From Deltaproteobacteria bacterium (GTDB lineage: Bacteria; Desulfobacterota; Deferrimicrobia; Deferrimicrobiales; Deferrimicrobiaceae): 64,000 nucleotides of DNA. The DNA lies in assembly GCA_021815305.1 (NCBI GenBank), contig JAKAHC010000008.1, forward strand, positions 1 through 64,000, given 5' to 3'. The notes beneath the pieces are model-generated. The model was given only the letters and a program-made list of their open reading frames with translations, was not told the DNA's origin and did no database searches. Position 1 is the first letter of the stretch; the number at the start of each line of letters is the position of its first letter. Position numbers and translations under genes: made by a program. Below are positions 1-64,000 of this stretch, one piece after another.

Positions 1-1
1 C

Positions 2-139
2 TCCGAGGACTACGTCATCCCCTCCATGTTCAACCGGAAGGTCGCCCCCACCGTCGCCCGGGAGGTCGCACGCTCCGCCCACAGGACCAAGGTCGCACGG
101 AGGGCCATCAAGTCCTACATGGAAATCCACCTCGACTGA
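2..139 (+). CDS. C-terminal end of a malic enzyme-like protein (partial)
   Basis: Only the last 45 codons lie in the window, in the frame that begins at base 2 and ends at TGA 137-139. The peptide contains EDYVIPSMFNRKVAP followed by an alanine- and valine-rich helix and VARR. This resembles the C-terminus of NAD(P)-dependent malic enzymes, where a Y-I-I-P-S segment precedes the last helices. Malic enzyme oxidatively decarboxylates malate to pyruvate. The phosphohexomutase starts four bases after the stop, so the two are probably co-transcribed. The call rests on a short tail and could be wrong. Confidence 0.5.
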   Translation, partial: SEDYVIPSMFNRKVAPTVAREVARSAHRTKVARRAIKSYMEIHLD

Positions 140-143
140 CGGG

Positions 144-1514
144 ATGACGGTGATCAACCCTCTCATCTTCCGGGAGTACGACGTCCGCGGCCTGGTGGGG
201 AAGGACCTCCACCGGGAGGCGGTCGTGCTGCTCGGGAAGGGATACGGCACCTACGCGGCGGAGCAGGGGGTCCGGTCGGTGGCCGTGGGGCGGGACTGCC
301 GTCTCTCCTCCGCGGGCTTCCGCGACGCCCTCGTTTCCGGGCTCCTCTCCACGGGCCTCTCCGTGACGGATGTCGGCGTTTGCCCGACCCCGCTCCTGTA
401 CTATTCCATCCACCACCTCCGCACCGGCGGCGGGGTGATGATCACGGGCAGCCACAATCCCCCGGAGTTCAACGGCTTCAAGTTCTGCCTCGGGCTTTCG
501 ACCCTCTACGGGGAAGCGATCCAGCTCCTCCGGCGGATCATCGGGAGAGGCGAATTCCGCGAGGGGAAGGGGGAGCTCCATTTCCGGGAGATCATTCCCG
601 AGTACATGAAATACGTTGCGGGGAACCTGGTGATCCCCCGGAAGCTCAAGGTGGTCGTCGACGGGGGGAACGGCACGGCCGGAGTGGTGGCCCCCGCCCT
701 TTTCCGGGAGATGGGGATGGAGGTGGTGGAGCTCTTCTGCGACATGGACGGCCGGTTTCCGAACCACTTTCCGGACCCCACCGTCCCGGAGAACCTGTCC
801 GCCCTCGTCGCGAAGGTGCGGGAGTCGGGCGCCGACGTCGGGGTGGGGTACGACGGCGACGCCGACCGGATCGGGGCGGTGGACGAGCGGGGACAGGTGA
901 TCTACGGAGACTATCTGCTTGTGCTCTTCGCGAGGGAGATCCTCTCCCGGAAGCCGGGGGCGGCGATCCTCTCCGAGGTGAAGTCGTCCCAGAACCTTTA
1001 CGACGACGTCGCCCGCAGGGGCGGCCGCCCCGTAATGTGGAAAGCGGGGCATTCCCTCATCAAGGCGAAGATGAAGGAGGAGGGGGCGGAACTTGCGGGG
1101 GAGATGAGCGGACACCTCTTCTTCCACGACCGCTACCTGGGATTCGATGACGCCATCTACGCGTCGGCCCGGCTGTTCGAGATCCTCGCGAAGGAGAGCC
1201 GCCCCTTGAGCGCTCTCCTGTCGGACCTTCCGCCCGTTGTGGCCACCCCGGAGATCCGCGTGGACTGCCCGGACGAGATCAAGTTCCGCGTGGTGGCGGA
1301 GGTGGCGCGGATCGTCGCCCCGCAGGCGCGGGAGGTTGTGGACGTGGACGGGATCCGCGCTCTCTTCGACGGCGGGTGGGGCCTGGTGCGCGCCTCGAAC
1401 ACCCAGCCGGTCCTCGTGTTGCGCTTCGAGGGGAGGGACGCGGCCGTCGTGGAACGGATCCGCGGCGTGATGGAGAAGGCCGTCGGGCTGGCCCGGGCGG
1501 CGGTCGGAACATGA
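144..1514 (+). CDS. Phosphomannomutase/phosphoglucomutase
   Basis: This 456-residue protein is an alpha-D-phosphohexomutase, which interconverts hexose 6-phosphate and 1-phosphate through a phosphoserine and supplies sugar-1-phosphate for nucleotide-sugar synthesis. All four family loops are visible. The phosphoserine loop TGSHNPPEFNG has its serine at about residue 103. The Mg-binding loop DGDADR lies at about 237-242, the sugar-specificity loop GEMSGH at about 319-324, and the phosphate loop RASNTQPVLVLRFEG starts near 416. The length is normal for the ManB/AlgC type. It lies four bases after the upstream stop and ten bases before uppP, in a likely operon. Mannose versus glucose preference cannot be read from the sequence. 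Confidence 0.9.
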   Translation: MTVINPLIFREYDVRGLVGKDLHREAVVLLGKGYGTYAAEQGVRSVAVGRDCRLSSAGFRDALVSGLLSTGLSVTDVGVCPTPLLYYSIHHLRTGGGVMITGSHNPPEFNGFKFCLGLSTLYGEAIQLLRRIIGRGEFREGKGELHFREIIPEYMKYVAGNLVIPRKLKVVVDGGNGTAGVVAPALFREMGMEVVELFCDMDGRFPNHFPDPTVPENLSALVAKVRESGADVGVGYDGDADRIGAVDERGQVIYGDYLLVLFAREILSRKPGAAILSEVKSSQNLYDDVARRGGRPVMWKAGHSLIKAKMKEEGAELAGEMSGHLFFHDRYLGFDDAIYASARLFEILAKESRPLSALLSDLPPVVATPEIRVDCPDEIKFRVVAEVARIVAPQAREVVDVDGIRALFDGGWGLVRASNTQPVLVLRFEGRDAAVVERIRGVMEKAVGLARAAVGT

Positions 1515-1524
1515 CAGTCACAAC

Positions 1525-2322
1525 GTGACCCTCCTCCATTCGATCCTCCTCGGCCTGATCCAGGGGGCCACAGAGTTCCTGCCCGTGAGCAGTTCCGCGC
1601 ACCTGTTCCTCGCCCAGCGCCTGCTGGGGATCAACGAGCCCGAGCTGGCCTTCGACCTGCTCCTTCACCTCGCGACGCTCGCGGCCGTTCTCTTTTTCCT
1701 GCGGTCGGAGCTCGTTTCGATGCTGTCGTCCATGGTCCGGAGGGATCCGTGGATGGCCCCCTCCGAGTGGGGAAGGCGCGACATCGGGCTGGTCGTCCTC
1801 GCTTCGCTTCCCACGGCGGTCATAGGGTTCGCCTTCCACAAAATGGTGGAGACCGATCTCACCTACTGGGGGATCGGCGCCCGATATCTGGTCCTCACGG
1901 CGATGCTGTTCCTGACGAACCTGCAGTTCCGGCACAAGGCGGACCCCGAACGGATCGAGAGTTGGGAGGCGGTGGCGATCGGCGTGATCCAGGGAGCGGC
2001 TGTGTTCCCTGGGCTGTCGCGCTCCGGGTCCACGATCATCCTTGCCCTGGTCCTGGGGATCGGCCCCCGCAGGGCGGCGAAGTTCTCGTTCCTGATCTCC
2101 ATCCCGGCGATCGCGGGCGGGGCGCTGGTGACTCTCATGAAAGGGATGTCCCGCCTGCCGGCCGTGACACTGTCCGTGGCGGGATTCCTCGTCGCCCTTG
2201 CGACCGGGTACGTCTCCCTGATGATCGTCGAGCGGCTCGTCGTGCGCGGGCGGTTCCACCGGTTCGCCCCGTACACCCTGGCCCTTGCGGCGCTCTGTTT
2301 CTACCTGCAGTATTTCCGGTGA
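1525..2322 (+). CDS. uppP: Undecaprenyl-diphosphatase UppP/BacA
   Basis: A 265-residue polytopic membrane protein that dephosphorylates undecaprenyl diphosphate so the lipid carrier can be reused for peptidoglycan and other envelope polymers. The N-terminal motif QGATEFLPVSSSAH (residues 13-26) and the second motif PGLSRSGST (about 162-170) are the two conserved active-site regions of the UppP/BacA family. Hydrophobic segments fill the rest. The GTG start is ten bases after the mutase stop, and no clear ribosome binding site is visible, so coupled translation is likely. The gene fits the envelope theme of the next 11 kb. Confidence 0.95.
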   Translation: MTLLHSILLGLIQGATEFLPVSSSAHLFLAQRLLGINEPELAFDLLLHLATLAAVLFFLRSELVSMLSSMVRRDPWMAPSEWGRRDIGLVVLASLPTAVIGFAFHKMVETDLTYWGIGARYLVLTAMLFLTNLQFRHKADPERIESWEAVAIGVIQGAAVFPGLSRSGSTIILALVLGIGPRRAAKFSFLISIPAIAGGALVTLMKGMSRLPAVTLSVAGFLVALATGYVSLMIVERLVVRGRFHRFAPYTLALAALCFYLQYFR

Positions 2323-2397
2323 CGCCGCGGGATTCCCGGAGACCCCCGAACCCCCCGCCGGTTCCCCACATCGAAAGGGGAAGGGGGTGGCATCTCC

Positions 2398-3996
2398 ATG
2401 GGAACCGGTGCGGAAATCCTCTGGAACGAATGGGAACCGGAAGTCCTCTCCAGGGCTGCCGCTGAAGGGAAGCTGATCTTCCTGGACATCGGCGCCACGT
2501 GGTGCCACTGGTGCCACGAGCTCGACCGGACGTCGCTCTCCGACCCCCGCGTGGTGAAGATGCTGAACGAGGACTTCCTCCCTGTCCGTGTGGACGTCGA
2601 CCGGCGTCCGGACATCAACGACAGGTACAATCAGGGAGGCTGGCCCACCACCGCGGTGCTCCTCCCCGACGGGCAGCTGCTGGCGGGAGCGACCTACCTC
2701 CCCCCCGATGCCCTGGCGGGTGTCCTTTCCAGGTGCCGGGACTTCTACCGCCGCGACCGCGCCCGGGTGGACGAGTACATGTGCGTTACGGCGACGTCCG
2801 GGAAGGAGGAGCGGGGATCGGCGCGCGGGGAACCGCGGCCGGAGGACCTGGCGATCGTCGAGCATGCCGTCCTCGCGCAGTATGACCCCGAGCACCCGGG
2901 GTTCTTCCGCGAGCCGAAGTTCCCGGTGACGGACATCCTGTTTTTCCTCCTGGATGCGTGGGATGCGGAGGGGAATCCGGAAATGGGGGAGACCCTCCTG
3001 CGCGTGCTCCGCACGATGGCGGCATCCGGGGTGTTCGACCCGGTGGAGGGCGGATTCTTCCGCTACGCCACGCGGCGCGACTGGTCGGTTCCCCATTACG
3101 AGAAGATGTTGTCGGACAACGCGGAACTCCTTTCCCTGTACGCTTCCGTGTACCAAAAGACAAAGGAGGCGGCCTTCGCCTCCACGGGAAGGGACGTTCT
3201 CCGGTTCCTCTTCGGGAAACTCCACGACCCCGGCACGGGGGCGTTCTTCGGGAGCCAGGACGCGGACGAGACGTACTATCCGCTCCCCGCGCCGGAACGG
3301 GCGCGCCGCTTTCCCCCCGCCGTGGACCGGACGCTCTTCTCGGAGTACAACGCAAGGGCGGCGTCGGCCCTCATCGTGGCCCACCGGGCTTTCGGCGCGC
3401 CTGCGGGCGCGGCCGGCGAAGGGGATTCCCTCCTTGCCCGGGGAGAGCGGCTGGGGAGATTCCTCCACGACGGTTTCTGGCGCGGGGAAGAAGGGCAGGC
3501 GAGATATGCGGAACGCCCGTGCGTCCCGGGAAACGCGCCTTCGGGGCTGCTCGCGGACCACGCATCGGCGGCCACCGCGTACCTCGACCTGTTCGACGCG
3601 ACGGGGAAGGAAGAGTACCTGCGCTTCGCGGAGGATGCGCTCGCGTTCGCCGTTTCCCGCCTGTACCGGGAGGAACTGGGTGGGTTCACCGACCGCAGGA
3701 GTTCGCCGGAAGACTTCGGAGGGCTTGCGGTTCCCTTCGTTCCGTTCGCCGCCAATGCGCAGGCGGCCTGCGCCCTGATGCGGTTCGCCCGGGCGACCGG
3801 CCGCGCGGAATATTTCGCGATCGCCGTGCGGACGCTTGGGGGACTCTCGGCGGGATACGACAAACGGGGGGCGTTCGCCGCGCCGTACGGAAGGGCCCTG
3901 CTGCTGTACGGAAAGGGAAAGGCGGGGGCCGCGTGTCTGCCGGGCGACCCGTCATGCGGGGCGGGGCGGGGAACTCTCCATCCGCCGCTCCCGTAA
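2398..3996 (+). CDS. Thioredoxin-domain protein, DUF255 / YyaL family
   Basis: A 532-residue protein with an N-terminal thioredoxin fold followed by a helical region. The redox motif is WCHWCH (cysteines about 36 and 39), and the cis-proline segment is GGWPTTAVLLPDG near residue 83. The rest resembles the alpha/alpha-barrel part of DUF255 (YyaL, SPATA20) proteins, for example DPVEGGFFRYATRRDW and HYEKMLSDNAELL. Family members are often 600-700 residues, so this one is short, mainly at the C-terminus. Reaction and substrate are not established for the family. The gene ends 15 bases from the convergent murU-like gene. A 6-bp hairpin spans the stop codon (3984-4001) but has no T-tract. Confidence 0.85.
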   Translation: MGTGAEILWNEWEPEVLSRAAAEGKLIFLDIGATWCHWCHELDRTSLSDPRVVKMLNEDFLPVRVDVDRRPDINDRYNQGGWPTTAVLLPDGQLLAGATYLPPDALAGVLSRCRDFYRRDRARVDEYMCVTATSGKEERGSARGEPRPEDLAIVEHAVLAQYDPEHPGFFREPKFPVTDILFFLLDAWDAEGNPEMGETLLRVLRTMAASGVFDPVEGGFFRYATRRDWSVPHYEKMLSDNAELLSLYASVYQKTKEAAFASTGRDVLRFLFGKLHDPGTGAFFGSQDADETYYPLPAPERARRFPPAVDRTLFSEYNARAASALIVAHRAFGAPAGAAGEGDSLLARGERLGRFLHDGFWRGEEGQARYAERPCVPGNAPSGLLADHASAATAYLDLFDATGKEEYLRFAEDALAFAVSRLYREELGGFTDRRSSPEDFGGLAVPFVPFAANAQAACALMRFARATGRAEYFAIAVRTLGGLSAGYDKRGAFAAPYGRALLLYGKGKAGAACLPGDPSCGAGRGTLHPPLP

Positions 3997-4011
3997 GCGG
4001 CAAAAACCGGG

Positions 4012-4923
4012 TCACGCCGGAACGAACCGGCGCGGGGTGAGGATGCCCCCCTCGACGAGCGCGCCCGGCGCCACGCGCGCCCCGGGCCAGACGATCGCGC
4101 GCCGCACCGTCGCGCCTTCCCCGACGGTCGCGCCCTCCTCGACGGCCGCGTCTGGCCCCACGATCGCTCCCGCCCCGACGACGGCTCCGTCGGACACGTA
4201 CGTCCGCGGCGGCGCCCCTGTTCCCCGTTCCGCGAGAAGGGCGAGCGTGCCGCGAAAGTAGTCGGGAGGGGTTCCGAATTCGAGGAAGGGCCCCTCGGAG
4301 CGGAATGCGCAGATCGGGGCTCCGCGCGCGATGAGGGGTTCGAACGTGTCGCGGACGATGCAGGAAGGCCTCCCTCCGGGAATGTGCCCGAGCAGTTCGG
4401 GTTCCGCGATCTGGTACCCCGTGTAGAACCCCTCGAAGACGCCGGAGGGGGCCCCTTTCCCGAAGCCGGAGATCCTTCCGTCGTCCCGGACGCGCACCGG
4501 GGTGTATCTGCCCGCGGGATCCGGGAAGAGGACGAGGGTGGCAAGCGCTCCGCTCTTCCGGTGCCTTCCCACCGCCTCCCCCAGGGGGAAACGTGCGATT
4601 GCGTCGGAGTTGGCGGTCACGAACGTCCCCCCCCGGAGGAACGCCTCCGCGTTCGCGATGCCGCCGCCGGTTCCGAGGATCTCCTTCTCCACCGCGAACT
4701 CCACCGGGAAGCGGCCCGCGGCCCACGCATCGACACGCTTCCGGACCGTTTCCGGTTGGTGGTGGAGATTGAGCAGGAACGCTTCCACGCCGTGGTCCCG
4801 GAGGAACTCCATCGGGTAGCCGCAAAGGGGGCGCCCGAGAACGGGTACGGCGGGCTTGGGGATTTCGAGGGTCAGCGGGCGCAACCGCGTTCCGAGCCCC
4901 GCCGCGAGGATCATCGCCCTCAC
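4012..4923 (-). CDS. Sugar-1-phosphate nucleotidyltransferase, MurU-like
   Basis: A 303-residue NTP-transferase. The N-terminus MRAMILAAGLGTRLRPLT carries the nucleotide-binding signature, with PKPAVPV just after it. A C-terminal run of imperfect hexapeptides (GAVVGAGAIVGPDAAVEEG and on) predicts a left-handed beta-helix. The GTG start at 4923 overlaps the stop of the upstream kinase gene as GTGA. It gives the M-x-A-M-I-L-A-A-G start seen in MurU, so it was preferred to the ATG three codons later. Next to an AmgK-like kinase, the likely reaction is MurNAc-1-phosphate plus UTP to UDP-MurNAc. Mannose-1-phosphate guanylyltransferase or glucose-1-phosphate thymidylyltransferase activity is the alternative; beta-helix tails are more typical of those families. 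Confidence 0.7.
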   Translation of the reverse strand: MRAMILAAGLGTRLRPLTLEIPKPAVPVLGRPLCGYPMEFLRDHGVEAFLLNLHHQPETVRKRVDAWAAGRFPVEFAVEKEILGTGGGIANAEAFLRGGTFVTANSDAIARFPLGEAVGRHRKSGALATLVLFPDPAGRYTPVRVRDDGRISGFGKGAPSGVFEGFYTGYQIAEPELLGHIPGGRPSCIVRDTFEPLIARGAPICAFRSEGPFLEFGTPPDYFRGTLALLAERGTGAPPRTYVSDGAVVGAGAIVGPDAAVEEGATVGEGATVRRAIVWPGARVAPGALVEGGILTPRRFVPA

Positions 4924-6008
4924 GTCGCCGTCTCCGAAGCGGCCTTTTCCTCGAGCGCCGACAGGATCGGAAGGAGCTTTCCGGCGAGGCCCCGCATCGA
5001 AGGGTTCCGGGCGAAATTTTCCCGGAGCTGCGCCACGGTGGGGGGGATGAAGCGAAGGTAGAACCGCTTTCCGAGGTTGTGCGCCTGGTTTCCGAAGGTC
5101 CCGATGGCCTTGACGTTGCGCTGCAGGGCCGACGCGTCCATCCGTTCACCGAAGGCGCCCGGGTCCCCGGCGGCTCCCCGGAGGGCGGCGGATGCGGCGT
5201 GCCGCCATGCGTAGCAGAGCCGGGCAACCGCGCTTTCCGGCAAGGTGACGTAGGAATCCCGCAACAGGGAGGCCATGTCGTAGAAGACGTTCCCCATCCG
5301 GGCGTCCTGGAAATCGAGAACCCGCAGATTCCGGAGGTCCGAAGGCGCCGCGGGTTCAGGCACCATCACGTTTCGGGAGTGGTAGTCCCTGTGGGTCAGG
5401 ACCCTGGGGAGGGCGGCCAGCCGCTCGAGAAACGGCAGGAAAAGATCCTCGATCTCCCGTTCCTCGCCGTCGGAAAGCGGAATCCCGCCGTACCCCCGGA
5501 CCGCGTGCTCGAAGAAGAAGTCGATCTCCCACGCGAACTTCCGCACGTCGAACGCGTGCCGGGCGGGGATCGCGTGCCCGTCGAGGAGACGCGTGCCCTC
5601 GGTCTGGATCCGCACGAGAACTTCGATGCACCGTTCGTAGAGATTCAGGGACTCCCGCGGTCCTCGCTCCCGCACGGCGTCCTCGAGCGACGTGTCCCCC
5701 GCGTCCTCCAGGAACAGGAGGCGCGCCTCCGGGTCGGACCGGTACACATCGGGAACCGGCACGCCGGCCCGATGCAGGTAGCGGTGCACGTTCAGGAAAG
5801 GAAGCTCCTCGCCGGGGAGGAGGACGTCGGGGTACCGCATCACGACGACCGACGGCAGCGGCGCGCCGGCGGCGGGGATCACGCGGTAGTACCTGCGCGT
5901 CGATGCGTCCCCGGCCAGTCGGCGGATCTCCGCCGCGGCCGGGTCGGAGCCGGGAAAGAGGGCCGATAGCCCCCGGCGCACCGCCTCGGGAACGAGGGCC
6001 CCCGTCAA
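4920..6008 (-). CDS. Aminoglycoside phosphotransferase-fold sugar kinase, AmgK-like
   Basis: A 362-residue APH-fold kinase. The early segment GDASTRRYYRV (33-43) corresponds to the S/G-D-A-S-x-R-R-Y region of AmgK, the anomeric MurNAc/GlcNAc 1-kinase. The catalytic loop is HRDYHSRNVMV (206-216) and the metal-binding motif LDFQDA (231-236). A TTG start at 6008 is inferred because it overlaps the isomerase stop as TTGA. No ATG lies near, although the frame stays open far upstream. With the MurU-like gene overlapping its stop, the pair matches the order and logic of the AmgK-MurU cell-wall salvage route known from Pseudomonas. Substrate is inferred from context. Confidence 0.7.
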   Translation of the reverse strand: MTGALVPEAVRRGLSALFPGSDPAAAEIRRLAGDASTRRYYRVIPAAGAPLPSVVVMRYPDVLLPGEELPFLNVHRYLHRAGVPVPDVYRSDPEARLLFLEDAGDTSLEDAVRERGPRESLNLYERCIEVLVRIQTEGTRLLDGHAIPARHAFDVRKFAWEIDFFFEHAVRGYGGIPLSDGEEREIEDLFLPFLERLAALPRVLTHRDYHSRNVMVPEPAAPSDLRNLRVLDFQDARMGNVFYDMASLLRDSYVTLPESAVARLCYAWRHAASAALRGAAGDPGAFGERMDASALQRNVKAIGTFGNQAHNLGKRFYLRFIPPTVAQLRENFARNPSMRGLAGKLLPILSALEEKAASETAT

Positions 6009-6850
6009 GCCGTACCCCGAAGGAGCCGGTCCAGCGCAGAGCGGCACTCGGCGAGGATCTGGTCGAAGCCGCCGTAGCCGGGGGCGTCCCCCCGGGTGTA
6101 GTCCCGCAGCTCCACGGTGAATGCGCCCGGGAAGCCGACCTCGCGCAGCGCGGCGAACACGTCCTCCCAGGGGATCGATCCTCTTCCCGGCACGAGGTGT
6201 TCGTCGTGTGCGGCGGAATTGTCGGAGGCGTGGACATGGATGAGGCGCGGCCCGGCGGAGCGCACGGCGGCGGGCGCGTTCTCCTGGATGTTGGCGTGCC
6301 CCAGATCGAGGCACACCCCGACGCGGTCCGCGGGATACCGGTCCACGATGTCGAGGATGACTCCCACCTGGCCGGAATCCACGGGGGTGTTCTCCACGGC
6401 GAAGCGGATGTTTCCGGGGACCGCGTCGATCAGTTCGTTCAGGGAGGAAAGGAAGGCGCCGAAGCGGTGGGGGTACCACTGTTCCGAAGGGAACGAGGTG
6501 TGGAGGACGACCGTTCCGCCCCCGTTCCGGGCAAGCCAGTTCGACGCGGCGGCCGTCGCGTCCACCGATTCGAGCCGGTGCGCCTCCTCGACGGAGGAGA
6601 GGGAGTACCACCGGTCCTTCTTGTAGGTACGCACGTCGGGATAGAGCGGCGCGTGGAGGCTCGCCGGCCGCACGCCGTGCTCCGCCAGGCGTTTCCCCAC
6701 GGCATCCGAGGCGCGGGCATCGCGATACGGGAAGTGGGGCGGCATCGCCCACAGCTCCGCGAGATCGAACCCGTACCGGGGGAAGAGGGATATAATCCCA
6801 TCGTCCAGGTCGTGGAAGACGAAGAGATGGGTGGACAGGGAAATCTTCAT
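6005..6850 (-). CDS. Sugar phosphate isomerase/epimerase-like TIM-barrel protein
   Basis: A 281-residue protein of the xylose isomerase-like TIM-barrel (AP endonuclease family 2) superfamily. Typical strands carry acidic or histidine metal-ligand candidates: VVLHTSFPSE, FAVENTP, VGVCLDLGHAN, LIHVHASDN and FTVELRD. The ATG at 6850 was chosen because GGAAGGG precedes it and the barrel begins at once (MKISLSTHLF); the open frame runs further upstream without homology-like sequence. It is the first gene of a three-gene overlapping unit with the AmgK- and MurU-like genes. A role in amino-sugar processing would fit, but the substrate is unknown. A second, distant copy of the fold is at 46.6 kb. Confidence 0.75.
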   Translation of the reverse strand: MKISLSTHLFVFHDLDDGIISLFPRYGFDLAELWAMPPHFPYRDARASDAVGKRLAEHGVRPASLHAPLYPDVRTYKKDRWYSLSSVEEAHRLESVDATAAASNWLARNGGGTVVLHTSFPSEQWYPHRFGAFLSSLNELIDAVPGNIRFAVENTPVDSGQVGVILDIVDRYPADRVGVCLDLGHANIQENAPAAVRSAGPRLIHVHASDNSAAHDEHLVPGRGSIPWEDVFAALREVGFPGAFTVELRDYTRGDAPGYGGFDQILAECRSALDRLLRGTA

Positions 6851-6944
6851 GTCGCCCTTCCGCTCCTCGGGTTGCGAAATGCGTCTCCGCGATAATACCA
6901 TGGTGTCCTGCCACGGGCAGGGAGCGTTACGGAGATCGAAGCGG

Positions 6945-9185
6945 GTGAAACGCACTCTCACGGCATGTTTCCTCCTCTTCCTTGCGATGTCGCCGGCCGG
7001 CGCCCCCGCCGCCGCGTCCGCCTACGATTCCGCCTTCCGCCAAGGGTGGTCTTTCCTGGAGAAGGAGCGGTACGAAGAGGCGCGCGAAACGCTGGCGAAG
7101 ATTCCTCCCGGGAAGTACGACCTCGGGGACTACGTCGTCTATTTCCAGGGGGTGGCCGCGGCCCGCGGAGGGGATCTGGCCGAGTCGACGGAAATCGCGC
7201 GCGGGCTTGCGGAGGAGTTCCCCGGGTCTCCGCTGCTGCCCTACATGCAGCACGAGATCGCCTACGCCGCGGCGCTCGACAACGATCTCTCCGCCGCCCG
7301 GGCCGCGCTCGGGGCGTCCCTCGGCAAGGTTTCCGGGAACGGCCGGAAAGCGGAAGAGGGGTACATCTCGGCGCTGCTGATCGAAGATGTCGGGGCCACT
7401 GCCGCCGCGGCGGAACGCCACCTGGAGAATTTCTCCGCCTACGGCGCGCAGGAGGCGGCGAACCTTTCCGCCGAGCGGCTGTGGAAGTGGAGGCAGGAGG
7501 GGAAACTGGCGGAGATGGACCTGCCGGTGGGATTCTACGCCCGGTTCGCCAGGGCGGCGGCGCGGGCCGGGGAGACCGAATGGGCGCGGGCGGTGTACGA
7601 GGAGGCGATGACCCGTTTCCCCCCGGGCGACGACTACTACGCCATGGTCCTGGATTTCGCGGAATTCCACCGGAAGCAGGGGGAGGTCGCGGCTGCGGCG
7701 TCGCTCCTGTCGAAATTGCGGGTCGAAGCGTCGCCGGCGATCCGGTCGGAAGTCCGGTTCCTGCGCGCCCGGGTCGATTGGAAAGCCGGTCGTCTCGATG
7801 ACGCGCGCAGGGAGTTCCAGGACATCGCGGACGGTGAAACCCGGTCCGGGACGGCCGACAGGGCGCGGTACTATGCCGCGTGGATCGCCGAGAACGAGGG
7901 AGACCTCCAGTCGGCGGCGGACCTGTTCCGCCGGCTTCGCCGATCGCAGGAAGACGGGATCCGCCGGGAATCGCTGTTCCGGTACCCCTACGCCCTGTAT
8001 CGGCTGAAACGGTACGAAGAGGCGGCCGCCACCTTCGATTCCGAAGCCGGGGGGGCCTTCGGGACGGTGGAGAGCGCCCGGCAGCGATTCTGGAAGGCGA
8101 GGGCGCTGCGGGACGCGGGCAAGAACAAGGAAGCGGAGAAGATTTTCGCGGACCTTTCCGCGGACGCGTTCGCCGGACCCTACGCCCTCTTCGCGGCGAG
8201 GGAGCTGGGCCGGGATCCGTTCCGCTTCCTGAACGCCCCCTCCAGCGGCGAGACGAAGGCGTGCGGCGAGGAGCGGGACCGTCTCTGGAGCAGGATCCGG
8301 CGGGCCCGCTGGGGGCCGGAGGACCGGGAAAAGGTGCGGAGAGCGGAACGGCTCACCCTGCTCGGGGTGATCGAATATGCCGTCCTCGAGGCGGAACGGG
8401 TGGATCGGGCGGCTGCCCGGAAAGCGATCGGCATGGCGGACGGGGGTGCCGCCGGCCTTTTCCGATACCTCGCCGGGGATCTCAAGGGCGGCATCCGCGC
8501 GACGTCGGGCATCCCCCTGGATGCGTCGCTGCCGGGGCTCGTCGACCGCATCCGGTACCCGCTCGCACCGGAGTTCCTCGCGGACTGCGATCGGAAACGG
8601 TCGGGGCTCGACCCGATGTTGCTGCACGCGGTCATCCGCCAGGAGTCCCGATTCCAGGCGGACGTGCTCTCTTCCGCGGGCGCCGTGGGGCTCATGCAGC
8701 TCATGCCCCGGACGGCGGCGGACACGGCGCGCAGGGAAAAGCTGCACAAGCCGCGGAAGCGGGACCTGGTCCGTCCCGCTCTCAACGTGCGGCTCGGCGC
8801 CGCCTATCTTTCCATGCTGGTGAAGAGGTGCGGGGGCGACTACTTCCGCGCGGTCGCGGCGTACAACTCGGGCGAGGTCGCCGTGTCCCGGTGGTGGGAC
8901 GGGGCCGACGGGGATCCCGCCGCGTTTCTCGAGGAGATCGCCTACAAGGAGACGCGCTTCTACCTGCGGAGGGTCTTCCTCAATCTTCTCCAATATTACC
9001 GGATCTACCGGCCGGAGATGTTCGTCCGGTACTTCCCCACCGCTCCCAGAGAAGCGAGGCAAGCTCCCGATGCCTTGCCGCTCCCGGAGCCCCCGGCGCC
9101 GGGCGACAACGTTCTTTCGCCTCCGCCCATGCCCGGAGGCGTCCCGACCGACGCGCCGCCGCCGCCAGCGCCCGCCGGAAAATAG
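6945..9185 (+). CDS. slt: Soluble lytic transglycosylase (Slt/MltE-type SLT domain)
   Basis: A 746-residue exported protein. The GTG at 6945 gives a signal peptide (KRTLTACFLLFLAMSPAG, then AAASA) and has GGAG upstream. A long helical, tetratricopeptide-like region forms the body. The C-terminal lysozyme-like SLT domain carries the catalytic glutamate in RQESRF (about residue 567), then GLMQLMPRTA, and AAYNSGE further on. Lytic transglycosylases cleave the MurNAc-GlcNAc bond to give 1,6-anhydro-MurNAc ends. A proline-rich tail of about 40 residues follows the domain and is encoded opposite the end of nagZ. The gene lies between salvage genes, which supports a role in wall turnover. Confidence 0.92.
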   Translation: MKRTLTACFLLFLAMSPAGAPAAASAYDSAFRQGWSFLEKERYEEARETLAKIPPGKYDLGDYVVYFQGVAAARGGDLAESTEIARGLAEEFPGSPLLPYMQHEIAYAAALDNDLSAARAALGASLGKVSGNGRKAEEGYISALLIEDVGATAAAAERHLENFSAYGAQEAANLSAERLWKWRQEGKLAEMDLPVGFYARFARAAARAGETEWARAVYEEAMTRFPPGDDYYAMVLDFAEFHRKQGEVAAAASLLSKLRVEASPAIRSEVRFLRARVDWKAGRLDDARREFQDIADGETRSGTADRARYYAAWIAENEGDLQSAADLFRRLRRSQEDGIRRESLFRYPYALYRLKRYEEAAATFDSEAGGAFGTVESARQRFWKARALRDAGKNKEAEKIFADLSADAFAGPYALFAARELGRDPFRFLNAPSSGETKACGEERDRLWSRIRRARWGPEDREKVRRAERLTLLGVIEYAVLEAERVDRAAARKAIGMADGGAAGLFRYLAGDLKGGIRATSGIPLDASLPGLVDRIRYPLAPEFLADCDRKRSGLDPMLLHAVIRQESRFQADVLSSAGAVGLMQLMPRTAADTARREKLHKPRKRDLVRPALNVRLGAAYLSMLVKRCGGDYFRAVAAYNSGEVAVSRWWDGADGDPAAFLEEIAYKETRFYLRRVFLNLLQYYRIYRPEMFVRYFPTAPREARQAPDALPLPEPPAPGDNVLSPPPMPGGVPTDAPPPPAPAGK

Positions 9186-10119
9186 CGCTCTCCCGGGCTT
9201 CCCGGCGCAGGCGCTCGATCGTCTCCGCCTGCGGTTCCTCGCCCCGGCACACCAGGAGGACATCGCATCCCGCGGTAACCGCCAGGACCGCCGCGTCGCC
9301 CACGCGGTACCGGCCTGCGATCGCCTTCATCTCCAGCGCGTCGGAAAAGACCGTTCCGCGGAACCGCATCTCCCTCCGCAACAGGTCCTTCAGAATTTTC
9401 GCGGAAAGGGTCGCGGGGAACGACCGGTCGAGGGAAGGGTATGCGACGTGCGCCGTCATGATTCCCGGGATCCCCGCGTGGACGGCCCGCCGGAAGGGCA
9501 GCAGTTCCCGGCGCGCCAGCGTCCTCCTTCCGGCCCGGACGACGGGCAGCGCCTCGTGGGAGTCCGCCGAGGTGTCGCCGTGGCCGGGGAAATGTTTCCC
9601 GACCGGGAGGATCCCGCGCGATGCCAACCCCGCGACGAAGGCGAGCCCGAGCCGGGCCACGGCCACCGGGTCGTGCGAAAACGCCCGGTCTCCGATCACC
9701 GGGTTGTCCGGATTGCTGTCCACGTCGAGGACGGGGGCGAAGTCCACGTCGACGCCCGCCGCGCGCAATTCCGCGCCGGTGGCCGCCCCCAGGCGGTTCG
9801 CCAGTTGCTCCCCGCGGCTTCCGAACAGCGAGCAGGCGCGCGCGGGGGGAAACCGGGTGAAGGGGGGCTCCTTCAGACGGGCCACCCGCCCCCCCTCCTG
9901 GTCGACGGCGATCAGCGGAAGAGGGTTCCGGGGGCCCGCGGCGGAGCGGATTTCGCGGCACAGGGAGCGCACCTGGGCGGGGCCCGCGACGTTGCGGGAG
10001 AACAGGACGACTCCTCCCACATCCCCCCGGGCGAGCCACCGGGAGAGCACGGCGGGGAGCGAGGCGCCCTCGAAACCGACCCACAGGGGGGACGCGATGT
10101 CGTCTTTCCCGAGGTTCAT
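8980..10119 (-). CDS. nagZ: Beta-N-acetylhexosaminidase NagZ (GH3)
   Basis: A 379-residue glycoside hydrolase family 3 enzyme. NagZ removes GlcNAc from GlcNAc-anhydroMurNAc(-peptide) during peptidoglycan recycling. Visible motifs are VDQEGGRVARL (72-82), the flexible His/Asp loop KHFPGHGDTSADSH (175-188) and FSDALEMKAI with the nucleophilic aspartate at about residue 260. The ATG at 10119 was chosen because the recognisable domain starts there; the frame is open for 26 more codons. No signal peptide is seen, so cytoplasmic. The last 68 codons run antisense to the 3' end of slt, an overlap of 206 bases, and the protein is about 40 residues longer than many NagZ. It is the last gene of the opp/dpp operon. 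Confidence 0.9.
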   Translation of the reverse strand: MNLGKDDIASPLWVGFEGASLPAVLSRWLARGDVGGVVLFSRNVAGPAQVRSLCREIRSAAGPRNPLPLIAVDQEGGRVARLKEPPFTRFPPARACSLFGSRGEQLANRLGAATGAELRAAGVDVDFAPVLDVDSNPDNPVIGDRAFSHDPVAVARLGLAFVAGLASRGILPVGKHFPGHGDTSADSHEALPVVRAGRRTLARRELLPFRRAVHAGIPGIMTAHVAYPSLDRSFPATLSAKILKDLLRREMRFRGTVFSDALEMKAIAGRYRVGDAAVLAVTAGCDVLLVCRGEEPQAETIERLRREARESAIFRRALAAAARRSGRLRAWAEAKERCRPAPGAPGAARHRELASLLWERWGSTGRTSPAGRSGNIGED

Positions 10120-10129
10120 CGTGGAAACT

Positions 10130-10981
10130 CTACCGCGTGTCCTCCCGCACGTCGAGGGCGTCGCGCAGGCCGTCGCCGACGAACTGGAACGCCACAACCG
10201 TCAGGAAGACGGCGGCGCCCGGCGCCGCCACGAGATGGGGCGCCACGAAGAGGAAGTGCCTCCCCTCGCCGATCATCGACCCCCACGACGCCGCGGGCGG
10301 GGAGACGCCCAACCCCAGGAAGGAGAGCCCCGCCTCCGCGACGATGGCCCTTGCGACACCGAACGTCGCCTCCACGACGATCGGGGAGAGGGTGTTGGGG
10401 AGGATGTGGGTCGCGAGCAGGCGCGTCGCGGGACTTCCCACGGCGCGGGCCGCCTCGACGAATTCCATCGCCTTCACCTTCAGCACCTGCGCCCGGACCA
10501 CCCGGGCGTAGCCGACCCACCCGAGCACCGAGAGGGCGAACAGGACGTTGCCGAAGGAGGGACCCCGCACCGCGGCGATCCCGATGGCGAGGAGGATGCC
10601 GGGAAAGGCGAGGAGGACATCGCACGCCCGGGTGAAGATGCGGTCGGCGGTCCCCCCGAAGAACCCGGCCAGCGCTCCCAGGAGGATGCCCGCGAGCAGC
10701 GAGACCGCCACCGTGCCGACCCCGACGGCGAGGGAGAGCCGCGCCCCGTAGACCAGGCGGGAGAGGACGTCCCGGCCGAACCGGTCCTGTCCCAGCCAGT
10801 GCGCCCGGTCGGGTCCGGCAAGCCCTTCGTCGAGGGATTGCGCCAGCGGATCGTACGGAGCGATCTCCGGCGCCAGCGCCGCGACGAGGAAAAAGACCGC
10901 GAGGAGGGCCATCCCCGCGGCGGCGCCCGGGCGGCGCGCGGTCCGGCGGAGAAGTGCGAGGGCTCCCGGGATTTCAGTCAT
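10130..10981 (-). CDS. dppC: Peptide ABC transporter permease, DppC/OppC type
   Basis: A 283-residue inner-membrane permease. The N-terminal segment ends in LGQDRFGRDVLSRLVYG, typical of the OppC/DppC subfamily. The cytoplasmic EAA loop EAARAVGSPATRLLATHILPN contacts the ATPase, and GLSFLGLGVSPPAASWGSMI follows. About six membrane segments are visible. Its start overlaps the dppB stop by eight bases, and nagZ starts ten bases after its stop, so the four genes form one minus-strand operon. Linkage to nagZ suggests import of murein-derived peptides, but oligopeptide specificity cannot be read from a permease. Confidence 0.9.
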   Translation of the reverse strand: MTEIPGALALLRRTARRPGAAAGMALLAVFFLVAALAPEIAPYDPLAQSLDEGLAGPDRAHWLGQDRFGRDVLSRLVYGARLSLAVGVGTVAVSLLAGILLGALAGFFGGTADRIFTRACDVLLAFPGILLAIGIAAVRGPSFGNVLFALSVLGWVGYARVVRAQVLKVKAMEFVEAARAVGSPATRLLATHILPNTLSPIVVEATFGVARAIVAEAGLSFLGLGVSPPAASWGSMIGEGRHFLFVAPHLVAAPGAAVFLTVVAFQFVGDGLRDALDVREDTR

Positions 10982-11894
10982 ACCGCATCCTCGGGTCGAG
11001 GCGCGCGCACAGCAGGTCCGTCGCCAGATTCACCGCCACCGTGCACAGGGCGATGACGAGGACGCAACCCTGGACCAGGGGGTAATCCCTCGCGTCGATC
11101 GCCTGCATCAGGAGGCGGCCGATTCCCGGCCAGGAGAAGATCGTCTCCGTGATGACGCTTCCCGAGAGGACCGCTCCGAAGGAGAGGCCGAGCACGGTGA
11201 CGACGGGAACGAGGGCGTTGCGCAGGGCGTGGAGCGCCACGGCGGCCCGCCGCGACCGCCCCCGTGCGGTCGCGGCGACGACGTACTCCTTCCGGAGTTC
11301 CTCGAGGACGGTGGCGCGCACCATCCGCGTAAGCAGCGCGGCCATCCCGAGCCCCAGCGTGACCGCGGGGAGCACCAGATGGCGCGCCGTGCCGTAGCCG
11401 GAAACGGGGAGGAGCCCCAGTTGGACGGAGAACACCAGCAGGAGCAGGGGACCCAGAAGGAAGTTGGGAACCGACAGGGAGAGGATGGCCGCGAACCCGG
11501 AGAGGAGGTCGGCGGCCTTCCCGCGGCGCATCGCGGCCAGGACTCCCAGGGGGAGCGCCACGATGATCGAGACGGCGAGGGACGTCCCGGCCAGCAGCAG
11601 CGTCGCGGGGAAGCGCCCGGCGATTTCCCGGAGCACGGGTTCGCGGCTGCGGAACGACACCCCGAAATCGCCGCGGGAGATCCCGGAGAGGTACTCCGCG
11701 TACTGGACGAGGATCGGGCGGTCCAGACGCAGCTCCCTGCGAAGCTCTTCCTTCTGCGCCGGCACGGCGCTTTCCCCCAGCATGATCTCGACGGGATCCC
11801 CCGGAAGCAGATGGATGAGGAGGAAAACCACCGTGACCACCCCGAACGCGACGGGGAAGGTCTGGGCCAACCGGCGGAAGAGGTAGCTCCTCAT
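10974..11894 (-). CDS. dppB: Peptide ABC transporter permease, DppB/OppB type
   Basis: A 306-residue permease that pairs with the DppC-like protein. The start MRSYLFRRLAQTFPVAFGV and the segment HLLPGDPVEIML are characteristic of OppB/DppB. The EAA-like loop is YVVAATARGRSRRAAVALHA, followed by hydrophobic helices and the family ending LCARLDPRMRYD. The ATG at 11894 overlaps the binding-protein stop as ATGA, which fixes the start although the reading frame stays open much further upstream. No ATPase genes (DppD/DppF type) are found in the operon or elsewhere in the window. Confidence 0.9.
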   Translation of the reverse strand: MRSYLFRRLAQTFPVAFGVVTVVFLLIHLLPGDPVEIMLGESAVPAQKEELRRELRLDRPILVQYAEYLSGISRGDFGVSFRSREPVLREIAGRFPATLLLAGTSLAVSIIVALPLGVLAAMRRGKAADLLSGFAAILSLSVPNFLLGPLLLLVFSVQLGLLPVSGYGTARHLVLPAVTLGLGMAALLTRMVRATVLEELRKEYVVAATARGRSRRAAVALHALRNALVPVVTVLGLSFGAVLSGSVITETIFSWPGIGRLLMQAIDARDYPLVQGCVLVIALCTVAVNLATDLLCARLDPRMRYD

Positions 11895-13474
11895 CGGGAA
11901 GTTCCCTGCCCGGGTCCGCGGGCCGGCGGCGCGATGCGCATCGCCCGGACGGCGGCGTAACTCTCGTCCGGCGTCAGGACGAAGCCGAGAAGGCGACGGT
12001 CCCGGACCAGGAGATTGCGCCCGGCCCACAAGGGGAGCACGGGAAGGTCCCTCGCCAGGATCCGCTGCACCTCCCGGTACATCTCCCGTCGCCTCGCTTT
12101 CGACGGTTCCCGCCGGGCGCTTTCCGCCAGGCGATCCACGTCCGGGTTCGCGTACCCCCCCCGGTTGGCCCCCTCCGGGGGAACGCTCTTGGAGTGATAG
12201 GCGTGGTAATAGATGTCGGGGTCTGCGATCCCGACCCACGTGAGGCCGTACATCTGGAAGTTTCCCTTCTTCACGTCGGAGAAGAAGGTTCCCCACTCAA
12301 GAGACTGGATTTCCACGGCGATTCCCACCTGCCGGAGCTGTTCCTGGATCACCGTCGCCACGTTGCGGCGCACCTCGTTTTGCGAGGTCTTGTACGTAAG
12401 GCGCAGCCTCGGAAACGGGCCGTCCCCGTCCGGGTCGCGATACCCCGCCTGATCGAGGAGCCGTTTTGCCTTCCCGGGGTTGTAGCGTACCGCGGGAATG
12501 TCTGCGTCCAGCGCCCAGGAACCCGGAGGGAGGATCGATTCGACGATGTCCGCGTGCCCCTTCCAGATCGTCCGGACGATGGTTTCGCGGTCGATGGCCA
12601 TCGCGATCGCCCGGCGGACGCGGACATCGGCAAGCGCCCGGTCCCGCAGGTTGAAGCCCAGGTAGGATACGTTTCCGCCGGGGCACTCCTCGACGACGAG
12701 GCGGCGGGTTTGCGCCACCGCGGGCAGAGCGTCCGGGTCGACCCCGTTCAGGCAGAAGTTGACGCTCCCGGCCTTGAGTTCGAGGAACCGGATGTTGCCG
12801 TCGGGGAGGAACTTCACCGTGACGGAGCGGATGGCGGGAGCACCTCCGTAATACCCTTCGAAAGCGGAGAGGACCGCCTCGCCGTCCGGGGAGACGTCGT
12901 CGATCCGATACGGTCCCGCGCCCACGGGCGGTGCGTAGCCGCGTGCCGGGCTCCCCTCCGGAACGATCCCGCGTTCCATCGTGGACAGGAACGGGGCGAA
13001 GGGCTCCGAGAGGCGGAAGACGACCGTCCGTTCGTCGGGAGTCTCGATCGCGGAGAGGTACCGGTACACCGCCCTGTGCGGCGACCGGTTGGCGGGGTCC
13101 AGGATCCAGGCGAAGGTGTACCGAACGTCCCTGGAGGTCAGCGGCCTGCCGTCCTGGAACCGCAGCCCGGCGCGGAGCCGGAAGACGAAGGTCAGGGGAT
13201 CGGGCGTCGTCCATCCTTCCGCCAGGTCCGGGACGGGATTCCCCGCGGCGTCCCTCCGCACGAGGGACGCGTGGGTCATCTGGAGGATCTGCTCTCCGTA
13301 CGCATCCGTGGCGACGCGGGGGTCGATGTTGACGGGCGTTCCCGGGAGGCCGATCACCAGGCGCCCCTCGTCGATGGGCAGCTTCCGCGAGCACCCGAAA
13401 GAAAAAGCGACCGCAAGGAGGGCGGCGGCGAACGCGGCGATGCGGCGTCGTGCGGAAACGGGAAAGGGCGTCAT
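11891..13474 (-). CDS. dppA: Peptide ABC transporter substrate-binding lipoprotein, DppA/OppA type
   Basis: A 527-residue solute-binding protein of family 5. The signal sequence ends in a lipobox (AFSFGC, cysteine 28), so it should be a lipoprotein on the outer face of the inner membrane. Family segments include LAEGWTTPDPLTFVFRLRAG, RFQDGRPLTSRDVRYTF and VRRAIAMAIDRETIV. It captures peptides for the DppBC-like permeases encoded just downstream. It is the first gene of the operon. A GATAAT -10-like element ends nine bases before the ATG, and no Shine-Dalgarno sequence is evident, so the mRNA leader may be very short. Nickel or another ligand cannot be excluded. Confidence 0.9.
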   Translation of the reverse strand: MTPFPVSARRRIAAFAAALLAVAFSFGCSRKLPIDEGRLVIGLPGTPVNIDPRVATDAYGEQILQMTHASLVRRDAAGNPVPDLAEGWTTPDPLTFVFRLRAGLRFQDGRPLTSRDVRYTFAWILDPANRSPHRAVYRYLSAIETPDERTVVFRLSEPFAPFLSTMERGIVPEGSPARGYAPPVGAGPYRIDDVSPDGEAVLSAFEGYYGGAPAIRSVTVKFLPDGNIRFLELKAGSVNFCLNGVDPDALPAVAQTRRLVVEECPGGNVSYLGFNLRDRALADVRVRRAIAMAIDRETIVRTIWKGHADIVESILPPGSWALDADIPAVRYNPGKAKRLLDQAGYRDPDGDGPFPRLRLTYKTSQNEVRRNVATVIQEQLRQVGIAVEIQSLEWGTFFSDVKKGNFQMYGLTWVGIADPDIYYHAYHSKSVPPEGANRGGYANPDVDRLAESARREPSKARRREMYREVQRILARDLPVLPLWAGRNLLVRDRRLLGFVLTPDESYAAVRAMRIAPPARGPGQGTSR

Positions 13475-13482
13475 CCCGTCGC

Positions 13483-13488
13483 ATTATC
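13483..13488 (-). promoter_or_regulatory. Candidate -10 element for the dppABC-nagZ operon
   Basis: On the minus strand GATAAT matches the TATAAT consensus at five of six positions and ends nine bases before the dppA ATG at 13474. Transcription would start one or two bases before the ATG. No good -35 hexamer is seen at 16-18 bases. Confidence 0.35.
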
Positions 13489-13543
13489 CCACGGGGACGG
13501 GCGGAAAACCCGTTATGCTTTCGACGCTCCCGCGTATCCATCC

Positions 13544-13573
13544 TTGTTCCGGGCGCCATGGGTGGATTACAAT
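13544..13573 (+). promoter_or_regulatory. Candidate promoter of the ccsA-hem operon
   Basis: TTGTTC (13544-13549) and TACAAT (13568-13573) are separated by 18 bases. The predicted start site, about seven bases after the -10, falls on the ccsA ATG at 13580, so the transcript would be leaderless. The element is seen in the sequence; its activity is inferred. Confidence 0.4.
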
Positions 13574-13579
13574 GGCAGG

Positions 13580-14407
13580 ATGCAGACGGTCCTGCTCAAG
13601 GCAACGACCTTCTTCTACCTGGCAGGCGCGCTCCTGTATCTGTACTTCACCTTTGCCCTGAACGAGCGAAGCGCCCGCCTCGGGAGGATGTTCCTGCTGA
13701 TCGGCGTCATCCTTCACGGCGCGGGATTCGCCGGCCGCTACGTCGTGGCGGGATACACTCCCGTCACCAGCCTCTTCGAGTCGCTCTCCTTCTTCGCGTT
13801 CGCCATCGTGGGGGTGTTCCTCGCCTTCGAGCTGCGGTACAATCTCCGGGTCCTGGGTGCGTTCGTCGCGCCGCTGGCCTTCGCGTTCAGCGCCTTCGCC
13901 GCGTTCCTTCCCGGAGCGGTGCGGACGCTGCCCCCGGCGCTCAACTCGTTCTGGCTCCCCGTCCACGTGATGCTGCTCTTCTTCGGCAACGCGGTCTTCG
14001 CCGTGGCCTTCGGGGCGGGGATCATGTACCTGCTCATGGAGAGGGAGCTGAAGACCAAGAAGATGGGGGCGATCTTCAAGCGGCTGCCTTCCCTCAACGT
14101 GCTCGACGACATCAACTACCGGTGCCTCACGATCGGTTTCCCCCTGCTTACGCTCGGCATCATCACGGGGTCGATCTGGGCGAATTACGCCTGGGGGTCG
14201 TACTGGAGCTGGGACCCCAAAGAGGTGTGGTCCCTGGTGACGTGGCTCCTGTACGCCGCCCTCCTCCACGGCCGCGTCACGGTCGGCTGGCGGGGGAGGA
14301 AGGCGGCGATCCTCGCCATCGTGGGGTTCTGCGCGGTCCTGTTCACCTTTCTCGGCGTGAACCTCCTCCTGCCGGGACTCCACACCTACTCGAACCTCTC
14401 CGGGTGA
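13580..14407 (+). CDS. ccsA: Cytochrome c assembly protein CcsA/HemX-type
   Basis: A 275-residue integral membrane protein with about eight hydrophobic segments. It carries the tryptophan-rich haem-handling motif WGSYWSWDPKE (205-215) of the CcsA/CcmC/CcmF family, with conserved histidines such as that in LPVHVMLLFFG. It belongs to System II cytochrome c biogenesis, where CcsA with CcsB moves haem to the outer face and attaches it to CxxCH motifs. When located before hemA the protein is often called HemX. The ATG at 13580 was chosen from the membrane-helix start; longer in-frame options read through sequence antisense to dppA. It heads the haem operon, and hemA follows after 13 bases. Confidence 0.88.
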   Translation: MQTVLLKATTFFYLAGALLYLYFTFALNERSARLGRMFLLIGVILHGAGFAGRYVVAGYTPVTSLFESLSFFAFAIVGVFLAFELRYNLRVLGAFVAPLAFAFSAFAAFLPGAVRTLPPALNSFWLPVHVMLLFFGNAVFAVAFGAGIMYLLMERELKTKKMGAIFKRLPSLNVLDDINYRCLTIGFPLLTLGIITGSIWANYAWGSYWSWDPKEVWSLVTWLLYAALLHGRVTVGWRGRKAAILAIVGFCAVLFTFLGVNLLLPGLHTYSNLSG

Positions 14408-14420
14408 AACGAAGACTGCG

Positions 14421-15770
14421 ATGGGCCAGATCGTAATCGTGGGCTTGAACCACCGGACGGCGCCTGTAGAGGTCCGGGAGCGCCTGGCGTTCCCGGCGGA
14501 CACCGTGGGGCACGCCCTGCGGGGGCTGGTCGCCCGCACCGGGATCTCGGAGGGGGTCATCCTCTCCACCTGCAACCGCGTCGAGCTCTGCGTCCTCGCC
14601 TGCGAAGGATACCGGGGGACGGAGTCCGTGAAGGAGTTCGTCTCCTCCTTCCACGGGATCCCGCTTGCGGACATCTCCCCCTTCCTCTACCACCACGCGG
14701 AGGAGGAAGCGGTGCGGCACCTGTTCCGGGTCTCGAGCAGCCTCGATTCCATGGTCCTTGGCGAGCCGCAGATCCTGGGCCAGGTGAAGGACGCCTACGG
14801 GTATGCGTGCGAGTTCAAGTCGATCGGGCCTGTGCTCGACAAGTTCTTCACCAAGGCGTTCTCGGTGGCCAAGCGGGTCCGCACGGAGACCCGGGTGGCC
14901 AGCAACGCCGTATCGGTTTCCTACGCCGCCGTCGAGCTGGCGAAAAAGATCCTCGGCGACCTCTCGGACAAGACGGTGCTCCTCATCGGCGCCGGGGAGA
15001 TGTGCGAACTCGCCGCAAGGCACCTCCTTTCCGCCGGCGCCAAGGGGATCCTCGTGACGAACCGCACGTTCGAGCGCGCCGCTCGCCTCGCGGAGGAGTT
15101 CGACGGGATGCCCGTGCGGTTCGACGAACTGCAGTCGCACCTGAAGCGCGCCGACATCGTCCTTTCCTCCACGGGCGCCCCCCACTTCATCCTGAAGCGG
15201 GAGGACGTGGAGGAGGTCATCCGCATCCGGAAGAATCGGCCCATGTTCCTCATCGACATGGCGGTTCCGCGCGACATCGACCCCGACGCCAACCAGATCG
15301 ACAACGTCTACGTCTACGACATCGACGATCTGAACAACGTGATCGAGACGAACCTCGAGGAGCGGCAGCGCGAGGCGGCGCGGGCGGAGGAGATCGTTCT
15401 GGCCGAAGTGGAGGGGTTCCGCCGATGGCTGGAGTCGCAGCAGGTCACCCCGACGATCGTTTCCCTGCGGCGGAAGTACGACGAGATGCGGCAGGCGGAA
15501 GTGGCCAAGGCCCTCTCGGCGCTCGGCGCGCACGACCCGAAGACGAGGAAGGTGGTCGAATCGCTGGCCGCCTCCATCCTCAACAAGGTGCTCCACTCCC
15601 CCATCGCGTCGCTGAAACGGGAGGCCGACGGGAGCAACCCCATGGAGATGGCGGCGGTGGTCCGGGAGATCTTCGATCTCCCGCTGGAGGAACCGGAAGG
15701 GGCCGCGGACGGCGGAGCGGGAAGCGAGGCCGTGTCCCCGGAACAAGGAGGAAACGTTGGCAGGCAGTGA
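14421..15770 (+). CDS. hemA: Glutamyl-tRNA reductase HemA
   Basis: A 449-residue enzyme that reduces glutamyl-tRNA(Glu) to glutamate-1-semialdehyde with NADPH, the first committed step of C5-pathway tetrapyrrole synthesis. The N-terminal catalytic domain has GLNHRTAPVEVRE and STCNRVEL with the nucleophilic cysteine at about residue 51. ERLAFPADT and SSLDSMVLGEPQILGQ also match the family. The NADP domain has LIGAGEMCELAARHL, and a helical dimerisation domain ends the protein. hemC starts inside the last codons with a strong ribosome binding site, so the two are coupled. The family's GSA aminotransferase partner (hemL) is not in the window. Confidence 0.97.
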   Translation: MGQIVIVGLNHRTAPVEVRERLAFPADTVGHALRGLVARTGISEGVILSTCNRVELCVLACEGYRGTESVKEFVSSFHGIPLADISPFLYHHAEEEAVRHLFRVSSSLDSMVLGEPQILGQVKDAYGYACEFKSIGPVLDKFFTKAFSVAKRVRTETRVASNAVSVSYAAVELAKKILGDLSDKTVLLIGAGEMCELAARHLLSAGAKGILVTNRTFERAARLAEEFDGMPVRFDELQSHLKRADIVLSSTGAPHFILKREDVEEVIRIRKNRPMFLIDMAVPRDIDPDANQIDNVYVYDIDDLNNVIETNLEERQREAARAEEIVLAEVEGFRRWLESQQVTPTIVSLRRKYDEMRQAEVAKALSALGAHDPKTRKVVESLAASILNKVLHSPIASLKREADGSNPMEMAAVVREIFDLPLEEPEGAADGGAGSEAVSPEQGGNVGRQ

Positions 15771-16695
15771 CGTCATCCGCCTCGGCAGCAGGGGGAGCCG
15801 GCTCGCCCTGTGGCAGGCCGAGTTCGTGGGGTCGGAGATCGGGAAACGCACCGGGCGGAAGGTGGAGATCGCGAAGATCAAGACTACGGGAGACATGATC
15901 CTCGACGTCCCGCTGGCGAAGGTCGGCGGGAAGGGGCTCTTCGTCAAGGAGATCGAGGAAGCGCTCCTGTCCCTCCGGATCGACCTCGCCGTCCACTCGA
16001 TGAAGGACGTCCCCACGGATCTCCCGGAGGGGCTCGAGATCGCCTGCATCACGAAGCGGGAGGATCCCAGGGACGCCTTCCTGTCCGTGGCCCACGCCCG
16101 GTTCGAGGATCTCCCGAAGGGGGCGAGGGTGGGGACCAGTTCGCTGCGCAGGCAGACCCAACTCCTGGGAATCCGGCCCGACCTCGCCATCCTCCCGTTG
16201 CGCGGGAACCTCGGCACGCGTGTGCGAAAGATGGAGGAAGGGCAGTACGACGCGGTCATTCTCGCCGCGGCGGGCCTGCGGCGGCTGGGGTGGGAGGCCA
16301 GGATCCGGCAGTACCTTCCGCCGGAGCTCTCCATCCCGGCGATCGGCCAGGGGGCGCTGGGCATCGAGATCCGGAGCGCGGACGCGCGCACCCGCGATGC
16401 GGTGGCGTTCCTTTCCGACCGGGACACGTCGCTGGCCGTGCGCGCGGAGCGGGGCTTCCTCAAGCGCCTGGAAGGGGGGTGCCAGGTCCCCATCGCCGCG
16501 CACGGACGCACGGAGGGGAACGCGGTGTTCCTGGTGGGGATGGTGGGACGCCCCGACGGGTCGGAGATCCTCCGGGGAAGCGCCGGCGGCCCGGTGGACG
16601 ATCCCGAAGGGATCGGCGTGTCGCTGGCGGAAGATCTCCTGTCGCGCGGCGGGAAGGAGATCCTGGACGAAGTGTACCGGCAGGACGGACAGTGA
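15757..16695 (+). CDS. hemC: Porphobilinogen deaminase HemC
   Basis: A 312-residue hydroxymethylbilane synthase that links four porphobilinogens. Family motifs are RLGSRGSRLALWQ at the N-terminus, HSMKDVPTDLP (80-90) and GTSSLRRQTQLL. The dipyrromethane cofactor cysteine lies in LEGGCQVPIAAHG at about residue 242. The start is a TTG at 15757, six bases after AAGGAGG (15745-15751), which overlaps the hemA end by 14 bases. The frame, ribosome binding site and N-terminal motif position all support this start. hemD begins five bases after its stop. Confidence 0.96.
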   Translation: MAGSDVIRLGSRGSRLALWQAEFVGSEIGKRTGRKVEIAKIKTTGDMILDVPLAKVGGKGLFVKEIEEALLSLRIDLAVHSMKDVPTDLPEGLEIACITKREDPRDAFLSVAHARFEDLPKGARVGTSSLRRQTQLLGIRPDLAILPLRGNLGTRVRKMEEGQYDAVILAAAGLRRLGWEARIRQYLPPELSIPAIGQGALGIEIRSADARTRDAVAFLSDRDTSLAVRAERGFLKRLEGGCQVPIAAHGRTEGNAVFLVGMVGRPDGSEILRGSAGGPVDDPEGIGVSLAEDLLSRGGKEILDEVYRQDGQ

Positions 16696-16699
16696 AGGG

Positions 16700-17488
16700 A
16701 TGACGCTTTCGGGGAAACGGATCCTCATCACCCGCAGCGCGGAACAGGCCGGGGAACTCGCCTTCCTGGTCCGGCGGGCCGGGGGAGTCCCCGTGTTTTT
16801 CCCGACGATCCGGCTCGTCGTCCCCGAGGATTGCGCTCCCCTCGACCGGGAGATCGGCCGGCTCTCTTCCTTCGACTGGCTCCTTTTCGGCAGCGCGAAC
16901 GCTGCGCGCTTTTTCTGCGAACGGGCGGCGCGGCTGGGTCTCGCCTCCTGGCCTGGGGGCCTTCGGGTGGCCAGCGTCGGGCCCGGCACCACGAAGGAGC
17001 TCGCCTCCCGCGGCGTCCCGGTGCACCTTACGGCGGCAAAGCACACCGCGGAAGGGCTCTTCGAGGCGCTGCTCCCCCGCGGAGTCGCCGGGAAGCGGTT
17101 TCTCCTCCCCCGCGCGGAGGAGGGGCGGGACGTTCTCCCCGGCGCGATCGTCCGGGGTGGCGGGGCGGCGGTATCGGTCGCCGCCTACCGCAACGGGCCG
17201 GCCGAGAAGGACGAAGCCGTGGCGGAGGAGATCGTTGCGCGGCCCCCGGAGGTATGCGCCTTCGCTTCCCCGTCCGCGTTCCACAACCTGTTCCTCCTCC
17301 TGGGGGAGGACACGGCCCGGGAGATGCTCCGGAACAGCCGCATCGCCGTGATCGGAGAGGTGACGGCCGAGGCCGTGCGGGCCAGGGATTTCCGGGTGGA
17401 CATCATGCCCGAAACGTATACGCTGAAGGGGATGGTGGACGCCATCGAGGCGCGCTTCCGCGCCGACCGGACGGCCGTCCGGGAGTAA
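16700..17488 (+). CDS. hemD: Uroporphyrinogen-III synthase HemD
   Basis: A 262-residue protein that cyclises hydroxymethylbilane with inversion of ring D. HemD proteins diverge strongly. Recognisable parts are the start GKRILITRSAEQAGELA, WLLFGSANAARFFCERA, ASVGPGTTKELASRG, FAFASPSAFHN-like sequence near 192-200 and AVIGEVTAEAVRARDF, which are the typical conserved points of the two-domain fold. Position between hemC and hemB agrees. The ATG at 16700 lies four bases after the hemC stop. It is a stand-alone protein, not a HemD-CobA fusion as in some deltaproteobacteria. Confidence 0.9.
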   Translation: MTLSGKRILITRSAEQAGELAFLVRRAGGVPVFFPTIRLVVPEDCAPLDREIGRLSSFDWLLFGSANAARFFCERAARLGLASWPGGLRVASVGPGTTKELASRGVPVHLTAAKHTAEGLFEALLPRGVAGKRFLLPRAEEGRDVLPGAIVRGGGAAVSVAAYRNGPAEKDEAVAEEIVARPPEVCAFASPSAFHNLFLLLGEDTAREMLRNSRIAVIGEVTAEAVRARDFRVDIMPETYTLKGMVDAIEARFRADRTAVRE

Positions 17489-17536
17489 GGGCCGTTCGGA
17501 AGGTCACGGTTTTCTTTCTCGTTAAGGAGGACACCG

Positions 17537-18514
17537 ATGCAGTACCCGGAATACCGGCCCCGCAGGCTTCGTCGCAACGAGACTCTGCGGCGGATGGTTC
17601 GAGAGACGAAACTCTCCGTGGACGATCTCGTCTACCCGCTCTTCGCAGTCGCCGGGAAGGGCCTCCGCAAAGAGGTTCCCTCCATGCCGGGGGTGTTCCA
17701 GATGTCCGTGGACCATCTGGTCAAGGAGGCACGGGAGGTCCGCAAGCTCGGAATCCCCGCGGTGCTCCTGTTCGGCATCCCGGCGAAGAAGGACCCCCTG
17801 GGCAAGGATGCCTACTCGGACAAGGGGATCGTCCAGACCGCGGTCCGCGCCATCAAGGACGCGGAGCCGGACCTGATGGTCGTGACGGACGTCTGCTTTT
17901 GCGAGTACACCGACCACGGTCATTGCGGGATTCTCAGGAAGGACGGCGACGTGGACAACGACGCCACGCTCGCGATCCTGGCCAAAAGCGCGGTTTCCCA
18001 CGCGCGGGCGGGTGCGGACATCGTGGCTCCCTCCGACATGATGGACGGGAGGGTCGGGGCGATCCGGAAAGCCCTGGACCGGGATGGTTTCACGGGCGTC
18101 CCGATCATGTCGTACGCCGCGAAGTACGCGGGCGGTTTCTACGGCCCCTTCCGGGACGCCGCGGAGAGCACCCCCAGCTTCGGCGACCGGCGCTCCTACC
18201 AGATGGATCCGGGCAACGCCCGCGAGGCGTTGCGCGAGGTGGCCCTCGACGTCCGGGAGGGGGCCGACATCGTGATGGTCAAGCCCGCGCTGGCCTACCT
18301 CGACATCATCTGCAGGGTCCGGCAGACCTTCGAACTGCCGGTCGCCGCCTACAACGTGAGCGGCGAGTACTCGATGGTCAAGGCCGGAGCCTCGCTCGGC
18401 TGGATCGACGGGGACCGCGTGCAGATGGAGATCCTCGCCGCCATCAAGCGGGCGGGGGCGGACCTCGTCATCACCTATGCCGCCAAGGACGCGGCGATGG
18501 CCCTCGGGGGGTGA
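17537..18514 (+). CDS. hemB: Porphobilinogen synthase HemB
   Basis: A 325-residue delta-aminolevulinic acid dehydratase that condenses two ALA molecules to porphobilinogen. The active-site lysines are at about 196 (SYAAKYAGG) and 249 ([10 protein letters not shown]). A cysteine cluster [14 protein letters not shown] (118-131) indicates the zinc-using type. The Mg-type aspartate arrangement is absent at these positions. A strong ribosome binding site (AAGGAGG) stands upstream of the ATG. It follows hemD after 48 bases and completes the steps from ALA to uroporphyrinogen III in this cluster. Confidence 0.97.
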
Positions 18515-18519
18515 CGCCC

Positions 18520-18726
18520 ATGTCCCCGCTTCCACGGGAAAGCGACGCGTACCGCGTCGTGGAACTGGCAGATGTCACCGACCGGACCCTCGAGGAGGCG
18601 CTGAACCGCGCGGCGGCCGAGGGGCTCCGGTTCGAATCCCTCCACTTCGTCACCCAGCCGGGGAATCGGCGCCCCACGATGGGGTTCCTTTTCTTCCGTC
18701 TCGAAGAGACCCGCCGGGGGGCCTGA
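18520..18726 (+). CDS. Small DUF4177-like protein
   Basis: A 68-residue protein starting at ATG 18520, five bases after the hemB stop. It has the pattern of the small DUF4177 family: YRVVELADVTD, then a helix ALNRAAAEGLRFESLHFV, then MGFLFFRLEE. This would form a compact beta-alpha-beta fold. It is conserved-looking and lies between hemB and an RDD protein within the same transcription unit. A similar small gene is, as far as I recall, common near the haem genes of Geobacter relatives. Function is unknown. Confidence 0.75.
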   Translation: MSPLPRESDAYRVVELADVTDRTLEEALNRAAAEGLRFESLHFVTQPGNRRPTMGFLFFRLEETRRGA

Positions 18727-18729
18727 GAC

Positions 18730-19215
18730 GTGGCGGCGGGCTGGGAGGAGCAGAGGGAGTTCTTCCAGGACGCGCGGCGCGCGCGCTACCTGGCGCGGAT
18801 GGCGGGGAAGGCGGCGGACCTGATCGTGGGGATGTCGCTGTGGCAGATCCCGGGATCCGCGGGTGTTTTCGCATGCCTCTTCTACGTCCTCATGTGCGAC
18901 GGGTTCCCCGGCGGCCGCAGCCTGGGGAAGTGGCTCACGGAGCTGAAGGTCGTGCGGATCGACAGGGAGGGGATGGACTTCCCCTCTTCCCTGATGCGCA
19001 ACCTCACCGTGGCCTCTCCGTTTCTCCTCTACCTGTTTCCGGTGATCGGTCCCTTCCTCGCCTATACCGTGGGGACCTCGATCCTCCTCATCGAGGCGTA
19101 CCTCGGGTTCTACGATCCGGACGGCCAGCGTGCGGGGGATACCTTCGCGGAGACGCTGGTGGTCGCGTACCGGCAGGGGTCCGATGGCGTCCCTCTATCT
19201 GATCGACGGGCATAA
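18730..19215 (+). CDS. RDD-family membrane protein
   Basis: A 161-residue protein from a GTG start three bases after the preceding stop. It shows the RDD pattern: an N-terminal basic stretch followed by MAGKAADLIVGM (R-x-x-A-x-x-x-D), two to three hydrophobic segments, and GRSLGKWLTELKVVRIDREG between helices. The C-terminus overlaps the polA start by 32 bases. The function of RDD proteins is mostly unknown; some are linked to ion transport. Co-transcription with the haem genes and polA is likely. Confidence 0.75.
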   Translation: MAAGWEEQREFFQDARRARYLARMAGKAADLIVGMSLWQIPGSAGVFACLFYVLMCDGFPGGRSLGKWLTELKVVRIDREGMDFPSSLMRNLTVASPFLLYLFPVIGPFLAYTVGTSILLIEAYLGFYDPDGQRAGDTFAETLVVAYRQGSDGVPLSDRRA

Positions 19216-21757
19216 CGTACTCTACCGGACCTTCTACGGCGTCCCGCGGCTCACGGCGCCGGACGGGACGCCCACCAACGTCGTCCTGGGCATGTCCCGG
19301 GTCCTCCTGAAGATCCTGCGCGACGAGGCACCCGACGCCATCGCCGCAGTGTTCGACTCCCGCGAGCCCACCCCGCGCCACGAACTGTACCCGGAGTACA
19401 AGGCGAACCGGCTCTCGATGCCCGAGGACCTCGCGCTGCAGGTGCCCGTGGTGGAAGAGGCGATCGACGCGCTGGGGATCCCGCGCGTTTCGGTGCCGGG
19501 AGCGGAGGCCGACGACATCATCGGCACGTTCGCCCGGATGGCGGAGGAGCGGGGGATGGATGTGGTCATCGTCTCCTCCGACAAGGACCTGTACCAGCTC
19601 GTCTCGCCGCGCGTCAAGGTGCGTGACGGGCTGAAAGGGAACACCGTGGGAGAGGAACAGGTCCTGGAGACGTTCGGCGTTCCCCCGGGGAAAGTGGCGG
19701 AGCTGCTGGCGCTTGCGGGGGACCCGTCGGACAACGTGCCCGGTATCCCCGGGATCGGAGAGAAGACGGCTGCCGCCCTGATCCGGGAGTTCGGCTCCCT
19801 CGCGGCGGTGCTCGCGGGGACGGAGAAGCTCTCCGGGAGCCGCAGGGAGAAGATCGAGAAGAACGCCGACGCTGCGCGTCTTTCCCTGCGGCTGGTGACG
19901 ATCGACCGGGGGGTGTCCCTCAAGGAGGAGATCCCGGACCTCGCGCCCCGGGGGATCGACGGCCCCCGCGTGGCGCTCCTCTTCCGGCGCCTGGGCTTCC
20001 GCAAGCTCATCGAGGAGCTCGACCTGTCCCCGGCAGCCTCCCCGCCGGAGAAGTCTTTCCCTCCCGGGAACGTCGCGTGGAAACGGTTGGAGTCCGCGGA
20101 GAGCTTTCTCGATGCGATCGGAAGGGGTTCTCGCCTTTCGGAGGCGGGACTGTCGTACGGCGACGGGAAGGAGCCCCCGGCGGGGTTCGCGGTCGAGGGG
20201 AAGGGGGTGTACGTGGTCCCCGGGCGGGTGTCGGCCGAGGCGGCCCGCTCCCTGAGCGCGTGCGGTGCGACCCTGTACCTGTGCGACGGGAAATCCCTCT
20301 GCCGCCGCGACACCGCCGGGTCGGGGCGCGACCTCCGGCTTTTCGATCTCCTGGTGGCGGGTTACCTCCTGGCCCCGGAGGAAGGTACCCCGACGTTCCC
20401 CAAGCTGCGGGTCCGCTACATGCCGTCATCCCTGGCCTCCGCGGAGGGAGAATCCCCGGAGGAGCGCGCCGCGCTCCTCGCCGCGGAGACGCTTGCGCTG
20501 GGGAAGACGCTTTCGGCGAGGCTCCGGGAATCGGACCTGCTCCCCGTCTTCCGGGGAATCGACATGCCCCTGCTTCCCGTTCTCCACCGGATGGAGGAGC
20601 GTGGGATACGGATCGACCCGGAAGTGTTCCGGGGACTGTCCGGGGAGCTTGCGCGCGACATCGCGGCGATCGAGCGGAAGGTCGCCGCCTCCGCGGGGTC
20701 GGAATTCAACATCAACTCCCCCAGGCAGCTCGCGTTCCTCCTCTTCGAAAAGCTGGGATTGCCGCCCGTGAAGAAGACCAAGACCGGCTACTCCACGGAC
20801 GTGGAAGTGCTGGAGCAATTGAGGAATCTCCACGAGATCCCGTCCCTCGTCCTGGAATACCGCACCATGGCCAAGATCCGTTCCACCTACGTGGACGTCC
20901 TTCCCGGAATGGTCGACCCCCGGGACGGGAGGATCCACACCACGTTTCACCAGACGCAGGCGGCCACGGGGCGGCTGTCCTCCTCCGACCCCAACCTCCA
21001 GAACATCCCCATCCGGACGGAACTCGGCAGGCGGATCCGGGCCGGATTCGTTGCGGAGTCCGGTAACCTCTTCGTGGGAGCGGACTATTCCCAGGTGGAG
21101 CTGAGGCTCCTGGCCCACCTCTCCGGGGACGCGGAGCTCATCCGGCGGTTCCGCGAAGGGGACGACATCCACACCGCCACCGCCGCGGCCGTATTCCGCG
21201 TGACACCTTCCCAGGTCACGGAAGACCTGCGGCGCCGCGCGAAGGTGATCAATTTCGGCATCCTCTACGGGATGAGCCCTTTCGGCCTTTCCCGGGAGCT
21301 GGGGATTCCGGGGAAAGAGGCCAGGGAGTATATCGAGCAGTATTTCGGCAGGTACCCTGGCGTAAGGGATTACGTTGAGGATGTAAAGGCAAGTGCCCGA
21401 AAGAACGGGTATGTTCTGACCATCATGGGGCGCAGGCGTTTCCTGAAGGACATCGATTCCCGCAACAAGGTGCTTCGGGAGGCTGCGGAGCGGATGGCCG
21501 TCAACACGCCGATCCAGGGAAGCGCGGCCGACCTCATCAAGCTCGCCATGATCCATGTGGACCAGGAGTACCGGGAAGCGGGGATGGAAGCCCGGCTGAT
21601 CCTGCAAATGCACGACGAACTGATCGTCGAGGCCCCCGGGGAGGAAGCAAAGCAAGCTGAACGGATTCTCAAGGAGGCGATGGAGGGCGTGAAAAAGCTT
21701 TCCGTCCCCCTGACGGTCTCGGTGAACCGGGGGAAGAACTGGGGGGAAATCCACTGA
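19184..21757 (+). CDS. polA: DNA polymerase I
   Basis: An 857-residue family A polymerase. The 5'-3' exonuclease domain (about 1-290) starts MASLYLIDGHNVLYRTFYG and has EADDIIGTFA, SSDKDLYQL and GDPSDNVPGIPGIGEKTA. The polymerase domain has ADYSQVELRLLAHLSGD with the catalytic aspartate about 634, RRRAKVINFGILYGMSPFGL, and QMHDELIVEAP with aspartate about 811. The middle domain (about 300-500) lacks the D-x-E exonuclease motif, so proofreading is probably lost, as in Taq-type enzymes. The ATG at 19184 lies within the RDD gene. Replication and repair gap filling is the expected role. Confidence 0.96.
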   Translation: MASLYLIDGHNVLYRTFYGVPRLTAPDGTPTNVVLGMSRVLLKILRDEAPDAIAAVFDSREPTPRHELYPEYKANRLSMPEDLALQVPVVEEAIDALGIPRVSVPGAEADDIIGTFARMAEERGMDVVIVSSDKDLYQLVSPRVKVRDGLKGNTVGEEQVLETFGVPPGKVAELLALAGDPSDNVPGIPGIGEKTAAALIREFGSLAAVLAGTEKLSGSRREKIEKNADAARLSLRLVTIDRGVSLKEEIPDLAPRGIDGPRVALLFRRLGFRKLIEELDLSPAASPPEKSFPPGNVAWKRLESAESFLDAIGRGSRLSEAGLSYGDGKEPPAGFAVEGKGVYVVPGRVSAEAARSLSACGATLYLCDGKSLCRRDTAGSGRDLRLFDLLVAGYLLAPEEGTPTFPKLRVRYMPSSLASAEGESPEERAALLAAETLALGKTLSARLRESDLLPVFRGIDMPLLPVLHRMEERGIRIDPEVFRGLSGELARDIAAIERKVAASAGSEFNINSPRQLAFLLFEKLGLPPVKKTKTGYSTDVEVLEQLRNLHEIPSLVLEYRTMAKIRSTYVDVLPGMVDPRDGRIHTTFHQTQAATGRLSSSDPNLQNIPIRTELGRRIRAGFVAESGNLFVGADYSQVELRLLAHLSGDAELIRRFREGDDIHTATAAAVFRVTPSQVTEDLRRRAKVINFGILYGMSPFGLSRELGIPGKEAREYIEQYFGRYPGVRDYVEDVKASARKNGYVLTIMGRRRFLKDIDSRNKVLREAAERMAVNTPIQGSAADLIKLAMIHVDQEYREAGMEARLILQMHDELIVEAPGEEAKQAERILKEAMEGVKKLSVPLTVSVNRGKNWGEIH

Positions 21758-21803
21758 GGTTTCACGCCGGCCATGTGAATAGTCCGGGGATCCGCGCCGT
21801 CCT

Positions 21804-22394
21804 ATGACCGAGAGGGCGAGCGGCGGCGTCCCGGACGAGGAACTGATCCGGGCGGTCCTCGGCGGGGACGACGGGGCGTACGGTGTGCTGGTGGAGCGGT
21901 ACAAGGGCCGGGCTTTCGGTGTGGCGGTCGGGATCGTCGGGGACGGGGATGACGCGATGGACGTGGTCCAGGAGTCATTCGTCAAGGCGTATTTCAACCT
22001 GAAGGATTTCCGGTTCGGCTCGAATTTCTACACCTGGTTCTACCGACTCCTCGTGAACCGGGCGATCGACCGGTGGCGGAAAACGGGCCGGTCGGCGGAA
22101 GTGCGCCTCGACGAGAGCTGGCTTTCCGGGGACGATTCGCCGCCCGGCTCCTTCGCCTACCCGATGACTCCCGAAGAGATCCTGCAGCACCGGGAGCTGG
22201 GGGAGGCGCTTCAGCGGGCCGTCCTGGAGCTTCCGGAGTACCACAGGGCGGTCATCCTCCTTCGGGAAGTGGAGGGGATGGCGTACGAGGAAATCGCCAA
22301 GGCGCTCGGCTGTTCCGTGGGAACGGTGATGTCCCGGCTGCACTACGCGCGCGGAAAGCTCAAAAGCGTCCTGGGAAGCCACAGGGAAGGATAG
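21804..22394 (+). CDS. ECF RNA polymerase sigma factor (RpoE/SigW-like)
   Basis: A 196-residue group 4 sigma factor. Region 2 (about 15-90) has YGVLVERYKGRAFGVAVGI, GDGDDAMDVVQESFVKAY and FYTWFYRLLVNRAIDRWRK. Region 4 (about 130-190) has ELPEYHRAVILLREVEGMAYEEIA and LGCSVGTVMSRLHYARGKL. The next gene encodes a zinc-finger anti-sigma factor seven bases downstream, so this is a cell-envelope-type stress switch. The closest type is the RpoE-like ECF group. Target promoters are not identifiable from this window alone. Confidence 0.95.
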   Translation: MTERASGGVPDEELIRAVLGGDDGAYGVLVERYKGRAFGVAVGIVGDGDDAMDVVQESFVKAYFNLKDFRFGSNFYTWFYRLLVNRAIDRWRKTGRSAEVRLDESWLSGDDSPPGSFAYPMTPEEILQHRELGEALQRAVLELPEYHRAVILLREVEGMAYEEIAKALGCSVGTVMSRLHYARGKLKSVLGSHREG

Positions 22395-22400
22395 GCGGAG

Positions 22401-22877
22401 ATGGACTGCAGGACCGCAAGGCACAGGATCGAGGAGAAGGCCGACGGGCGACTCCTTCCCGAGGCGGCGGGGGAGCTGGCGGAGCATCTTTGCGCGTGCC
22501 CGCCCTGCGCAGCGGAGGAACGCACGGCATCCGCCGTGGGCCCGATGCTGCGCTCCCACGCGCAGGCGCGGATCGCGGAGGCGTCCCCGCGGCTCGACGC
22601 CTTGTGGGTGCGGGTTAGCGCGGGGATCGCCGAGAGGAAGGCGGAGCCTGCCCGGCGTTCGTGGGTGGGGAAATGGCTCTTTATCCCCGCGGCGGTCGCG
22701 CTTGTGGTTTTCACCCTCCTGTTCTACCCTACCGGGACGGAACGGGCGCCGTTTCGGCCGCGCAGTTTCGACGTCGCCTTCGAGGATGTCGAAACCGACG
22801 CGGGCACGGTCGCCCTCGTGAACAAGGGGGAGGACCTGCCCAGGGTGATCTGGATCGTCGAAAATGGGAAGTCGTAA
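22401..22877 (+). CDS. Zinc-finger (zf-HC2) transmembrane anti-sigma factor
   Basis: A 158-residue protein with an N-terminal anti-sigma domain and a single membrane helix (LFIPAAVALVVFTLLFY, about 96-112). The zinc motif is H-L-C-A-C-P-P-C (H-x3-C-x2-C), the hallmark of ZAS anti-sigma factors. The C-terminal periplasmic part is short, about 45 residues. It lies seven bases behind the sigma gene and should hold that sigma factor at the membrane until an envelope signal arrives. Its 3' end overlaps the next gene by 14 bases. Confidence 0.88.
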   Translation: MDCRTARHRIEEKADGRLLPEAAGELAEHLCACPPCAAEERTASAVGPMLRSHAQARIAEASPRLDALWVRVSAGIAERKAEPARRSWVGKWLFIPAAVALVVFTLLFYPTGTERAPFRPRSFDVAFEDVETDAGTVALVNKGEDLPRVIWIVENGKS

Positions 22878-23331
22878 CCTCTCCCCAGGGCCGTTGTTCG
22901 CGGCCATCGCCGTGCTCGCCGCGCTCGCCGCGCCTCTTCGGGCGGTGCATGCCTCCGCCGCAACTTCCGTCACCATCGACGTCGGCGCGGTCTATGCCTC
23001 CAACGAGGGATCCTCGGTGGACCCGGCCCTGGCCGGCATCCGCGGGAAACTCCGCGTGATGTTCGACTACACCTCCTACAGGATGCTCGACCGGAAGGCG
23101 CGGACCCTGGCGGTCGGGGGAACCGGAGAATACGAACTGCCGGGGCGCCGGACGATGCGGGTCACCCTCCTGCCTTCCCACGGGAACAAGGTGCGGCTCT
23201 CCATGCAACTCCATGAGGGAGGCAGAAACCTCCTCACGACGACCCTGGGGCTTCCCAGGGGCGGGATGGTGCTGGTCGGCGGCCCGCCCTACCGGTCCGG
23301 GGTCATGATCCTCGTCATCTCCGCGGAGTAG
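22864..23331 (+). CDS. Exported protein of unknown function
   Basis: A 155-residue protein with a signal peptide (LFAAIAVLAALAAPLRAVHASAA) and a beta-rich mature part: VTIDVGAVYASNEG, LRVMFDYTSYRMLDRK, EYELPGRRTMRVTLLP, VRLSMQLHEGGRNLLTTTLGL. It overlaps the anti-sigma gene by 14 bases and so is the third member of the sigma unit. It could be a periplasmic sensor or a target of the sigma factor. I do not recognise a named family. Confidence 0.8.
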   Translation: MGSRNLSPGPLFAAIAVLAALAAPLRAVHASAATSVTIDVGAVYASNEGSSVDPALAGIRGKLRVMFDYTSYRMLDRKARTLAVGGTGEYELPGRRTMRVTLLPSHGNKVRLSMQLHEGGRNLLTTTLGLPRGGMVLVGGPPYRSGVMILVISAE

Positions 23332-23478
23332 CCCTGGAATCCGGCGGATTTTTTCCCGACCCGTTGAATATCCTTCCCCTCGACTGCGTCGGATGGATGA
23401 GGGAAACCACGCGCAGACGCGGGCGGGGGGGCCCCCGGCGGAAGGTCTTCCTTGAAGGATTTTAAGGAGGGGAAAACG

Positions 23479-23892
23479 ATGAAAAAGACGATTTCCATGC
23501 TGCTGGCGCTGGCGTTCCTCGCGGTGGTTCCGGGGTCCGCCTTTGCGGGGGGCCGCGGGTATTACGGTCACGGCGGGTATTACGGTCACGGCGGCTTCGG
23601 GGCAGGTGCGTTTTTCGCGGGACTTCTGGGAGGCGCCATCCTCGGTTCCGTCATCGCAAATTCCCGCCCGGCCTATGCCTATGAGCCGCCCCGGCAGATC
23701 TGGGTGCCGGGACATTACGCGGCCCGGTACGAGCGGCAGTGGGTCCCCGGGTACTGGACGCGGGAGGAGAACCCCGCCTACGGGGACGACGATGACGGCA
23801 ATTACCGCGGCGCCCGCGCATGGGTTCCCGGCCACTACGAAGACGCCCGGGTCGAGGTTTGGTTGCCGGGGCATTGGGAATACGGCGGGTAG
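23479..23892 (+). CDS. Exported YXWGXW/W-x-P-G repeat protein
   Basis: A 137-residue protein with an ideal ribosome binding site (AAGGAGG, 23464-23470) nine bases before the ATG and a signal peptide ending in SAFA. The mature part begins with a tyrosine-, glycine- and histidine-rich stretch (YYGHGG twice) and a glycine-rich hydrophobic segment. Four tryptophan repeats follow: WVPGHYAARYE, WVPGYWTRE, WVPGHYEDARVE and WLPGHWEYGG. Such repeats occur in outer-membrane or periplasmic proteins of unknown function. It follows the sigma unit after 147 bases and may be a member of its regulon; this is inferred from position only. Confidence 0.82.
   Translation: MKKTISMLLALAFLAVVPGSAFAGGRGYYGHGGYYGHGGFGAGAFFAGLLGGAILGSVIANSRPAYAYEPPRQIWVPGHYAARYERQWVPGYWTREENPAYGDDDDGNYRGARAWVPGHYEDARVEVWLPGHWEYGG
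23557..23592 (+). repeat. Two perfect 18-base tandem repeats inside the W-x-P-G gene
   Basis: Two adjacent identical 18-base units (23557-23574 and 23575-23592) encode the doubled YYGHGG peptide. They could change copy number by slippage. Confidence 0.8.
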
Positions 23893-24019
23893 CGGTTCGA
23901 ACGGAGAAGCGGCGGGGGGGGGCCGTCGCGCAGACCTGCGCCGGAATCGCGCGGTGCGGCGCGGGAGACGGTGCTGACGCCGGCGGTCGGATGGGGTCGC
24001 ATCCCCGAGTTGCGGCCGG

Positions 24020-24604
24020 TCAGGTTCTGGAGAGGCGTCCCTTCGGCGGGGCTTTTCCGCGTCCTTTGCGGAGCGCGTCCACGACCTCCGTGGCACTTCC
24101 CACGACCGTGAACAGCTCGAGGCTGCGACGGGACACGGCGCCCAGGCGGACGGCAAGTCCGCAATACTCCCGCAGCGGTTCGAACCATCCCCCGGTGTTC
24201 GCGACCACGATGGGGCGGGAATGCAGGCCAAGCTGTTTCCAGGTGAGGATCTCGAAAAATTCGTCCAGCGTGCCGAACCCGCCGGGCAGGATGGCGAATG
24301 CGTCCGCCAGTCGGCTCATCTCCTGTTTTCTCTCGTGCATCGACCGGGTGACGATCCTCCGGGTCAGGCCGGCGTGGGCGAGTTCCCTTGTCACGAGGAA
24401 ATCCGGTATGACGCCGGTCACTTTTCCTCCCCCGGCGAGAACTGCGTCGGCCAGAACTCCCATTAATCCGACGGAACCTCCGCCGTACACCAGCGAGATC
24501 CCTTCTTCCGCCATGCGGGTCCCCAGGGCGCGTGCCTCCTCGCGGAATGCGGGAGAAAGATGGTCGCTCGAACTGCAGAACACGCAGAGCCTGCGGAAAC
24601 GCAT
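24020..24604 (-). CDS. LOG-family protein (TIGR00730, putative phosphoribohydrolase)
   Basis: A 194-residue Rossmann-fold protein of the LOG family. Motifs are VYGGGSVGLMGV (39-50), VIPDFL, SMHERKQEM and the signature PGGFGTLDEFFEILTWKQLG (107-126). Characterised relatives hydrolyse cytokinin or other nucleoside 5'-monophosphates to base and ribose-5-phosphate; they were formerly annotated as lysine decarboxylases. It stands alone on the minus strand, divergent from cysK. The 127-base gap on its 3' side, to the W-x-P-G gene, shows nothing notable. Confidence 0.9.
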   Translation of the reverse strand: MRFRRLCVFCSSSDHLSPAFREEARALGTRMAEEGISLVYGGGSVGLMGVLADAVLAGGGKVTGVIPDFLVTRELAHAGLTRRIVTRSMHERKQEMSRLADAFAILPGGFGTLDEFFEILTWKQLGLHSRPIVVANTGGWFEPLREYCGLAVRLGAVSRRSLELFTVVGSATEVVDALRKGRGKAPPKGRLSRT

Positions 24605-24653
24605 CCCTCGAAAATAGGGGGTCCGGGAGGAAAAGGGAAGAGGAACTTTCCGG

Positions 24654-24695
24654 TTGACAGGGCATACCGCCGGTTAAATACTATATATACTATAG
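24654..24695 (+). promoter_or_regulatory. cysK promoter with a nine-base-period direct repeat
   Basis: A consensus -35 TTGACA lies at 24654-24659. At 17 bases spacing AATACT (24677-24682) can act as -10. Two copies of ATACTATA (24678-24685 and 24687-24694) overlap the -10 and the start region, an arrangement suited to a repressor or activator site. AAGGAGG follows before the ATG at 24715. Confidence 0.55.
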
Positions 24696-24714
24696 ACAAT
24701 AAGGAGGTATCTCG

Positions 24715-25695
24715 ATGTCTTCCTGGTTCGAGGACAATTCCCTGTCGATAGGAAGGACGCCTCTGGTGAGGCTCCACCGGATCGTGGAAGGCGCTCGGGC
24801 GACCGTGCTCGCCAAGGTGGAAGGGCGCAACCCGGCCTATTCCGTCAAGTGCCGGATCGGCGCCGCCATGGTGTGGGACGCGGAAAAAAAGGGGCTCCTG
24901 GGGCCGGGGAAGACGATCGTCGAGCCGACCTCCGGGAACACGGGGATCGCCCTCGCCTTCGTCGCCGCCGCGCGCGGGTACGACGTGGTCCTGACGATGC
25001 CGGAGACCATGAGCGTCGAGCGCCGGATGGTGCTGAAGGCGTTCGGTGCGAAGGTCGTGCTGACGGAGGGCGCCAAGGGGATGAAGGGGGCCATCGAGAA
25101 GGCGGAGCAGATCGTGGCGTCCGATCCCTCCAGGCACTTCCTGCCGCAGCAGTTTTCGAACCCCGCAAATCCCGACATCCACGAGGCGACCACGGGTCGG
25201 GAGATCTGGGAGGCGACCGAAGGCGAGGTCGACGTGATCGTTTCCGGGGTGGGCACCGGGGGAACGATCACCGGCATCTCCCGCTACATCAAGCGGGCGA
25301 AGGGGAAGAAGATCCTGTCGGTTGCTGTGGAGCCGGCGGCGAGTCCCGTCATCACGCAGAAGCGCAATGGGCAGCCGCTTTCCCCCGGCCCCCACAAGGT
25401 CCAGGGGATCGGCGCGGGGTTCATCCCGGATGTCCTCGACCTTTCCCTGATCGACCGCGTGGAGACGGTGAGCAACGAGGAGTCCATCGATTATGCGCGG
25501 CGGCTTGCCCGGGAGGAAGGGCTGCTCTCCGGGATCTCCTGCGGGGCGGCGGCGGCGGTGGCGGTGCGCCTGGCGAAGCACCCCGAGTTCGAAGGGAAGA
25601 TGATCGTCGCGATTCTCCCCGATGCGGGGGAGCGCTACCTCACTTCGGCGTTGTTCGAGGGGTGGTTCGAGGGGGAGGGCGCGGCGAGGATCTGA
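24715..25695 (+). CDS. cysK: Cysteine synthase A (O-acetylserine sulfhydrylase)
   Basis: A 326-residue PLP enzyme that makes cysteine from O-acetylserine and sulfide. The PLP lysine is in [11 protein letters not shown] (about K45), the asparagine loop is TSGNTG (71-76), and the phosphate loop is [10 protein letters not shown] near residue 180. [11 protein letters not shown] and the C-terminal [10 protein letters not shown] are also family features. The gene has its own strong promoter and an ideal ribosome binding site, so expression is likely high or sulfur-regulated. It converges with ubiE, with only four bases between the stops. Confidence 0.95.
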
Positions 25696-25699
25696 CCGG

Positions 25700-26407
25700 T
25701 CACCGCTCGCCGACGTATAGAGTGACGATCCCGAAGGAAAGAGGGACGTGCGCCACGGAGGAGCACCCCGCCGCCCGCATCATCCCCGAGAATATTTCCG
25801 GCCGGGGGAAGGCCAGCACGGACTCCGGCAGGTATGCGTAGGCGGCGCGCCGGGAGAACCATCCGCCGATCCGGGGCAGAAGCCGGGTGAAGTAGAACCG
25901 GTACAGCGCTCCGAAGACGGCGCCCCGGGGAGTGGAGAACTCCAGGACGACCACGCGTCCTCCCGGCCGGACGACGCGGCACATCTCCCGGAGTCCCCGC
26001 TCCCGGTCCGCAACGTTCCGGATCCCGAAGGCGACGCAGGCCGAGTCGAAGACGCCGTCCCGGAACGGGAGATCCTCTCCGGGGGCGCGGAGGAAGGAAA
26101 CCCTCTCCCTCCATCCGGTCTTCCGGCATTTCTCCCGCCCGATGCGCATCATCTCCATGGAGATGTCGACCCCCGCGACGACGGCTCGTCCCCCCTTCTG
26201 CCGCAGGATCTCGAGCGCCATGTCCGCCGTCCCGGTTGCGAAGTCCAGGTGCCTTCCCCCCGCGGGCGGGACCATCGAAGCCACCGCTGCGCTGCGCCAC
26301 TTCCGGTCCGCACCGAGGGAAAGGATGCGGTTCAGGAGATCGTACGTCGGCGCGATCGAGGAGAACATCTCCCCGATGGCCCGGTTTCGCTCGGTAAGCC
26401 GGTACAA
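25700..26407 (-). CDS. ubiE: Demethylmenaquinone/ubiquinone methyltransferase UbiE/MenG
   Basis: A 235-residue class I SAM methyltransferase. The family start APTYDLLNRILSLGADRKWR (19-38), the SAM loop LDFATGTADMAL (54-65), DISMEMMRIGR and the post-motif region FGIRNVADRERGLREMCRVV mark it as UbiE/MenG. It C-methylates the quinone ring late in menaquinone or ubiquinone synthesis. The assigned start is a TTG 12 codons before the conserved I-x-E-M-F; no ATG is available other than the methionine at codon 14. The quinone product would serve the b/c complex at 36-39 kb. It is divergent from the FecR gene. Confidence 0.9.
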   Translation of the reverse strand: MYRLTERNRAIGEMFSSIAPTYDLLNRILSLGADRKWRSAAVASMVPPAGGRHLDFATGTADMALEILRQKGGRAVVAGVDISMEMMRIGREKCRKTGWRERVSFLRAPGEDLPFRDGVFDSACVAFGIRNVADRERGLREMCRVVRPGGRVVVLEFSTPRGAVFGALYRFYFTRLLPRIGGWFSRRAAYAYLPESVLAFPRPEIFSGMMRAAGCSSVAHVPLSFGIVTLYVGER

Positions 26408-26515
26408 GCGTCCCCGCCCCCCCGGTGGTATAAGGAAATCAAGTATAGCAGCGTGCGGGTGAATATTTCCCCCGCGTCGCCCCGTCTAAACGGCATGCGT
26501 GAAGGAGGAATCGCC

Positions 26516-28459
26516 ATGAAACGGTCCGCCCGGCTCGGCCTGCTCCTGTTCGCCGCATTCATCGTCGCCGCGGGCCCCGGCGCCGCGGCCCAGGACCAGG
26601 CGGAGGGAGGCGCGGGGATTCCCGCCTACGCCGTCGCCCGGGTCAAGGTGCTGACGGGATCGACGTGGGTCCTCCCGCCGGGAGGCGCGGATTGGGAAGA
26701 GTTTCCCTCCAACAGCCCCCTGCCTCCGGGCAGCCGCATCAGCATCCCGGAAGATTCCGAGGCGGAGTTGCAGTTCCACGGGGGACAGTTCGTCCTGCTG
26801 ACCTCGGGGACCGACGTCGACGTCCGCGATCTCCAGGAGAACGCCTGTTCCTTCCGGCTGCGGGCCGGGGAGATCCGGTTCGATCTTCCCCCGGGCGATT
26901 TCGCGCCTGTTGCGGTCAGGGTTCCGGGGGGGAATCGCGTCCGGCTCGTCGATCCGGGAAGGTACTGGCTCACCGTGACGAATGTCGGCGAGACGCGCAT
27001 GGTGGTTCGAAGCGGGAGGGCGACGCTCTCCCGGGAGGACGGAGAGTTCCGCATCGGGGCGGGGGAGCAGGCGGTGATCGGCGAGGACGTCGAGATCAGC
27101 CATTACGCGGGCGCGGAGGAGGAGGCGTCGGGTCCGTCTCCCGCGGAGACGGCCGAAGCGCTCCGGGCGGATGTCCCTCCGACGGTGTACGGCGAGCTGG
27201 CCGATTACGGGGATTGGGTATACGCCCCCTCGTACGGATACGTGTGGCAGCCCCGCGTGGCGCCGGGGTGGGCTCCGTACGTCTACGGCCGGTGGAACTG
27301 GATCGATCCCTACGGTTGGACCTGGGTGGCTTACGAACCCTGGGGGTGGTACCCGTACCGTTGCGGACGCTGGATCACCGCGCCCGGCCTCGGGTGGGCA
27401 TGGTACCCGGACCGGGCCTTCGTATCGATCGGGTTCGTTTTCGGGTCGTATCATCATTACTATCATGACGTGGATTACCGGCCGGCGATGGTGCGGTTCA
27501 TCCCCGAAGGGCGGGGAGTGCGGTGGGTACCGCTGCGGCCCGGCGAGCGGTACCGGCCGGTGGAGTTCCGGCGCGGTAATCCCGCTCTCGCCCGCTGGAA
27601 CCGCCCCCTGGGGGCCGACAGGGTGTTCGTGCGCTCCGGCCCGAAGAGCCGCCGGTGGCGCGAATGGTCGCAGGTTCACAACGAGCGCCAGGCGCAGGTC
27701 CGGAGAACGATCGTCAGGGAGGCACGACAGGACAATCGCGGGGTGCGTCCCGAGATCACCCGGGGGAAGAGTGCCCCCTCCGTGCGGGAGGGGAGGACGA
27801 ATGCGGAATACCGCACCCGCGGTGGGGAGGCGCAGCGGCAGAAACGGATCGGCGGGAGCGGCGCGCGCGCGCCGGAGCGTTCCCCGGGCGTCGGCACGGC
27901 CAAAGCCCCGAAACCCGGAGAAACCGCCGTGAAGGAGGGTCGGCCGAATCGGGGGATCGCGGCGCCCCGGGAAACGCCGCCCGGACGGACCACGGAGCGG
28001 AGGGATGTGCGTCAACCCGCCGCGCCCGTGTCGCCTTCCCGCGCTCCCAGGGGAAACGTGGCTCCACCCGTGAGGACGCAGCAGCGGGAAAACATCAACC
28101 CGCCCGCGGGGACGCAGCAAAGGGAAACCGTCTCTCCGAGCCTGCCGAGGGAAAATGTCGCTCCGGCCCCCCGCCGAAATGCGCCCGCCCGTCCTGCGGC
28201 GCGGGAGCCCGCGCGCGAGTATGTTCCCCCGCGTCCGGCGGCGCGGGAACCCGTGCGCGAATCCGCGCCTCCGCGCCCCGTCGAAAGGGAACCGTCCCAT
28301 GTCGCGCCGCGGGAAGGAAGACCTGCCCCGGAGTCGCGGAACCGCGGACAGGGCGAGACGTCCGTCGACAGATTCCCATCGGGCCGGATGCCGGAGGGGG
28401 GGGGCGCCGGCAGGGAGTCCCGCGGGGAACGGGCGGACGGGGGCGGCAGGGGCCGCTGA
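26516..28459 (+). CDS. FecR-domain and DUF6600 exported protein with proline/arginine-rich tail
   Basis: A 647-residue exported protein. An ideal ribosome binding site (GAAGGAGG) and a signal peptide (LGLLLFAAFIVAAGPGAAA) fix the ATG at 26516. A FecR-like domain (about 40-190) includes VKVLTGSTWVLPPGG, GSRISIPEDSEAELQF and VRLVDPGRYWLTVTN. A tryptophan- and tyrosine-rich DUF6600-like region (about 224-330) includes GDWVYAPSYGYVWQPRVAPG and GRWNWIDPYGWTWV. The last 280 residues are basic, proline-rich and repetitive (PPRPAAREP and similar), probably disordered or wall-associated. Function is unknown. It is plausibly a surface or periplasmic scaffold, similar in style to the W-x-P-G protein at 23.5 kb. 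Confidence 0.85.
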   Translation: MKRSARLGLLLFAAFIVAAGPGAAAQDQAEGGAGIPAYAVARVKVLTGSTWVLPPGGADWEEFPSNSPLPPGSRISIPEDSEAELQFHGGQFVLLTSGTDVDVRDLQENACSFRLRAGEIRFDLPPGDFAPVAVRVPGGNRVRLVDPGRYWLTVTNVGETRMVVRSGRATLSREDGEFRIGAGEQAVIGEDVEISHYAGAEEEASGPSPAETAEALRADVPPTVYGELADYGDWVYAPSYGYVWQPRVAPGWAPYVYGRWNWIDPYGWTWVAYEPWGWYPYRCGRWITAPGLGWAWYPDRAFVSIGFVFGSYHHYYHDVDYRPAMVRFIPEGRGVRWVPLRPGERYRPVEFRRGNPALARWNRPLGADRVFVRSGPKSRRWREWSQVHNERQAQVRRTIVREARQDNRGVRPEITRGKSAPSVREGRTNAEYRTRGGEAQRQKRIGGSGARAPERSPGVGTAKAPKPGETAVKEGRPNRGIAAPRETPPGRTTERRDVRQPAAPVSPSRAPRGNVAPPVRTQQRENINPPAGTQQRETVSPSLPRENVAPAPRRNAPARPAAREPAREYVPPRPAAREPVRESAPPRPVEREPSHVAPREGRPAPESRNRGQGETSVDRFPSGRMPEGGGAGRESRGERADGGGRGR

Positions 28460-28477
28460 CCGCCACGCAGGCGGTCA
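28457..28477. terminator. Hairpin carrying the stop codons of two convergent genes
   Basis: An 8-bp perfect stem (TGACCGCC / GGCGGTCA) with a five-base loop. The left arm begins with the TGA of the FecR gene and the right arm ends with the TCA that is the stop of the minus-strand lipoprotein gene. T-tracts are poor on both sides, so terminator function is tentative. Confidence 0.5.
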
Positions 28478-28771
28478 CGGTTCCTTGAGGTCTTCCGGAG
28501 CCGGGGGGGGCCTCAAGGGGGGGAAATATTCGAATTCGAACAGGGTGAGCCAGCGTCCCTGGTACTCGTCCGCCGAGGAAAGCGGGTAGATCGGGGGGCG
28601 CATGGAGGGAACGGTCTCGAGATGGAACTTCGACCCTTCCGTCTCGGGCAAAAGCACCGAGGTCCTGCCGGGTTCCTCTTTCCTGGCCGTCGGGCGGGTG
28701 GTTGCGCAGCTCCAGGAGAACACGGCCAGCGACAAAGCGACCGCGCAAGGTTTCCCCATCCGAAGGATCAT
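28475..28771 (-). CDS. Small putative lipoprotein
   Basis: A 98-residue protein with a type II signal sequence: AVALSLAVFSWSC, with lipobox cysteine about residue 22. The mature part is charged then proline-rich (LRPPPAPEDLKEP at the end), with a tryptophan/aromatic stretch GRWLTLFEFEYFPP. The ATG at 28771 overlaps the stop of the CCA-enzyme gene as ATGA, so the two are coupled. No family recognised. Confidence 0.7.
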   Translation of the reverse strand: MILRMGKPCAVALSLAVFSWSCATTRPTARKEEPGRTSVLLPETEGSKFHLETVPSMRPPIYPLSSADEYQGRWLTLFEFEYFPPLRPPPAPEDLKEP

Positions 28772-30186
28772 GGTGTTTCCTTTCTTCGCCTCCGCCGGAT
28801 TCCGTTTCCATTATATTCCTTAAGTTCCCTGCAAAGTCGGGTTACCCTCCGGAGGGCTTCGGCCCGGCTCCGGATCCTCCCGCGAAGAGTCGCCTCGCGG
28901 ATCGCGAGAAGCGCTTCCTTTCTCCCCGGCCCTTCGGGGAATCCTCTTTCCTCCAGGTCGGTCCCCTTCACGAGAACAGGAACCTTCGAGCACAAGCGAA
29001 GAAGACGCCGCAGGTTTCCCGCGGGTTCTCCATCGGAGATCTTCATCGCCATGTACAGGGCGATGAAGGACCCCGGTTCCTCCTGGCGCGCAAGGATCGA
29101 TTCCGTTTCCGCGTAGGGGAATCGCATTCCCCCCGAGTGCCGGAGAGCGCGCAGGTCGGACAGGGTCCGCAGGACCCGCCGCACGTTCGGGAACCGGAGG
29201 CGGCGGGCCGCGGCTTCCGCCTCTTCGGGCCCCAGGTCGGCCAGGAGGCTCGCCAGAAGGATCGTCGCGGGAATAATGGGCGCGGCGGCCGATCGGACCA
29301 GCAGGCGGCACCGCAGCGCCGCCAGGGCTTCTCTCCCCCGGGGACGCGAAAGCTCGGGCAGGAGCGCGCGAGCAATCCCGGAACGGCGAAGGTCCTCGAT
29401 CGTCCCGGCGGGACTTGCCGCCAGGGACCGGAGAAGTTCCCCGACGATCCGTTCCGGCGGGATTGCGGGCAGGAGTTGCGGCCCGAGCCGGCGCACCGCC
29501 CGCCAAGTCGCCGCGTGGATCCTCCATCCCTCCCGTTCGTTCTTCATCCGCAGGGCGCGCAGGGCGCGCAGAGGGTCCTCCCGCAGCCGGTCCTCCGCCG
29601 ACCCGACGCAACGGATCATCCGTTTCGACAGGTCGGCGATCCCCCCGAAAGGGTCGAAGAGATCGCCGTAAAGGCGGTCCCGTCGCCGGGAGAGCCGGTA
29701 GAGGAGGCTGTTGACCGTGAAGTCGCGGTGCGCGGCATCTTCCAGCGCGCAGCCCATGGCCGTGCGCCTGCGGTTCTTCGCCCCTCCCCTGGCGACGGAC
29801 ACATCGACGTACCGGTTGTTCCAGCCGGTCGCCACCCGGTACACGGGGAATCGGATTCCGGCGGAAACCACGTTCCGGACGCCGAGCGTCGCCCGGGGAA
29901 GGGAGCCAAGCATCTTCCCCAGCGCGCGGTGGGAGATCCCCGCAACCATCACGTCGATGTCCCCGGCCGGCGCACCCGCAGCGATGTCGCGGAGGAACCC
30001 CCCCGCGAGGAAAACGAGCCCCTCCGCGGACGCCGCGGCCCGTGAAAGGGCGAGGAGGAATGTGCGGAGGTGCCTGTCATCGCGAAGGACCGACGCCACG
30101 GCCCGCCCGGCGGCGGACGCGGCGTCTTCCGGCCGAAGGTTCCCCCTCGTCCTTGCGCAGTCCCACGTTGACCGGGATCTCCCCAT
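28768..30186 (-). CDS. tRNA nucleotidyltransferase / poly(A) polymerase family protein
   Basis: A 472-residue class II nucleotidyltransferase. The head domain has [22 protein letters not shown] with GG (62-63), RD (66-67) and the metal aspartates D76 and D78. [13 protein letters not shown] and the segment [17 protein letters not shown] follow as in bacterial CCA-adding enzymes and PcnB. The C-terminal half is helical and has no HD phosphohydrolase motif. Whether it adds CCA, only A, or poly(A) cannot be decided; some deltaproteobacteria split CCA addition between two enzymes. The ATG at 30186 lies seven bases after a TATTAT -10 element, so the message may be leaderless. Confidence 0.85.
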
Positions 30187-30199
30187 GAAACGTATAATA
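30168..30199. promoter_or_regulatory. Bidirectional promoter between the CCA-enzyme and macrodomain genes
   Basis: On the plus strand TTGACC (30168-30173) and a perfect TATAAT (30193-30198) are 19 bases apart. The overlapping minus-strand hexamer TATTAT (30199-30194) reads towards the divergent gene. Predicted starts fall on or next to ATG 30206 (plus) and ATG 30186 (minus), so both mRNAs may lack a leader. No Shine-Dalgarno sequence is seen before either ATG. Confidence 0.5.
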
Positions 30200-30205
30200 G
30201 AGGGC

Positions 30206-30748
30206 ATGGAAAGATCCGTAACCGGAAAAGTCATCGAGCTTGTCCTGGGCGACATCACCCGCGAGGAGGTCGACGCCGTCGTAAACGCGGCGAACTCGAC
30301 GCTTCTCGGCGGCGGCGGGGTCGACGGGGCGATCCATCGCGCCGGAGGGCCGGAAATCCTCGAGGAGTGCCGCGCCATCCGGGCTGCGCAGGGGGAGTGC
30401 CCGCCGGGGGGTGCGGTCATCACCGGCGGCGGGAAGCTGCCGGCGCGATACGTGATCCACGCCGTGGGCCCGGTGTGGCGGGGGGGGGATCTCGGAGAGG
30501 CCGACATCCTCGCTTCCTGCTACAGGAACGCTCTCCGCATTGCGGCCGACCGCGGCCTCCGTTCGGTTGCGTTCGCGTCGATCGGCACCGGGGCCTACGG
30601 GTATCCCGTCGGGAAGGCGGCCTCCGTGGCGATCGCAACCGTTGCGTCGTTCCTCGCCGCGGATCCGGCGGCGCCGCTCCGGGTGCGGTTCGTCCTCTTC
30701 GATCCCGTCACTTACGCGACGTATGCGGGCGCCCTCGGAGCGCTGTAG
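30206..30748 (+). CDS. Macrodomain protein (ADP-ribose binding/hydrolysing)
   Basis: A 180-residue stand-alone macrodomain. Motifs are [37 protein letters not shown] in outline, with the N-A-A-N at 27-30 and the [10 protein letters not shown] loop at 35-44. VGPVWRGGD and [12 protein letters not shown] form the second ADP-ribose loop. This matches the MacroD/YmdB type that removes O-acetyl- or protein-linked ADP-ribose. An in-frame ATG seven codons upstream (30185) lies before the predicted transcription start, so 30206 is preferred. Substrate in this organism is unknown. Confidence 0.9.
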
Positions 30749-30751
30749 CCG

Positions 30752-31321
30752 TCACCCGATTCCCGGCGGCCCGTTCTCCCCGGCGGGGAGGAACCCTTTC
30801 GCCTCGAGAGCCAGGACGATCCGCCGCGCCGACTCCGCGGGGGGGTCCCGGTCGCCGTCGACGACCACCTCGGGCGTCTCCGGAGGCTCGTAGGGGGATG
30901 TGAGTCCCGGCACGTTGGGAGCGGACCCTTCCGCGCCGCGCCGGTAGATCCCCTTGGGGTCGCGGGCCCGGCACACCGCGAGAGGGCAGCGGACGTACAC
31001 CTCGAGAAACCGCGGGATCTCCGCCCGCGCGCGGTCCCTGTAGGCCTTGCGGTTCGCCGTCGCGGCGACGACCACGGGGACCCCGTGGGAGGAGAGCTCC
31101 CGGGCGAGGTACGCGAGCGTGGCGTAAAAAGCGTCGCGCTCCGTTTCGCCGTACGTCGCGCAAGGCGTGATCTCCCGGCGCACCGCGTCGGAATCGAGGA
31201 CCGCCGCGCGGATCCCTTTCCCTTCCAGGATTTCCGCGAGGGCCCGGGCGATGCCGGATTTTCCCGAGGCGGGCAGTCCGGTCAGCCACACGGCGAAGGC
31301 GAACCCCCTCTCAGATCCCAT
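30752..31321 (-). CDS. P-loop kinase of the adenylylsulfate kinase (CysC) type
   Basis: A 189-residue kinase with Walker A GLPASGKS (15-22), DSDAVRREITP (43-53, the CysC D-x-x-x-x-R element), RDAFYATLAYLARELSSHG and a lid region RRGAEGSAPNVPGLTSPYEPP. These are features of APS kinase, which makes PAPS from adenylylsulfate. However, it overlaps by 11 bases an APH-fold kinase gene and no sulfate-activation genes are near, so another small substrate is possible. The ATG is within the end of the upstream gene. Confidence 0.75.
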   Translation of the reverse strand: MGSERGFAFAVWLTGLPASGKSGIARALAEILEGKGIRAAVLDSDAVRREITPCATYGETERDAFYATLAYLARELSSHGVPVVVAATANRKAYRDRARAEIPRFLEVYVRCPLAVCRARDPKGIYRRGAEGSAPNVPGLTSPYEPPETPEVVVDGDRDPPAESARRIVLALEAKGFLPAGENGPPGIG

Positions 31322-32402
31322 CGAGATACCCGTTGACCCGGTCCGGTTCGAAGCGGGGGGCGGCGAGGACCGCGAGGAGAAAGGAGAACAGCTTCCGCCG
31401 GACCGATTCCTCGAGGGAGGGGTACCAGAGAGGGGAGGCCATGACGAGGCAACGGAAAGCGAAGAAGGGCGCCGCCACGGAGAGGATCTCCGGATCCCCG
31501 GTCTTATCGATGTACCGCTCCCAGAACCGGCGGAAGAGGGTTTCGAGAGGGCCTTCGAGCCGGCCGCGGGCCTGCAGCGAGGCGAAGAGGTAGTTCCCCG
31601 TGAGCGCGGTCACGTCGTCGGCGGGTTCCCCCCACTCCCCGCGGGAACGGTCCAGGACGGAGAAGTCGGTCCCTTCGCGGAACAGGATGTTGAAGGGGTG
31701 GAAGTCGCCGTGGACCTGCCGAAGCCGGTGGGTTCTCTCCCTGATGCGCCAGCGCCATGCGTTGCATCTCCGCTCGACGTCTTCGAGCAGGGAGGAAGTG
31801 ATGAATCCGTGCCGGGCGGGATAGCTGTCGCACAGCCCCATGATGCATTCCCCGTGGCCGAGCAGTTCGCGGATCCTGCGGACGTAGAGGCCGGGATCGG
31901 GGCCCTTCAACGCGTGGATCTGCGCGAGGTAATCGCACAGCGCATCGGCTCTCTCCCGGTCGAGTTCCCGAAGGGTCCCCCCGTCCTGGAGGCGGGCGAC
32001 GTCCCGGATGTAGCCGGTTCCCCCGACGTGCTCCACGAGAAGGAAGAACTCCTCCGCGTCGCCCGCGGAGTGCAGGCGTCCCTCGCGGTCGAAGGCCCCC
32101 ACGTCGAGGGCCCGTGCGTGCCTGGGAAGGTTGTTGTAGGCGCGGTGGTCCCACAGCATCATCTGCGCCCGGTCCGCCATGTGCTCGTGGCCGAAGGGCC
32201 CGGGACTCGTGGTTTCCAGCACGGCGCGCCGCTCCTCGCCGCCGACCTCGAACTCCACCATCACGGGGTGTCCGTACCCGTACCCCTTCGCCGCTCCCGA
32301 GGCGGCTCCCTCCCCCAGGGGAACGATCCGCGCGACGCGAACCTCTTCACCGAACAGCCCGGACAGGTACCGCTCCAACCGTTCCGATCGAAGTTCAGGC
32401 AC
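31311..32402 (-). CDS. Phosphotransferase-family (APH-fold) protein
   Basis: A 363-residue APH-fold protein. The catalytic loop HGDFHPFNILF (231-241) is intact, with D233 and N238. The metal-binding segment is VLDRSRGEWGEPADDV, where D251 is followed by R-S rather than the usual F/W-E/D. The N-terminal lobe is unusual and starts LPLGEGAASGAAKGYGYG-like sequence near 28-44. It overlaps the CysC-type kinase gene. In some bacteria COG2187 APH domains are fused to a small P-loop kinase, so the two products may act on one substrate. Substrate unknown. Confidence 0.75.
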   Translation of the reverse strand: MPELRSERLERYLSGLFGEEVRVARIVPLGEGAASGAAKGYGYGHPVMVEFEVGGEERRAVLETTSPGPFGHEHMADRAQMMLWDHRAYNNLPRHARALDVGAFDREGRLHSAGDAEEFFLLVEHVGGTGYIRDVARLQDGGTLRELDRERADALCDYLAQIHALKGPDPGLYVRRIRELLGHGECIMGLCDSYPARHGFITSSLLEDVERRCNAWRWRIRERTHRLRQVHGDFHPFNILFREGTDFSVLDRSRGEWGEPADDVTALTGNYLFASLQARGRLEGPLETLFRRFWERYIDKTGDPEILSVAAPFFAFRCLVMASPLWYPSLEESVRRKLFSFLLAVLAAPRFEPDRVNGYLDGI

Positions 32403-32480
32403 CGGCGCTCCCCTCCCGAAGGCCCGCCGGCGTGGATCACCCGGCGAAGAACTGCCGCATGCGGACGATGTCGCGGGAAG

Positions 32481-32520
32481 ATTTTACACCCCGCCGCCGT
32501 CGTTGGAAACGGCGGCGGGG
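32481..32520. promoter_or_regulatory. 12-bp perfect inverted repeat upstream of the APH-fold gene
   Basis: Arms 32489-32500 and 32509-32520 (CCCCGCCGCCGT and its complement) flank an eight-base loop. On the minus strand it is followed at once by TGTAAAAT, in which TAAAAT (32486-32481) resembles a -10. The repeat would cover the -35 to -20 region of an APH-gene promoter. It could be an operator or a strong hairpin. The 238-base gap 32403-32640 otherwise holds only TATAAT at 32568-32573, a possible -10 for the HMA gene. Confidence 0.5.
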
Positions 32521-32640
32521 ACCGCGGAATCGAACGGGGAACGGGTGCGCGGGAAGGGGTTCTTTCGTATAATGTTCCCATCCACGGAACGTCTCCCGCA
32601 CAAGGGATGTTCTTCCACGAGGAAAGGGGATCGCAACGCG

Positions 32641-32868
32641 ATGGCACAGGAACGCGTGATGCTCGAAATCACCGGCATGACGTGCGGGCACTGCGTCGCG
32701 GCGGTGAAGAAATCGCTCTGCGCCGTCCCGGGCGTCGGAGAGGTCGAGGTGACCCTGTCGCCGCCCCGGGCGCGCGTGTCGTACGATCCTTCGAAAGCGA
32801 CTCCGGAAACGCTGACGAAGGCAACGGCAGAGGAGGGGTACCCATCCTCCGCCGTCGCCGGCCGCTAG
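32641..32868 (+). CDS. Heavy-metal-associated (HMA) domain protein
   Basis: A 75-residue protein consisting of a single HMA fold: LEITGMTCGHCVAAVKKSL with the metal cysteines C15 and C18, a second half GVGEVEVTLSPPRARVSYDP and a closing helix. Such small proteins carry copper or mercury to P-type ATPases or regulators. No P-type ATPase is nearby. The hemerythrin gene begins 14 bases after its stop. The ATG at 32641 fits the domain border; a longer reading exists from ATG 32572 but adds no recognisable sequence. Confidence 0.85.
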   Translation: MAQERVMLEITGMTCGHCVAAVKKSLCAVPGVGEVEVTLSPPRARVSYDPSKATPETLTKATAEEGYPSSAVAGR

Positions 32869-32882
32869 ACCGGGAGGCGGAC

Positions 32883-33287
32883 GTGTACGAATGGTCGGCC
32901 GATCTGGAAGTGGGCGTGGAGACGATCGACGCACAGCACCGGGAACTGTTCAAGGCGATCAATTCGCTGCTGCCCGGGGAAGGGGAGGCGTCGCCGGCGG
33001 AGATTCCCGGCGTGATCGCCTTCCTGGAGGATTACGTGGTGAACCACTTCGGGATGGAAGAGATCTACATGCGGCGCCTCTCCTACCCGGGGTATCCCGC
33101 CCACAAGAACGAGCACGTGGCGTTCATCACCAATTTCTACGACCTGCGCGACGAGTTCGACGCCGACGGAAGCGGCCCCGCGATCGCGGACAAGCTGGCC
33201 CGCTTCCTCGGGGATTGGCTGGTCAACCACATCGGGAAAGTGGACAAGGCGCTCGGCGCCTACCTTCGGGAGAAGGGAAGGACATAG
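32883..33287 (+). CDS. Bacteriohemerythrin
   Basis: A 134-residue four-helix protein with the full set of di-iron ligands: H19, H55, E59, H74, H78, H116 and D121, in the contexts DAQHREL, NHFGMEE, HKNEH and NHIGKVD. The start YEWSADLEVGVETIDAQH is typical. The GTG start at 32883 has GGGAGG upstream. Hemerythrins bind oxygen or act in iron and NO handling or sensing; this one lacks a signalling domain. It is probably co-transcribed with the HMA gene. Confidence 0.93.
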   Translation: MYEWSADLEVGVETIDAQHRELFKAINSLLPGEGEASPAEIPGVIAFLEDYVVNHFGMEEIYMRRLSYPGYPAHKNEHVAFITNFYDLRDEFDADGSGPAIADKLARFLGDWLVNHIGKVDKALGAYLREKGRT

Positions 33288-33461
33288 CGGCAAGCCCCGC
33301 AGGCCCGTCGAGGATCTCGCCCGTATTCCCCCCATCCCCTTTTTCCCGGCGCCTTCGCCGCGGCGGTTCCTCCGGCTCGGGAAATCGCATCCTGCTCCCC
33401 TTGTCCCGACGGGGTCTTTGATACCATGGAAGGGTGGGGAAAGAACGGAACGGAGGGACCG

Positions 33462-34013
33462 GTGCGGATCACAAGGCGCACCTTCCTTGTCGCCATTCCC
33501 CTGGCGGGGATCGGCGCATGGCTTTTCCGGGAACGGATGTTCGAGGACGCGGCCGCGGCGTCGGGCGCGCCCCGGCCCATCCGGGTGTACTCGGTCCGGG
33601 AGAAGGGGTTCATCATGTCGGATACCGTTGAGAAAACCGATGCGGAGTGGCGCAAGCTCCTTACCCCGGAGGAGTACGAAGTGACGCGGAGGGCGGGGAC
33701 GGAGGCCGCGTTTTCCGGCGCGTACTGGAACACGAAGGAGAAGGGGACGTACCGTTGCGTCTGCTGCGGTCTCGACCTGTACCGTTCGGAGGCCAAGTAC
33801 GATTCCGGCACGGGATGGCCCAGCTTCCGGAAGCCGGTCGCGGACGAGAACATCCGGGAACGCGCCGACGACAGCCTTTTCGCGCGGCGCACCGAGGTCC
33901 TGTGCGCCCGGTGCGGCGCGCACCTGGGCCACGTGTTCCCCGACGGGCCCAGGCCCTCGGGGCTCCGTTACTGCATGAACTCCGCGGCGCTCGTTCTTGC
34001 GAAGGACCCGTAG
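33462..34013 (+). CDS. msrB: Peptide-methionine (R)-S-oxide reductase MsrB with Tat-like signal
   Basis: A 183-residue protein from the GTG at 33462, chosen for GGAGGG just upstream; an ATG at 33426 would add 12 residues. The N-terminus ITRRTFLVAIPLAGIGAW looks like a twin-arginine signal, so the enzyme is likely exported or membrane-anchored. The MsrB domain (about 58-180) has the two zinc pairs CVCCG and CARCG, the conserved SGTGWPSF and the catalytic cysteine in RYCMNSAAL. It reduces methionine-R-sulfoxide in proteins. MsrB is often cytoplasmic, so export is a notable variation. Confidence 0.88.
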   Translation: MRITRRTFLVAIPLAGIGAWLFRERMFEDAAAASGAPRPIRVYSVREKGFIMSDTVEKTDAEWRKLLTPEEYEVTRRAGTEAAFSGAYWNTKEKGTYRCVCCGLDLYRSEAKYDSGTGWPSFRKPVADENIRERADDSLFARRTEVLCARCGAHLGHVFPDGPRPSGLRYCMNSAALVLAKDP

Positions 34014-34027
34014 GCGGGCACGCCGCG

Positions 34028-34846
34028 TCAGCCGAGGAACAGATCCGGGAGGAGCCGCGCGCCAGGTTCGACGGCGTAACGGGACAGGTCCGTCACTCCT
34101 TCCGCGGCCAGCACCTCCTCGTCCAGAAAGAAGTTCCCCGTGCAGGAGCGGCTGTCCCGTGCAAGGATCGCGTGCGCCGCGTCCGCCACGATCTCCGGTT
34201 TGCGGCAGTTGCGCACCTCCACGCCGGGGAGCATCGCCAACGCCGCCGTCGCGATCACCGTCTTCGGCCACAGGGCGTTCACGGCGATCCCCGCCTCGCG
34301 GAACTCCTCCGCCATCCCGAGGACGCACAGGCTCATCCCGTACTTCGCCATCGTGTACGCGCAATGGTTCCGGAACCATTTGGGGTCCAGGGAAACCGGC
34401 GGGCTCAGGTTCAGGATGTGGGGGTTCTTCCCGGCAAGCAGGTAGGGGAGGAGCGTCCGCGAGGCGGCGAATGTCCCCCGCACGTTGACGCCGAACATCA
34501 GGTCGAACCGTTTCATGGATGTCTCCCGCGTCCCGGTGAGGCTGATCGCGCTCGCGTTGTTCACGAGGATGTCGATCCCGCCGAACGTCTCCGCCGCCTT
34601 CGCGGCGGCCGCGGCGATCTGATCCTCGTACCGGATGTCCACCCGAAGGGGGAGCGCCGAGCCGCCCGCCTCCTCGACCTCCCGCGCCGTGGTGAAGATG
34701 GTCCCGGGGAGCCGCGGGTCCGCCTCCGCGGTCTTCGCGGCGATCACGAGGTTCGCCCCGTCGGCAGCCGCCCGCAGGGCGATCGACTTCCCGATGCCGC
34801 GGCTTGCACCCGTGATGAAGAGCGTCCTTCCCTTCAGTGCGGCCAT
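34028..34846 (-). CDS. Short-chain dehydrogenase/reductase (HSDL2-like)
   Basis: A 272-residue SDR with the glycine motif TGASRGIG (12-19), NNAS (97-100) and a catalytic set S148, Y164 and K168 in NLSPP and YTMAKYG. The segment AAKTAEADPRLPGTIFTTAREVEEAGG and the long C-terminal portion match the hydroxysteroid dehydrogenase-like 2 (HSDL2) subgroup rather than FabG. An NADPH-dependent oxidation or reduction of an acyl or steroid-like carbonyl is expected; the substrate is unknown. It converges with msrB. Confidence 0.85.
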   Translation of the reverse strand: MAALKGRTLFITGASRGIGKSIALRAAADGANLVIAAKTAEADPRLPGTIFTTAREVEEAGGSALPLRVDIRYEDQIAAAAAKAAETFGGIDILVNNASAISLTGTRETSMKRFDLMFGVNVRGTFAASRTLLPYLLAGKNPHILNLSPPVSLDPKWFRNHCAYTMAKYGMSLCVLGMAEEFREAGIAVNALWPKTVIATAALAMLPGVEVRNCRKPEIVADAAHAILARDSRSCTGNFFLDEEVLAAEGVTDLSRYAVEPGARLLPDLFLG

Positions 34847-34956
34847 CGTCCCCTCCGCATTCCAATTCCGCTGTGATTTCTGTTACGGTTACGTTATGCC
34901 GGGTCCCGTTCCGGGGTCAACCGGAACCGCGATCGGCCGCCGGGGCGATTCCGGCG

Positions 34957-35454
34957 ATGGAGAGGCAGCCTTTGCGGAAGGGAAAGATTCCGGTCACCGC
35001 CGCCATCCGCGTCCTTCGGGCCGGGGGAGTCTCCTACACCGGGCATCCCTATGCCTACGAGGAAAAGGGGGGTACGGCGGTATCGGCGAGAGAGCTCGCC
35101 GTCTCCGAGCACGCGGTTGTGAAGACGCTCGTCATGGAGGACGACCGCAGGCGTCCCCTGATCGTGCTCATGCATGGGGACCGACAGGTGTCCACCAAGG
35201 AACTCGCGCGCCGGATCGGCGCCAGGTCCGTGTCTCCTTGCGCCCCGGAGACGGCGGAGCGCCACTCGGGGTACCTTGTCGGCGGAACCTCGCCGTTCGG
35301 TACCCGCCACGCGATGCCCGTCTACATGGAGGAGACGATCCTCGATCTGCCGAAGATCTACATCAACGGGGGACGCAGGGGGTTCCTCGTGGGAATCAGC
35401 CCGGGGGAAGCCGTCCGGATCCTTTCGCCGGTGCTGGTGCGGGTCGCCACCTGA
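34957..35454 (+). CDS. ybaK: YbaK/EbsC-family aminoacyl-tRNA deacylase
   Basis: A 165-residue protein. The signature AVVKTLVMEDDRRRPLIVLM, with the catalytic lysine in VKT, and STKELARRIGARSVSPC, then GGTSPFGTR, identify the YbaK branch that removes Cys from tRNA(Pro). A start at ATG 34957 places the domain correctly; an upstream in-frame ATG at 34837 overlaps the SDR start region and is less likely. The gene stands alone. Confidence 0.85.
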   Translation: MERQPLRKGKIPVTAAIRVLRAGGVSYTGHPYAYEEKGGTAVSARELAVSEHAVVKTLVMEDDRRRPLIVLMHGDRQVSTKELARRIGARSVSPCAPETAERHSGYLVGGTSPFGTRHAMPVYMEETILDLPKIYINGGRRGFLVGISPGEAVRILSPVLVRVAT

Positions 35455-35578
35455 CGAGAGGGCGCCGCTCGGTGCGACGGGTTCCCCCGGAAGCGTTCGC
35501 GGCCCGGAACGGATAAAGCGTCCGCACATGCGATCGGCCCTCGGCGGCCCTTCCGCCGTTACCCCCGGGAAAGGGATT

Positions 35579-35776
35579 TCAGATGGCCTGCTCCTCGCCG
35601 AGGATGATCCGGAACTGATCCTCCGGGGATTTGCCGAAGATCTGGCGCGCCAGTTTCAAGAGACCGATGAGATTGGCGCTGCCGCGCGGCTGGGAACGGC
35701 GTTCGGTGACGGTCCCGATCGGGATCTTCATCCTGGTCACGTAATCGACCCGGTAGACCCGGTAGACTTTTCCCAT
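35579..35776 (-). CDS. Small conserved-type hypothetical protein
   Basis: A 65-residue protein that starts MGKVYRVYRVDYVTRMKIPI and continues ANLIGLLKLARQIFGKSPED. GGGGAGG lies about seven bases before the ATG, which argues for a real gene. The basic strand-then-helix composition suggests a small RNA-, DNA- or protein-binding fold. No family recognised with confidence. A 6-bp hairpin (35542-35558) lies downstream of its stop. Confidence 0.6.
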   Translation of the reverse strand: MGKVYRVYRVDYVTRMKIPIGTVTERRSQPRGSANLIGLLKLARQIFGKSPEDQFRIILGEEQAI

Positions 35777-35930
35777 GGAACGCCTCCCCAGGGTTCGAAC
35801 CGATGCACCGGCGATCCGCCGCTCCGGCCATCATACGTCACAATTGGATGGACGGGGCGATGGGAGAGTGCCGATAATGGAAAGGGAACGTCATTTCATG
35901 CCCTGCTGCATCCGGGCGCGGGAGGATGAC

Positions 35931-36395
35931 ATGCGGAGAATATCGGTGTCGTTGACGGCGATTGCGATCGCGTTGGCGCTGTGCGGGCAATCCCTTGCGG
36001 CGCCGGACGGCGCGGCGATCTACAACAAATGCCTCGGATGCCACAAGCCCAACGGCGCGGGCATGCCGGGTCTTTTCCCGCCCCTCGCCGGGGACGCCGC
36101 AAGGCTCGTAAAAGCGAACAGGGACTTTCCGGTCGACGTGATCCTGTTCGGCCTCAAGGGAGAGATCCGCGCCGGGGGGAAGACCTACAACGGGACGATG
36201 CCCGCGTACGGAGGTGGTCTCAAGGACGACGAGGTCGCCGCTGTGCTGAACTACATCCTCTCGAACTGGGGGAACGACAAGCTGCTCCCCGCCGGGCACA
36301 AACCGTTCACCGCCGCGGAGGTGAAGAAGGAGCGCGCGAGAAAGCTCAGCCCCGAACAGGTCCATGAGGTCCGGGAAAAGCTGAAGCTGAATTAG
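35931..36395 (+). CDS. Monohaem cytochrome c, exported
   Basis: A 154-residue protein with a signal peptide (ISVSLTAIAIALALCGQSLAA), haem motif CLGCH (about residue 35) and a methionine ligand in GTMPAYGGGL. The class I cytochrome c fold fills about 25-115, followed by a charged C-terminal tail (EVKKERARKLSPEQVHE). GGAGG before the ATG gives the start. It converges with the cytochrome b fusion gene (16-base gap) and may accept electrons from that complex. CcsA (13.6 kb) belongs to its maturation route. Confidence 0.9.
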   Translation: MRRISVSLTAIAIALALCGQSLAAPDGAAIYNKCLGCHKPNGAGMPGLFPPLAGDAARLVKANRDFPVDVILFGLKGEIRAGGKTYNGTMPAYGGGLKDDEVAAVLNYILSNWGNDKLLPAGHKPFTAAEVKKERARKLSPEQVHEVREKLKLN

Positions 36396-36411
36396 CGCCG
36401 TTCCGGCGGGA

Positions 36412-38391
36412 TCACCGGGCACCCTCCCCTTTTCCGTTGCGGGAGCGCACCCGCAAACCGCCGAGGATGCCGATGACAAGGACGAACACCGCGCCCACGA
36501 GGAAGAAGTACGCCTTCGGCCGGATGCCGGGGTGCGCCACCTCCGCGCGGTCTACCCCGTTGAGGGTCAGGATGTAGGCCTCCAGGTCGGCGATCTCCTC
36601 CTGCGACAGCGAGTGCGTTTTCCCGAAGACCAGCATGCTCTTGGCGGGCAGCGGCCCCTTCGGGATCGACCCGTGCTGGAGGACCCGGTCGATGTTGGTG
36701 GCGAAGACTTCCGGATCCTGGTCGCGGTATTTCGCCCGGATCGGATTGAGCCCCGGGATCGTGCCTCCCTCGGCCCCGGGATTGGGAACGCCGCCCTTTC
36801 CGTCGGGGCCGTGACAGGAGACGCAGTAGAGCCGGAACAGCACGGCGCCGTGCTCCGAGCTTCCGACGACGGACGCCGCCGGCCCGGGAGGCCCCTGCTC
36901 CTCCGGTATCGGGCCGAAGCCGTGGACGGCGGACGGCGGTATGGAGGGGTTCGTCGACACGTGGGAGGGCGGCGTGGCGGGTTTCTCCGTGGCGGGAGGA
37001 GACGTCGGGGGTTTCGCCGGCGCGGACGGGGAGGTCCCCCCCAGGCTCATCAGGTAATCGACGATCTGGTTCAACTGATCGCGGGTAAGCGTCGGGTAGG
37101 GGGGCATGATCGTATTCGGGTTGTGGGATTTCGGGTTGCCGACCTGGTCCGCGAGCCATTCCCGGGAATGGCCCCGGCTGGATTCATCCGACAGGTCGGG
37201 GCCCACCGTGCCCCCCTTGCCGTTGATGCTGTGGCATCCGTCGCACCCCAGGGAGGTCATGAGCTTTGCTCCCTCGCGTGCGCTGGCCGACAGGTCCGCC
37301 GGCGAGCCGCTGGGCGGAGGCCCCGTGGTCCCCCCGACCCCGCCAGGGTGGCTGGTATACCCGATGACGGTGAGGCACACGACGAACCCGACCCAGATCA
37401 CTCCCCCCGCCATGGCGACGGGGCGCTTGCGGGGGTTTCGATCCGGGTTCCTGTCGTAGAAGGGGAGGAGTAGCAGGACCAGGATCCCGACGAGGGGGAT
37501 GCCCATCGTTCCGAGGGGCTCGAGGCGCCCAGGCAGGAATTTCAACGTTTCGTACAGGAAGAGGAAGTTCCATTCCGGCTTCGGGATGTAGGAAGTGTCC
37601 AGCGGGTCCGCCGGCCCCGCCACCGGCGGCGATGCGAAGGCGCACAGGGCGACGAGGAGAATCAGGAGGCCCGTCGCCACCACAGCGTCCTTGTATGCCT
37701 GGTCCGGCCAGAACTCCCCGGTGCGCAGCCGCTTCGATTCCGCCCACGGACCGACGCTGCCGAACCGGCGGAAGGCGACGAGATGAACGGCCAAAAACCC
37801 GAGGAGCATCGCCGGCAGGATCGCCACGTGCAGGACGAACATCCGGGACAGCGCCAGGGGGCCCATGCCGTCGCCTCCCCGCAGCAACCGCTTCACCACG
37901 GCGCCCACCACGGGAACGGTCCCCGCGATGCTCGTGCCCACCTCCGCCGCCCAGTATCCCGGTTCGTCCCAGGGCAGCGGGGCGCCGGTGAACACCATGG
38001 CCGCCGTCAGGAGCAGCAGGAGAACCCCCGCGATCCAGGTCAGCTCGCGGGGGGATTTGTACGCGCCGAAGAGGAACACGCGCGCGATGTGAAGCCCCAC
38101 GAGCACGATCATCGTATTGGCCCCCCAGTAGTGCAGGTTGTGGATCATCCAGCCGAAGGGGACCTCCGTGCGCAGGTAATTCAGGCTGTCGTAGGCGTGG
38201 TTGACGCTGGGGATGTAGTAAAAAAGCTGCCAGACCCCCGTTACGATCTGCAGGAGGAAGACGAACAGGGTGGCGCTGCCGAGGGCGTATGCGTAGCTCG
38301 GCCCCCCGGGGATCTCCTCTTCCAGCCCCTCGCGGAGGATGGTCCGAAAGGGGAACCGCTCGTCGAGCCAGCGGACGATCCTGTCGCTCAT
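36412..38391 (-). CDS. Cytochrome b (b6-type) fused to subunit-IV region and two haem c domains
   Basis: A 659-residue fusion. Residues 1-215 form a cytochrome b with haem ligands H87 and H101, H188 and H203; the 15-residue distance between the last two equals that of cytochrome b6. Residues about 225-350 are like subunit IV, with the Qo-site motif PEWN (272-275) in place of the usual PEWY. Two monohaem c domains follow, CDGCH (383-387) and CVSCH (523-527), joined by a proline-rich linker, and a final membrane helix ends the protein. It is co-transcribed behind the Rieske gene. It should oxidise menaquinol and pass electrons through the Rieske centre to its own haem c domains. Confidence 0.93.
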   Translation of the reverse strand: MSDRIVRWLDERFPFRTILREGLEEEIPGGPSYAYALGSATLFVFLLQIVTGVWQLFYYIPSVNHAYDSLNYLRTEVPFGWMIHNLHYWGANTMIVLVGLHIARVFLFGAYKSPRELTWIAGVLLLLLTAAMVFTGAPLPWDEPGYWAAEVGTSIAGTVPVVGAVVKRLLRGGDGMGPLALSRMFVLHVAILPAMLLGFLAVHLVAFRRFGSVGPWAESKRLRTGEFWPDQAYKDAVVATGLLILLVALCAFASPPVAGPADPLDTSYIPKPEWNFLFLYETLKFLPGRLEPLGTMGIPLVGILVLLLLPFYDRNPDRNPRKRPVAMAGGVIWVGFVVCLTVIGYTSHPGGVGGTTGPPPSGSPADLSASAREGAKLMTSLGCDGCHSINGKGGTVGPDLSDESSRGHSREWLADQVGNPKSHNPNTIMPPYPTLTRDQLNQIVDYLMSLGGTSPSAPAKPPTSPPATEKPATPPSHVSTNPSIPPSAVHGFGPIPEEQGPPGPAASVVGSSEHGAVLFRLYCVSCHGPDGKGGVPNPGAEGGTIPGLNPIRAKYRDQDPEVFATNIDRVLQHGSIPKGPLPAKSMLVFGKTHSLSQEEIADLEAYILTLNGVDRAEVAHPGIRPKAYFFLVGAVFVLVIGILGGLRVRSRNGKGEGAR

Positions 38392-38400
38392 GGGGGTCTC

Positions 38401-38934
38401 CTATACCGGGATCTTCCCGGAAATGCCGAGCTCGAACCGTTCCCATTCCACGTACAGGTCGCCGCTTTCGATCTTCATGGGCAGCGTGTCGAGGGGGCGG
38501 GGCGCAGGCCCCGCCAGCACCTTCCCGTCCAGAGAGAACAGGCTCCCGTGGCAGGGACACAGGAATCGGCCGATGTTCGGTTCCCAGTCGTACCGGCATC
38601 CGAGGTGCGTGCAGATCGGCGAGTACACGGTGATGTCCGTGGCGGAGCGCCGTACCACCCAGACGTTGCGGACCACGGTTTCCCGGAGATAGGCCTCGGA
38701 GGACCGGTCGGTGAACGACACGGACGTCGGCTGCCCCACGGGAAGGGCGTCGACCTTCGCCACCCGGGACCATCGTGTCGGTTTTTTCCGGAATGCGGGG
38801 CCGATCAGCGACCCGATCAGCGGGATGCCGAGCACGAGGCCGCCGAATGCGGCAAGGACGCCGATCGCGATCTTGAAGAATCCGCGTCGCGTCGGTTCGG
38901 GGGGGGATTCGGGATGGGCGCGTCCTTCGTCCAT
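38401..38934 (-). CDS. Rieske iron-sulfur subunit of the b/c complex
   Basis: A 177-residue protein. The N-terminus has a twin-arginine motif (PTRRGFFKIAIG) and a membrane anchor. The 2Fe-2S ligands are in CTHLGC and CPCHG (about 118-142), as in the quinol oxidase Rieske family. DITVYSPICTHLGCRYDW is the cluster segment. The cytochrome b fusion starts nine bases downstream of its stop, so the pair forms a compact two-gene complex. No separate cytochrome c1 or f gene is adjacent, since the haem c domains are fused to cytochrome b. Confidence 0.94.
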   Translation of the reverse strand: MDEGRAHPESPPEPTRRGFFKIAIGVLAAFGGLVLGIPLIGSLIGPAFRKKPTRWSRVAKVDALPVGQPTSVSFTDRSSEAYLRETVVRNVWVVRRSATDITVYSPICTHLGCRYDWEPNIGRFLCPCHGSLFSLDGKVLAGPAPRPLDTLPMKIESGDLYVEWERFELGISGKIPV

Positions 38935-39103
38935 GTTCGTCGCGGCTCCTCTCGGGTCCGATGAGATGATCGTCGAGAGGCGGGGTAAACCTCCGGGTCG
39001 TGAAGGTCCCCGGCACCTCCCGTCCGATGTGCTGCGCTCTTCCGGTATTGTGCATTATTCCACAGGAAGCCGGGAAGCGGATAGCTTACGCATCCGCGCG
39101 ACC

Positions 39104-39445
39104 TCAGCGAACGACGATACGGAAGACCCTGCGCATCCCTACGGCGGAGGCGGCGGAGCAGAGCGTCGTTCCGGGGACCACTCCCCGGAATCCCAGCCCG
39201 TACGGGGTGTCGACGGGCTCGGCGACCTTCGGATCGTCGCAGATGGGGATTTTCGCCGGGCATACGACCTGGCCGGATCCGCAGACGTCGAAGGTCTCTC
39301 CGGCACGCAGTTCGACAGGGTACGGTTCGTCCGCCGGCGGGACGCCGGTCGCCGCTCCGGAGGGAACGAACAGGAGCGTCCCGGCAAGCGCGGCAAGAGC
39401 GGTCCATGTCGCCAGGACCCCCACCGATTGCGAGACGCGCGCCAT
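39104..39445 (-). CDS. Small exported protein of unknown function
   Basis: A 113-residue protein with a signal peptide (GVLATWTALAALAGTLLF and onwards) and four cysteines in the mature part at about 55, 62, 69 and 96. This suggests two disulfides or metal binding. GAGGAG lies seven bases before the ATG at 39445, which supports the start. The C-terminal segment GLGFRGVVPGTTLCSAASA is glycine-rich. No family recognised. It lies 170 bases upstream of the Rieske gene on the same strand. Confidence 0.65.
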   Translation of the reverse strand: MARVSQSVGVLATWTALAALAGTLLFVPSGAATGVPPADEPYPVELRAGETFDVCGSGQVVCPAKIPICDDPKVAEPVDTPYGLGFRGVVPGTTLCSAASAVGMRRVFRIVVR

Positions 39446-39539
39446 GGGAAACTCCTCGTTGCGGACTACCTTCAGGGTACTCTTCGGGGGATGCCCACGC
39501 AACGAGGTTGTCGCCGATGTGGTCGCCGACGCGCCGGTT

Positions 39540-39650
39540 CGGAAGTCCGCCCGCGCACGTTCGTTTTCGTGGCGAACCCCCAGGGGCCGGCCATCACGCC
39601 GGACGGAAAATTCCCGTACGTCGCCGACCGCAACGACAACAACAAGGGGT
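39540..39650 (+). pseudogene. Possible fragment of a YVTN-type beta-propeller gene
   Basis: One frame reads RTFVFVANPQGPAITPDGKF then PYVADRNDNN. It resembles the strand-turn-strand of YVTN repeats (VFVAN, then a gap, then TPDGKF-x-YVA). No start codon with a ribosome binding site, and only one repeat, is present, and the frame runs straight into the tRNA gene. It may be a remnant or a chance match. Confidence 0.3.
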
Positions 39651-39653
39651 TCA

Positions 39654-39728
39654 TGGAGCCGGCGGTCGGGATTGAACCGACGACCTGCTGATTACGAATC
39701 AGCTGCTCTACCACTGAGCTACGCCGGC
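39654..39728 (-). tRNA. tRNA-Thr (anticodon CGT)
   Basis: The minus strand folds as a complete cloverleaf: a 7-bp acceptor stem (GCCGGCG/CGCCGGC), D arm GTAGCTCAGTGGTAGAGC, anticodon stem GCTGA/TCAGC with loop TTCGTAA, and T arm with GGTTCAATCCC. The anticodon CGT reads ACG (threonine). Discriminator T and a genomically encoded CCA end the gene. The plus-strand coordinates include the CCA. Confidence 0.95.
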
Positions 39729-39758
39729 GCGCGAAGAGCCTGAAAAACGCAGAAGGGT

Positions 39759-39787
39759 AATATATGTAGGCCCACGGGGAAGGTCAA
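39759..39787 (-). promoter_or_regulatory. Promoter of tRNA-Thr
   Basis: On the minus strand TTGACC (39787-39782) is followed after 17 bases by TATATT (39764-39759). The predicted start lies about 24 bases before the tRNA 5' end. No other gene uses it. Confidence 0.7.
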
Positions 39788-39819
39788 GCGGGAATCGACC
39801 CGCCGGGCGCGGTGGCGGT

Positions 39820-41349
39820 TCAGGAGGGCTCGATGCGGTACTGCTCCACGTGGTACTTCTCCGATGCGGAGATGTTCACCTTCATGCCGTAGCGGTTCTC
39901 GAGGATCTCCAGGAACCTCCGCTCCTCCCCGAACAGTTCTTCCCCGAGGGCGGGGTGGACGTAGAGCGACACCTGCTTTCCGGCCAGCGTGGGCCCCTGG
40001 CGTTCGAGGGCACGGAAGATGTCGTAGCAGATCGTCTTCTTGGACTTGATGACCCCCTCTCCGGAACAGTAGGGGCACGCCTCGGAGATCGAGCGCCCGA
40101 GGCTTTCCCGCACCCGCTTTCGCGTCATCTCGACCAGGCCCAGCTCCGAGATCTTGCAGATGGTCGTCTTGCTCCGGTCTGCGCGGAGGGTATCCACGAG
40201 GGCGTTGTACACCTTGTCGCGGTTCTCCTCGTTCTTCATGTCGATGAAGTCGATGATGATGATGCCGCCGATGTTGCGCAGCCGGAGCTGGTAGACGATC
40301 TCCTTGACCGCCTCGAGGTTGATCTTGACCGTGGTGTCCTCGAGCGAAGACCGCCCGACGTATTTCCCGGTGTTCACGTCGACGACGGTGAGCGCCTCCG
40401 TCTGCTCGATCACGATGTAGCCCCCGCTCTTCAGCCACACCTTCTTGTCGAGGGCGCGGGTCACCTCGATCTCCACTCCGTAGTGGTCGAAAACCGGTTC
40501 GGGGCCGGCGTACAGCTCGATGAGGTCCTGGATGCGCGGGAAGAACTGGGAGGCGAACGCCCGGATCCTCTGGTGCTCCTCCGGAGAATCGACGACGATC
40601 CGGTCCGTCTCGGTGGAGAAAAGGTCCCGCACCGCGCGCAGGGAGAGCGAGAGCTCCCGGTGGATCAGCACGGGGGCCGCGGAATTCTCGCTTTTCTTCC
40701 GGATCGTCTCCCAGAGGCGGACGAGGTAGTCCATGTCGGCCTTGAGCTCGGCTTCCGACCTGCCCTCGGCCGCGGTGCGGACGATGGCCCCCATTCCCTC
40801 GGGGCGGATCGACTCCACGATCTTCGTCAGCCGGTCCCTCTCCGCCGCGTCTTCGATGCGGCGGGAGATCCCGATGTGCGGGGACCAGGTGAGGAGCACC
40901 AGGTGACGGCCGGGAAGCGTGATGTGGCTGGTGATCCGCGCCCCCTTCGTGCCCAGCGGTTCCTTGGCCACCTGGACGAGCAGGTGCTGGCTCTCCCGGA
41001 TGAGGCCCTCGATCGGCGGGAGGAAGTGGTCCTGGGGGTAGCGGGCGGGGCGGATGCCGATGTCCTCGGGGAGGACCGGCTCCTCCGTGGGGTCGGTGTC
41101 GAAGTCGAGCTGCGGCGTGACGAAGTCCCCCGCGAACAGGAACCCCGCCTTGTCCATCCCGATGTCGACGAAGGCGGCCTGCATGCCCGGAAGGACGCGG
41201 ATGACCTTGCCGTTGTAGATGTTGCCTACGGTGTTCCTGTCCTCGCCCCGCTCGATCAGCAGCTCGACGAGGACCCCGGATTCCAGGGTCGCCACCCGCG
41301 TTTCGTACGGCGCGGCGTTGATGACGATGACCTTGCTCGCCCTCTGCAT
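39820..41349 (-). CDS. rng: Ribonuclease G
   Basis: A 509-residue endoribonuclease of the RNase E/G family. The S1 domain (about 35-130) includes VGNIYNGKVIRVLPGMQAAF and VDIGMDKAGFLF. The DNase I-like catalytic part has TVVDVNTGKYVG and IIIIDFIDMKNEENRD, containing the Mg-binding aspartates. The zinc-link is CPYCSGEG. It matures 5S and 16S rRNA and cleaves mRNAs. It lies seven bases after the radical SAM fusion gene, a pairing typical of several deltaproteobacteria. A short RNase G form without the long RNase E scaffold tail fits the length. Confidence 0.95.
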   Translation of the reverse strand: MQRASKVIVINAAPYETRVATLESGVLVELLIERGEDRNTVGNIYNGKVIRVLPGMQAAFVDIGMDKAGFLFAGDFVTPQLDFDTDPTEEPVLPEDIGIRPARYPQDHFLPPIEGLIRESQHLLVQVAKEPLGTKGARITSHITLPGRHLVLLTWSPHIGISRRIEDAAERDRLTKIVESIRPEGMGAIVRTAAEGRSEAELKADMDYLVRLWETIRKKSENSAAPVLIHRELSLSLRAVRDLFSTETDRIVVDSPEEHQRIRAFASQFFPRIQDLIELYAGPEPVFDHYGVEIEVTRALDKKVWLKSGGYIVIEQTEALTVVDVNTGKYVGRSSLEDTTVKINLEAVKEIVYQLRLRNIGGIIIIDFIDMKNEENRDKVYNALVDTLRADRSKTTICKISELGLVEMTRKRVRESLGRSISEACPYCSGEGVIKSKKTICYDIFRALERQGPTLAGKQVSLYVHPALGEELFGEERRFLEILENRYGMKVNISASEKYHVEQYRIEPS

Positions 41350-41356
41350 CTTCGCG

Positions 41357-43834
41357 CTACCCGCGGCGGAGGCGGAGTTCCGCCGATACCTTTCTCGGAG
41401 TGACCTGTTCGGGGGGAAGGGGGAAGCCCAGCAGCGCCTCCGCGGCCTCGAGGGGCCGCACCCCCTTTCCCGTCCCCTGGATGATTGTAATGAAGATCTC
41501 CTCCCCGTTCACCCCGAAAGTGGAGACCAGGGGGACGAGGTCCACTTCCGTCCCCCGGTTTTCCCGCACGAGGGTCGCGGGGAACCGATCCGCCGCGCGG
41601 AACGCGGCGAGGCGTTCCCCGGCGGTTTGCGCCGTGAGCCCCTCGGGAAGCCGGAAAGGGGGGATCGGACGCAACAGGAAGGTGGAGGCGATGTCGTATT
41701 CGGAGAGCCGGTGGGAGCCCGGCGGGACCGTCCTGGCGTCCGTGACTCCGATCCCCGCGGGGAGGTGGGGGGGGAGTTTCGCCAGGACTTCCGCAGCGGT
41801 GACGGGGAGTTCGAACTCCGCTTCGAGGTGCTCGCACCCGCTCTCGGCGCCGACGGCGAGGGCAGGGGAGAGGGAAAGCCTCGGGGCCGGGTTGAATCCC
41901 CGGCTGTACGCCAGGGGGAGGCCCGCGCGGCGAAAGATGCGCCCCCACAGCGACTGGATCTCCAGCCCGCTCAGGTATTTCGCCGGCCCTTCCTTGGAGT
42001 AGGTGATCCGCACGACATGACGCTGCGCCGGGGATTCCACGGGAGGGCTTTCCGGCTCGTTCCGGTCCCCCCCCATCCGCCCGGGGTACGTGATGTTCGA
42101 AAGCCCCGGGGGGCATGCCCCGCACGAGGAGCAGCCCGCCGCGCGGCAGTCGGGCGTCGTCTCCCCGGTGCGCGCCTTTTCCCGTTCGACGAGGAGAAAT
42201 TCCCGGTCGATTCCGGCATCCACGAGATCCCACGGGAGCGGCGCCGTGAGGTCGCGTTCCTTCAGGTATCCGGGCGGCTCCACGCCGGCCTCGCCGTACG
42301 CCTTCTCCCACGCCTCCGGCCGGAACGCCTCCGACCAGGCGTCGAACCGCGCGCCGTGCCGGTAGGCTCGAAGGATCACGTCGGAGAGCCTTCCGTCGCC
42401 GCGGGAAAAGACTCCCTCCAATTCCGAGACCTTGGGGGAGTGGCACTTCACTTCCACGTTCCGGTCCCGTCCCAGCGCCTCGCGAAGGATCCGGATCCGC
42501 TCCTGCACTTCTTCCTCCCCGATCTGGCGTTCCCACTGGAACGGGGTGTGCGGCTTGGGGACGAAGGCGGAGACGCTCACCGTGACGGAGTTGCGGCGCC
42601 CGTGCCGGCGGGCCACGCCTGCGACCCGTCTGGCCAGCAGCCCGATGGCCGCCACGTCCTGCACCGTTTCGCCGGGAAGTCCCAGCATGAAGTAGAGCTT
42701 CAGGGTCTGCCACCCGTTCCCGAAGATCCATTCCGCCGTCTTCAGGACGTCGTCGTCCCCGATCTCCTTGTTCACCGACCGGCGAAGCCGCTCCGTCCCG
42801 ACCTCCGGAGCGAGCGTGAACCCCGATTTCCGGACCTTCCGGATCTGCCGCACGGTGTTCTCCCGCAGGGCGTCCAGGCGCAACGAAGGCAGGGAGAGGG
42901 AGACATGGCCCGGGACGAGAGCGTCCATCGCCTCGGTGACGAGCCGGTCGATGCAGCTGTAGTCGGCCGCGGAGAGGGACAGGAGGCCCACCTCGTCGTA
43001 CCCCGTCTTGGGCGCTTCCTCCTGGAGGTACCGCAGGACCACCAGGGGATCGCGCTCCCTCACCGGGCGGTAGGCGTATCCCGCCTGGCAGAAGCGGCAC
43101 CCCCGGGTGCACCCGCGCGAGATCTCCACGCCCAGGCGGTCGTGGACCACCCGCATCGACGGGAGGATCGGGGCGGGCAGGAGCGGGGAACCGGCGAGAT
43201 CCGGGAGGACGCGGCGGGAAACCCGTCGGGAGATCCCGGGGACGTACACCCCGGGGATCTCCGCGAGGCGCGCAAGCAGCCCGCCGCGCGTTCCCCCGCC
43301 CTCCTTCCGCTCCTGGACGAGGGAGACGATCTCCAGCACCGCCTCCTCGCCGTCACCCACGAGCAGGGCGTCGAAGAAGGGCGCGACCGGGGCCGGGTTC
43401 AGCGTGCAGACGCCGCCGCCAAGGACCAGGGGGTGCTCCTCCCCCCGTTCCCTCGACAGGAGAGGGATCCCGGCGAGGTCCAGCATCGCGAGGACGTTGG
43501 TGTAGGTGAGTTCGTAGCAAAGGGAGAATCCCAGCAGGTCGAACGCTGCGGCGGACCTCCCCGTCTCGAGGGAGGGGAGAGGCTCCCCCGAGGCGCGCAG
43601 GTGCGCCTCGTAATCGTTCCACGGGGCGAAGACCCGTTCGCACAGGGTCCCCGGCCGCGCGTTGAGGATCTCGTGGAGGAGGAGGATCCCCAAGTGGGAC
43701 ATCCCGATCTCGTACGTATCGGGAAAGGCAAGGAGGATGCGCACCCTGGCGTCCTCCCACCGGATGGCCTGGCGACGGACCTCGCTGCCGCTGTATCGCG
43801 ACGGCTTGCGGACGGACGGGGGAATCTCGCGCAT
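41357..43834 (-). CDS. Radical SAM protein, TIGR03960/TIGR03936-type fusion
   Basis: An 825-residue fusion from the ATG at 43834. An N-terminal B12-binding-like region (about 25-165) has FPDTYEIGMSHLGILLLHE. The radical SAM domain carries the cluster motif CTRGCRFCQAG (about residue 245), then FMLGLPGETVQDV. A linker with cysteines CRAAGCSSCGACPPG leads to a C-terminal DUF2344 (TIGR03936) domain starting VVRITYSKEGPAKYLSGLE. An ATG at 43852 lies inside a TATAAT promoter element, so the second ATG is preferred. Function is unknown; linkage to RNase G suggests RNA metabolism. Confidence 0.9.
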   Translation of the reverse strand: MREIPPSVRKPSRYSGSEVRRQAIRWEDARVRILLAFPDTYEIGMSHLGILLLHEILNARPGTLCERVFAPWNDYEAHLRASGEPLPSLETGRSAAAFDLLGFSLCYELTYTNVLAMLDLAGIPLLSRERGEEHPLVLGGGVCTLNPAPVAPFFDALLVGDGEEAVLEIVSLVQERKEGGGTRGGLLARLAEIPGVYVPGISRRVSRRVLPDLAGSPLLPAPILPSMRVVHDRLGVEISRGCTRGCRFCQAGYAYRPVRERDPLVVLRYLQEEAPKTGYDEVGLLSLSAADYSCIDRLVTEAMDALVPGHVSLSLPSLRLDALRENTVRQIRKVRKSGFTLAPEVGTERLRRSVNKEIGDDDVLKTAEWIFGNGWQTLKLYFMLGLPGETVQDVAAIGLLARRVAGVARRHGRRNSVTVSVSAFVPKPHTPFQWERQIGEEEVQERIRILREALGRDRNVEVKCHSPKVSELEGVFSRGDGRLSDVILRAYRHGARFDAWSEAFRPEAWEKAYGEAGVEPPGYLKERDLTAPLPWDLVDAGIDREFLLVEREKARTGETTPDCRAAGCSSCGACPPGLSNITYPGRMGGDRNEPESPPVESPAQRHVVRITYSKEGPAKYLSGLEIQSLWGRIFRRAGLPLAYSRGFNPAPRLSLSPALAVGAESGCEHLEAEFELPVTAAEVLAKLPPHLPAGIGVTDARTVPPGSHRLSEYDIASTFLLRPIPPFRLPEGLTAQTAGERLAAFRAADRFPATLVRENRGTEVDLVPLVSTFGVNGEEIFITIIQGTGKGVRPLEAAEALLGFPLPPEQVTPRKVSAELRLRRG

Positions 43835-43850
43835 GATGTTAGAAAATCCC

Positions 43851-43856
43851 ATTATA
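43851..43856 (-). promoter_or_regulatory. -10 element for the radical SAM-rng operon
   Basis: A perfect TATAAT on the minus strand overlaps the first possible ATG (43852) of the gene. The predicted start about 43844 leaves a short leader before ATG 43834. No convincing -35 is seen. Confidence 0.45.
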
Positions 43857-43859
43857 TTT

Positions 43860-43888
43860 TTGAAAACGCAACGGATTCACGCTACATT
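43860..43888 (+). promoter_or_regulatory. Promoter of the ATPase/kinase-STAS operon
   Basis: TTGAAA (43860-43865) and TACATT (43883-43888) are 17 bases apart and would start transcription near 43895. The -35 lies four bases from the divergent TATAAT element, so the two promoters are back to back and may compete. Confidence 0.5.
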
Positions 43889-43924
43889 ATCCCGAAGACG
43901 GCCCTTGTGGGGGGAAAAGCGTAC

Positions 43925-46237
43925 GTGCGTCTTTTCGGCACCATGGGAGGAGAGGCGTCCTTCCGGGCGGAGGATTTCTTCGGCAGGGAGGAGGAACTCT
44001 CCTCCCTGATTCGGGCTTCGATCGAGGGAGGGCGCGGCATCGGGTCGTCCTTCATGATCTACGGGCCTCCCAACATCGGGAAGACGTCGTTGCTCCTTTC
44101 GCTGGCCCACGGGTTGCGCTCCTCCCCGGAAAAGACGGTCTTGCCGCGTCCGTTCCCGTTCTACTTCTCGTTCAGCCAGATCCTGTCCCACCCGCTCGCC
44201 CTTTCCCAGCACTTTCTGCAGGAGTTCCTCTGGCAGCTGCTCCGGTTCCTCGGCGACGGGCAGCCGACGGTCTTCGACCCGGAGGCCATGTGCGACCGCC
44301 TCGCCACGTACGGCTTCACGGGGTGCAGGGAGATTCTGGCGGCGCACGCGCGGTTCACTTCCGCGGGCGACGGGCTCTCCGCCCTGGTGAACGCCCTCTC
44401 GTTCCCCTTCGCCGCCGCGGGAGACCTCTTCTACCCGGTTTTCCTCTTCGACGATTTCCAGTATACGGGGAAACTGCAGGGCATTCCCGACGGGGCGATG
44501 CTTTCCATCCTCCGGCCCTACATCAAGGCGGGCCATTTCCCGATGATCCTCTCCGGATCCTCGCCGGGCCGTGTCACCGCTTCCCTCAAGCGCGAGGGAC
44601 TGTACGGCACTTTCCAGATGCTGGAAATCGGGGGGCTCACGACGGACTCCTCCATCCGCCTGTGGCGCCACCTGTGCGAGCGGCGCCGGCTGGATATCTC
44701 CGAATCCCTCCTGGGGCGCGCTTCGGAGCGGCTCGGGGGAATCCCCGTCTACCAGCGGATGCTCGTCGAGGAGATCTTTTTCCGCAACGCGAAGGTGACG
44801 GATGCGATCTCGCTGGAAAACCTCTACGCCCTTTCCGTCACGGACGGAAAGCTGAACCGTTACTGGAGGGAGTTCTTCGAGAACACCTTCCCGGACCGGG
44901 GGCGGCGCGGGCGGGCGATCCGGTTCCTCAAGCGCATCCTTTGCGACGCCTTCCCGCTGGACACGGTGGAGGGGGCGCTGTCGCTGATGGGGGCCTCCCA
45001 CGAGGAAGGGGAGGCGATCCTCTCCTCCCTGGAGTTCAAGGGGCTGATGAAGACGGACCTCGAGCAGCTCTCCTTCGTTGCCGACCCCGTTCTGTCCGAC
45101 TTCCTGTTCTGGGCCTTCGAGCGGGGCGTTCTGGGAAAGGGAGCGTCGCAGGTGGCCGCCGCGATCGTCCAGTCGCGGCTGTCCCGCGCGACACCCGAGC
45201 CGGGGCAGGGCGCGGACCACGCGCGGCGCGTCGCGATCGTGAAGGAGTTGATGCGGAAGTGGGACCTGAGGGACGTGCCGCTGCTGCTGTTGGAGTTCGG
45301 GAAGTTCCGGGGAAAGTTCGGCGGGAAGGGGCTTCTCGAGGTGGTCATCGGGATGGAGTCCGAGGCGGAGCGGGTCCGCCTCCCGAAGATCTCCTCGGTT
45401 TCGACGGGGTACCGGGCGCACCGAGGCGGTCCCCGCTTCGACTTCGACCTGGTGGCGTACGGTTTCCTCGAGGGGGACTTCTCGGAGGAGAACCTGGTCG
45501 TCTGGGCCGTCGATGTGGCGCCGGAGAAGAGCCTCGGCGCGCGCGCCGTGGAGCACTTCGAAAACCGGTGCCGTCTCCTCGCGCTGGAGAAGGGGCTGCC
45601 CCCGGAGCAGTTCCGGAAATGGATGGTCATCGGAGAGACGGCGGACCCGGCGGCGGTCGACCTTGCCGTGCAGTACGGCATCCACCTGTCCCATCCCACG
45701 CAGCTGCGGCTGTTCCTCAACCTCTTCGGGCTGGAGGAACTGGAAAGGGAGCCGGAGAACCCTGCCCGGCCCTCTCCGGGCGGGGAGTCCCCCGTGGAGT
45801 ACGAGCTCGTCCTCCCCATGAAGGCGGATTCCGAGGTGGTGGCGGCCCGCGTCGCGGAGGAGGTCGCGGCGTTCGCCTCCGTGGACGCCGACACGACGGA
45901 CCGGATCAAGATGGCGATCATCGAGGCGTGCATCAACGCCTTCGAGCACAGCGCCTCCGAATCCGGGAAGGTGCGCCTCCGGTACCTGCTCTCCCCCGGA
46001 AGGATCGACCTGTTCGTCCAGGACAACGGGAAGGGGTTCCGCGCGGGGAAGACTCCGGAGGGGACCCGGAAGAACAGGGGGTGGGGGCTGAAACTCATCC
46101 GCGAGCTGGTGGACGACGTGGAGATCGTCACGGGGCAGGAGGGCACGATCGTCCACATGGTGAAGCATCTCGGGGCCGTATCCGGGGAGGCCGGGAGAAA
46201 AGAGGGAGAAGCCCCCACTCCCCCGGGTGAGGCATGA
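43925..46237 (+). CDS. AAA ATPase - winged helix - nuclease-like fold - RsbW-type kinase fusion
   Basis: A 770-residue multidomain protein. Residues 20-240 are an AAA/STAND-type ATPase with Walker A YGPPNIGKTS (46-55) and Walker B FLFDDF (173-178). Residues 325-405 look like a winged-helix region. Residues 450-600 have the layout of a PD-(D/E)xK-like fold with E457 and E472, D506/D508 and D530 then K535, with no clear active-site set. Residues 625-750 are a GHKL ATPase of the RsbW/SpoIIAB kinase type: E667 and N671 (N box), DNGKGF (700-705) and GWGLKLI (719-725). The start is uncertain: GTG 43925 with a G-rich run upstream, or ATG 43943. The STAS gene overlaps its stop. Confidence 0.75.
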   Translation: MRLFGTMGGEASFRAEDFFGREEELSSLIRASIEGGRGIGSSFMIYGPPNIGKTSLLLSLAHGLRSSPEKTVLPRPFPFYFSFSQILSHPLALSQHFLQEFLWQLLRFLGDGQPTVFDPEAMCDRLATYGFTGCREILAAHARFTSAGDGLSALVNALSFPFAAAGDLFYPVFLFDDFQYTGKLQGIPDGAMLSILRPYIKAGHFPMILSGSSPGRVTASLKREGLYGTFQMLEIGGLTTDSSIRLWRHLCERRRLDISESLLGRASERLGGIPVYQRMLVEEIFFRNAKVTDAISLENLYALSVTDGKLNRYWREFFENTFPDRGRRGRAIRFLKRILCDAFPLDTVEGALSLMGASHEEGEAILSSLEFKGLMKTDLEQLSFVADPVLSDFLFWAFERGVLGKGASQVAAAIVQSRLSRATPEPGQGADHARRVAIVKELMRKWDLRDVPLLLLEFGKFRGKFGGKGLLEVVIGMESEAERVRLPKISSVSTGYRAHRGGPRFDFDLVAYGFLEGDFSEENLVVWAVDVAPEKSLGARAVEHFENRCRLLALEKGLPPEQFRKWMVIGETADPAAVDLAVQYGIHLSHPTQLRLFLNLFGLEELEREPENPARPSPGGESPVEYELVLPMKADSEVVAARVAEEVAAFASVDADTTDRIKMAIIEACINAFEHSASESGKVRLRYLLSPGRIDLFVQDNGKGFRAGKTPEGTRKNRGWGLKLIRELVDDVEIVTGQEGTIVHMVKHLGAVSGEAGRKEGEAPTPPGEA

Positions 46238-46593
46238 TGTCTCCGCATGCCACGATCCGGACGCGGCAGGAAGGCGACACGCAGGTGGTGTACGTCGGCG
46301 GCTACCTGAACAGCCTGCTGGGGGAAGAGGTGGAGAGGGCGGTCCGCTCGGGGTTCGACTCCGGGTGCCGCAAGGTCCTCATGAATTTCGGCCAGACCCG
46401 CCTGGTCAACAGCATCGGCATCTCCTTCATCATCGGGATCGTGGAGAAGGTGATGGAAGGGGAGGGGAAACTCGCCTTCTGCGAGGTGAGCCGGATCAAC
46501 CGGGACCTGTTCCAGGTCACCGGCCTTTCGAAGTACGTCCGCTCCTTCGAAACGGAGAAGGAGGGGCTGGAATTCCTCTCGGGCGCCGCCTGA
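46234..46593 (+). CDS. STAS-domain anti-sigma factor antagonist
   Basis: A 119-residue STAS protein. Its fold is a strand (TQVVYVGGYLNS), then helix, KVLMNFGQTRLVNSIGISF and VTGLSKYVRSF. Serine 60 in N-S-I-G stands where RsbV and SpoIIAA have the phosphorylated serine after an aspartate; the aspartate is replaced by asparagine. The ATG overlaps the kinase-domain gene stop by four bases (ATGATG), so the two should be made in fixed ratio. Expected role: partner of the RsbW-like domain, phosphorylated and released. Confidence 0.85.
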   Translation: MMSPHATIRTRQEGDTQVVYVGGYLNSLLGEEVERAVRSGFDSGCRKVLMNFGQTRLVNSIGISFIIGIVEKVMEGEGKLAFCEVSRINRDLFQVTGLSKYVRSFETEKEGLEFLSGAA

Positions 46594-46597
46594 CGGG

Positions 46598-46623
46598 AAC
46601 GGGCCCGGTCGGGCCGTTTCTCA
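46598..46623 (+). terminator. Candidate terminator after the STAS gene
   Basis: AACGG-GCCC, a four-base GGTC loop, then GGGC-CGTT form a stem of eight pairs with one bulged G, followed by TTTCTC. It lies between the STAS stop (46593) and the convergent isomerase stop (46621) and could serve the operon. Confidence 0.45.
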
Positions 46624-47409
46624 GGGAAGGCTCGAGAGGATCCGCCGCAGCCCCGCGACGCAACGCGGAAAATGGTCCTTGCGGTGCGGTTCCAGCGTGA
46701 GGATCGGGTGGGCCCCGGCGTCGCGAACCGAGAGCAGCACTCCGCGGAAGTTGATGGACCCCTCGCCCACGGGAAGGTGGTCATCCCGAACCCCCCGGTT
46801 GTCGTGGATGTGCATCAATCCGGTTCCCTCTCCGTACGCCTGCGCCCAGTGGTGCACCGGAAGCTTCGAGAAGAGGGTCGCGTGCCCCGGGTCGAAGCAG
46901 AGGCGGAGCCGCGGGGATCCCACCGCTTCCCGGAGACGGATCAGGTGGTCCGGGACCTCGTCGAACACGTTCTCGACGAAAAGCCGGGTATCCGCCTTCT
47001 CCGCGGTTTCGGCGAGCTCTCCGAACGAGCGCCGCGCGGATGAAAACCATTCCTCCGGGCGAAAATCGAAAAGCCACTCGGAATACCCCCCGTGGACGAC
47101 GATGCCGGCGGGACGGAACACGGGGGCCAGGGCGATGGCCTGGGACAGGCGGCGCACGGCAAACCTTCGGGCCTCCTCGTCCTGCGCCCCCGGCCAGACG
47201 TCCCGGAAAGGGGCGTGGAACGACAAGGACCGGACTCCCGCATCCCGTAAGGTTTCCGCGATGCGCTCCGCCTCGTCCATGCGCAGTTCCTCGAGGGTCG
47301 CTGCGGACAGGTAGATCTCCGGCCCCACACCCTCCCCGGCCAGCATGCGGACCGTGTCCGCCTCGCGGAGAAGGGGGTACGGGACGGTGGAATGGACGAC
47401 CCAGGACAT
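46621..47409 (-). CDS. Sugar phosphate isomerase/epimerase-like TIM-barrel protein (second copy)
   Basis: A 262-residue xylose isomerase-like TIM-barrel protein. Strands include LSFHAPFRDVWPG, GIVVHGGYSEWLF, LFVENVFDEVPD, LRLCFDPGHATLF, GLMHIHDNRG and TLEPHRKDH. The histidines and acids fit a divalent metal site. The ATG at 47409 has GGAGGT eight bases upstream and is preferred over a longer frame. It is divergent from gntR and convergent with the STAS gene. It is not closely similar to the 6.0 kb copy. Substrate unknown; whether the GntR regulator controls it is open. Confidence 0.75.
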   Translation of the reverse strand: MSWVVHSTVPYPLLREADTVRMLAGEGVGPEIYLSAATLEELRMDEAERIAETLRDAGVRSLSFHAPFRDVWPGAQDEEARRFAVRRLSQAIALAPVFRPAGIVVHGGYSEWLFDFRPEEWFSSARRSFGELAETAEKADTRLFVENVFDEVPDHLIRLREAVGSPRLRLCFDPGHATLFSKLPVHHWAQAYGEGTGLMHIHDNRGVRDDHLPVGEGSINFRGVLLSVRDAGAHPILTLEPHRKDHFPRCVAGLRRILSSLP

Positions 47410-47523
47410 GGCGCGGACCTCCAGGCGGTTCTTCCGGAATCGAAGGGGGGTAACGTACCGCATCCGGAGCGGCGGAGCAAGCGCCGGGCTGCCGGAAGCA
47501 TCCGGTGCGATCGGTTTTTCCCC

Positions 47524-47551
47524 TTGACAGGATCATGGTATACTGTATACA
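47524..47551 (+). promoter_or_regulatory. gntR promoter with an overlapping palindromic operator
   Basis: TTGACA (47524-47529) and TATACA (47546-47551) are 16 bases apart. Between and overlapping the -10 is ATGGTATACTGTATACAT (47536-47553), two GTATAC half-sites one base apart. This resembles known FCD-type GntR operators and predicts autorepression. Confidence 0.6.
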
Positions 47552-47589
47552 TAAAACGGCGTTCATTTTTCGAGACAAGAGGTAACCCC

Positions 47590-48255
47590 TTGCAAAAGTT
47601 CAGAATCCGTATCGACAATCACCTGACCTTGCGGGAGCGGATCGTGGAGACGATCCGCAACGCGATCGTCAACGGCCAGCTCCTCCCCGGCACCCGGATC
47701 GCCGAACCGGAGCTTGCGGACAAGTTCGGGATCAGCCGCACCCCGATCCGGGAAGCGTTCCGCCAGCTGGAGTCGGAGGGGTTCATTTCCGTCGTTCCCA
47801 GGAAGGGCGCCATCGTGGCTTCCCTGTCCTCGAAGGACGTCTCGAATTTCTACGAGCTGAAAATGGTTCTCGAGGGACACGCGGCCCGGTGCGCCGCGAT
47901 GAACCTCACGGAGAACGACCTGGCCAGGATGGAAACGGTCAACCGCCAGATCGAGGCCGCGGCGGGGAAGAAGGACCTGCGCCGCGTGCTCGACCTGCAC
48001 AACGAGTTCCACGACATCTTCCTCCGCGCGTGCGGGAACGAGAAGCTCCAATCCATCGTCCAGAACCTGGTCATGCAGTTCCAGCGCTTCCGGCTGATCC
48101 TCGCCGTCCCCGGGAAAATCGAAGGTTCGATCCGGCAGCACCGGGAGATCATCGACGCCTTTCGAGAGCACGACGCGGACCTGGCCGAAGAGCTCGTCAA
48201 GAAGAACGCCCTCTACGGGAAGAACATCCTCCTGCGGGAGCTGGGGAAAGGGTAA
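47590..48255 (+). CDS. GntR-family transcriptional regulator, FCD subfamily
   Basis: A 221-residue regulator. The N-terminal winged helix-turn-helix (about 10-75) has VETIRNAIVNGQLLPGTRI and FGISRTPIREAFRQLESEGF. The C-terminal FCD effector domain has helices with LHNEFHDIFLRACGNEKL and RQHREIIDAFREHD, whose histidines and acids bind a metal or small acid. A TTG start at 47590 has AAGAGG upstream; no ATG is near. It heads the unit gntR-selA with a 15-base gap. The effector is unknown. Confidence 0.85.
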   Translation: MQKFRIRIDNHLTLRERIVETIRNAIVNGQLLPGTRIAEPELADKFGISRTPIREAFRQLESEGFISVVPRKGAIVASLSSKDVSNFYELKMVLEGHAARCAAMNLTENDLARMETVNRQIEAAAGKKDLRRVLDLHNEFHDIFLRACGNEKLQSIVQNLVMQFQRFRLILAVPGKIEGSIRQHREIIDAFREHDADLAEELVKKNALYGKNILLRELGKG

Positions 48256-48270
48256 CCTTTCGCACGGCCC

Positions 48271-49668
48271 ATGCCCGAGGCCCAAGGATTGCGGAACCTA
48301 CCCTCGATAACGTTCCTGCTCGGGCAGGACGCGGTGCGGGCGCTCCTGCGCTCCCATCCCCGCCCGGTGGTGGTGAACGCCCTCCGGACCCTCGTGGAAC
48401 AGCACCGCGCGGGCGGAGAACCGCAGGTTTCCCGGGAGGCGTGGGTTTCACGGATCCTTTCCCGGCTCCCCGCGGAGATCGCGGGGCGGGAAGCCCTCCC
48501 GGTGCGCAGGGTGATCAACGCGGCAGGGGTGGTGGTCCACACCAACCTCGGGAGAGCCCCCCTCCCCGAGGAGGCGCTGGCCGCCATTGCCGATACCGCC
48601 AGAGGATACTCGAACCTCGAGTACGATCTCGGGACCGGGGAGCGCTCCTCCCGCCTCGTCCACGTCGAGGGAATGCTGCGCGCGCTGACGGGGGCCGAGT
48701 GCGTCCACGCGGTGAACAACAACGCCGCCGCCGTGCTGCTCTGCCTCGCGGGACTGGCCCGCGGCCGGGAAGTGATCGTGAGCCGGGGGGAGCTGGTCGA
48801 GATCGGGGGATCGTTCCGCATCCCGGAGATCATGGTGGAGAGCGGAGCGCGCCTGGTGGAGGTGGGCACCACCAACCGCACGCGGCTCGCCGATTACGAA
48901 CGGGCCATCACGGGCCAGACGGCGCTCCTTCTGAAGGTACACCGGTCCAACTTCGCCCTGCGCGGTTTCACGGAGGAGGTTCCGGCGGGGGAACTCGCGC
49001 GGCTCGGGGGCCGCGCGGGGATCCCGGTCATGGAGGACCAGGGGTCGGGCGCGCTGTTCGACTTCGGTGCCCACGGCATCCGGGACGCGCTCTCCCTCCG
49101 GCGGGCCCTCGCCGCCGGCCCCGGGATCGTCACCGCGAGCGGGGACAAACTTCTGGGCGGTCCGCAGGCGGGGATCATCCTGGGGAAAGAGGAACTGGTC
49201 GCTCCGCTCAAAAAGCACCCTCTTTCCCGCGCATTGCGGCTGGACAAGCTGCGCCTGGCGGCCTTGGCCTCGGTCCTGCGGCTGTACGCGGACGAGCGGC
49301 GGGCGCAGGCGCGGGTGCCGGTGCTGAGGATGCTTCTCGAGCCGGAAGAACGGGTCCGGGCGCGGGCGCTTCGGCTGATCCGGAGGGTGCGCAGGGAGGG
49401 GAGGCCCGGGTTCGCGCTCTCCCTGGAGCGGGGCGCGACCTCACCGGGCGGAGGCGCCTTGCCGGACGTCTTCGTGCCGACCGTTTGCGTCGCGGTTTCC
49501 CACCCGCGCATACCGGAGGAGAGGCTCCTCGAGCGGCTGCGGGCCGGGGATCCTCCCGTGGTGGCCCGGGCGGGAGGGGGGAGGGTCCTGCTCGACCTCC
49601 GCACGGTGCGGGACGACGAGGTTGCGGATCTGGCCTCCGCGCTCCTCGCGGCGGCGATCGGCGATTGA
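48271..49668 (+). CDS. selA: L-seryl-tRNA(Sec) selenium transferase SelA
   Basis: A 465-residue PLP enzyme that converts seryl-tRNA(Sec) to selenocysteinyl-tRNA(Sec). The N-terminal part begins LPSITFLLGQDAVRALLRS. The catalytic segment is SGDKLLGGPQAGIILG with the PLP lysine about residue 293; NAAGVVVHTNLGRAPLPEEA and NNNAAAVLLCL are also family motifs. The usual next gene selB is absent; an HNH gene follows after 55 bases. selB, selC and selD must lie elsewhere if the pathway is functional. No UGA-interrupted gene was recognised in this window. Confidence 0.95.
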   Translation: MPEAQGLRNLPSITFLLGQDAVRALLRSHPRPVVVNALRTLVEQHRAGGEPQVSREAWVSRILSRLPAEIAGREALPVRRVINAAGVVVHTNLGRAPLPEEALAAIADTARGYSNLEYDLGTGERSSRLVHVEGMLRALTGAECVHAVNNNAAAVLLCLAGLARGREVIVSRGELVEIGGSFRIPEIMVESGARLVEVGTTNRTRLADYERAITGQTALLLKVHRSNFALRGFTEEVPAGELARLGGRAGIPVMEDQGSGALFDFGAHGIRDALSLRRALAAGPGIVTASGDKLLGGPQAGIILGKEELVAPLKKHPLSRALRLDKLRLAALASVLRLYADERRAQARVPVLRMLLEPEERVRARALRLIRRVRREGRPGFALSLERGATSPGGGALPDVFVPTVCVAVSHPRIPEERLLERLRAGDPPVVARAGGGRVLLDLRTVRDDEVADLASALLAAAIGD

Positions 49669-49723
49669 CCGTTTCCCGCTCCATGGGTAGAGTAAGAGCA
49701 ACCATGTCCCGCCGGCGCCCCCG

Positions 49724-50320
49724 ATGTTGAATTCAAGCGTCCTCGTCCTCAACCGGGGGTTCTTCCCGGTCCACGTCACCAGCGTGCGCCGCGCCTTCTG
49801 CCTTCTGTACGCGGGGCTGGCGAGGGCGATCAACGGACAGTACGAGCTGTTCGACTACCCGTCGTGGAGCGCCCTCACGGTGGCGGCGGGGGAGGACTCG
49901 GTCGGGCTCGTGGGCCGCGCCGTTAGGGTTCCGCGGGTGGTCGTCCTTGTCGCGTACGACCGGGTCCCCCGGCGGAACGTCCGGTTCAGCCGCAGGAACA
50001 TCTTCGTGCGCGACCGCAACATCTGCCAGTATTGCGGGAATCCGTTCGAAAGCAGCGAGCTCAACCTCGACCATGTCGTGCCCCGGTCCCAGGGGGGGAA
50101 GACCATCTGGGAAAACATCGTCTGCAGCTGCGTCCCCTGCAACAAGAAAAAGGGGGGCAACCGCCCCGACCAGGCGGGGATGCGGCTGATCTCCACTCCT
50201 CTCCCCCCCAGGTGGTCGCCGGAGTATGCCTTTTCCCTGCGTCCCCCGATCCGCAGGGAATGGGTCCCGTTCCTGAATGTGGTCGACTTCACGTATTGGA
50301 ACCTCGAGCTCCAGGATTGA
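49724..50320 (+). CDS. HNH endonuclease
   Basis: A 198-residue protein with a C-terminal HNH domain (about 85-160): a zinc pair C101/C104, DH at 116-117, N131, the second zinc pair C136/C139 and N140. The N-terminal 80 residues start LNSSVLVLNRGFFPVHVTSVRR, as in stand-alone HNH proteins found widely in bacteria. Function is not established; DNA repair or restriction roles have been suggested for such proteins. aroE starts inside its stop (TTGA), so it is part of a housekeeping unit and not an obvious mobile element. Confidence 0.88.
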   Translation: MLNSSVLVLNRGFFPVHVTSVRRAFCLLYAGLARAINGQYELFDYPSWSALTVAAGEDSVGLVGRAVRVPRVVVLVAYDRVPRRNVRFSRRNIFVRDRNICQYCGNPFESSELNLDHVVPRSQGGKTIWENIVCSCVPCNKKKGGNRPDQAGMRLISTPLPPRWSPEYAFSLRPPIRREWVPFLNVVDFTYWNLELQD

Positions 50321-51192
50321 TTCCCGCCGGCCCCCCTCCGCCGGGGACGAGGACCCCCTTCCTCCTGTTCGTAGCCGGGCACCCGGTGGCGCATTCCCTG
50401 AGCCCCGCCATGCACAACGGCGTCATCGACCGGCTGGGGCTTCCGCTGTACTACATCCCCGTGGACATCCCCCCCGGGCGTTTCGGGGCGTACCTGCGGG
50501 TCGTCCGGTCGGCGAATTTCCTCGGGGGGAACGTCACGGTGCCCTTCAAGGAAGAGGCGGCGAGGCTTTCGGACACCCGCTCGGAGGCGGTTTCGGTGTG
50601 CGGGGCCGCCAACACCCTGGTCGCCCGGCATGGGAAGCTCCATGCGGAGAACACGGATGGAGACGGGTTCCTCGACGCACTGGAAGGGTGCGGGTGGGGC
50701 CGCAGACATCGGAACGTGGTCCTGCTGGGAGCGGGAGGAGCCGCCCGGGGAATCGCCTTCGCACTCGGAAGGGCAGGAACCCGGAGGATCGTCCTCCTGA
50801 ACCGGCATGCCCGCCGCGCGGAGGAGGTCGCGCGGATCCTCTCCCCGAGGTTTCCTTCCCTCTCCTTCGCGACCGGAAACCTTCGGCAGGGAACCCTCCG
50901 GGAGGCGTTCCGGGGGGCGGACCTCATCGTGCAGTGCACCTCTCTGGGGCTCCAGGGGGAGTGGAAAAATTTTCCTCTGAAAGATGTAGAGAAATCTTCC
51001 CGGTTTGCCGATATAGTCTACCGGGCGGGGGGAACCCCCCTGGTGCGGCGCCTTCGTGCGAGGGGGGTCCCCGCGGTCGACGGACTCCCGATGCTGGCGC
51101 ACCAGGCGGCAAGGAGCTTCGCGCTCTGGACCGGGGAAAAAATCCCGGGGGAAGTGTTCCTGGCGTTTGCGAGAAAGGCATTGAAACCATGA
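50317..51192 (+). CDS. aroE: Shikimate dehydrogenase AroE
   Basis: A 291-residue NADPH enzyme that reduces 3-dehydroshikimate. GHPVAHSLSPAMHN (21-34), the catalytic lysine in NVTVPFKEEA (about K78), ENTDGDGF (111-118, aspartate 114) and the NADP loop LGAGGAARGIAFAL are clear. A TTG start at 50317 overlaps the HNH stop; an upstream extension of the frame has no homology-like sequence. The C-terminus has GLPMLAHQAARSF, the family end motif. It precedes the pilus genes, as an in-line housekeeping gene. Confidence 0.95.
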   Translation: MIPAGPPPPGTRTPFLLFVAGHPVAHSLSPAMHNGVIDRLGLPLYYIPVDIPPGRFGAYLRVVRSANFLGGNVTVPFKEEAARLSDTRSEAVSVCGAANTLVARHGKLHAENTDGDGFLDALEGCGWGRRHRNVVLLGAGGAARGIAFALGRAGTRRIVLLNRHARRAEEVARILSPRFPSLSFATGNLRQGTLREAFRGADLIVQCTSLGLQGEWKNFPLKDVEKSSRFADIVYRAGGTPLVRRLRARGVPAVDGLPMLAHQAARSFALWTGEKIPGEVFLAFARKALKP

Positions 51193-51234
51193 TGCATTCG
51201 GGCATATTCCGGGAAGGTGCGAGGTAGGGGGAAC

Positions 51235-52932
51235 GTGTCGCTGCTCGCCACGAAGATCGGGGAGATGCTTCTCAAGGGGAACCTCATCACGGCGGACCAG
51301 CTGCGCAACGCGCTGGAAACCCAGGAGAAGACGAGGGAGCGTATCGGTTCCGTCCTCGTGAAAGCCGGCTACATCAAGGAGGATGAGCTTCTGGCGTTCC
51401 TCGGGCGCCAGTTCAACCTCCCCGTCGTGGACCTTGGGAAGTACGAGATCAACGCGGAAGTCGTGCGCCTCCTTCCCGAGGAGATGGTCCAGAAGCACCT
51501 GGCCCTCCCGATCAACCGCGTGGGGGCGAAGATGATCGTCGCCGTGGCGGACCCCTCGAACATGGCGATCATCGACGGCATCGGGTTCAAGACCGGCTAC
51601 TCCGTCGAGCTCGTCCTCGCCTCGGAGCGCGACATCACGGCGGCGATCAACAAGTTCTTCGACCGCTCGATGGAGTTCAAGGACATCATTTCGGAGCTGG
51701 ACGAGGACCTGGAGGTCATCCGCGAGGAGGAGGTCGACACAGCGGACCTGGAGCGGGGCGTGGACGACGCTCCGGTGGTGAAGCTGGCGAACTACCTCCT
51801 CACCGAGGCGATCAAGCGGAGGGCTTCGGACATCCACATCGAACCGTACGAAAAGGAGTTCCGCGTCCGGTACCGTGTGGACGGCGTCCTCTACGAGGTC
51901 ATGCGCCCGCCGCTCCGGTTGCGCAACGCGCTCTCCTCGCGGCTCAAGATCATGGCCTCCCTGGACATCGCGGAGCGCCGGTTGCCGCAGGACGGCCGGA
52001 TCAAGATGAAGGTCGGGAAAGGCCGGGAGATGGACTTCCGGGTCTCCGTCCTCCCGACGATCTACGGGGAGAAGATCGTCCTGCGCCTCCTCGACAAGTC
52101 GAGCCTGCAGCTCGACATGACGAAGCTCGGGTTCGAGGTTCCCCAGCTGGCGGATTTCGCGGATGCGATCCACCGCCCGTTCGGGATGGTCCTGGTCACC
52201 GGCCCGACGGGTTCCGGGAAGACCACCACCCTGTACTCCGCCCTCTCCGACCTGAACAAGACCACGGACAACATCTCCACCGCGGAAGACCCGGTGGAGT
52301 ACAACTTCGCGGGGATCAACCAGGTCCAGATCAAGGAAGACATCGGGCTTACTTTCGCGGCGGCCCTCCGCTCGTTCCTGCGCCAGGACCCCGACATCAT
52401 CATGGTGGGGGAGATCCGGGACTACGAAACCGCCGAGATCTCGGTGAAGGCCGCCCTCACGGGACACCTCGTCCTGTCCACGCTGCACACCAACGACGCC
52501 CCGAGCACCATCACGCGCCTCCTCAACATGGGGATCGAGCCGTTCCTCGTGTCCTCCTCCCTGAACATCATCCTCGCGCAGCGCCTCGCGCGAAGGGTCT
52601 GCGCCCACTGCCGGGAGGAGATCAAGATCCCGCCGAAGGCGCTCGCGGACGCGGGGATGAAGCCCGACCGGGTCAGGCTCGCCCGGCCCGCGAAGGGCAA
52701 GGGGTGCGAGGAATGCAACGGGACCGGATTCCGCGGCCGCGTGGCGCTCTACGAGGTGATGCCGATCAAGGAGGAGCTCAAGGACCTGGTCCTGCGCGGC
52801 GGCTCGGCCATCGACGTCAAGCGGGAGGCCATCCGGCTGGGGATGAAGACCCTCCGGCAGTCGGGCCTCTCGAAGCTGGAAGAAGGGGTCACCACCCTGG
52901 AAGAGGTCCTGAGGGTGACCGCATCCGACTGA
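51235..52932 (+). CDS. pilB: Type IV pilus extension ATPase PilB
   Basis: A 565-residue GspE/PilB ATPase. The N-terminal domain (about 1-150) starts LATKIGEMLLKGNLITADQL. The ATPase has Walker A GPTGSGKTTT, DEDL-type acidic region near 155-175, EDPVEYNFAGINQVQI, the Asp box DPDIIMVGEIRD and His box LSTLHTNDAPSTI. A zinc tetracysteine (CAHC ... CEEC) lies near the C-terminus. It powers pilin polymerisation. The GTG at 51235 has a G-rich ribosome binding site (AGGGGGA); GTG 51217 is an alternative. pilT follows after 26 bases. Confidence 0.96.
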   Translation: MSLLATKIGEMLLKGNLITADQLRNALETQEKTRERIGSVLVKAGYIKEDELLAFLGRQFNLPVVDLGKYEINAEVVRLLPEEMVQKHLALPINRVGAKMIVAVADPSNMAIIDGIGFKTGYSVELVLASERDITAAINKFFDRSMEFKDIISELDEDLEVIREEEVDTADLERGVDDAPVVKLANYLLTEAIKRRASDIHIEPYEKEFRVRYRVDGVLYEVMRPPLRLRNALSSRLKIMASLDIAERRLPQDGRIKMKVGKGREMDFRVSVLPTIYGEKIVLRLLDKSSLQLDMTKLGFEVPQLADFADAIHRPFGMVLVTGPTGSGKTTTLYSALSDLNKTTDNISTAEDPVEYNFAGINQVQIKEDIGLTFAAALRSFLRQDPDIIMVGEIRDYETAEISVKAALTGHLVLSTLHTNDAPSTITRLLNMGIEPFLVSSSLNIILAQRLARRVCAHCREEIKIPPKALADAGMKPDRVRLARPAKGKGCEECNGTGFRGRVALYEVMPIKEELKDLVLRGGSAIDVKREAIRLGMKTLRQSGLSKLEEGVTTLEEVLRVTASD

Positions 52933-52958
52933 TCCTGCAGGGAAGGAGCGAACAGCGC

Positions 52959-54056
52959 ATGGTGACGATGCAGGAACTTCTCAGCCTGATGTACGAGAAG
53001 GGCGCGTCCGACCTCCACATCACCACGGGGATCGCTCCGACGATCCGGGTGGACGGGAGGCTGATCCCGCTGCCCCACGAGCCGCTGATGCCGCAGGACA
53101 CGAAGCGGCTGAGCTACAGCATCCTCACGGAAGCGCAGAAACAGCGGTTCGAGGAGGAGTGGGAGCTCGACCTGTCTTTCGGGATCAAGGGTCTCTCCCG
53201 CTTCCGTGCGAACGTCTACATGCAGCGCGGGGCCGTTGCGGGGGCCTTCCGGACCATTCCCTTCCGGGTGCGGCCCTTCGAGGAGCTGGGGCTTCCGCCG
53301 GTGCTCAAGGAACTCTGCAAGAAACCGAGAGGGCTGGTGCTGGTCACCGGGCCGACCGGCTCCGGGAAGTCGACGACCCTGGCGGCGATGCTCGACAAGA
53401 TCAACAACGAGCGCCAGGAGCACATCATCACCATCGAGGACCCGATCGAGTATCTCCACCCGCACAAGAAATGCCTAGTGAACCAGCGCGAGGTCAACGC
53501 GGACACGCAGACCTTCAAGAAGGCGCTGAAGTACATCCTCCGCCAGGACCCCGACGTCGTCCTCATCGGCGAGATGAGGGACCTGGAGACGATCGAGGCG
53601 GCGCTGACGGTCGCGGAGACCGGCCACATGGTGTTCGCGACGCTGCACACCAACTCATGCGTCCAGACGATCAACCGGATTCTCGACGTGTTCCCCCCGT
53701 ACCAGCAGCCGCAGGTGCGCGCCCAGCTGTCGTTCGTCCTGGAGGGCGTCATCTCCCAGATCCTGATACCGCGGGCCAACGGGACGGGGCGGACCCTGGG
53801 CCTCGAAGTGATGATCCCCAACCCGGCGATCCGGAACCTCATCCGCGAGGAGAAGGTCCACCAGATCTACTCGCAGATGCAGGTGGGGCAGTCGAAGTTC
53901 GGGATGCAGACGATGAACCAGTCGCTGATCTCGCTGTACCTGCGGCGGGAGATCACGCTGGATGACGCGGTGGGACGGAGCAACGATCCCGACGAGTTCC
54001 GGAACCTGCTGTCGTCGGCGCAGCACGCGCCGCGGGGAACCGGGCAGAAGGCATAG
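52959..54056 (+). CDS. pilT: Type IV pilus retraction ATPase PilT
   Basis: A 365-residue hexameric ATPase that depolymerises pili. Walker A GPTGSGKST, HIITIEDPIEYLH, RQDPDVVLIGEMRD and the retraction signature AIRNLIREEK near residue 290 distinguish PilT from PilB. GGAAGGAG precedes the ATG at 52959. In the operon pilB-pilT-pilC-pilS, the order equals that of Geobacter-type type IV pilus clusters. Confidence 0.96.
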   Translation: MVTMQELLSLMYEKGASDLHITTGIAPTIRVDGRLIPLPHEPLMPQDTKRLSYSILTEAQKQRFEEEWELDLSFGIKGLSRFRANVYMQRGAVAGAFRTIPFRVRPFEELGLPPVLKELCKKPRGLVLVTGPTGSGKSTTLAAMLDKINNERQEHIITIEDPIEYLHPHKKCLVNQREVNADTQTFKKALKYILRQDPDVVLIGEMRDLETIEAALTVAETGHMVFATLHTNSCVQTINRILDVFPPYQQPQVRAQLSFVLEGVISQILIPRANGTGRTLGLEVMIPNPAIRNLIREEKVHQIYSQMQVGQSKFGMQTMNQSLISLYLRREITLDDAVGRSNDPDEFRNLLSSAQHAPRGTGQKA

Positions 54057-54089
54057 ACACTTTCCTTACGAAGGGCGACGGAGGAGGAA

Positions 54090-55304
54090 ATGGTCAAATT
54101 CGCGTGGGAAGGCAAAAACCGGGGCGGGGGAACGGTCTCCGGGGAAATGGAAGCCCCGAACGAGGCCTTCGTGCTGGCGCAGTTGCGCCGGGAACAGATC
54201 TCGCCCATGAAGATCAAGAAGAAAGGCGTGGAGCTCAACCTCCGGCTGCCCTGGAAGGGGGAGAAGAGGACCACGCAGAAGGAGCTGGCCATCTTCACGC
54301 GCCAGTTCGCGACGATGATCGACGCGGGCCTCCCCCTGGTGCAGTGCCTGGACATCCTGGGGAGCCAGCAGGAGAACCCCTCCTTCAAGAAGGTGATCGT
54401 GAAGGTCAAGGAGGACGTGGAGAGCGGCTCCACCTTCGCCGACGCCCTGTCCAGGCACCCGCGCGTGTTCGACGCCCTGTTCGTCAACCTCGTCGCGGCG
54501 GGGGAGGTGGGCGGCATCCTCGACACGATCCTCTCGCGCCTCGCCGAACACATCGAGAAGGCGATGAAACTCGCCAAGAAGATCAAGGGGGCGATGGTGT
54601 ACCCGTCGACCATCGTCGCCGTCGCCGTGGTCGTCACGGTCGTTCTCCTCGTGTACGTCATCCCGATCTTCGCGAAGATGTTCTCCGATTTCGGCCAGGC
54701 GCTTCCCGCGCCCACCGTTTTCGTCCTGAGGATAAGCGACTTAACCCGGAAATATTTCCTCGCGGTGATCGTCTTCTGCTTCCTCCTGGCCGCGGCGTTC
54801 CGGTGGTACGTCCGGCAGGAAACGGGGCGCAGGAACGTCGACCGGCTCCTCCTGCGCCTGCCCGTTCTGGGTTCCCTTCTCCAGCGCATCGCGGTCGCGC
54901 GGTTCTCGCGGACGCTGGGCACGATGGTGAGCAGCGGGGTCCCCATCCTCGAGAGCATGGACATCGTCGCGAAGACGGCGGGGAACAAGATCATCGAGGA
55001 CGCGATCGTGAAGGCCCGCGGCAGCATCAGCGAGGGGAAGACGATCGCAGAGCCGCTGGCGGAGAGCAACGTGTTCCCGCCGATGGTGACCCAGATGGTG
55101 GCGGTCGGGGAGGCCACGGGCGCCCTCGACGCGATGCTGAACAAGATCGCCGATTTCTACGACGAAGAGGTGGACAGCGCCGTCGAAGCGTTGACGTCCC
55201 TTCTCGAGCCGATGCTGATGGTCTTCCTCGGGGTGGTCATCGGGGGACTCGTCATCGCGATGTACCTGCCGGTCTTCAAGCTGGCCGGGGCCGTCGGGGG
55301 GTAG
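54090..55304 (+). CDS. pilC: Type IV pilus inner-membrane platform protein PilC
   Basis: A 404-residue GspF/PilC protein with two T2SSF domains. It starts FAWEGKNRGGGTVSGEME, has KELAIFTRQFATMIDAGLPL and the paired FSRTLGTMVSSGVPILESM, and hydrophobic segments including MVYPSTIVAVAVVVTVVLL and LVIAMYLPVFKLAGAVGG at the end. It connects the PilB/PilT motors to the pilin. A strong ribosome binding site (GGAGGAGG) stands ahead of the ATG. Confidence 0.95.
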   Translation: MVKFAWEGKNRGGGTVSGEMEAPNEAFVLAQLRREQISPMKIKKKGVELNLRLPWKGEKRTTQKELAIFTRQFATMIDAGLPLVQCLDILGSQQENPSFKKVIVKVKEDVESGSTFADALSRHPRVFDALFVNLVAAGEVGGILDTILSRLAEHIEKAMKLAKKIKGAMVYPSTIVAVAVVVTVVLLVYVIPIFAKMFSDFGQALPAPTVFVLRISDLTRKYFLAVIVFCFLLAAAFRWYVRQETGRRNVDRLLLRLPVLGSLLQRIAVARFSRTLGTMVSSGVPILESMDIVAKTAGNKIIEDAIVKARGSISEGKTIAEPLAESNVFPPMVTQMVAVGEATGALDAMLNKIADFYDEEVDSAVEALTSLLEPMLMVFLGVVIGGLVIAMYLPVFKLAGAVGG

Positions 55305-55307
55305 CCG

Positions 55308-56972
55308 TTGCCCCAGCCCCCCGGAGAGGGGCGCGAGGGGCGGGGACCGGGAGATCGCAATCTCCTCCTGCTCCGGTCGGGGATCAGCTTCGCCCTGCTC
55401 GCGTCCGTCGTGTCCGTGCAGTTCCGGTCTCCGGAACTGCTCCTTACGGGCGGTTTCAAGCTCCTCTACTTCGCCGTGCTCCTTTCCTACGGATGGCTCC
55501 TGGTGCGGTACGCCGCCTGGGCGGGAACGTCGCTCCCGTCCTACGCCATCTACGTACAGGCCGTCGTGGACGTGGTGTTCATCTCCATGCTCGTATTCGC
55601 CACGGGGGGGTACGACAGCGTGTTCTCCTTCATGTACGTGGTGATCATCCTGCTGGGGAGTCTCGAGGGTTTCATGCGGGGCGCCGTCACGTGGGCGATT
55701 CTCTCCTCCGCGGGCTACGTCCTCCTCGTGCATCTGCAGCGGACAGGCGTCCTCGTCCCCCCGGGAGTCGATCCGATGCCCATCGGGTTGTCGCAGTTCG
55801 TCCGTTCCGCGGTGACCAACTCCACCGGGTTCCTCCTGACCGGCCTCCTCTCGGGCTTCCTGGGGGAGGACATCCGGAAAGGCGTGCAGAGGGTGCAGGA
55901 CCGGGACGACGTCATCCGGACGCTCGAGATGTTCCACAAGAACGTGGTCGACAACATCCCCTCGGGAATCCTCACGACCGACACGGAGGGGAAGGTGAAC
56001 CTGGTCAACGATACGGCGTGCGCCATCCTCGGCGTGGCGCGGGAGGAGACCACGGGGAAACCCCTCGGAGAGATCGTCGCGGGAATCGACGGGGCGGAGG
56101 ATCGGGAGGATTCCCGGGTTCCCCGCCCCGAGATCCGCTTTCTGCGATCCGACGGCGCCGAAATCCACCTCGGATTCTCCGCCTCCCCCATGAAGGACGC
56201 CGGGGGGCGGGCGATCGGCCGCGTGGTCATCTTCCAGGACCTGACCCCCATCAAACAGATGGAGGAGCGCGTCCGGATGGCCGACCGCCTCGCGGGCGTG
56301 GGCGAACTCGCATCGGGGCTCGCCCACGAGATCCGGAACCCTCTCGCGTCGATCGCGGGGTCTTCCCAGTTGCTGCGCGAGTCGCCGTCCGTTTCCGGCG
56401 AGTCGGCGACCCTTCTCGAGATCATCGAGCGGGAGAGCAAGCGCTTGAACGGCCTGATCTCCGATTTCCTCGCCTACGCGGGCCCCGCCTTCCGGCCCGG
56501 GGGCCGCGTCGACGTGTCGTCGATCCTCAGGGAGGTCGTGGAGGCGGTGCGCGCCGGAGAGGCGCGCGAGAAGGGGGTCGCGATCGAACTGCCGGCGACG
56601 AAGGAGCAGATCGTCGAGGGGGACGGCGAGCAACTCAAGCAGGTCATGTGGAACCTGGTCCGGAACGGCGTGCAGGCCACGTCCGCGGGAGGCCGGGTCC
56701 TCGTGGACGTCTTCGAACAGATCCGTCACGGAGACCGTTTCGTCGTCGCCCGGGTGAGCGATACGGGCGCGGGGATCGACCCCGGGATCCTTGCGAAGAT
56801 CTTCAACCCGTTTTTCACCACCAAGGAAGGGGGCACGGGCCTGGGCCTCTCCATCTCACAGCGGATCGTCCACTACCACAGGGGATTCATCGAGGTCCGC
56901 TCCACGCCGGGTCATGGGAGCGCCTTCTCCGTGTTCCTGCCGTCGCGGGGAGAGGGGCCGGTGGTTGGCTGA
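55308..56972 (+). CDS. pilS: Membrane sensor histidine kinase, PilS-like
   Basis: A 554-residue kinase. Several membrane helices (about 25-190) precede a PAS domain ([20 protein letters not shown], about 200-310), the HisKA box [19 protein letters not shown] and an HATPase with [24 protein letters not shown] and GTGLGLSI. In Pseudomonas and Geobacter PilS with PilR controls pilA transcription. Here pilR is not next; trmFO follows and the two genes overlap by eight bases. Start is TTG 55308 directly after pilC; another upstream start is unlikely. Confidence 0.9.
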
Positions 56973-58299
56973 AGGGGGGGTGACCATCGTCGGGGCGGGG
57001 CTCGCGGGATCCGAGGCGGCCCTCCTGCTTTCCGACGCGGGGGTCGCAGTGGATCTGTTCGAGATGCGTCCGGGGAAGAGCACCGCCGCGCACCGGACGG
57101 GCTGGTTCGCCGAACTCGTGTGCAGCAACTCGCTGGGGTCCGAGGACATCACCACGGGCAAGGGGCTGCTCAAGGAGGAGCTGAGGATCCTCGGGTCCCG
57201 GCTCGTTCCGCTGGCGGAACGGGCCCGCGTCCCCGCCGGATCGGCACTGGCGGTCGACCGGGAACGGTTCGGCCGCCTGGTCACGGAAGCCGTGCGTTCC
57301 CGTCCTCTGATCCGGGTGCGTGAGGTGGAAGCGACGGGGATCCCGGACGATCCGCTGGTCATCCTTGCGTGCGGGCCCCTGGCGCCGGAGCCGCTCTCCG
57401 CGAGGATACGCGAACTGCTGGGGGACGAAGGCTTCTATTTTTACGACGCCATCTCCCCGATCGTGGAAGGGGACTCCATCGATCGGGAGAAGTCGTACAC
57501 CGCCGACCGTTACGGCGAGGGATCGGGGGATTACCTGAACCTCCCGATGGACCGGGAGCAGTACGGGAGGTTCCTCTCCGCGCTGTTGTCCGCGAGGACC
57601 GTGCCGCTGCGCGATTTCGAGGACCCGAGGTATTTCGAAGGGTGCATGCCCGTGGAGGAGATCGCCCGTCGCGGTCCGGAGACCCTGCTGTTCGGCCCCC
57701 TCCGGCCGGTGGGGCTTCCGGATCCGCGCACCGGGAAGCTGCCCCACGCGGTGGTCCAGCTGCGGAAGGAGAATGCGGAAGGGACGATGTACAACCTCGT
57801 GGGGTTCCAGACGAGGCTCGCCTACCCGGAGCAGGAGAAAATCCTCTCCATGATCCCCGGGCTTGGAAACGCGAAGGTCCTGCGGTACGGTTCGATGCAC
57901 CGGAACAGCTTCCTGGACGCCCACCGCCATTTGAGCCCCTGGATGGAGAGCCGGCGGAGGCCGGGGGTGTTCTTCGCCGGCCAGATCACCGGGGTGGAGG
58001 GGTACGTCGAGTCGATCGCCTCGGGGCGGGTCGCGGGAACGTCGGCGGCGTGGCGCGCCAAGGGAGAGGATCCCCGGCCCTTCCCCGCGAAGTCCATGAT
58101 CGGCGCACTGATGCGGCACATCACCGGCGAAGCGCAAGGACCGCCGCAGCCGATGAACGCAAACTTCGGGCTTCTCCCCGAGGTGGCGGTGCGGCGGAAG
58201 CGGGACCGCAAGGAGCGGAAAGCGGCGATCGCCCTCGATGCCGTACGGGCATTCGCCAAGGACGTCCCGGGAGACCGGGAGCAGGGGGGTGGCGTGTGA
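56965..58299 (+). CDS. trmFO: Methylenetetrahydrofolate-tRNA-(uracil54-C5)-methyltransferase TrmFO
   Basis: A 444-residue FAD enzyme that makes ribothymidine-54 in the tRNA T-loop using methylene-THF. The FAD loop is VTIVGAGLAGSEAALLL at the N-terminus; ELVCSNSLGSEDITTGKGLL, DAISPIVEGDSID, RYFEGCMPVEE and AGQITGVEGYVESIASG are family motifs. A TTG at 56965 (GAGAGGGG upstream, overlapping pilS) or a GTG at 56980 can start it; both give the FAD loop at the N-terminus. A truncated GGDEF stub overlaps its stop. Confidence 0.95.
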   Translation: MAEGGVTIVGAGLAGSEAALLLSDAGVAVDLFEMRPGKSTAAHRTGWFAELVCSNSLGSEDITTGKGLLKEELRILGSRLVPLAERARVPAGSALAVDRERFGRLVTEAVRSRPLIRVREVEATGIPDDPLVILACGPLAPEPLSARIRELLGDEGFYFYDAISPIVEGDSIDREKSYTADRYGEGSGDYLNLPMDREQYGRFLSALLSARTVPLRDFEDPRYFEGCMPVEEIARRGPETLLFGPLRPVGLPDPRTGKLPHAVVQLRKENAEGTMYNLVGFQTRLAYPEQEKILSMIPGLGNAKVLRYGSMHRNSFLDAHRHLSPWMESRRRPGVFFAGQITGVEGYVESIASGRVAGTSAAWRAKGEDPRPFPAKSMIGALMRHITGEAQGPPQPMNANFGLLPEVAVRRKRDRKERKAAIALDAVRAFAKDVPGDREQGGGV

Positions 58300-58529
58300 C
58301 ATCGGTGTTGCCGGAATTCCTGGCCATCGCCTGCGCGTTCGGACTCGGGTTCGCCGCCGGATGGGCCCCGCTCCGGGTTACGCCCAGCGGAGGGATGGCG
58401 ACCTGCCCGGCGGACGGAGAGACGTTCGACGGACTCGTCCGCGCGGCGGACGCGTCCCTGTATCACGCCAGGAACGGCGGGAGAGACCGGGTCTCCCGTC
58501 CCCGCCCCCTGGAGATCCCGCAGGAATAA
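58296..58529 (+). pseudogene. Truncated GGDEF (diguanylate cyclase) remnant
   Basis: A 77-codon frame from GTG 58296, overlapping the trmFO stop. Its N-terminal third is a hydrophobic segment ([19 protein letters not shown]). The rest resembles only the last 40 residues of GGDEF domains: [20 protein letters not shown], then [13 protein letters not shown]. The GGDEF signature, nucleotide loop and I-site are absent, so no cyclase activity is possible. It is most simply a gene remnant left by deletion; translation coupled to trmFO may still occur. Confidence 0.75.
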
Positions 58530-58615
58530 TCGGCTCGACGGCCATTCCCGGCCGCCCCGCGATCCTCCCGGGACCTTGATCGGGACCGGGAGAAGTGTTA
58601 CAAAACTCTTTTCCG

Positions 58616-59569
58616 ATGCGTGGGGAAGGCGAGACGGTGGGCGATGCCTCGATCGACCGGTTTCGGCGCTATCTGATGGCGGAAAGGAACGCCACGGGGG
58701 AGACCGTGCGCGCCTACCTGCGGGAGGTTCGGTGCCTCCGGGAGCACCTCGCGGGCACGGCGGGAAACGATCCCGGGGTGCCCGGGGGGTGGGGAAGCGT
58801 CTCGGCGGCCGACCTGCGCCGGTTCCTCTCCGTTTCCTCCGCGGGAAGCGAACCCGCCACGGTGGCCCGCAGGCTGTCCGCCGTGCGGGCGTTCTTCTCC
58901 TTCCTCCTCGAAATGGGAGAGATCGGAGCCAACCCCGCATCCGGACTCCCCGCGCCGAGGCGGTCGATGCGTCTTCCGGAGTTCCTGCCCGTCGACGAGA
59001 TGGCGGGGTTTCTCGCCGCCCTTCCGGCGGAAGAGCCTCTGTCGAAAAGGAACGCCGCGATCCTGGAGTTGCTCTATTCGTCGGGGCTCCGGGTGGGAGA
59101 ACTCGTCTCCCTGCGGATGCGCGACCTTTCCCTGGAGACGGGAACGGTCCGGGTCACGGGGAAAGGAAGGAAGGTCCGCGTCGTGCCGGTGGGGACGCGT
59201 GCGGCCGGGGCGGTGCGGGAGTACCTGAGCGTCCGGGGGGGGAAGACCGGCGAGGACCCCGTCAACGCCCCCCTGTTCCTCAACCGGCGGGGTGGCGGAA
59301 TCTCGGCGCGCAGCGTCGCGAGGATGCTGGTGACGGCGCTCCGCCGCGCGGGCGTCGCGAGACACCTCTCCCCGCACGGGATGCGGCACTCCTTCGCGAC
59401 CCACCTCCTCGAGTCGGGGGCGGACCTGCGGGCGATCCAGGAGATGCTCGGCCACGCGTCGCTTTCCACGACGCAGCGGTACGCCAGGGTCAACGTCAGC
59501 CATCTGGTCCGCGCCTACGAGGAGGCACACCCGCTTGCAACGGGGGGCCGGGGAAGGAAGGGGAAATGA
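58616..59569 (+). CDS. xerC: Site-specific tyrosine recombinase XerC
   Basis: A 317-residue integrase-family recombinase (from ATG 58616). The N-terminal SAM-like domain (about 10-110) precedes the catalytic domain with R in [13 protein letters not shown] in GKGRK, the HxxR of [15 protein letters not shown] and H and Y in [15 protein letters not shown]. With XerD it resolves chromosome dimers at dif. Start is uncertain: GTG 58595 (GGGAGAA upstream) and GTG 58637 (GGGGAAGG upstream) are alternatives. Position in a trmFO-xerC-hslVU string is conserved in many bacteria, so it is not a mobile-element integrase. Confidence 0.93.
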
Positions 59570-60108
59570 CCGAGTTCCGCGGGACGACCATCGTCGCCGT
59601 GTCCCGGGGGGGGCGCGTCGCCGTCGCCGGAGACGGGCAGGTGACGATGGGGAACGCCGTGCTGAAACAGACGGCCAGGAAGATCCGCCGCCTGGTCGAC
59701 GGGCGGGTGGTGGCGGGTTTCGCGGGGAGCACCGCGGATGCTTTCACCCTCTTCGAGAAGTTCGAGGCGAAACTCTCCGAGTTCCGCGGGAACCTCCGGC
59801 GGGCCGCCGTGGAGCTGGCGAAGGACTGGCGCACGGACCGCATCCTCCGCCGGCTGGAAGCGCTGATGGTGGTGACCGACGGGAAGGACGTCATGATCCT
59901 TTCCGGGAGCGGCGACGTCGTCGAACCCGACGACGGAGTGGTCGGGATCGGGTCCGGGGGGTCCTACGCGCTCGCCGCATCCAGGGCCCTGCTCCTGCAC
60001 ACGGAGCTTTCCGCGGGAGAGATCGCACGGGAGGCCGTGCGGATCGCCTCCGGGATCTGCGTCTTCACGAACGCGAACATCTCCCTGGAGGAGATCGAGG
60101 CGCCATGA
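59566..60108 (+). CDS. hslV: ATP-dependent protease subunit HslV
   Basis: A 180-residue proteasome-like peptidase. Cleavage before the first threonine of [11 protein letters not shown] gives the N-terminal catalytic Thr. [34 protein letters not shown], and [15 protein letters not shown] near the C-terminus are family motifs. The ATG overlaps the xerC stop (ATGA) with GGAAGGAAGGGG ahead of it. It forms a two-ring dodecamer capped by HslU. hslU overlaps its stop by four bases. Confidence 0.97.
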
Positions 60109-61487
60109 CGAGGGAAGGACCGGGGAGCGGGGTTCCGCAGCCGCTGATGCCCAGGGAGATCGTCTCCGAACTCGACCGGTACATCGTCGGGCAGGCGGAG
60201 GCCAAGCGCGCGGTGGCCATCGCGCTGAGGAACCGGTGGCGGAGGCTTCAGGTCCCGGCGGAAATGCGCGAGGAAATCGCCCCGAAGAACATCATCATGG
60301 CCGGGCCCACGGGCGTCGGCAAGACCGAGATCGCGCGGCGGCTGGCGAAACTGGCGCAGGCCCCCTTCATCAAGGTGGAGGCCTCCAAGTTCACCGAGGT
60401 GGGATACGTGGGCCGTGACGTGGAATCGATGATCCGCGACCTGGTGGAGATCGCCGTCCAGATGGTCCGCCTGGAGGAAATGGAAAAGGTCGCCGATCTC
60501 GCCGGGTCCGCCGCCGAGGAGCGGCTTCTCGACCTCATGCTCCCCCGCATCCCGGCGGCCGGCTCGGAGGGTGCGCACGGCGCGGGGCCGGAGGCGGGGG
60601 CGCAGGAGACGCGGGAACGGTTCCGGTCGATGCTGCGCGAAGGGAAGCTTTCGGATCGCACGGTGGAGGTTGAGGTGCGGGAGTCGTCCGCCCCGATCAT
60701 CGACATCGCGGGATTGTCGGGCGGGCCGCCCGACGGCATGGAGGGGAATCTCCAGGAGATGTTCTCGAACCTCTTTCCGAAGCGGACCCGCAGAAAGCGG
60801 ATGAAGGTCTCGGAAGCCCTGGAATTTCTCGAGAAGGAGGAAGCGGGCCGGCGGGTCGACATGGACCGCGTGAAGGGGCTGGCGGTGGAGCGGACGGAGC
60901 AGTCCGGAATCGTGTTCCTCGACGAGATCGACAAGATCGCGGGACGGGAGTCTGTGTCGGGGCCCGACGTGTCGCGGCAAGGGGTGCAGCGCGACCTGCT
61001 GCCGATCGTGGAGGGTTCGGGGGTGAACACGAAGCACGGAGTGGTGCGGACCGACCACATCCTGTTCCTCGCCGCCGGGGCGTTCCATACGGCCAAGCCT
61101 TCCGACCTCATCCCCGAACTCCAGGGACGGTTCCCGATCCGCGTGGAGTTGTCGCCCCTGTCCAAGGAGGACTTCGTGCGGATCCTTACGGAACCCCACG
61201 GGGCGCTCACGCGCCAATACGCGGAAATGCTGGCCACGGAGGGGGTGCGGCTCTCCTTCGAACCGGAGGCCGTCGAACGGATCGCCGAGCTCGCGTGCGA
61301 GGTGAACGACCGGATGGAGAACATCGGGGCGAGGCGCCTCCACACGGTGATGGAACGGCTGTTGGACGAGCTGCTGTTCTCGGCCCCGGAGGTCGCGGGG
61401 CAGACGATCGTCGTCACACGGGGGTACGTCGAAGAGCGCCTGGCGGGGATTGTCCGCGACGCCGATCTCAGCCGGTACATCCTGTAG
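60105..61487 (+). CDS. hslU: ATP-dependent protease ATPase subunit HslU
   Basis: A 460-residue AAA+ unfoldase. It starts [20 protein letters not shown], and has Walker [28 protein letters not shown] and Walker [12 protein letters not shown]. The insertion (I) domain lies at about 110-220 and contains an alanine/glycine-rich stretch ([18 protein letters not shown]). The sensor-2 region is [17 protein letters not shown], and the C-terminus LSRYIL docks in HslV. The ATG overlaps the hslV stop. Confidence 0.97.
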
Positions 61488-61506
61488 GGGAGGCAAGCGG
61501 GGGGGG

Positions 61507-62397
61507 ATGAAAGATTACATCCACAAGGCCGAGACGCTGATCGAAGCGCTGCCGTACATCCGGGAGTTCAACGGGAAGACGGTTCTGGTGAAGTACGGCG
61601 GAGCGGCGATGAGGGACGAGGAACGGATGGCGTCGTTCGCGGAGGACGTCGTCCTGCTCCAGTACGTGGGGATCCACCCGGTGGTGGTCCACGGCGGCGG
61701 GCCGCAGATCGACCGGATGCTCGAGAAGCTCGCCATTCCCACACAGCGGAGGGAAGGGTTGCGGGTGACCTCGGCCGCGGCGATGGAAGTGGTGGAGATG
61801 GTCCTCGGCGGAACGGTCAACAAGAAGATCGTTGCGCTCATCAACAAGTTCGGGGGGAGAGCCGTCGGGCTGTGCGGCAAGGACGGCGGGTTCATCCGGG
61901 CCAGGAAGAGCGTCGCGAGGAGCCGCGCGACGGGCGAGCCGCTCGACCTGGGCCAGGTGGGGGACGTCGAGAGCGTCCGGCCGGAAATCCTGCGCGCCCT
62001 CAAGAAGGAAGGGTTCGTCCCCGTCGTCGCTCCCATCGGCGTGGGCCCCGACGGGGAGGCCTACAACATCAACGGCGACACGGTGGCGGCCGAGGTTGCG
62101 GCGGCCATCGCGGCGGAGAAGTTCATCCTGCTGACCGACGTGGCGGGCGTCCTCGACGCCGGGGGGAAACGCATCTCCACGATGTCGGAGGCGGAGGCGG
62201 AAGGTGCCATCCGTGACGGCGTGATCACGGGAGGGATGATCCCGAAGGTGGAGTGCGGGCTCACGGCGCTGCGGAAGGGGGTCCAGAAGGTCCACATCCT
62301 CGACGGGAGGATCCCCCACAGCGTGCTGCTGGAGATCTTCACCGATGCCGGGGTCGGCACGGAGATCGTCCGTTCCGGGAACGGGGAGGCGGCGTGA
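61507..62397 (+). CDS. argB: N-acetylglutamate kinase ArgB
   Basis: A 296-residue kinase, second step of the acetylated arginine pathway. VLVKYGGAAMRDE with the catalytic lysine (about residue 27), VVVHGGGPQIDRML, GLCGKDGGFIRARK and the C-terminal ATP site NINGDTVAAEVAAAIAAEK, ITGGMIPKVE are family motifs. The N-terminal helix (IHKAETLIEALPYI) is typical of arginine-inhibited hexameric forms. The ATG lies 19 bases after the hslU stop with a G-rich ribosome binding site. argD overlaps the stop. Confidence 0.97.
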   Translation: MKDYIHKAETLIEALPYIREFNGKTVLVKYGGAAMRDEERMASFAEDVVLLQYVGIHPVVVHGGGPQIDRMLEKLAIPTQRREGLRVTSAAAMEVVEMVLGGTVNKKIVALINKFGGRAVGLCGKDGGFIRARKSVARSRATGEPLDLGQVGDVESVRPEILRALKKEGFVPVVAPIGVGPDGEAYNINGDTVAAEVAAAIAAEKFILLTDVAGVLDAGGKRISTMSEAEAEGAIRDGVITGGMIPKVECGLTALRKGVQKVHILDGRIPHSVLLEIFTDAGVGTEIVRSGNGEAA

Positions 62398-63596
62398 TGA
62401 CCGGAGTCGAGGCCGTCGCCCTCACGGAGCGGTACCAGATGGCCAACTACGCCCGGTACCCCGTGACCTTCGTCCGCGGCGAAGGGAGCTGGCTTTTCGA
62501 CGACCTCGGGAAGCCGTACCTTGACTTCCTCGGCGGGATCGCGGTGGCGCTCCTGGGACATGCGCGCCCGGAGGTGACGCAAGCCGTGTCCGTGCAGGCG
62601 GGAGCGCTCCTGCACGTGTCCAACCTGTTCCATGTGCCCGCCCAGGCGCGGCTGGGGGAACGCCTTTCCGCCGCCACGACGGGGGGGAAGGTGTTTTTCT
62701 GCAACAGCGGCACGGAGGCGAACGAGGCGGCCATCAAGCTGGTGCGGAAGCATTCCTTCGACCGATTCGGGGAAGGGCGGCACGAGATCGTCGTGGTGGA
62801 GGGATCGTTCCACGGGAGGACGTACGGAGGGTTGTCCGCCACGGCGCAGCCGAAGTTCCACAAGGGGTTCGAACCGATGCTGCCGGGGTTCACCACGGTG
62901 CCCTTCGGGGACATCGACGCCCTGGACGCCGCCCTTACGGAACGGGTGTGCGCTTTCCTCGTGGAGCCCATCCAGGGGGAGAGCGGGGTCCGGATGCACC
63001 CGCCGGGATACCTGAAGGAAGCGGAAGGCATGTGCAGGAAGAAGGGGATTCCCCTCGTGGCGGACGAGATCCAGACCGGGTTGGGGCGCACGGGCGCCTT
63101 CCTCGCCTGCGAGCGGTTCGATATTCTGCCCGACGTCGTTTCCCTGGCCAAGGGGCTCGCCAACGGACTGCCCCTGGGCGCCGTCGTGGCGCGGGACGAC
63201 GTCGCCGCCGCCTTCGGCCCGGGCAGCCACGGAAGCACCTTCGGGGGAAATCCCGTCGCCTGCGCCGCGGCCCTCGCCGTTCTGGAGATCCTCGCCTCGC
63301 CGGGGTTCGCTCCCTCCGTGGTGCGGAAGGGGGAGCGTCTTTTCGGCGGGTTGATGGGGATCGCGTCCCGTCGGACCGGCGTGCGGGAGGTTCGCGGCGT
63401 GGGTCTCATGGTCGGAATGGAGATGCAGGGAGAGGCCAAACCGCTGGTCGCCAGGTGCATGGACGCCGGCCTCGTCGTGGGCGCGGCGGGAAACGTCCTG
63501 CGGTTCCTCCCTCCCCTCACGGTGACGGAGGACGAAATCGACCGGGGGCTTTCCATCCTCGAGTCCGTCCTGCCGGCGGGAGGGGGATGCCCATGA
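62397..63596 (+). CDS. argD: Acetylornithine aminotransferase ArgD
   Basis: A 399-residue class III PLP aminotransferase. FFCNSGTEANEAAIKLVRK (cofactor phosphate), FLVEPIQGESGV, VADEIQTGLGRTG and the PLP lysine in SLAKGLANGLPLGAV are clear. It converts N-acetylglutamate semialdehyde to acetylornithine; succinyl-DAP activity is also common. The ATG shares one base with the argB stop (TGATG). The argC gene is not in the window. Confidence 0.95.
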   Translation: MTGVEAVALTERYQMANYARYPVTFVRGEGSWLFDDLGKPYLDFLGGIAVALLGHARPEVTQAVSVQAGALLHVSNLFHVPAQARLGERLSAATTGGKVFFCNSGTEANEAAIKLVRKHSFDRFGEGRHEIVVVEGSFHGRTYGGLSATAQPKFHKGFEPMLPGFTTVPFGDIDALDAALTERVCAFLVEPIQGESGVRMHPPGYLKEAEGMCRKKGIPLVADEIQTGLGRTGAFLACERFDILPDVVSLAKGLANGLPLGAVVARDDVAAAFGPGSHGSTFGGNPVACAAALAVLEILASPGFAPSVVRKGERLFGGLMGIASRRTGVREVRGVGLMVGMEMQGEAKPLVARCMDAGLVVGAAGNVLRFLPPLTVTEDEIDRGLSILESVLPAGGGCP

Positions 63597-64000
63597 AGAA
63601 GGACCTGCTCCGGATCCTGGACCTCACCGACCGGGACATCCTCGCGCTGCTTTCGTCGGGCGCGGCGTGGAAGCGGCGCGCGGGCAGGAAGAACGCTCCC
63701 CGGCCCCTGGCAGGGAAGACGCTGGGGATGATCTTCCAGAAGGCGTCGACGCGCACCCGCGTGTCCTTCGAAGTGGGGATGACGCGGCTGGGAGGGCACG
63801 CGGTCTTCATGTCTCCGGAGGATACCCAGATCGGGCGGGGGGAGCCGATCCGGGACACGGGGCGCGTTCTGTCCCGCTACGCCGACGCCGTGATGATCCG
63901 GACCTTCGCCCACTCCGTTGCCGAGGAGCTCGCCGCCTCTTCGACCGTCCCGGTGATCAACGGGCTGACGGACGACCACCATCCCTGCCAGATTCTCGCG
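63593..64000 (+). CDS. argF: Ornithine carbamoyltransferase ArgF (N-terminal part)
   Basis: The first 136 codons of a transcarbamylase run off the window end. The carbamoyl-phosphate motif STRTRVSFEVGM, the inner segment FMSPEDTQIGRGE and DDHHPCQILA at the end identify OTCase. The ATG overlaps the argD stop (ATGA). It closes the arginine run argB-argD-argF and makes citrulline from ornithine. Confidence 0.95.
   Translation, partial: MKKDLLRILDLTDRDILALLSSGAAWKRRAGRKNAPRPLAGKTLGMIFQKASTRTRVSFEVGMTRLGGHAVFMSPEDTQIGRGEPIRDTGRVLSRYADAVMIRTFAHSVAEELAASSTVPVINGLTDDHHPCQILA

Follow-up and report, generated by a model that had tools for sequence, protein, structure and literature searches.

Partner switching is best known for the control of sigma factors, with phosphatases acting as the sensors. 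In Bacillus, the kinases RsbW and SpoIIAB, paired with RsbV and SpoIIAA (6m36, 1l0o and 1th8), are stand-alone proteins; they bind group 3 sigma factors and rely on the phosphatases RsbU/SpoIIE. The gene pair described here has the kinase fold, the N and G boxes, the STAS fold and the position of the phosphoserine in common with these systems, whereas neither such sigma factors nor RsbU/SpoIIE were found in its genome. In Pseudomonas aeruginosa the STAS protein HsbA is phosphorylated on one serine by an RsbW-like kinase and switches partners, the phosphorylated form binding the diguanylate cyclase HsbD and FlgM being the second partner; HsbR, a multidomain response regulator fed by HptB, has both kinase and phosphatase activity and dephosphorylates HsbA (PMC5085249). 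As predicted for the pair studied here, the HptB/HsbR/HsbA/HsbD system thus combines a STAS protein with an RsbW-like kinase inside a multidomain protein. In our pair, however, the kinase is carried by a STAND/AAA ATPase, no SpoIIE-type phosphatase was found, and it is HD-GYP and GGDEF proteins that are linked to the pair in relatives. The preliminary description of the locus held that partner-switching kinases are small, stand-alone proteins, which is not always so, as HsbR documents (PMC5085249).

The SiaABCD system of P. aeruginosa is a kinase-antagonist pair controlling c-di-GMP synthesis, in which the kinase SiaB, a protein of its own, is partnered by the PP2C phosphatase SiaA, and the target of SiaC is the cyclase SiaD (PMC7647112). 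It resembles the present family in having such a pair and in its threonine phosphosite, found also in three homologues here, and differs in having no ATPase domain and no described HD-GYP enzyme (PMC7647112). A cluster among the loci compared in this study, L046, encodes a stand-alone RsbW, close in sequence to the window tail (41% identical) and likewise preceding a STAS gene, together with a beta-propeller SpoIIE phosphatase; unlike the window pair, it has no ATPase domain and does have a phosphatase gene.

The locus is part of the window, as the whole stretch of 64,000 nucleotides analysed here is called, and its features are listed in Table 1. A single multidomain gene with Walker A and B motifs, a winged helix, a PD-(D/E)xK-like segment and a kinase tail had been proposed, and all of these parts were seen again with Pfam, AlphaFold and motif searches. 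AlphaFold returned AAA, winged-helix and SpoIIAB-like folds, a GHKL-type kinase fold being present, and the same domain order with a neighbouring STAS gene was found in relatives. Homologues keep this architecture at 26-82% identity, so the gene layout is not due to chance, and on this comparative evidence both the kinase gene and the STAS gene are considered real and conserved. Long overlapping open reading frames on both strands were set aside as high-GC frame artefacts. Two loci deviate, with a split gene in L043 and an in-frame TGA in L015, which are possible assembly errors.

Table 1. Features of the ATPase-kinase and STAS genes, in positions of the window
Feature	Position	Strand	Basis or remark
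Sigma-70-like promoter match TTGAAA-17-TACATT	43860..43888	+	consensus scan; between kinase gene and divergent radical-SAM gene
ATPase-kinase gene, 770 aa	43925..46237	+	GTG start; alternative ATG at 43943
AAA/STAND ATPase domain, about residues 18-300	43976..44824	+	AAA_16 E 8e-8; Foldseek
Walker A, GPPNIGKT, residues 47-54	codons 44063-44086	+	motif
Walker B, FLFDD, Asp 176-177	Asp-Asp codons 44450-44455	+	motif
Winged-helix domain, residues 325-405, H-H-H-b-b	44897..45139	+	AF2 secondary structure
Restriction-endonuclease-like PD-(D/E)xK fold without catalytic lysine, residues 421-600	45185..45724	+	AF2, structure alignment
RsbW/SpoIIAB-type serine kinase tail (predicted), residues 622-748	45788..46168	+	PF13581 E 3e-21
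N box, E667/N671	45923-45937	+	kinase tail motif
G1 box, D700-G704	46022-46036	+	kinase tail motif
G2 box, RGWG 718-721	46076-46087	+	kinase tail motif
STAS anti-sigma-factor-antagonist-like protein, 119 aa	46234..46593	+	PF01740 E 3.5e-8, TIGR00377 E 2e-12
Ser60 codon, predicted phosphosite	46411..46413	+	aligns with SpoIIAA phosphoserine column

For the kinase gene the GTG start is favoured over the ATG, because relatives start there and because a ribosome-site-like GGGGGG run is found at 43909-43914, 10 bases upstream. The start given previously, 43860, is out of frame with the gene and is the first base of the sigma-70-like promoter match. The consensus scan found this one match in the region, against 0.2 expected in shuffled sequences, and by itself it should not be taken as evidence of function.

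The front half of the protein matches AAA_16 of Pfam, and the best Foldseek matches of its AlphaFold model are 2qen, 2fna (SSO1545) and CED-4, the alignment to 2qen/2fna covering about 405 columns with the winged helix included in the fold. The archaeal AAA ATPases SSO1545 and PABY2304 (2fna, 2qen) and CED-4 share with the window protein an AAA/STAND core followed by a winged helix, but are without the kinase tail. On the structural model the ATPase half is placed in the SSO1545-like STAND/AAA group. The C-terminal sensor repeats typical of many STAND proteins (TPR, LRR, WD40) were not found with Pfam or AF2, their place being taken by the REase-like domain and the kinase, and the ATPase is therefore named STAND-like. 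Residues G47, G52, K53 and D176 are invariant among 19 homologues. Kinase and STAS are retained at three other loci (L074, L075 and L076) where Walker A has become degenerate; the ATPase therefore need not use ATP in every case, and at those loci the kinase and STAS form the more strictly conserved unit.

The fold of the middle domain was recognised by structure alone, since sequence searches against Pfam and PDB gave weak matches only. Residues 421-524 were left unresolved in the full-length AF2 model, and residues 392-609 were folded alone instead (pLDDT 84). This model aligned by VIA-align to 1y88 (AF1548) with Z 12.3 and to NucS/EndoMS with Z 9.8-10.1. The PD-(D/E)xK-like segment noted earlier is accordingly confirmed as a fold, whereas none of the 24 homologues aligned has the (D/E)xK catalytic lysine; the lack of this lysine leaves only the fold supported, and the domain is very probably not a nuclease. 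It is altogether missing from the homologues at L076 and L077.

The C-terminal tail is a HATPase_c_2 domain by Pfam. Its profile matches RsbW 6m36 at E 2e-19 and SpoIIAB at E 1e-14, and Foldseek matches the AlphaFold model of the tail to SpoIIAB and RsbW, in agreement with the RsbW-type kinase on a STAND-like ATPase that had been suggested. The best NCBIfam models are RsbW, RsbA-type and SpoIIAB, with scores far under the equivalog cut-offs. The G1 box of the window protein is canonical (DNGKG). Many distant members have Asn for the G1-box Asp, and use of the nucleotide by the kinase may therefore differ in these. Every member that has STAS retains the Glu and Asn of the N box.

The STAS gene begins within the end of the kinase gene, and the four-base overlap reported earlier, ATGA, is exact. 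Its product falls just under the cut-off of the NCBIfam antagonist superfamily model (TIGR00377), and its profile matches SpoIIAA 1th8_B at E 4e-13. Ser60, previously placed at the RsbV/SpoIIAA phosphosite, aligned with the SpoIIAA phosphoserine position as expected. Of 35 homologues, 32 have Ser and 3 have Thr at the predicted phosphosite, so that no other residue occurs there.

A coupling of the kinase to STAS was examined by the joint occurrence of the two. The STAS profile search found a relative in 25 of the 30 genomes carrying the ATPase-kinase gene. STAS was missing genome-wide in four of these (G011, G016, G073 and G079), and in a further genome, G002, it was not seen, the ATPase-kinase gene there running off the end of a contig. 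Exactly the four STAS-less genomes have damaged kinase boxes, the G boxes being affected in G011 and G016 and every kinase box in G073 and G079. Kinase profile scores were 55.7 and 63.3 bits in the first STAS-less lineage relative to 79.9 for its sister, and 15.8 bits and no score in the second. A tree from which the tail columns were left out places these genomes as two separate losses, and with two independent events only, an independent-pairs sign test is unable to reach significance. By simple NG86 estimates, useful as relative values, dN in the STAS-less pair L037-L045 was twice as high in the tail as in the ATPase part (0.31 versus 0.15). In six of eight STAS-keeping pairs, tail dN was lower than that of the ATPase half (for example 0.10 versus 0.11 and 0.07 versus 0.15), and in the other two, both of genus g6, it was slightly higher. 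The loss of STAS together with the kinase motifs in two lineages gives good support to a pairing in which kinase tail and STAS would work together, and bears out the functional tie put forward in the preliminary description. The direction of the joint loss is as expected if STAS is the main substrate of the kinase, and two events are few.

The ATPase-kinase gene is present in the second family of the class and, within the window's own family, in nearly every genome that is complete enough; distant homologues are found in Candidatus Sumerlaeota, in other groups and in another five families of the window's phylum. The window neighbourhood, rng - radical SAM - kinase - STAS - TIM barrel - GntR - selA - HNH, has the same order as in relatives. 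The divergent gene upstream of the kinase gene looks like a radical SAM gene of the TIGR03960 type, and the TIM-barrel-like gene downstream is convergent on the STAS gene at a distance of 27 bp. An HD-GYP gene accompanies the pair in genera of f1, in f2, in Candidatus Sumerlaeota, in families f59, f53, f92, f96 and f11 and in genomes G065, G080, G190 and G229, and at least six other family-level groups, from at least two phyla, have a GAF-HD-GYP gene sharing an operon with the pair. The GAF-HD-GYP gene is next after the STAS gene, often overlapping it, in f2 and about half of the window's family; the order STAS then HD-GYP is also found in Candidatus Sumerlaeota (L044) and in all the groups and genomes listed after it above. 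A GGDEF gene lies upstream of the ATPase-kinase gene in L044, L077, L115-L121 and L124. A GAF/GGDEF gene is the direct upstream neighbour in L044, L077 and the f59, f53, f92 and f96 loci, which gives the fullest gene order, cyclase - ATPase-kinase - STAS - HD-GYP. The GAF-HD-GYP product is predicted to be a c-di-GMP phosphodiesterase and the GGDEF product a cyclase. The HD and HHExxDGxGYP motifs are kept in the HD-GYP copies checked, the second being missed by the search pattern in L073, and the GG[ED]EF motif and RxxD site are retained in the GGDEF copies checked.

Most relatives beyond the subclade of the window have a c-di-GMP enzyme gene linked to kinase and STAS. The linked HD-GYP gene is missing at the window locus and in about half of its family, where kinase and STAS are still kept with low dN/dS, so an adjoining enzyme is not needed. 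Its presence and absence require four changes on the tree, and loss in the window's lineage appears the simpler reading because f2 and other groups have the gene. The window genome's own HD-GYP proteins match the linked one over the HD domain only, and therefore no relocated orthologue was seen there.

The window genome, which is 97% complete, encodes one STAS protein over threshold, the one at this locus. No SigB/F/G-type sigma factor was found in it, the PF04542 matches being RpoD and seven ECF factors only, which agrees with an output other than a classical sigma factor. The phosphatase search covered SpoIIE (PF07228) and PP2C_2 (PF13672). Neither was found in the window genome, PF07228 was not found in 19 of 20 further genomes of the class, and PF13672 was not found in 15 of 18. 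The full phosphorylation cycle is thus apparently not accounted for by phosphatases of these two families in most relatives of the class. Judged from gene content, the kinase-STAS pair does not appear to be a classical switch of the sigma-B type.

The best explanation, which we consider moderately probable, is that a STAND-gated kinase phosphorylates STAS, which would then switch partners among c-di-GMP enzymes. The STAND/AAA ATPase half would be a ligand- or state-gated switch and the likely sensor, to which the winged helix and the dead nuclease-fold domain would contribute a scaffold or a sensor. The C-terminal RsbW-type kinase would be governed by the conformation of the ATPase half, and such gating is probable. 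By homology with RsbW-RsbV and SpoIIAB-SpoIIAA, the kinase tail very likely phosphorylates Ser60 of the STAS protein from the overlapping gene, and this would alter the choice of binding partner by STAS. Likely partners in the ancestral operon would be the GAF-HD-GYP phosphodiesterase encoded downstream and the GAF/GGDEF cyclase encoded upstream, the module setting c-di-GMP turnover. The operon context and the precedents of HsbA-HsbD and SiaC-SiaD make these enzymes the likeliest partners in operon-bearing relatives, where they are with modest confidence taken to be the output; operon membership is no proof of binding. For the window organism the same output is possible and rather doubtful. 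In this lineage, with the linked HD-GYP gene lost, the pair would probably act on an unlinked partner, perhaps another HD-GYP protein. As to the signalling role assigned to the pair in the preliminary description, the STAND-like ATPase, the tie between kinase and STAS and an output other than a classical sigma factor are all supported, whereas the main clue, given by the GGDEF/HD-GYP operons of relatives, was not visible in the window.

As with RsbW/RsbV and SpoIIAB/SpoIIAA, the tail might be a classical anti-sigma kinase inhibiting a sigma factor encoded elsewhere, which unphosphorylated STAS releases. Tail and STAS do match RsbW/SpoIIAB and SpoIIAA best, and an ECF sigma factor is encoded within the window at about 21888-22091. 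Since the genome has RpoD and ECF factors only, the conserved operons of relatives showed no sigma factor and SpoIIE was not found in the window genome, this is nevertheless quite improbable. The phosphatase results for the window genome and most of the class, together with the G1 Asn of many distant members, would also suit an ATP-dependent sequestration without a phosphorylation cycle, in which the tail holds or releases STAS by the state of the ATPase and phosphorylation of Ser60 is minor or one-way. This has a small chance of being correct, considering that the phosphosite is Ser or Thr in every homologue, that the N-box Glu and Asn are retained wherever STAS is present and that the phosphatase negatives cover two families.

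The c-di-GMP enzymes could also be the input, c-di-GMP or the HD-GYP protein controlling the ATPase and STAS signalling to an unrelated effector. G073 and G079 retain HD-GYP with the ATPase after STAS and kinase are gone, and the window retains kinase and STAS without HD-GYP, but the HsbA-HsbD and SiaC-SiaD precedents favour output and the reverse arrangement is held to be improbable. A role in defence or conflict, with the STAND ATPase and its nuclease-fold domain detecting an invader and the kinase and STAS passing the signal on, is highly improbable. A STAND-like ATPase is indeed joined to a REase-like fold, and one middle-domain homologue weakly matches the NACHT-associated inactive REase family (E 0.12). 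The nuclease lysine is however missing, no PADLOC match was obtained, the plasmid search gave one partial match of 12% coverage, and the locus is fixed among housekeeping genes (rng, radical SAM, selA, HNH) family-wide with vertical inheritance.

The reading of a STAND-gated kinase acting through STAS on c-di-GMP enzymes can be extended to a four-gene set-point switch for c-di-GMP made up of GGDEF protein, STAND-gated RsbW kinase, STAS and HD-GYP protein. In this extension, which is tentative and on the whole unlikely, the STAND ATPase would replace the phosphatase as sensor, STAS would shift between cyclase and phosphodiesterase, and the window pair would be a phosphatase-free, sigma-free remnant that still works. 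A paper describing the gene order of RsbW/STAS with HD-GYP was not found in the open-licence literature, which makes the absence weak evidence. The parts are singly known; what is new, as far as found, is that a STAND-like ATPase is fused to the kinase, that a phosphatase is missing, and that the pair stands in a four-gene order together with both c-di-GMP enzymes.

The sensor looks like an NLR-like ATPase fused to a kinase, unlike the usual phosphatase sensors of partner switching. From the operons of its distant relatives, the pair is probably a new kind of c-di-GMP control unit, and the operon-bearing relatives together with the natural loss variants make the model directly testable. If true, STAND ATPases, partner switching and c-di-GMP would be joined in one operon across several bacterial groups.

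Among the relatives of the pair, the kinase of loci L044 (Sumerlaeota), L071, L074, L075 and L115-L121 retains the N and G2 boxes but carries Asn in place of the G1-box Asp, so that its nucleotide use may differ. At the STAS phosphosite Thr, not Ser, is found in three loci (L074, L075 and L123), a feature common to these proteins and SiaC.

The L046 cluster is a predicted full three-gene switch with the ATPase absent, in which a stand-alone RsbW with 41% identity to the kinase tail of the window's 770-aa protein is followed by STAS and then by a beta-propeller protein of 1030 aa whose C-terminus resembles SpoIIE. The window also encodes an ECF-type sigma factor, at a distance of 22 kb from the pair, and a tRNA-Thr next to a ribonuclease-G-like gene.

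In the L072 and L073 homologues Walker A is intact, the kinase tail is degenerate and an HD-GYP gene is still next, and genome-wide searches found no STAS in either genome. The ATPase may act there on the HD-GYP protein without the kinase-STAS switch.

Coordinates of features in the window and in related loci
Locus	Feature	Position	Strand
L072	ATPase-kinase homologue with HD-GYP downstream	5473-9235	
L073	ATPase-kinase homologue with HD-GYP downstream	5028-8750	
L046	RsbW, STAS, beta-propeller/SpoIIE-like cluster	5974-9878	
L074	STAS, Thr phosphosite	6410-7012	
L075	STAS, Thr phosphosite	3242-3670	
L123	STAS, Thr phosphosite	3670-4014	
Window	ECF-type sigma factor	21888-22091	+
Window	tRNA-Thr (CGT)	39654-39728	-
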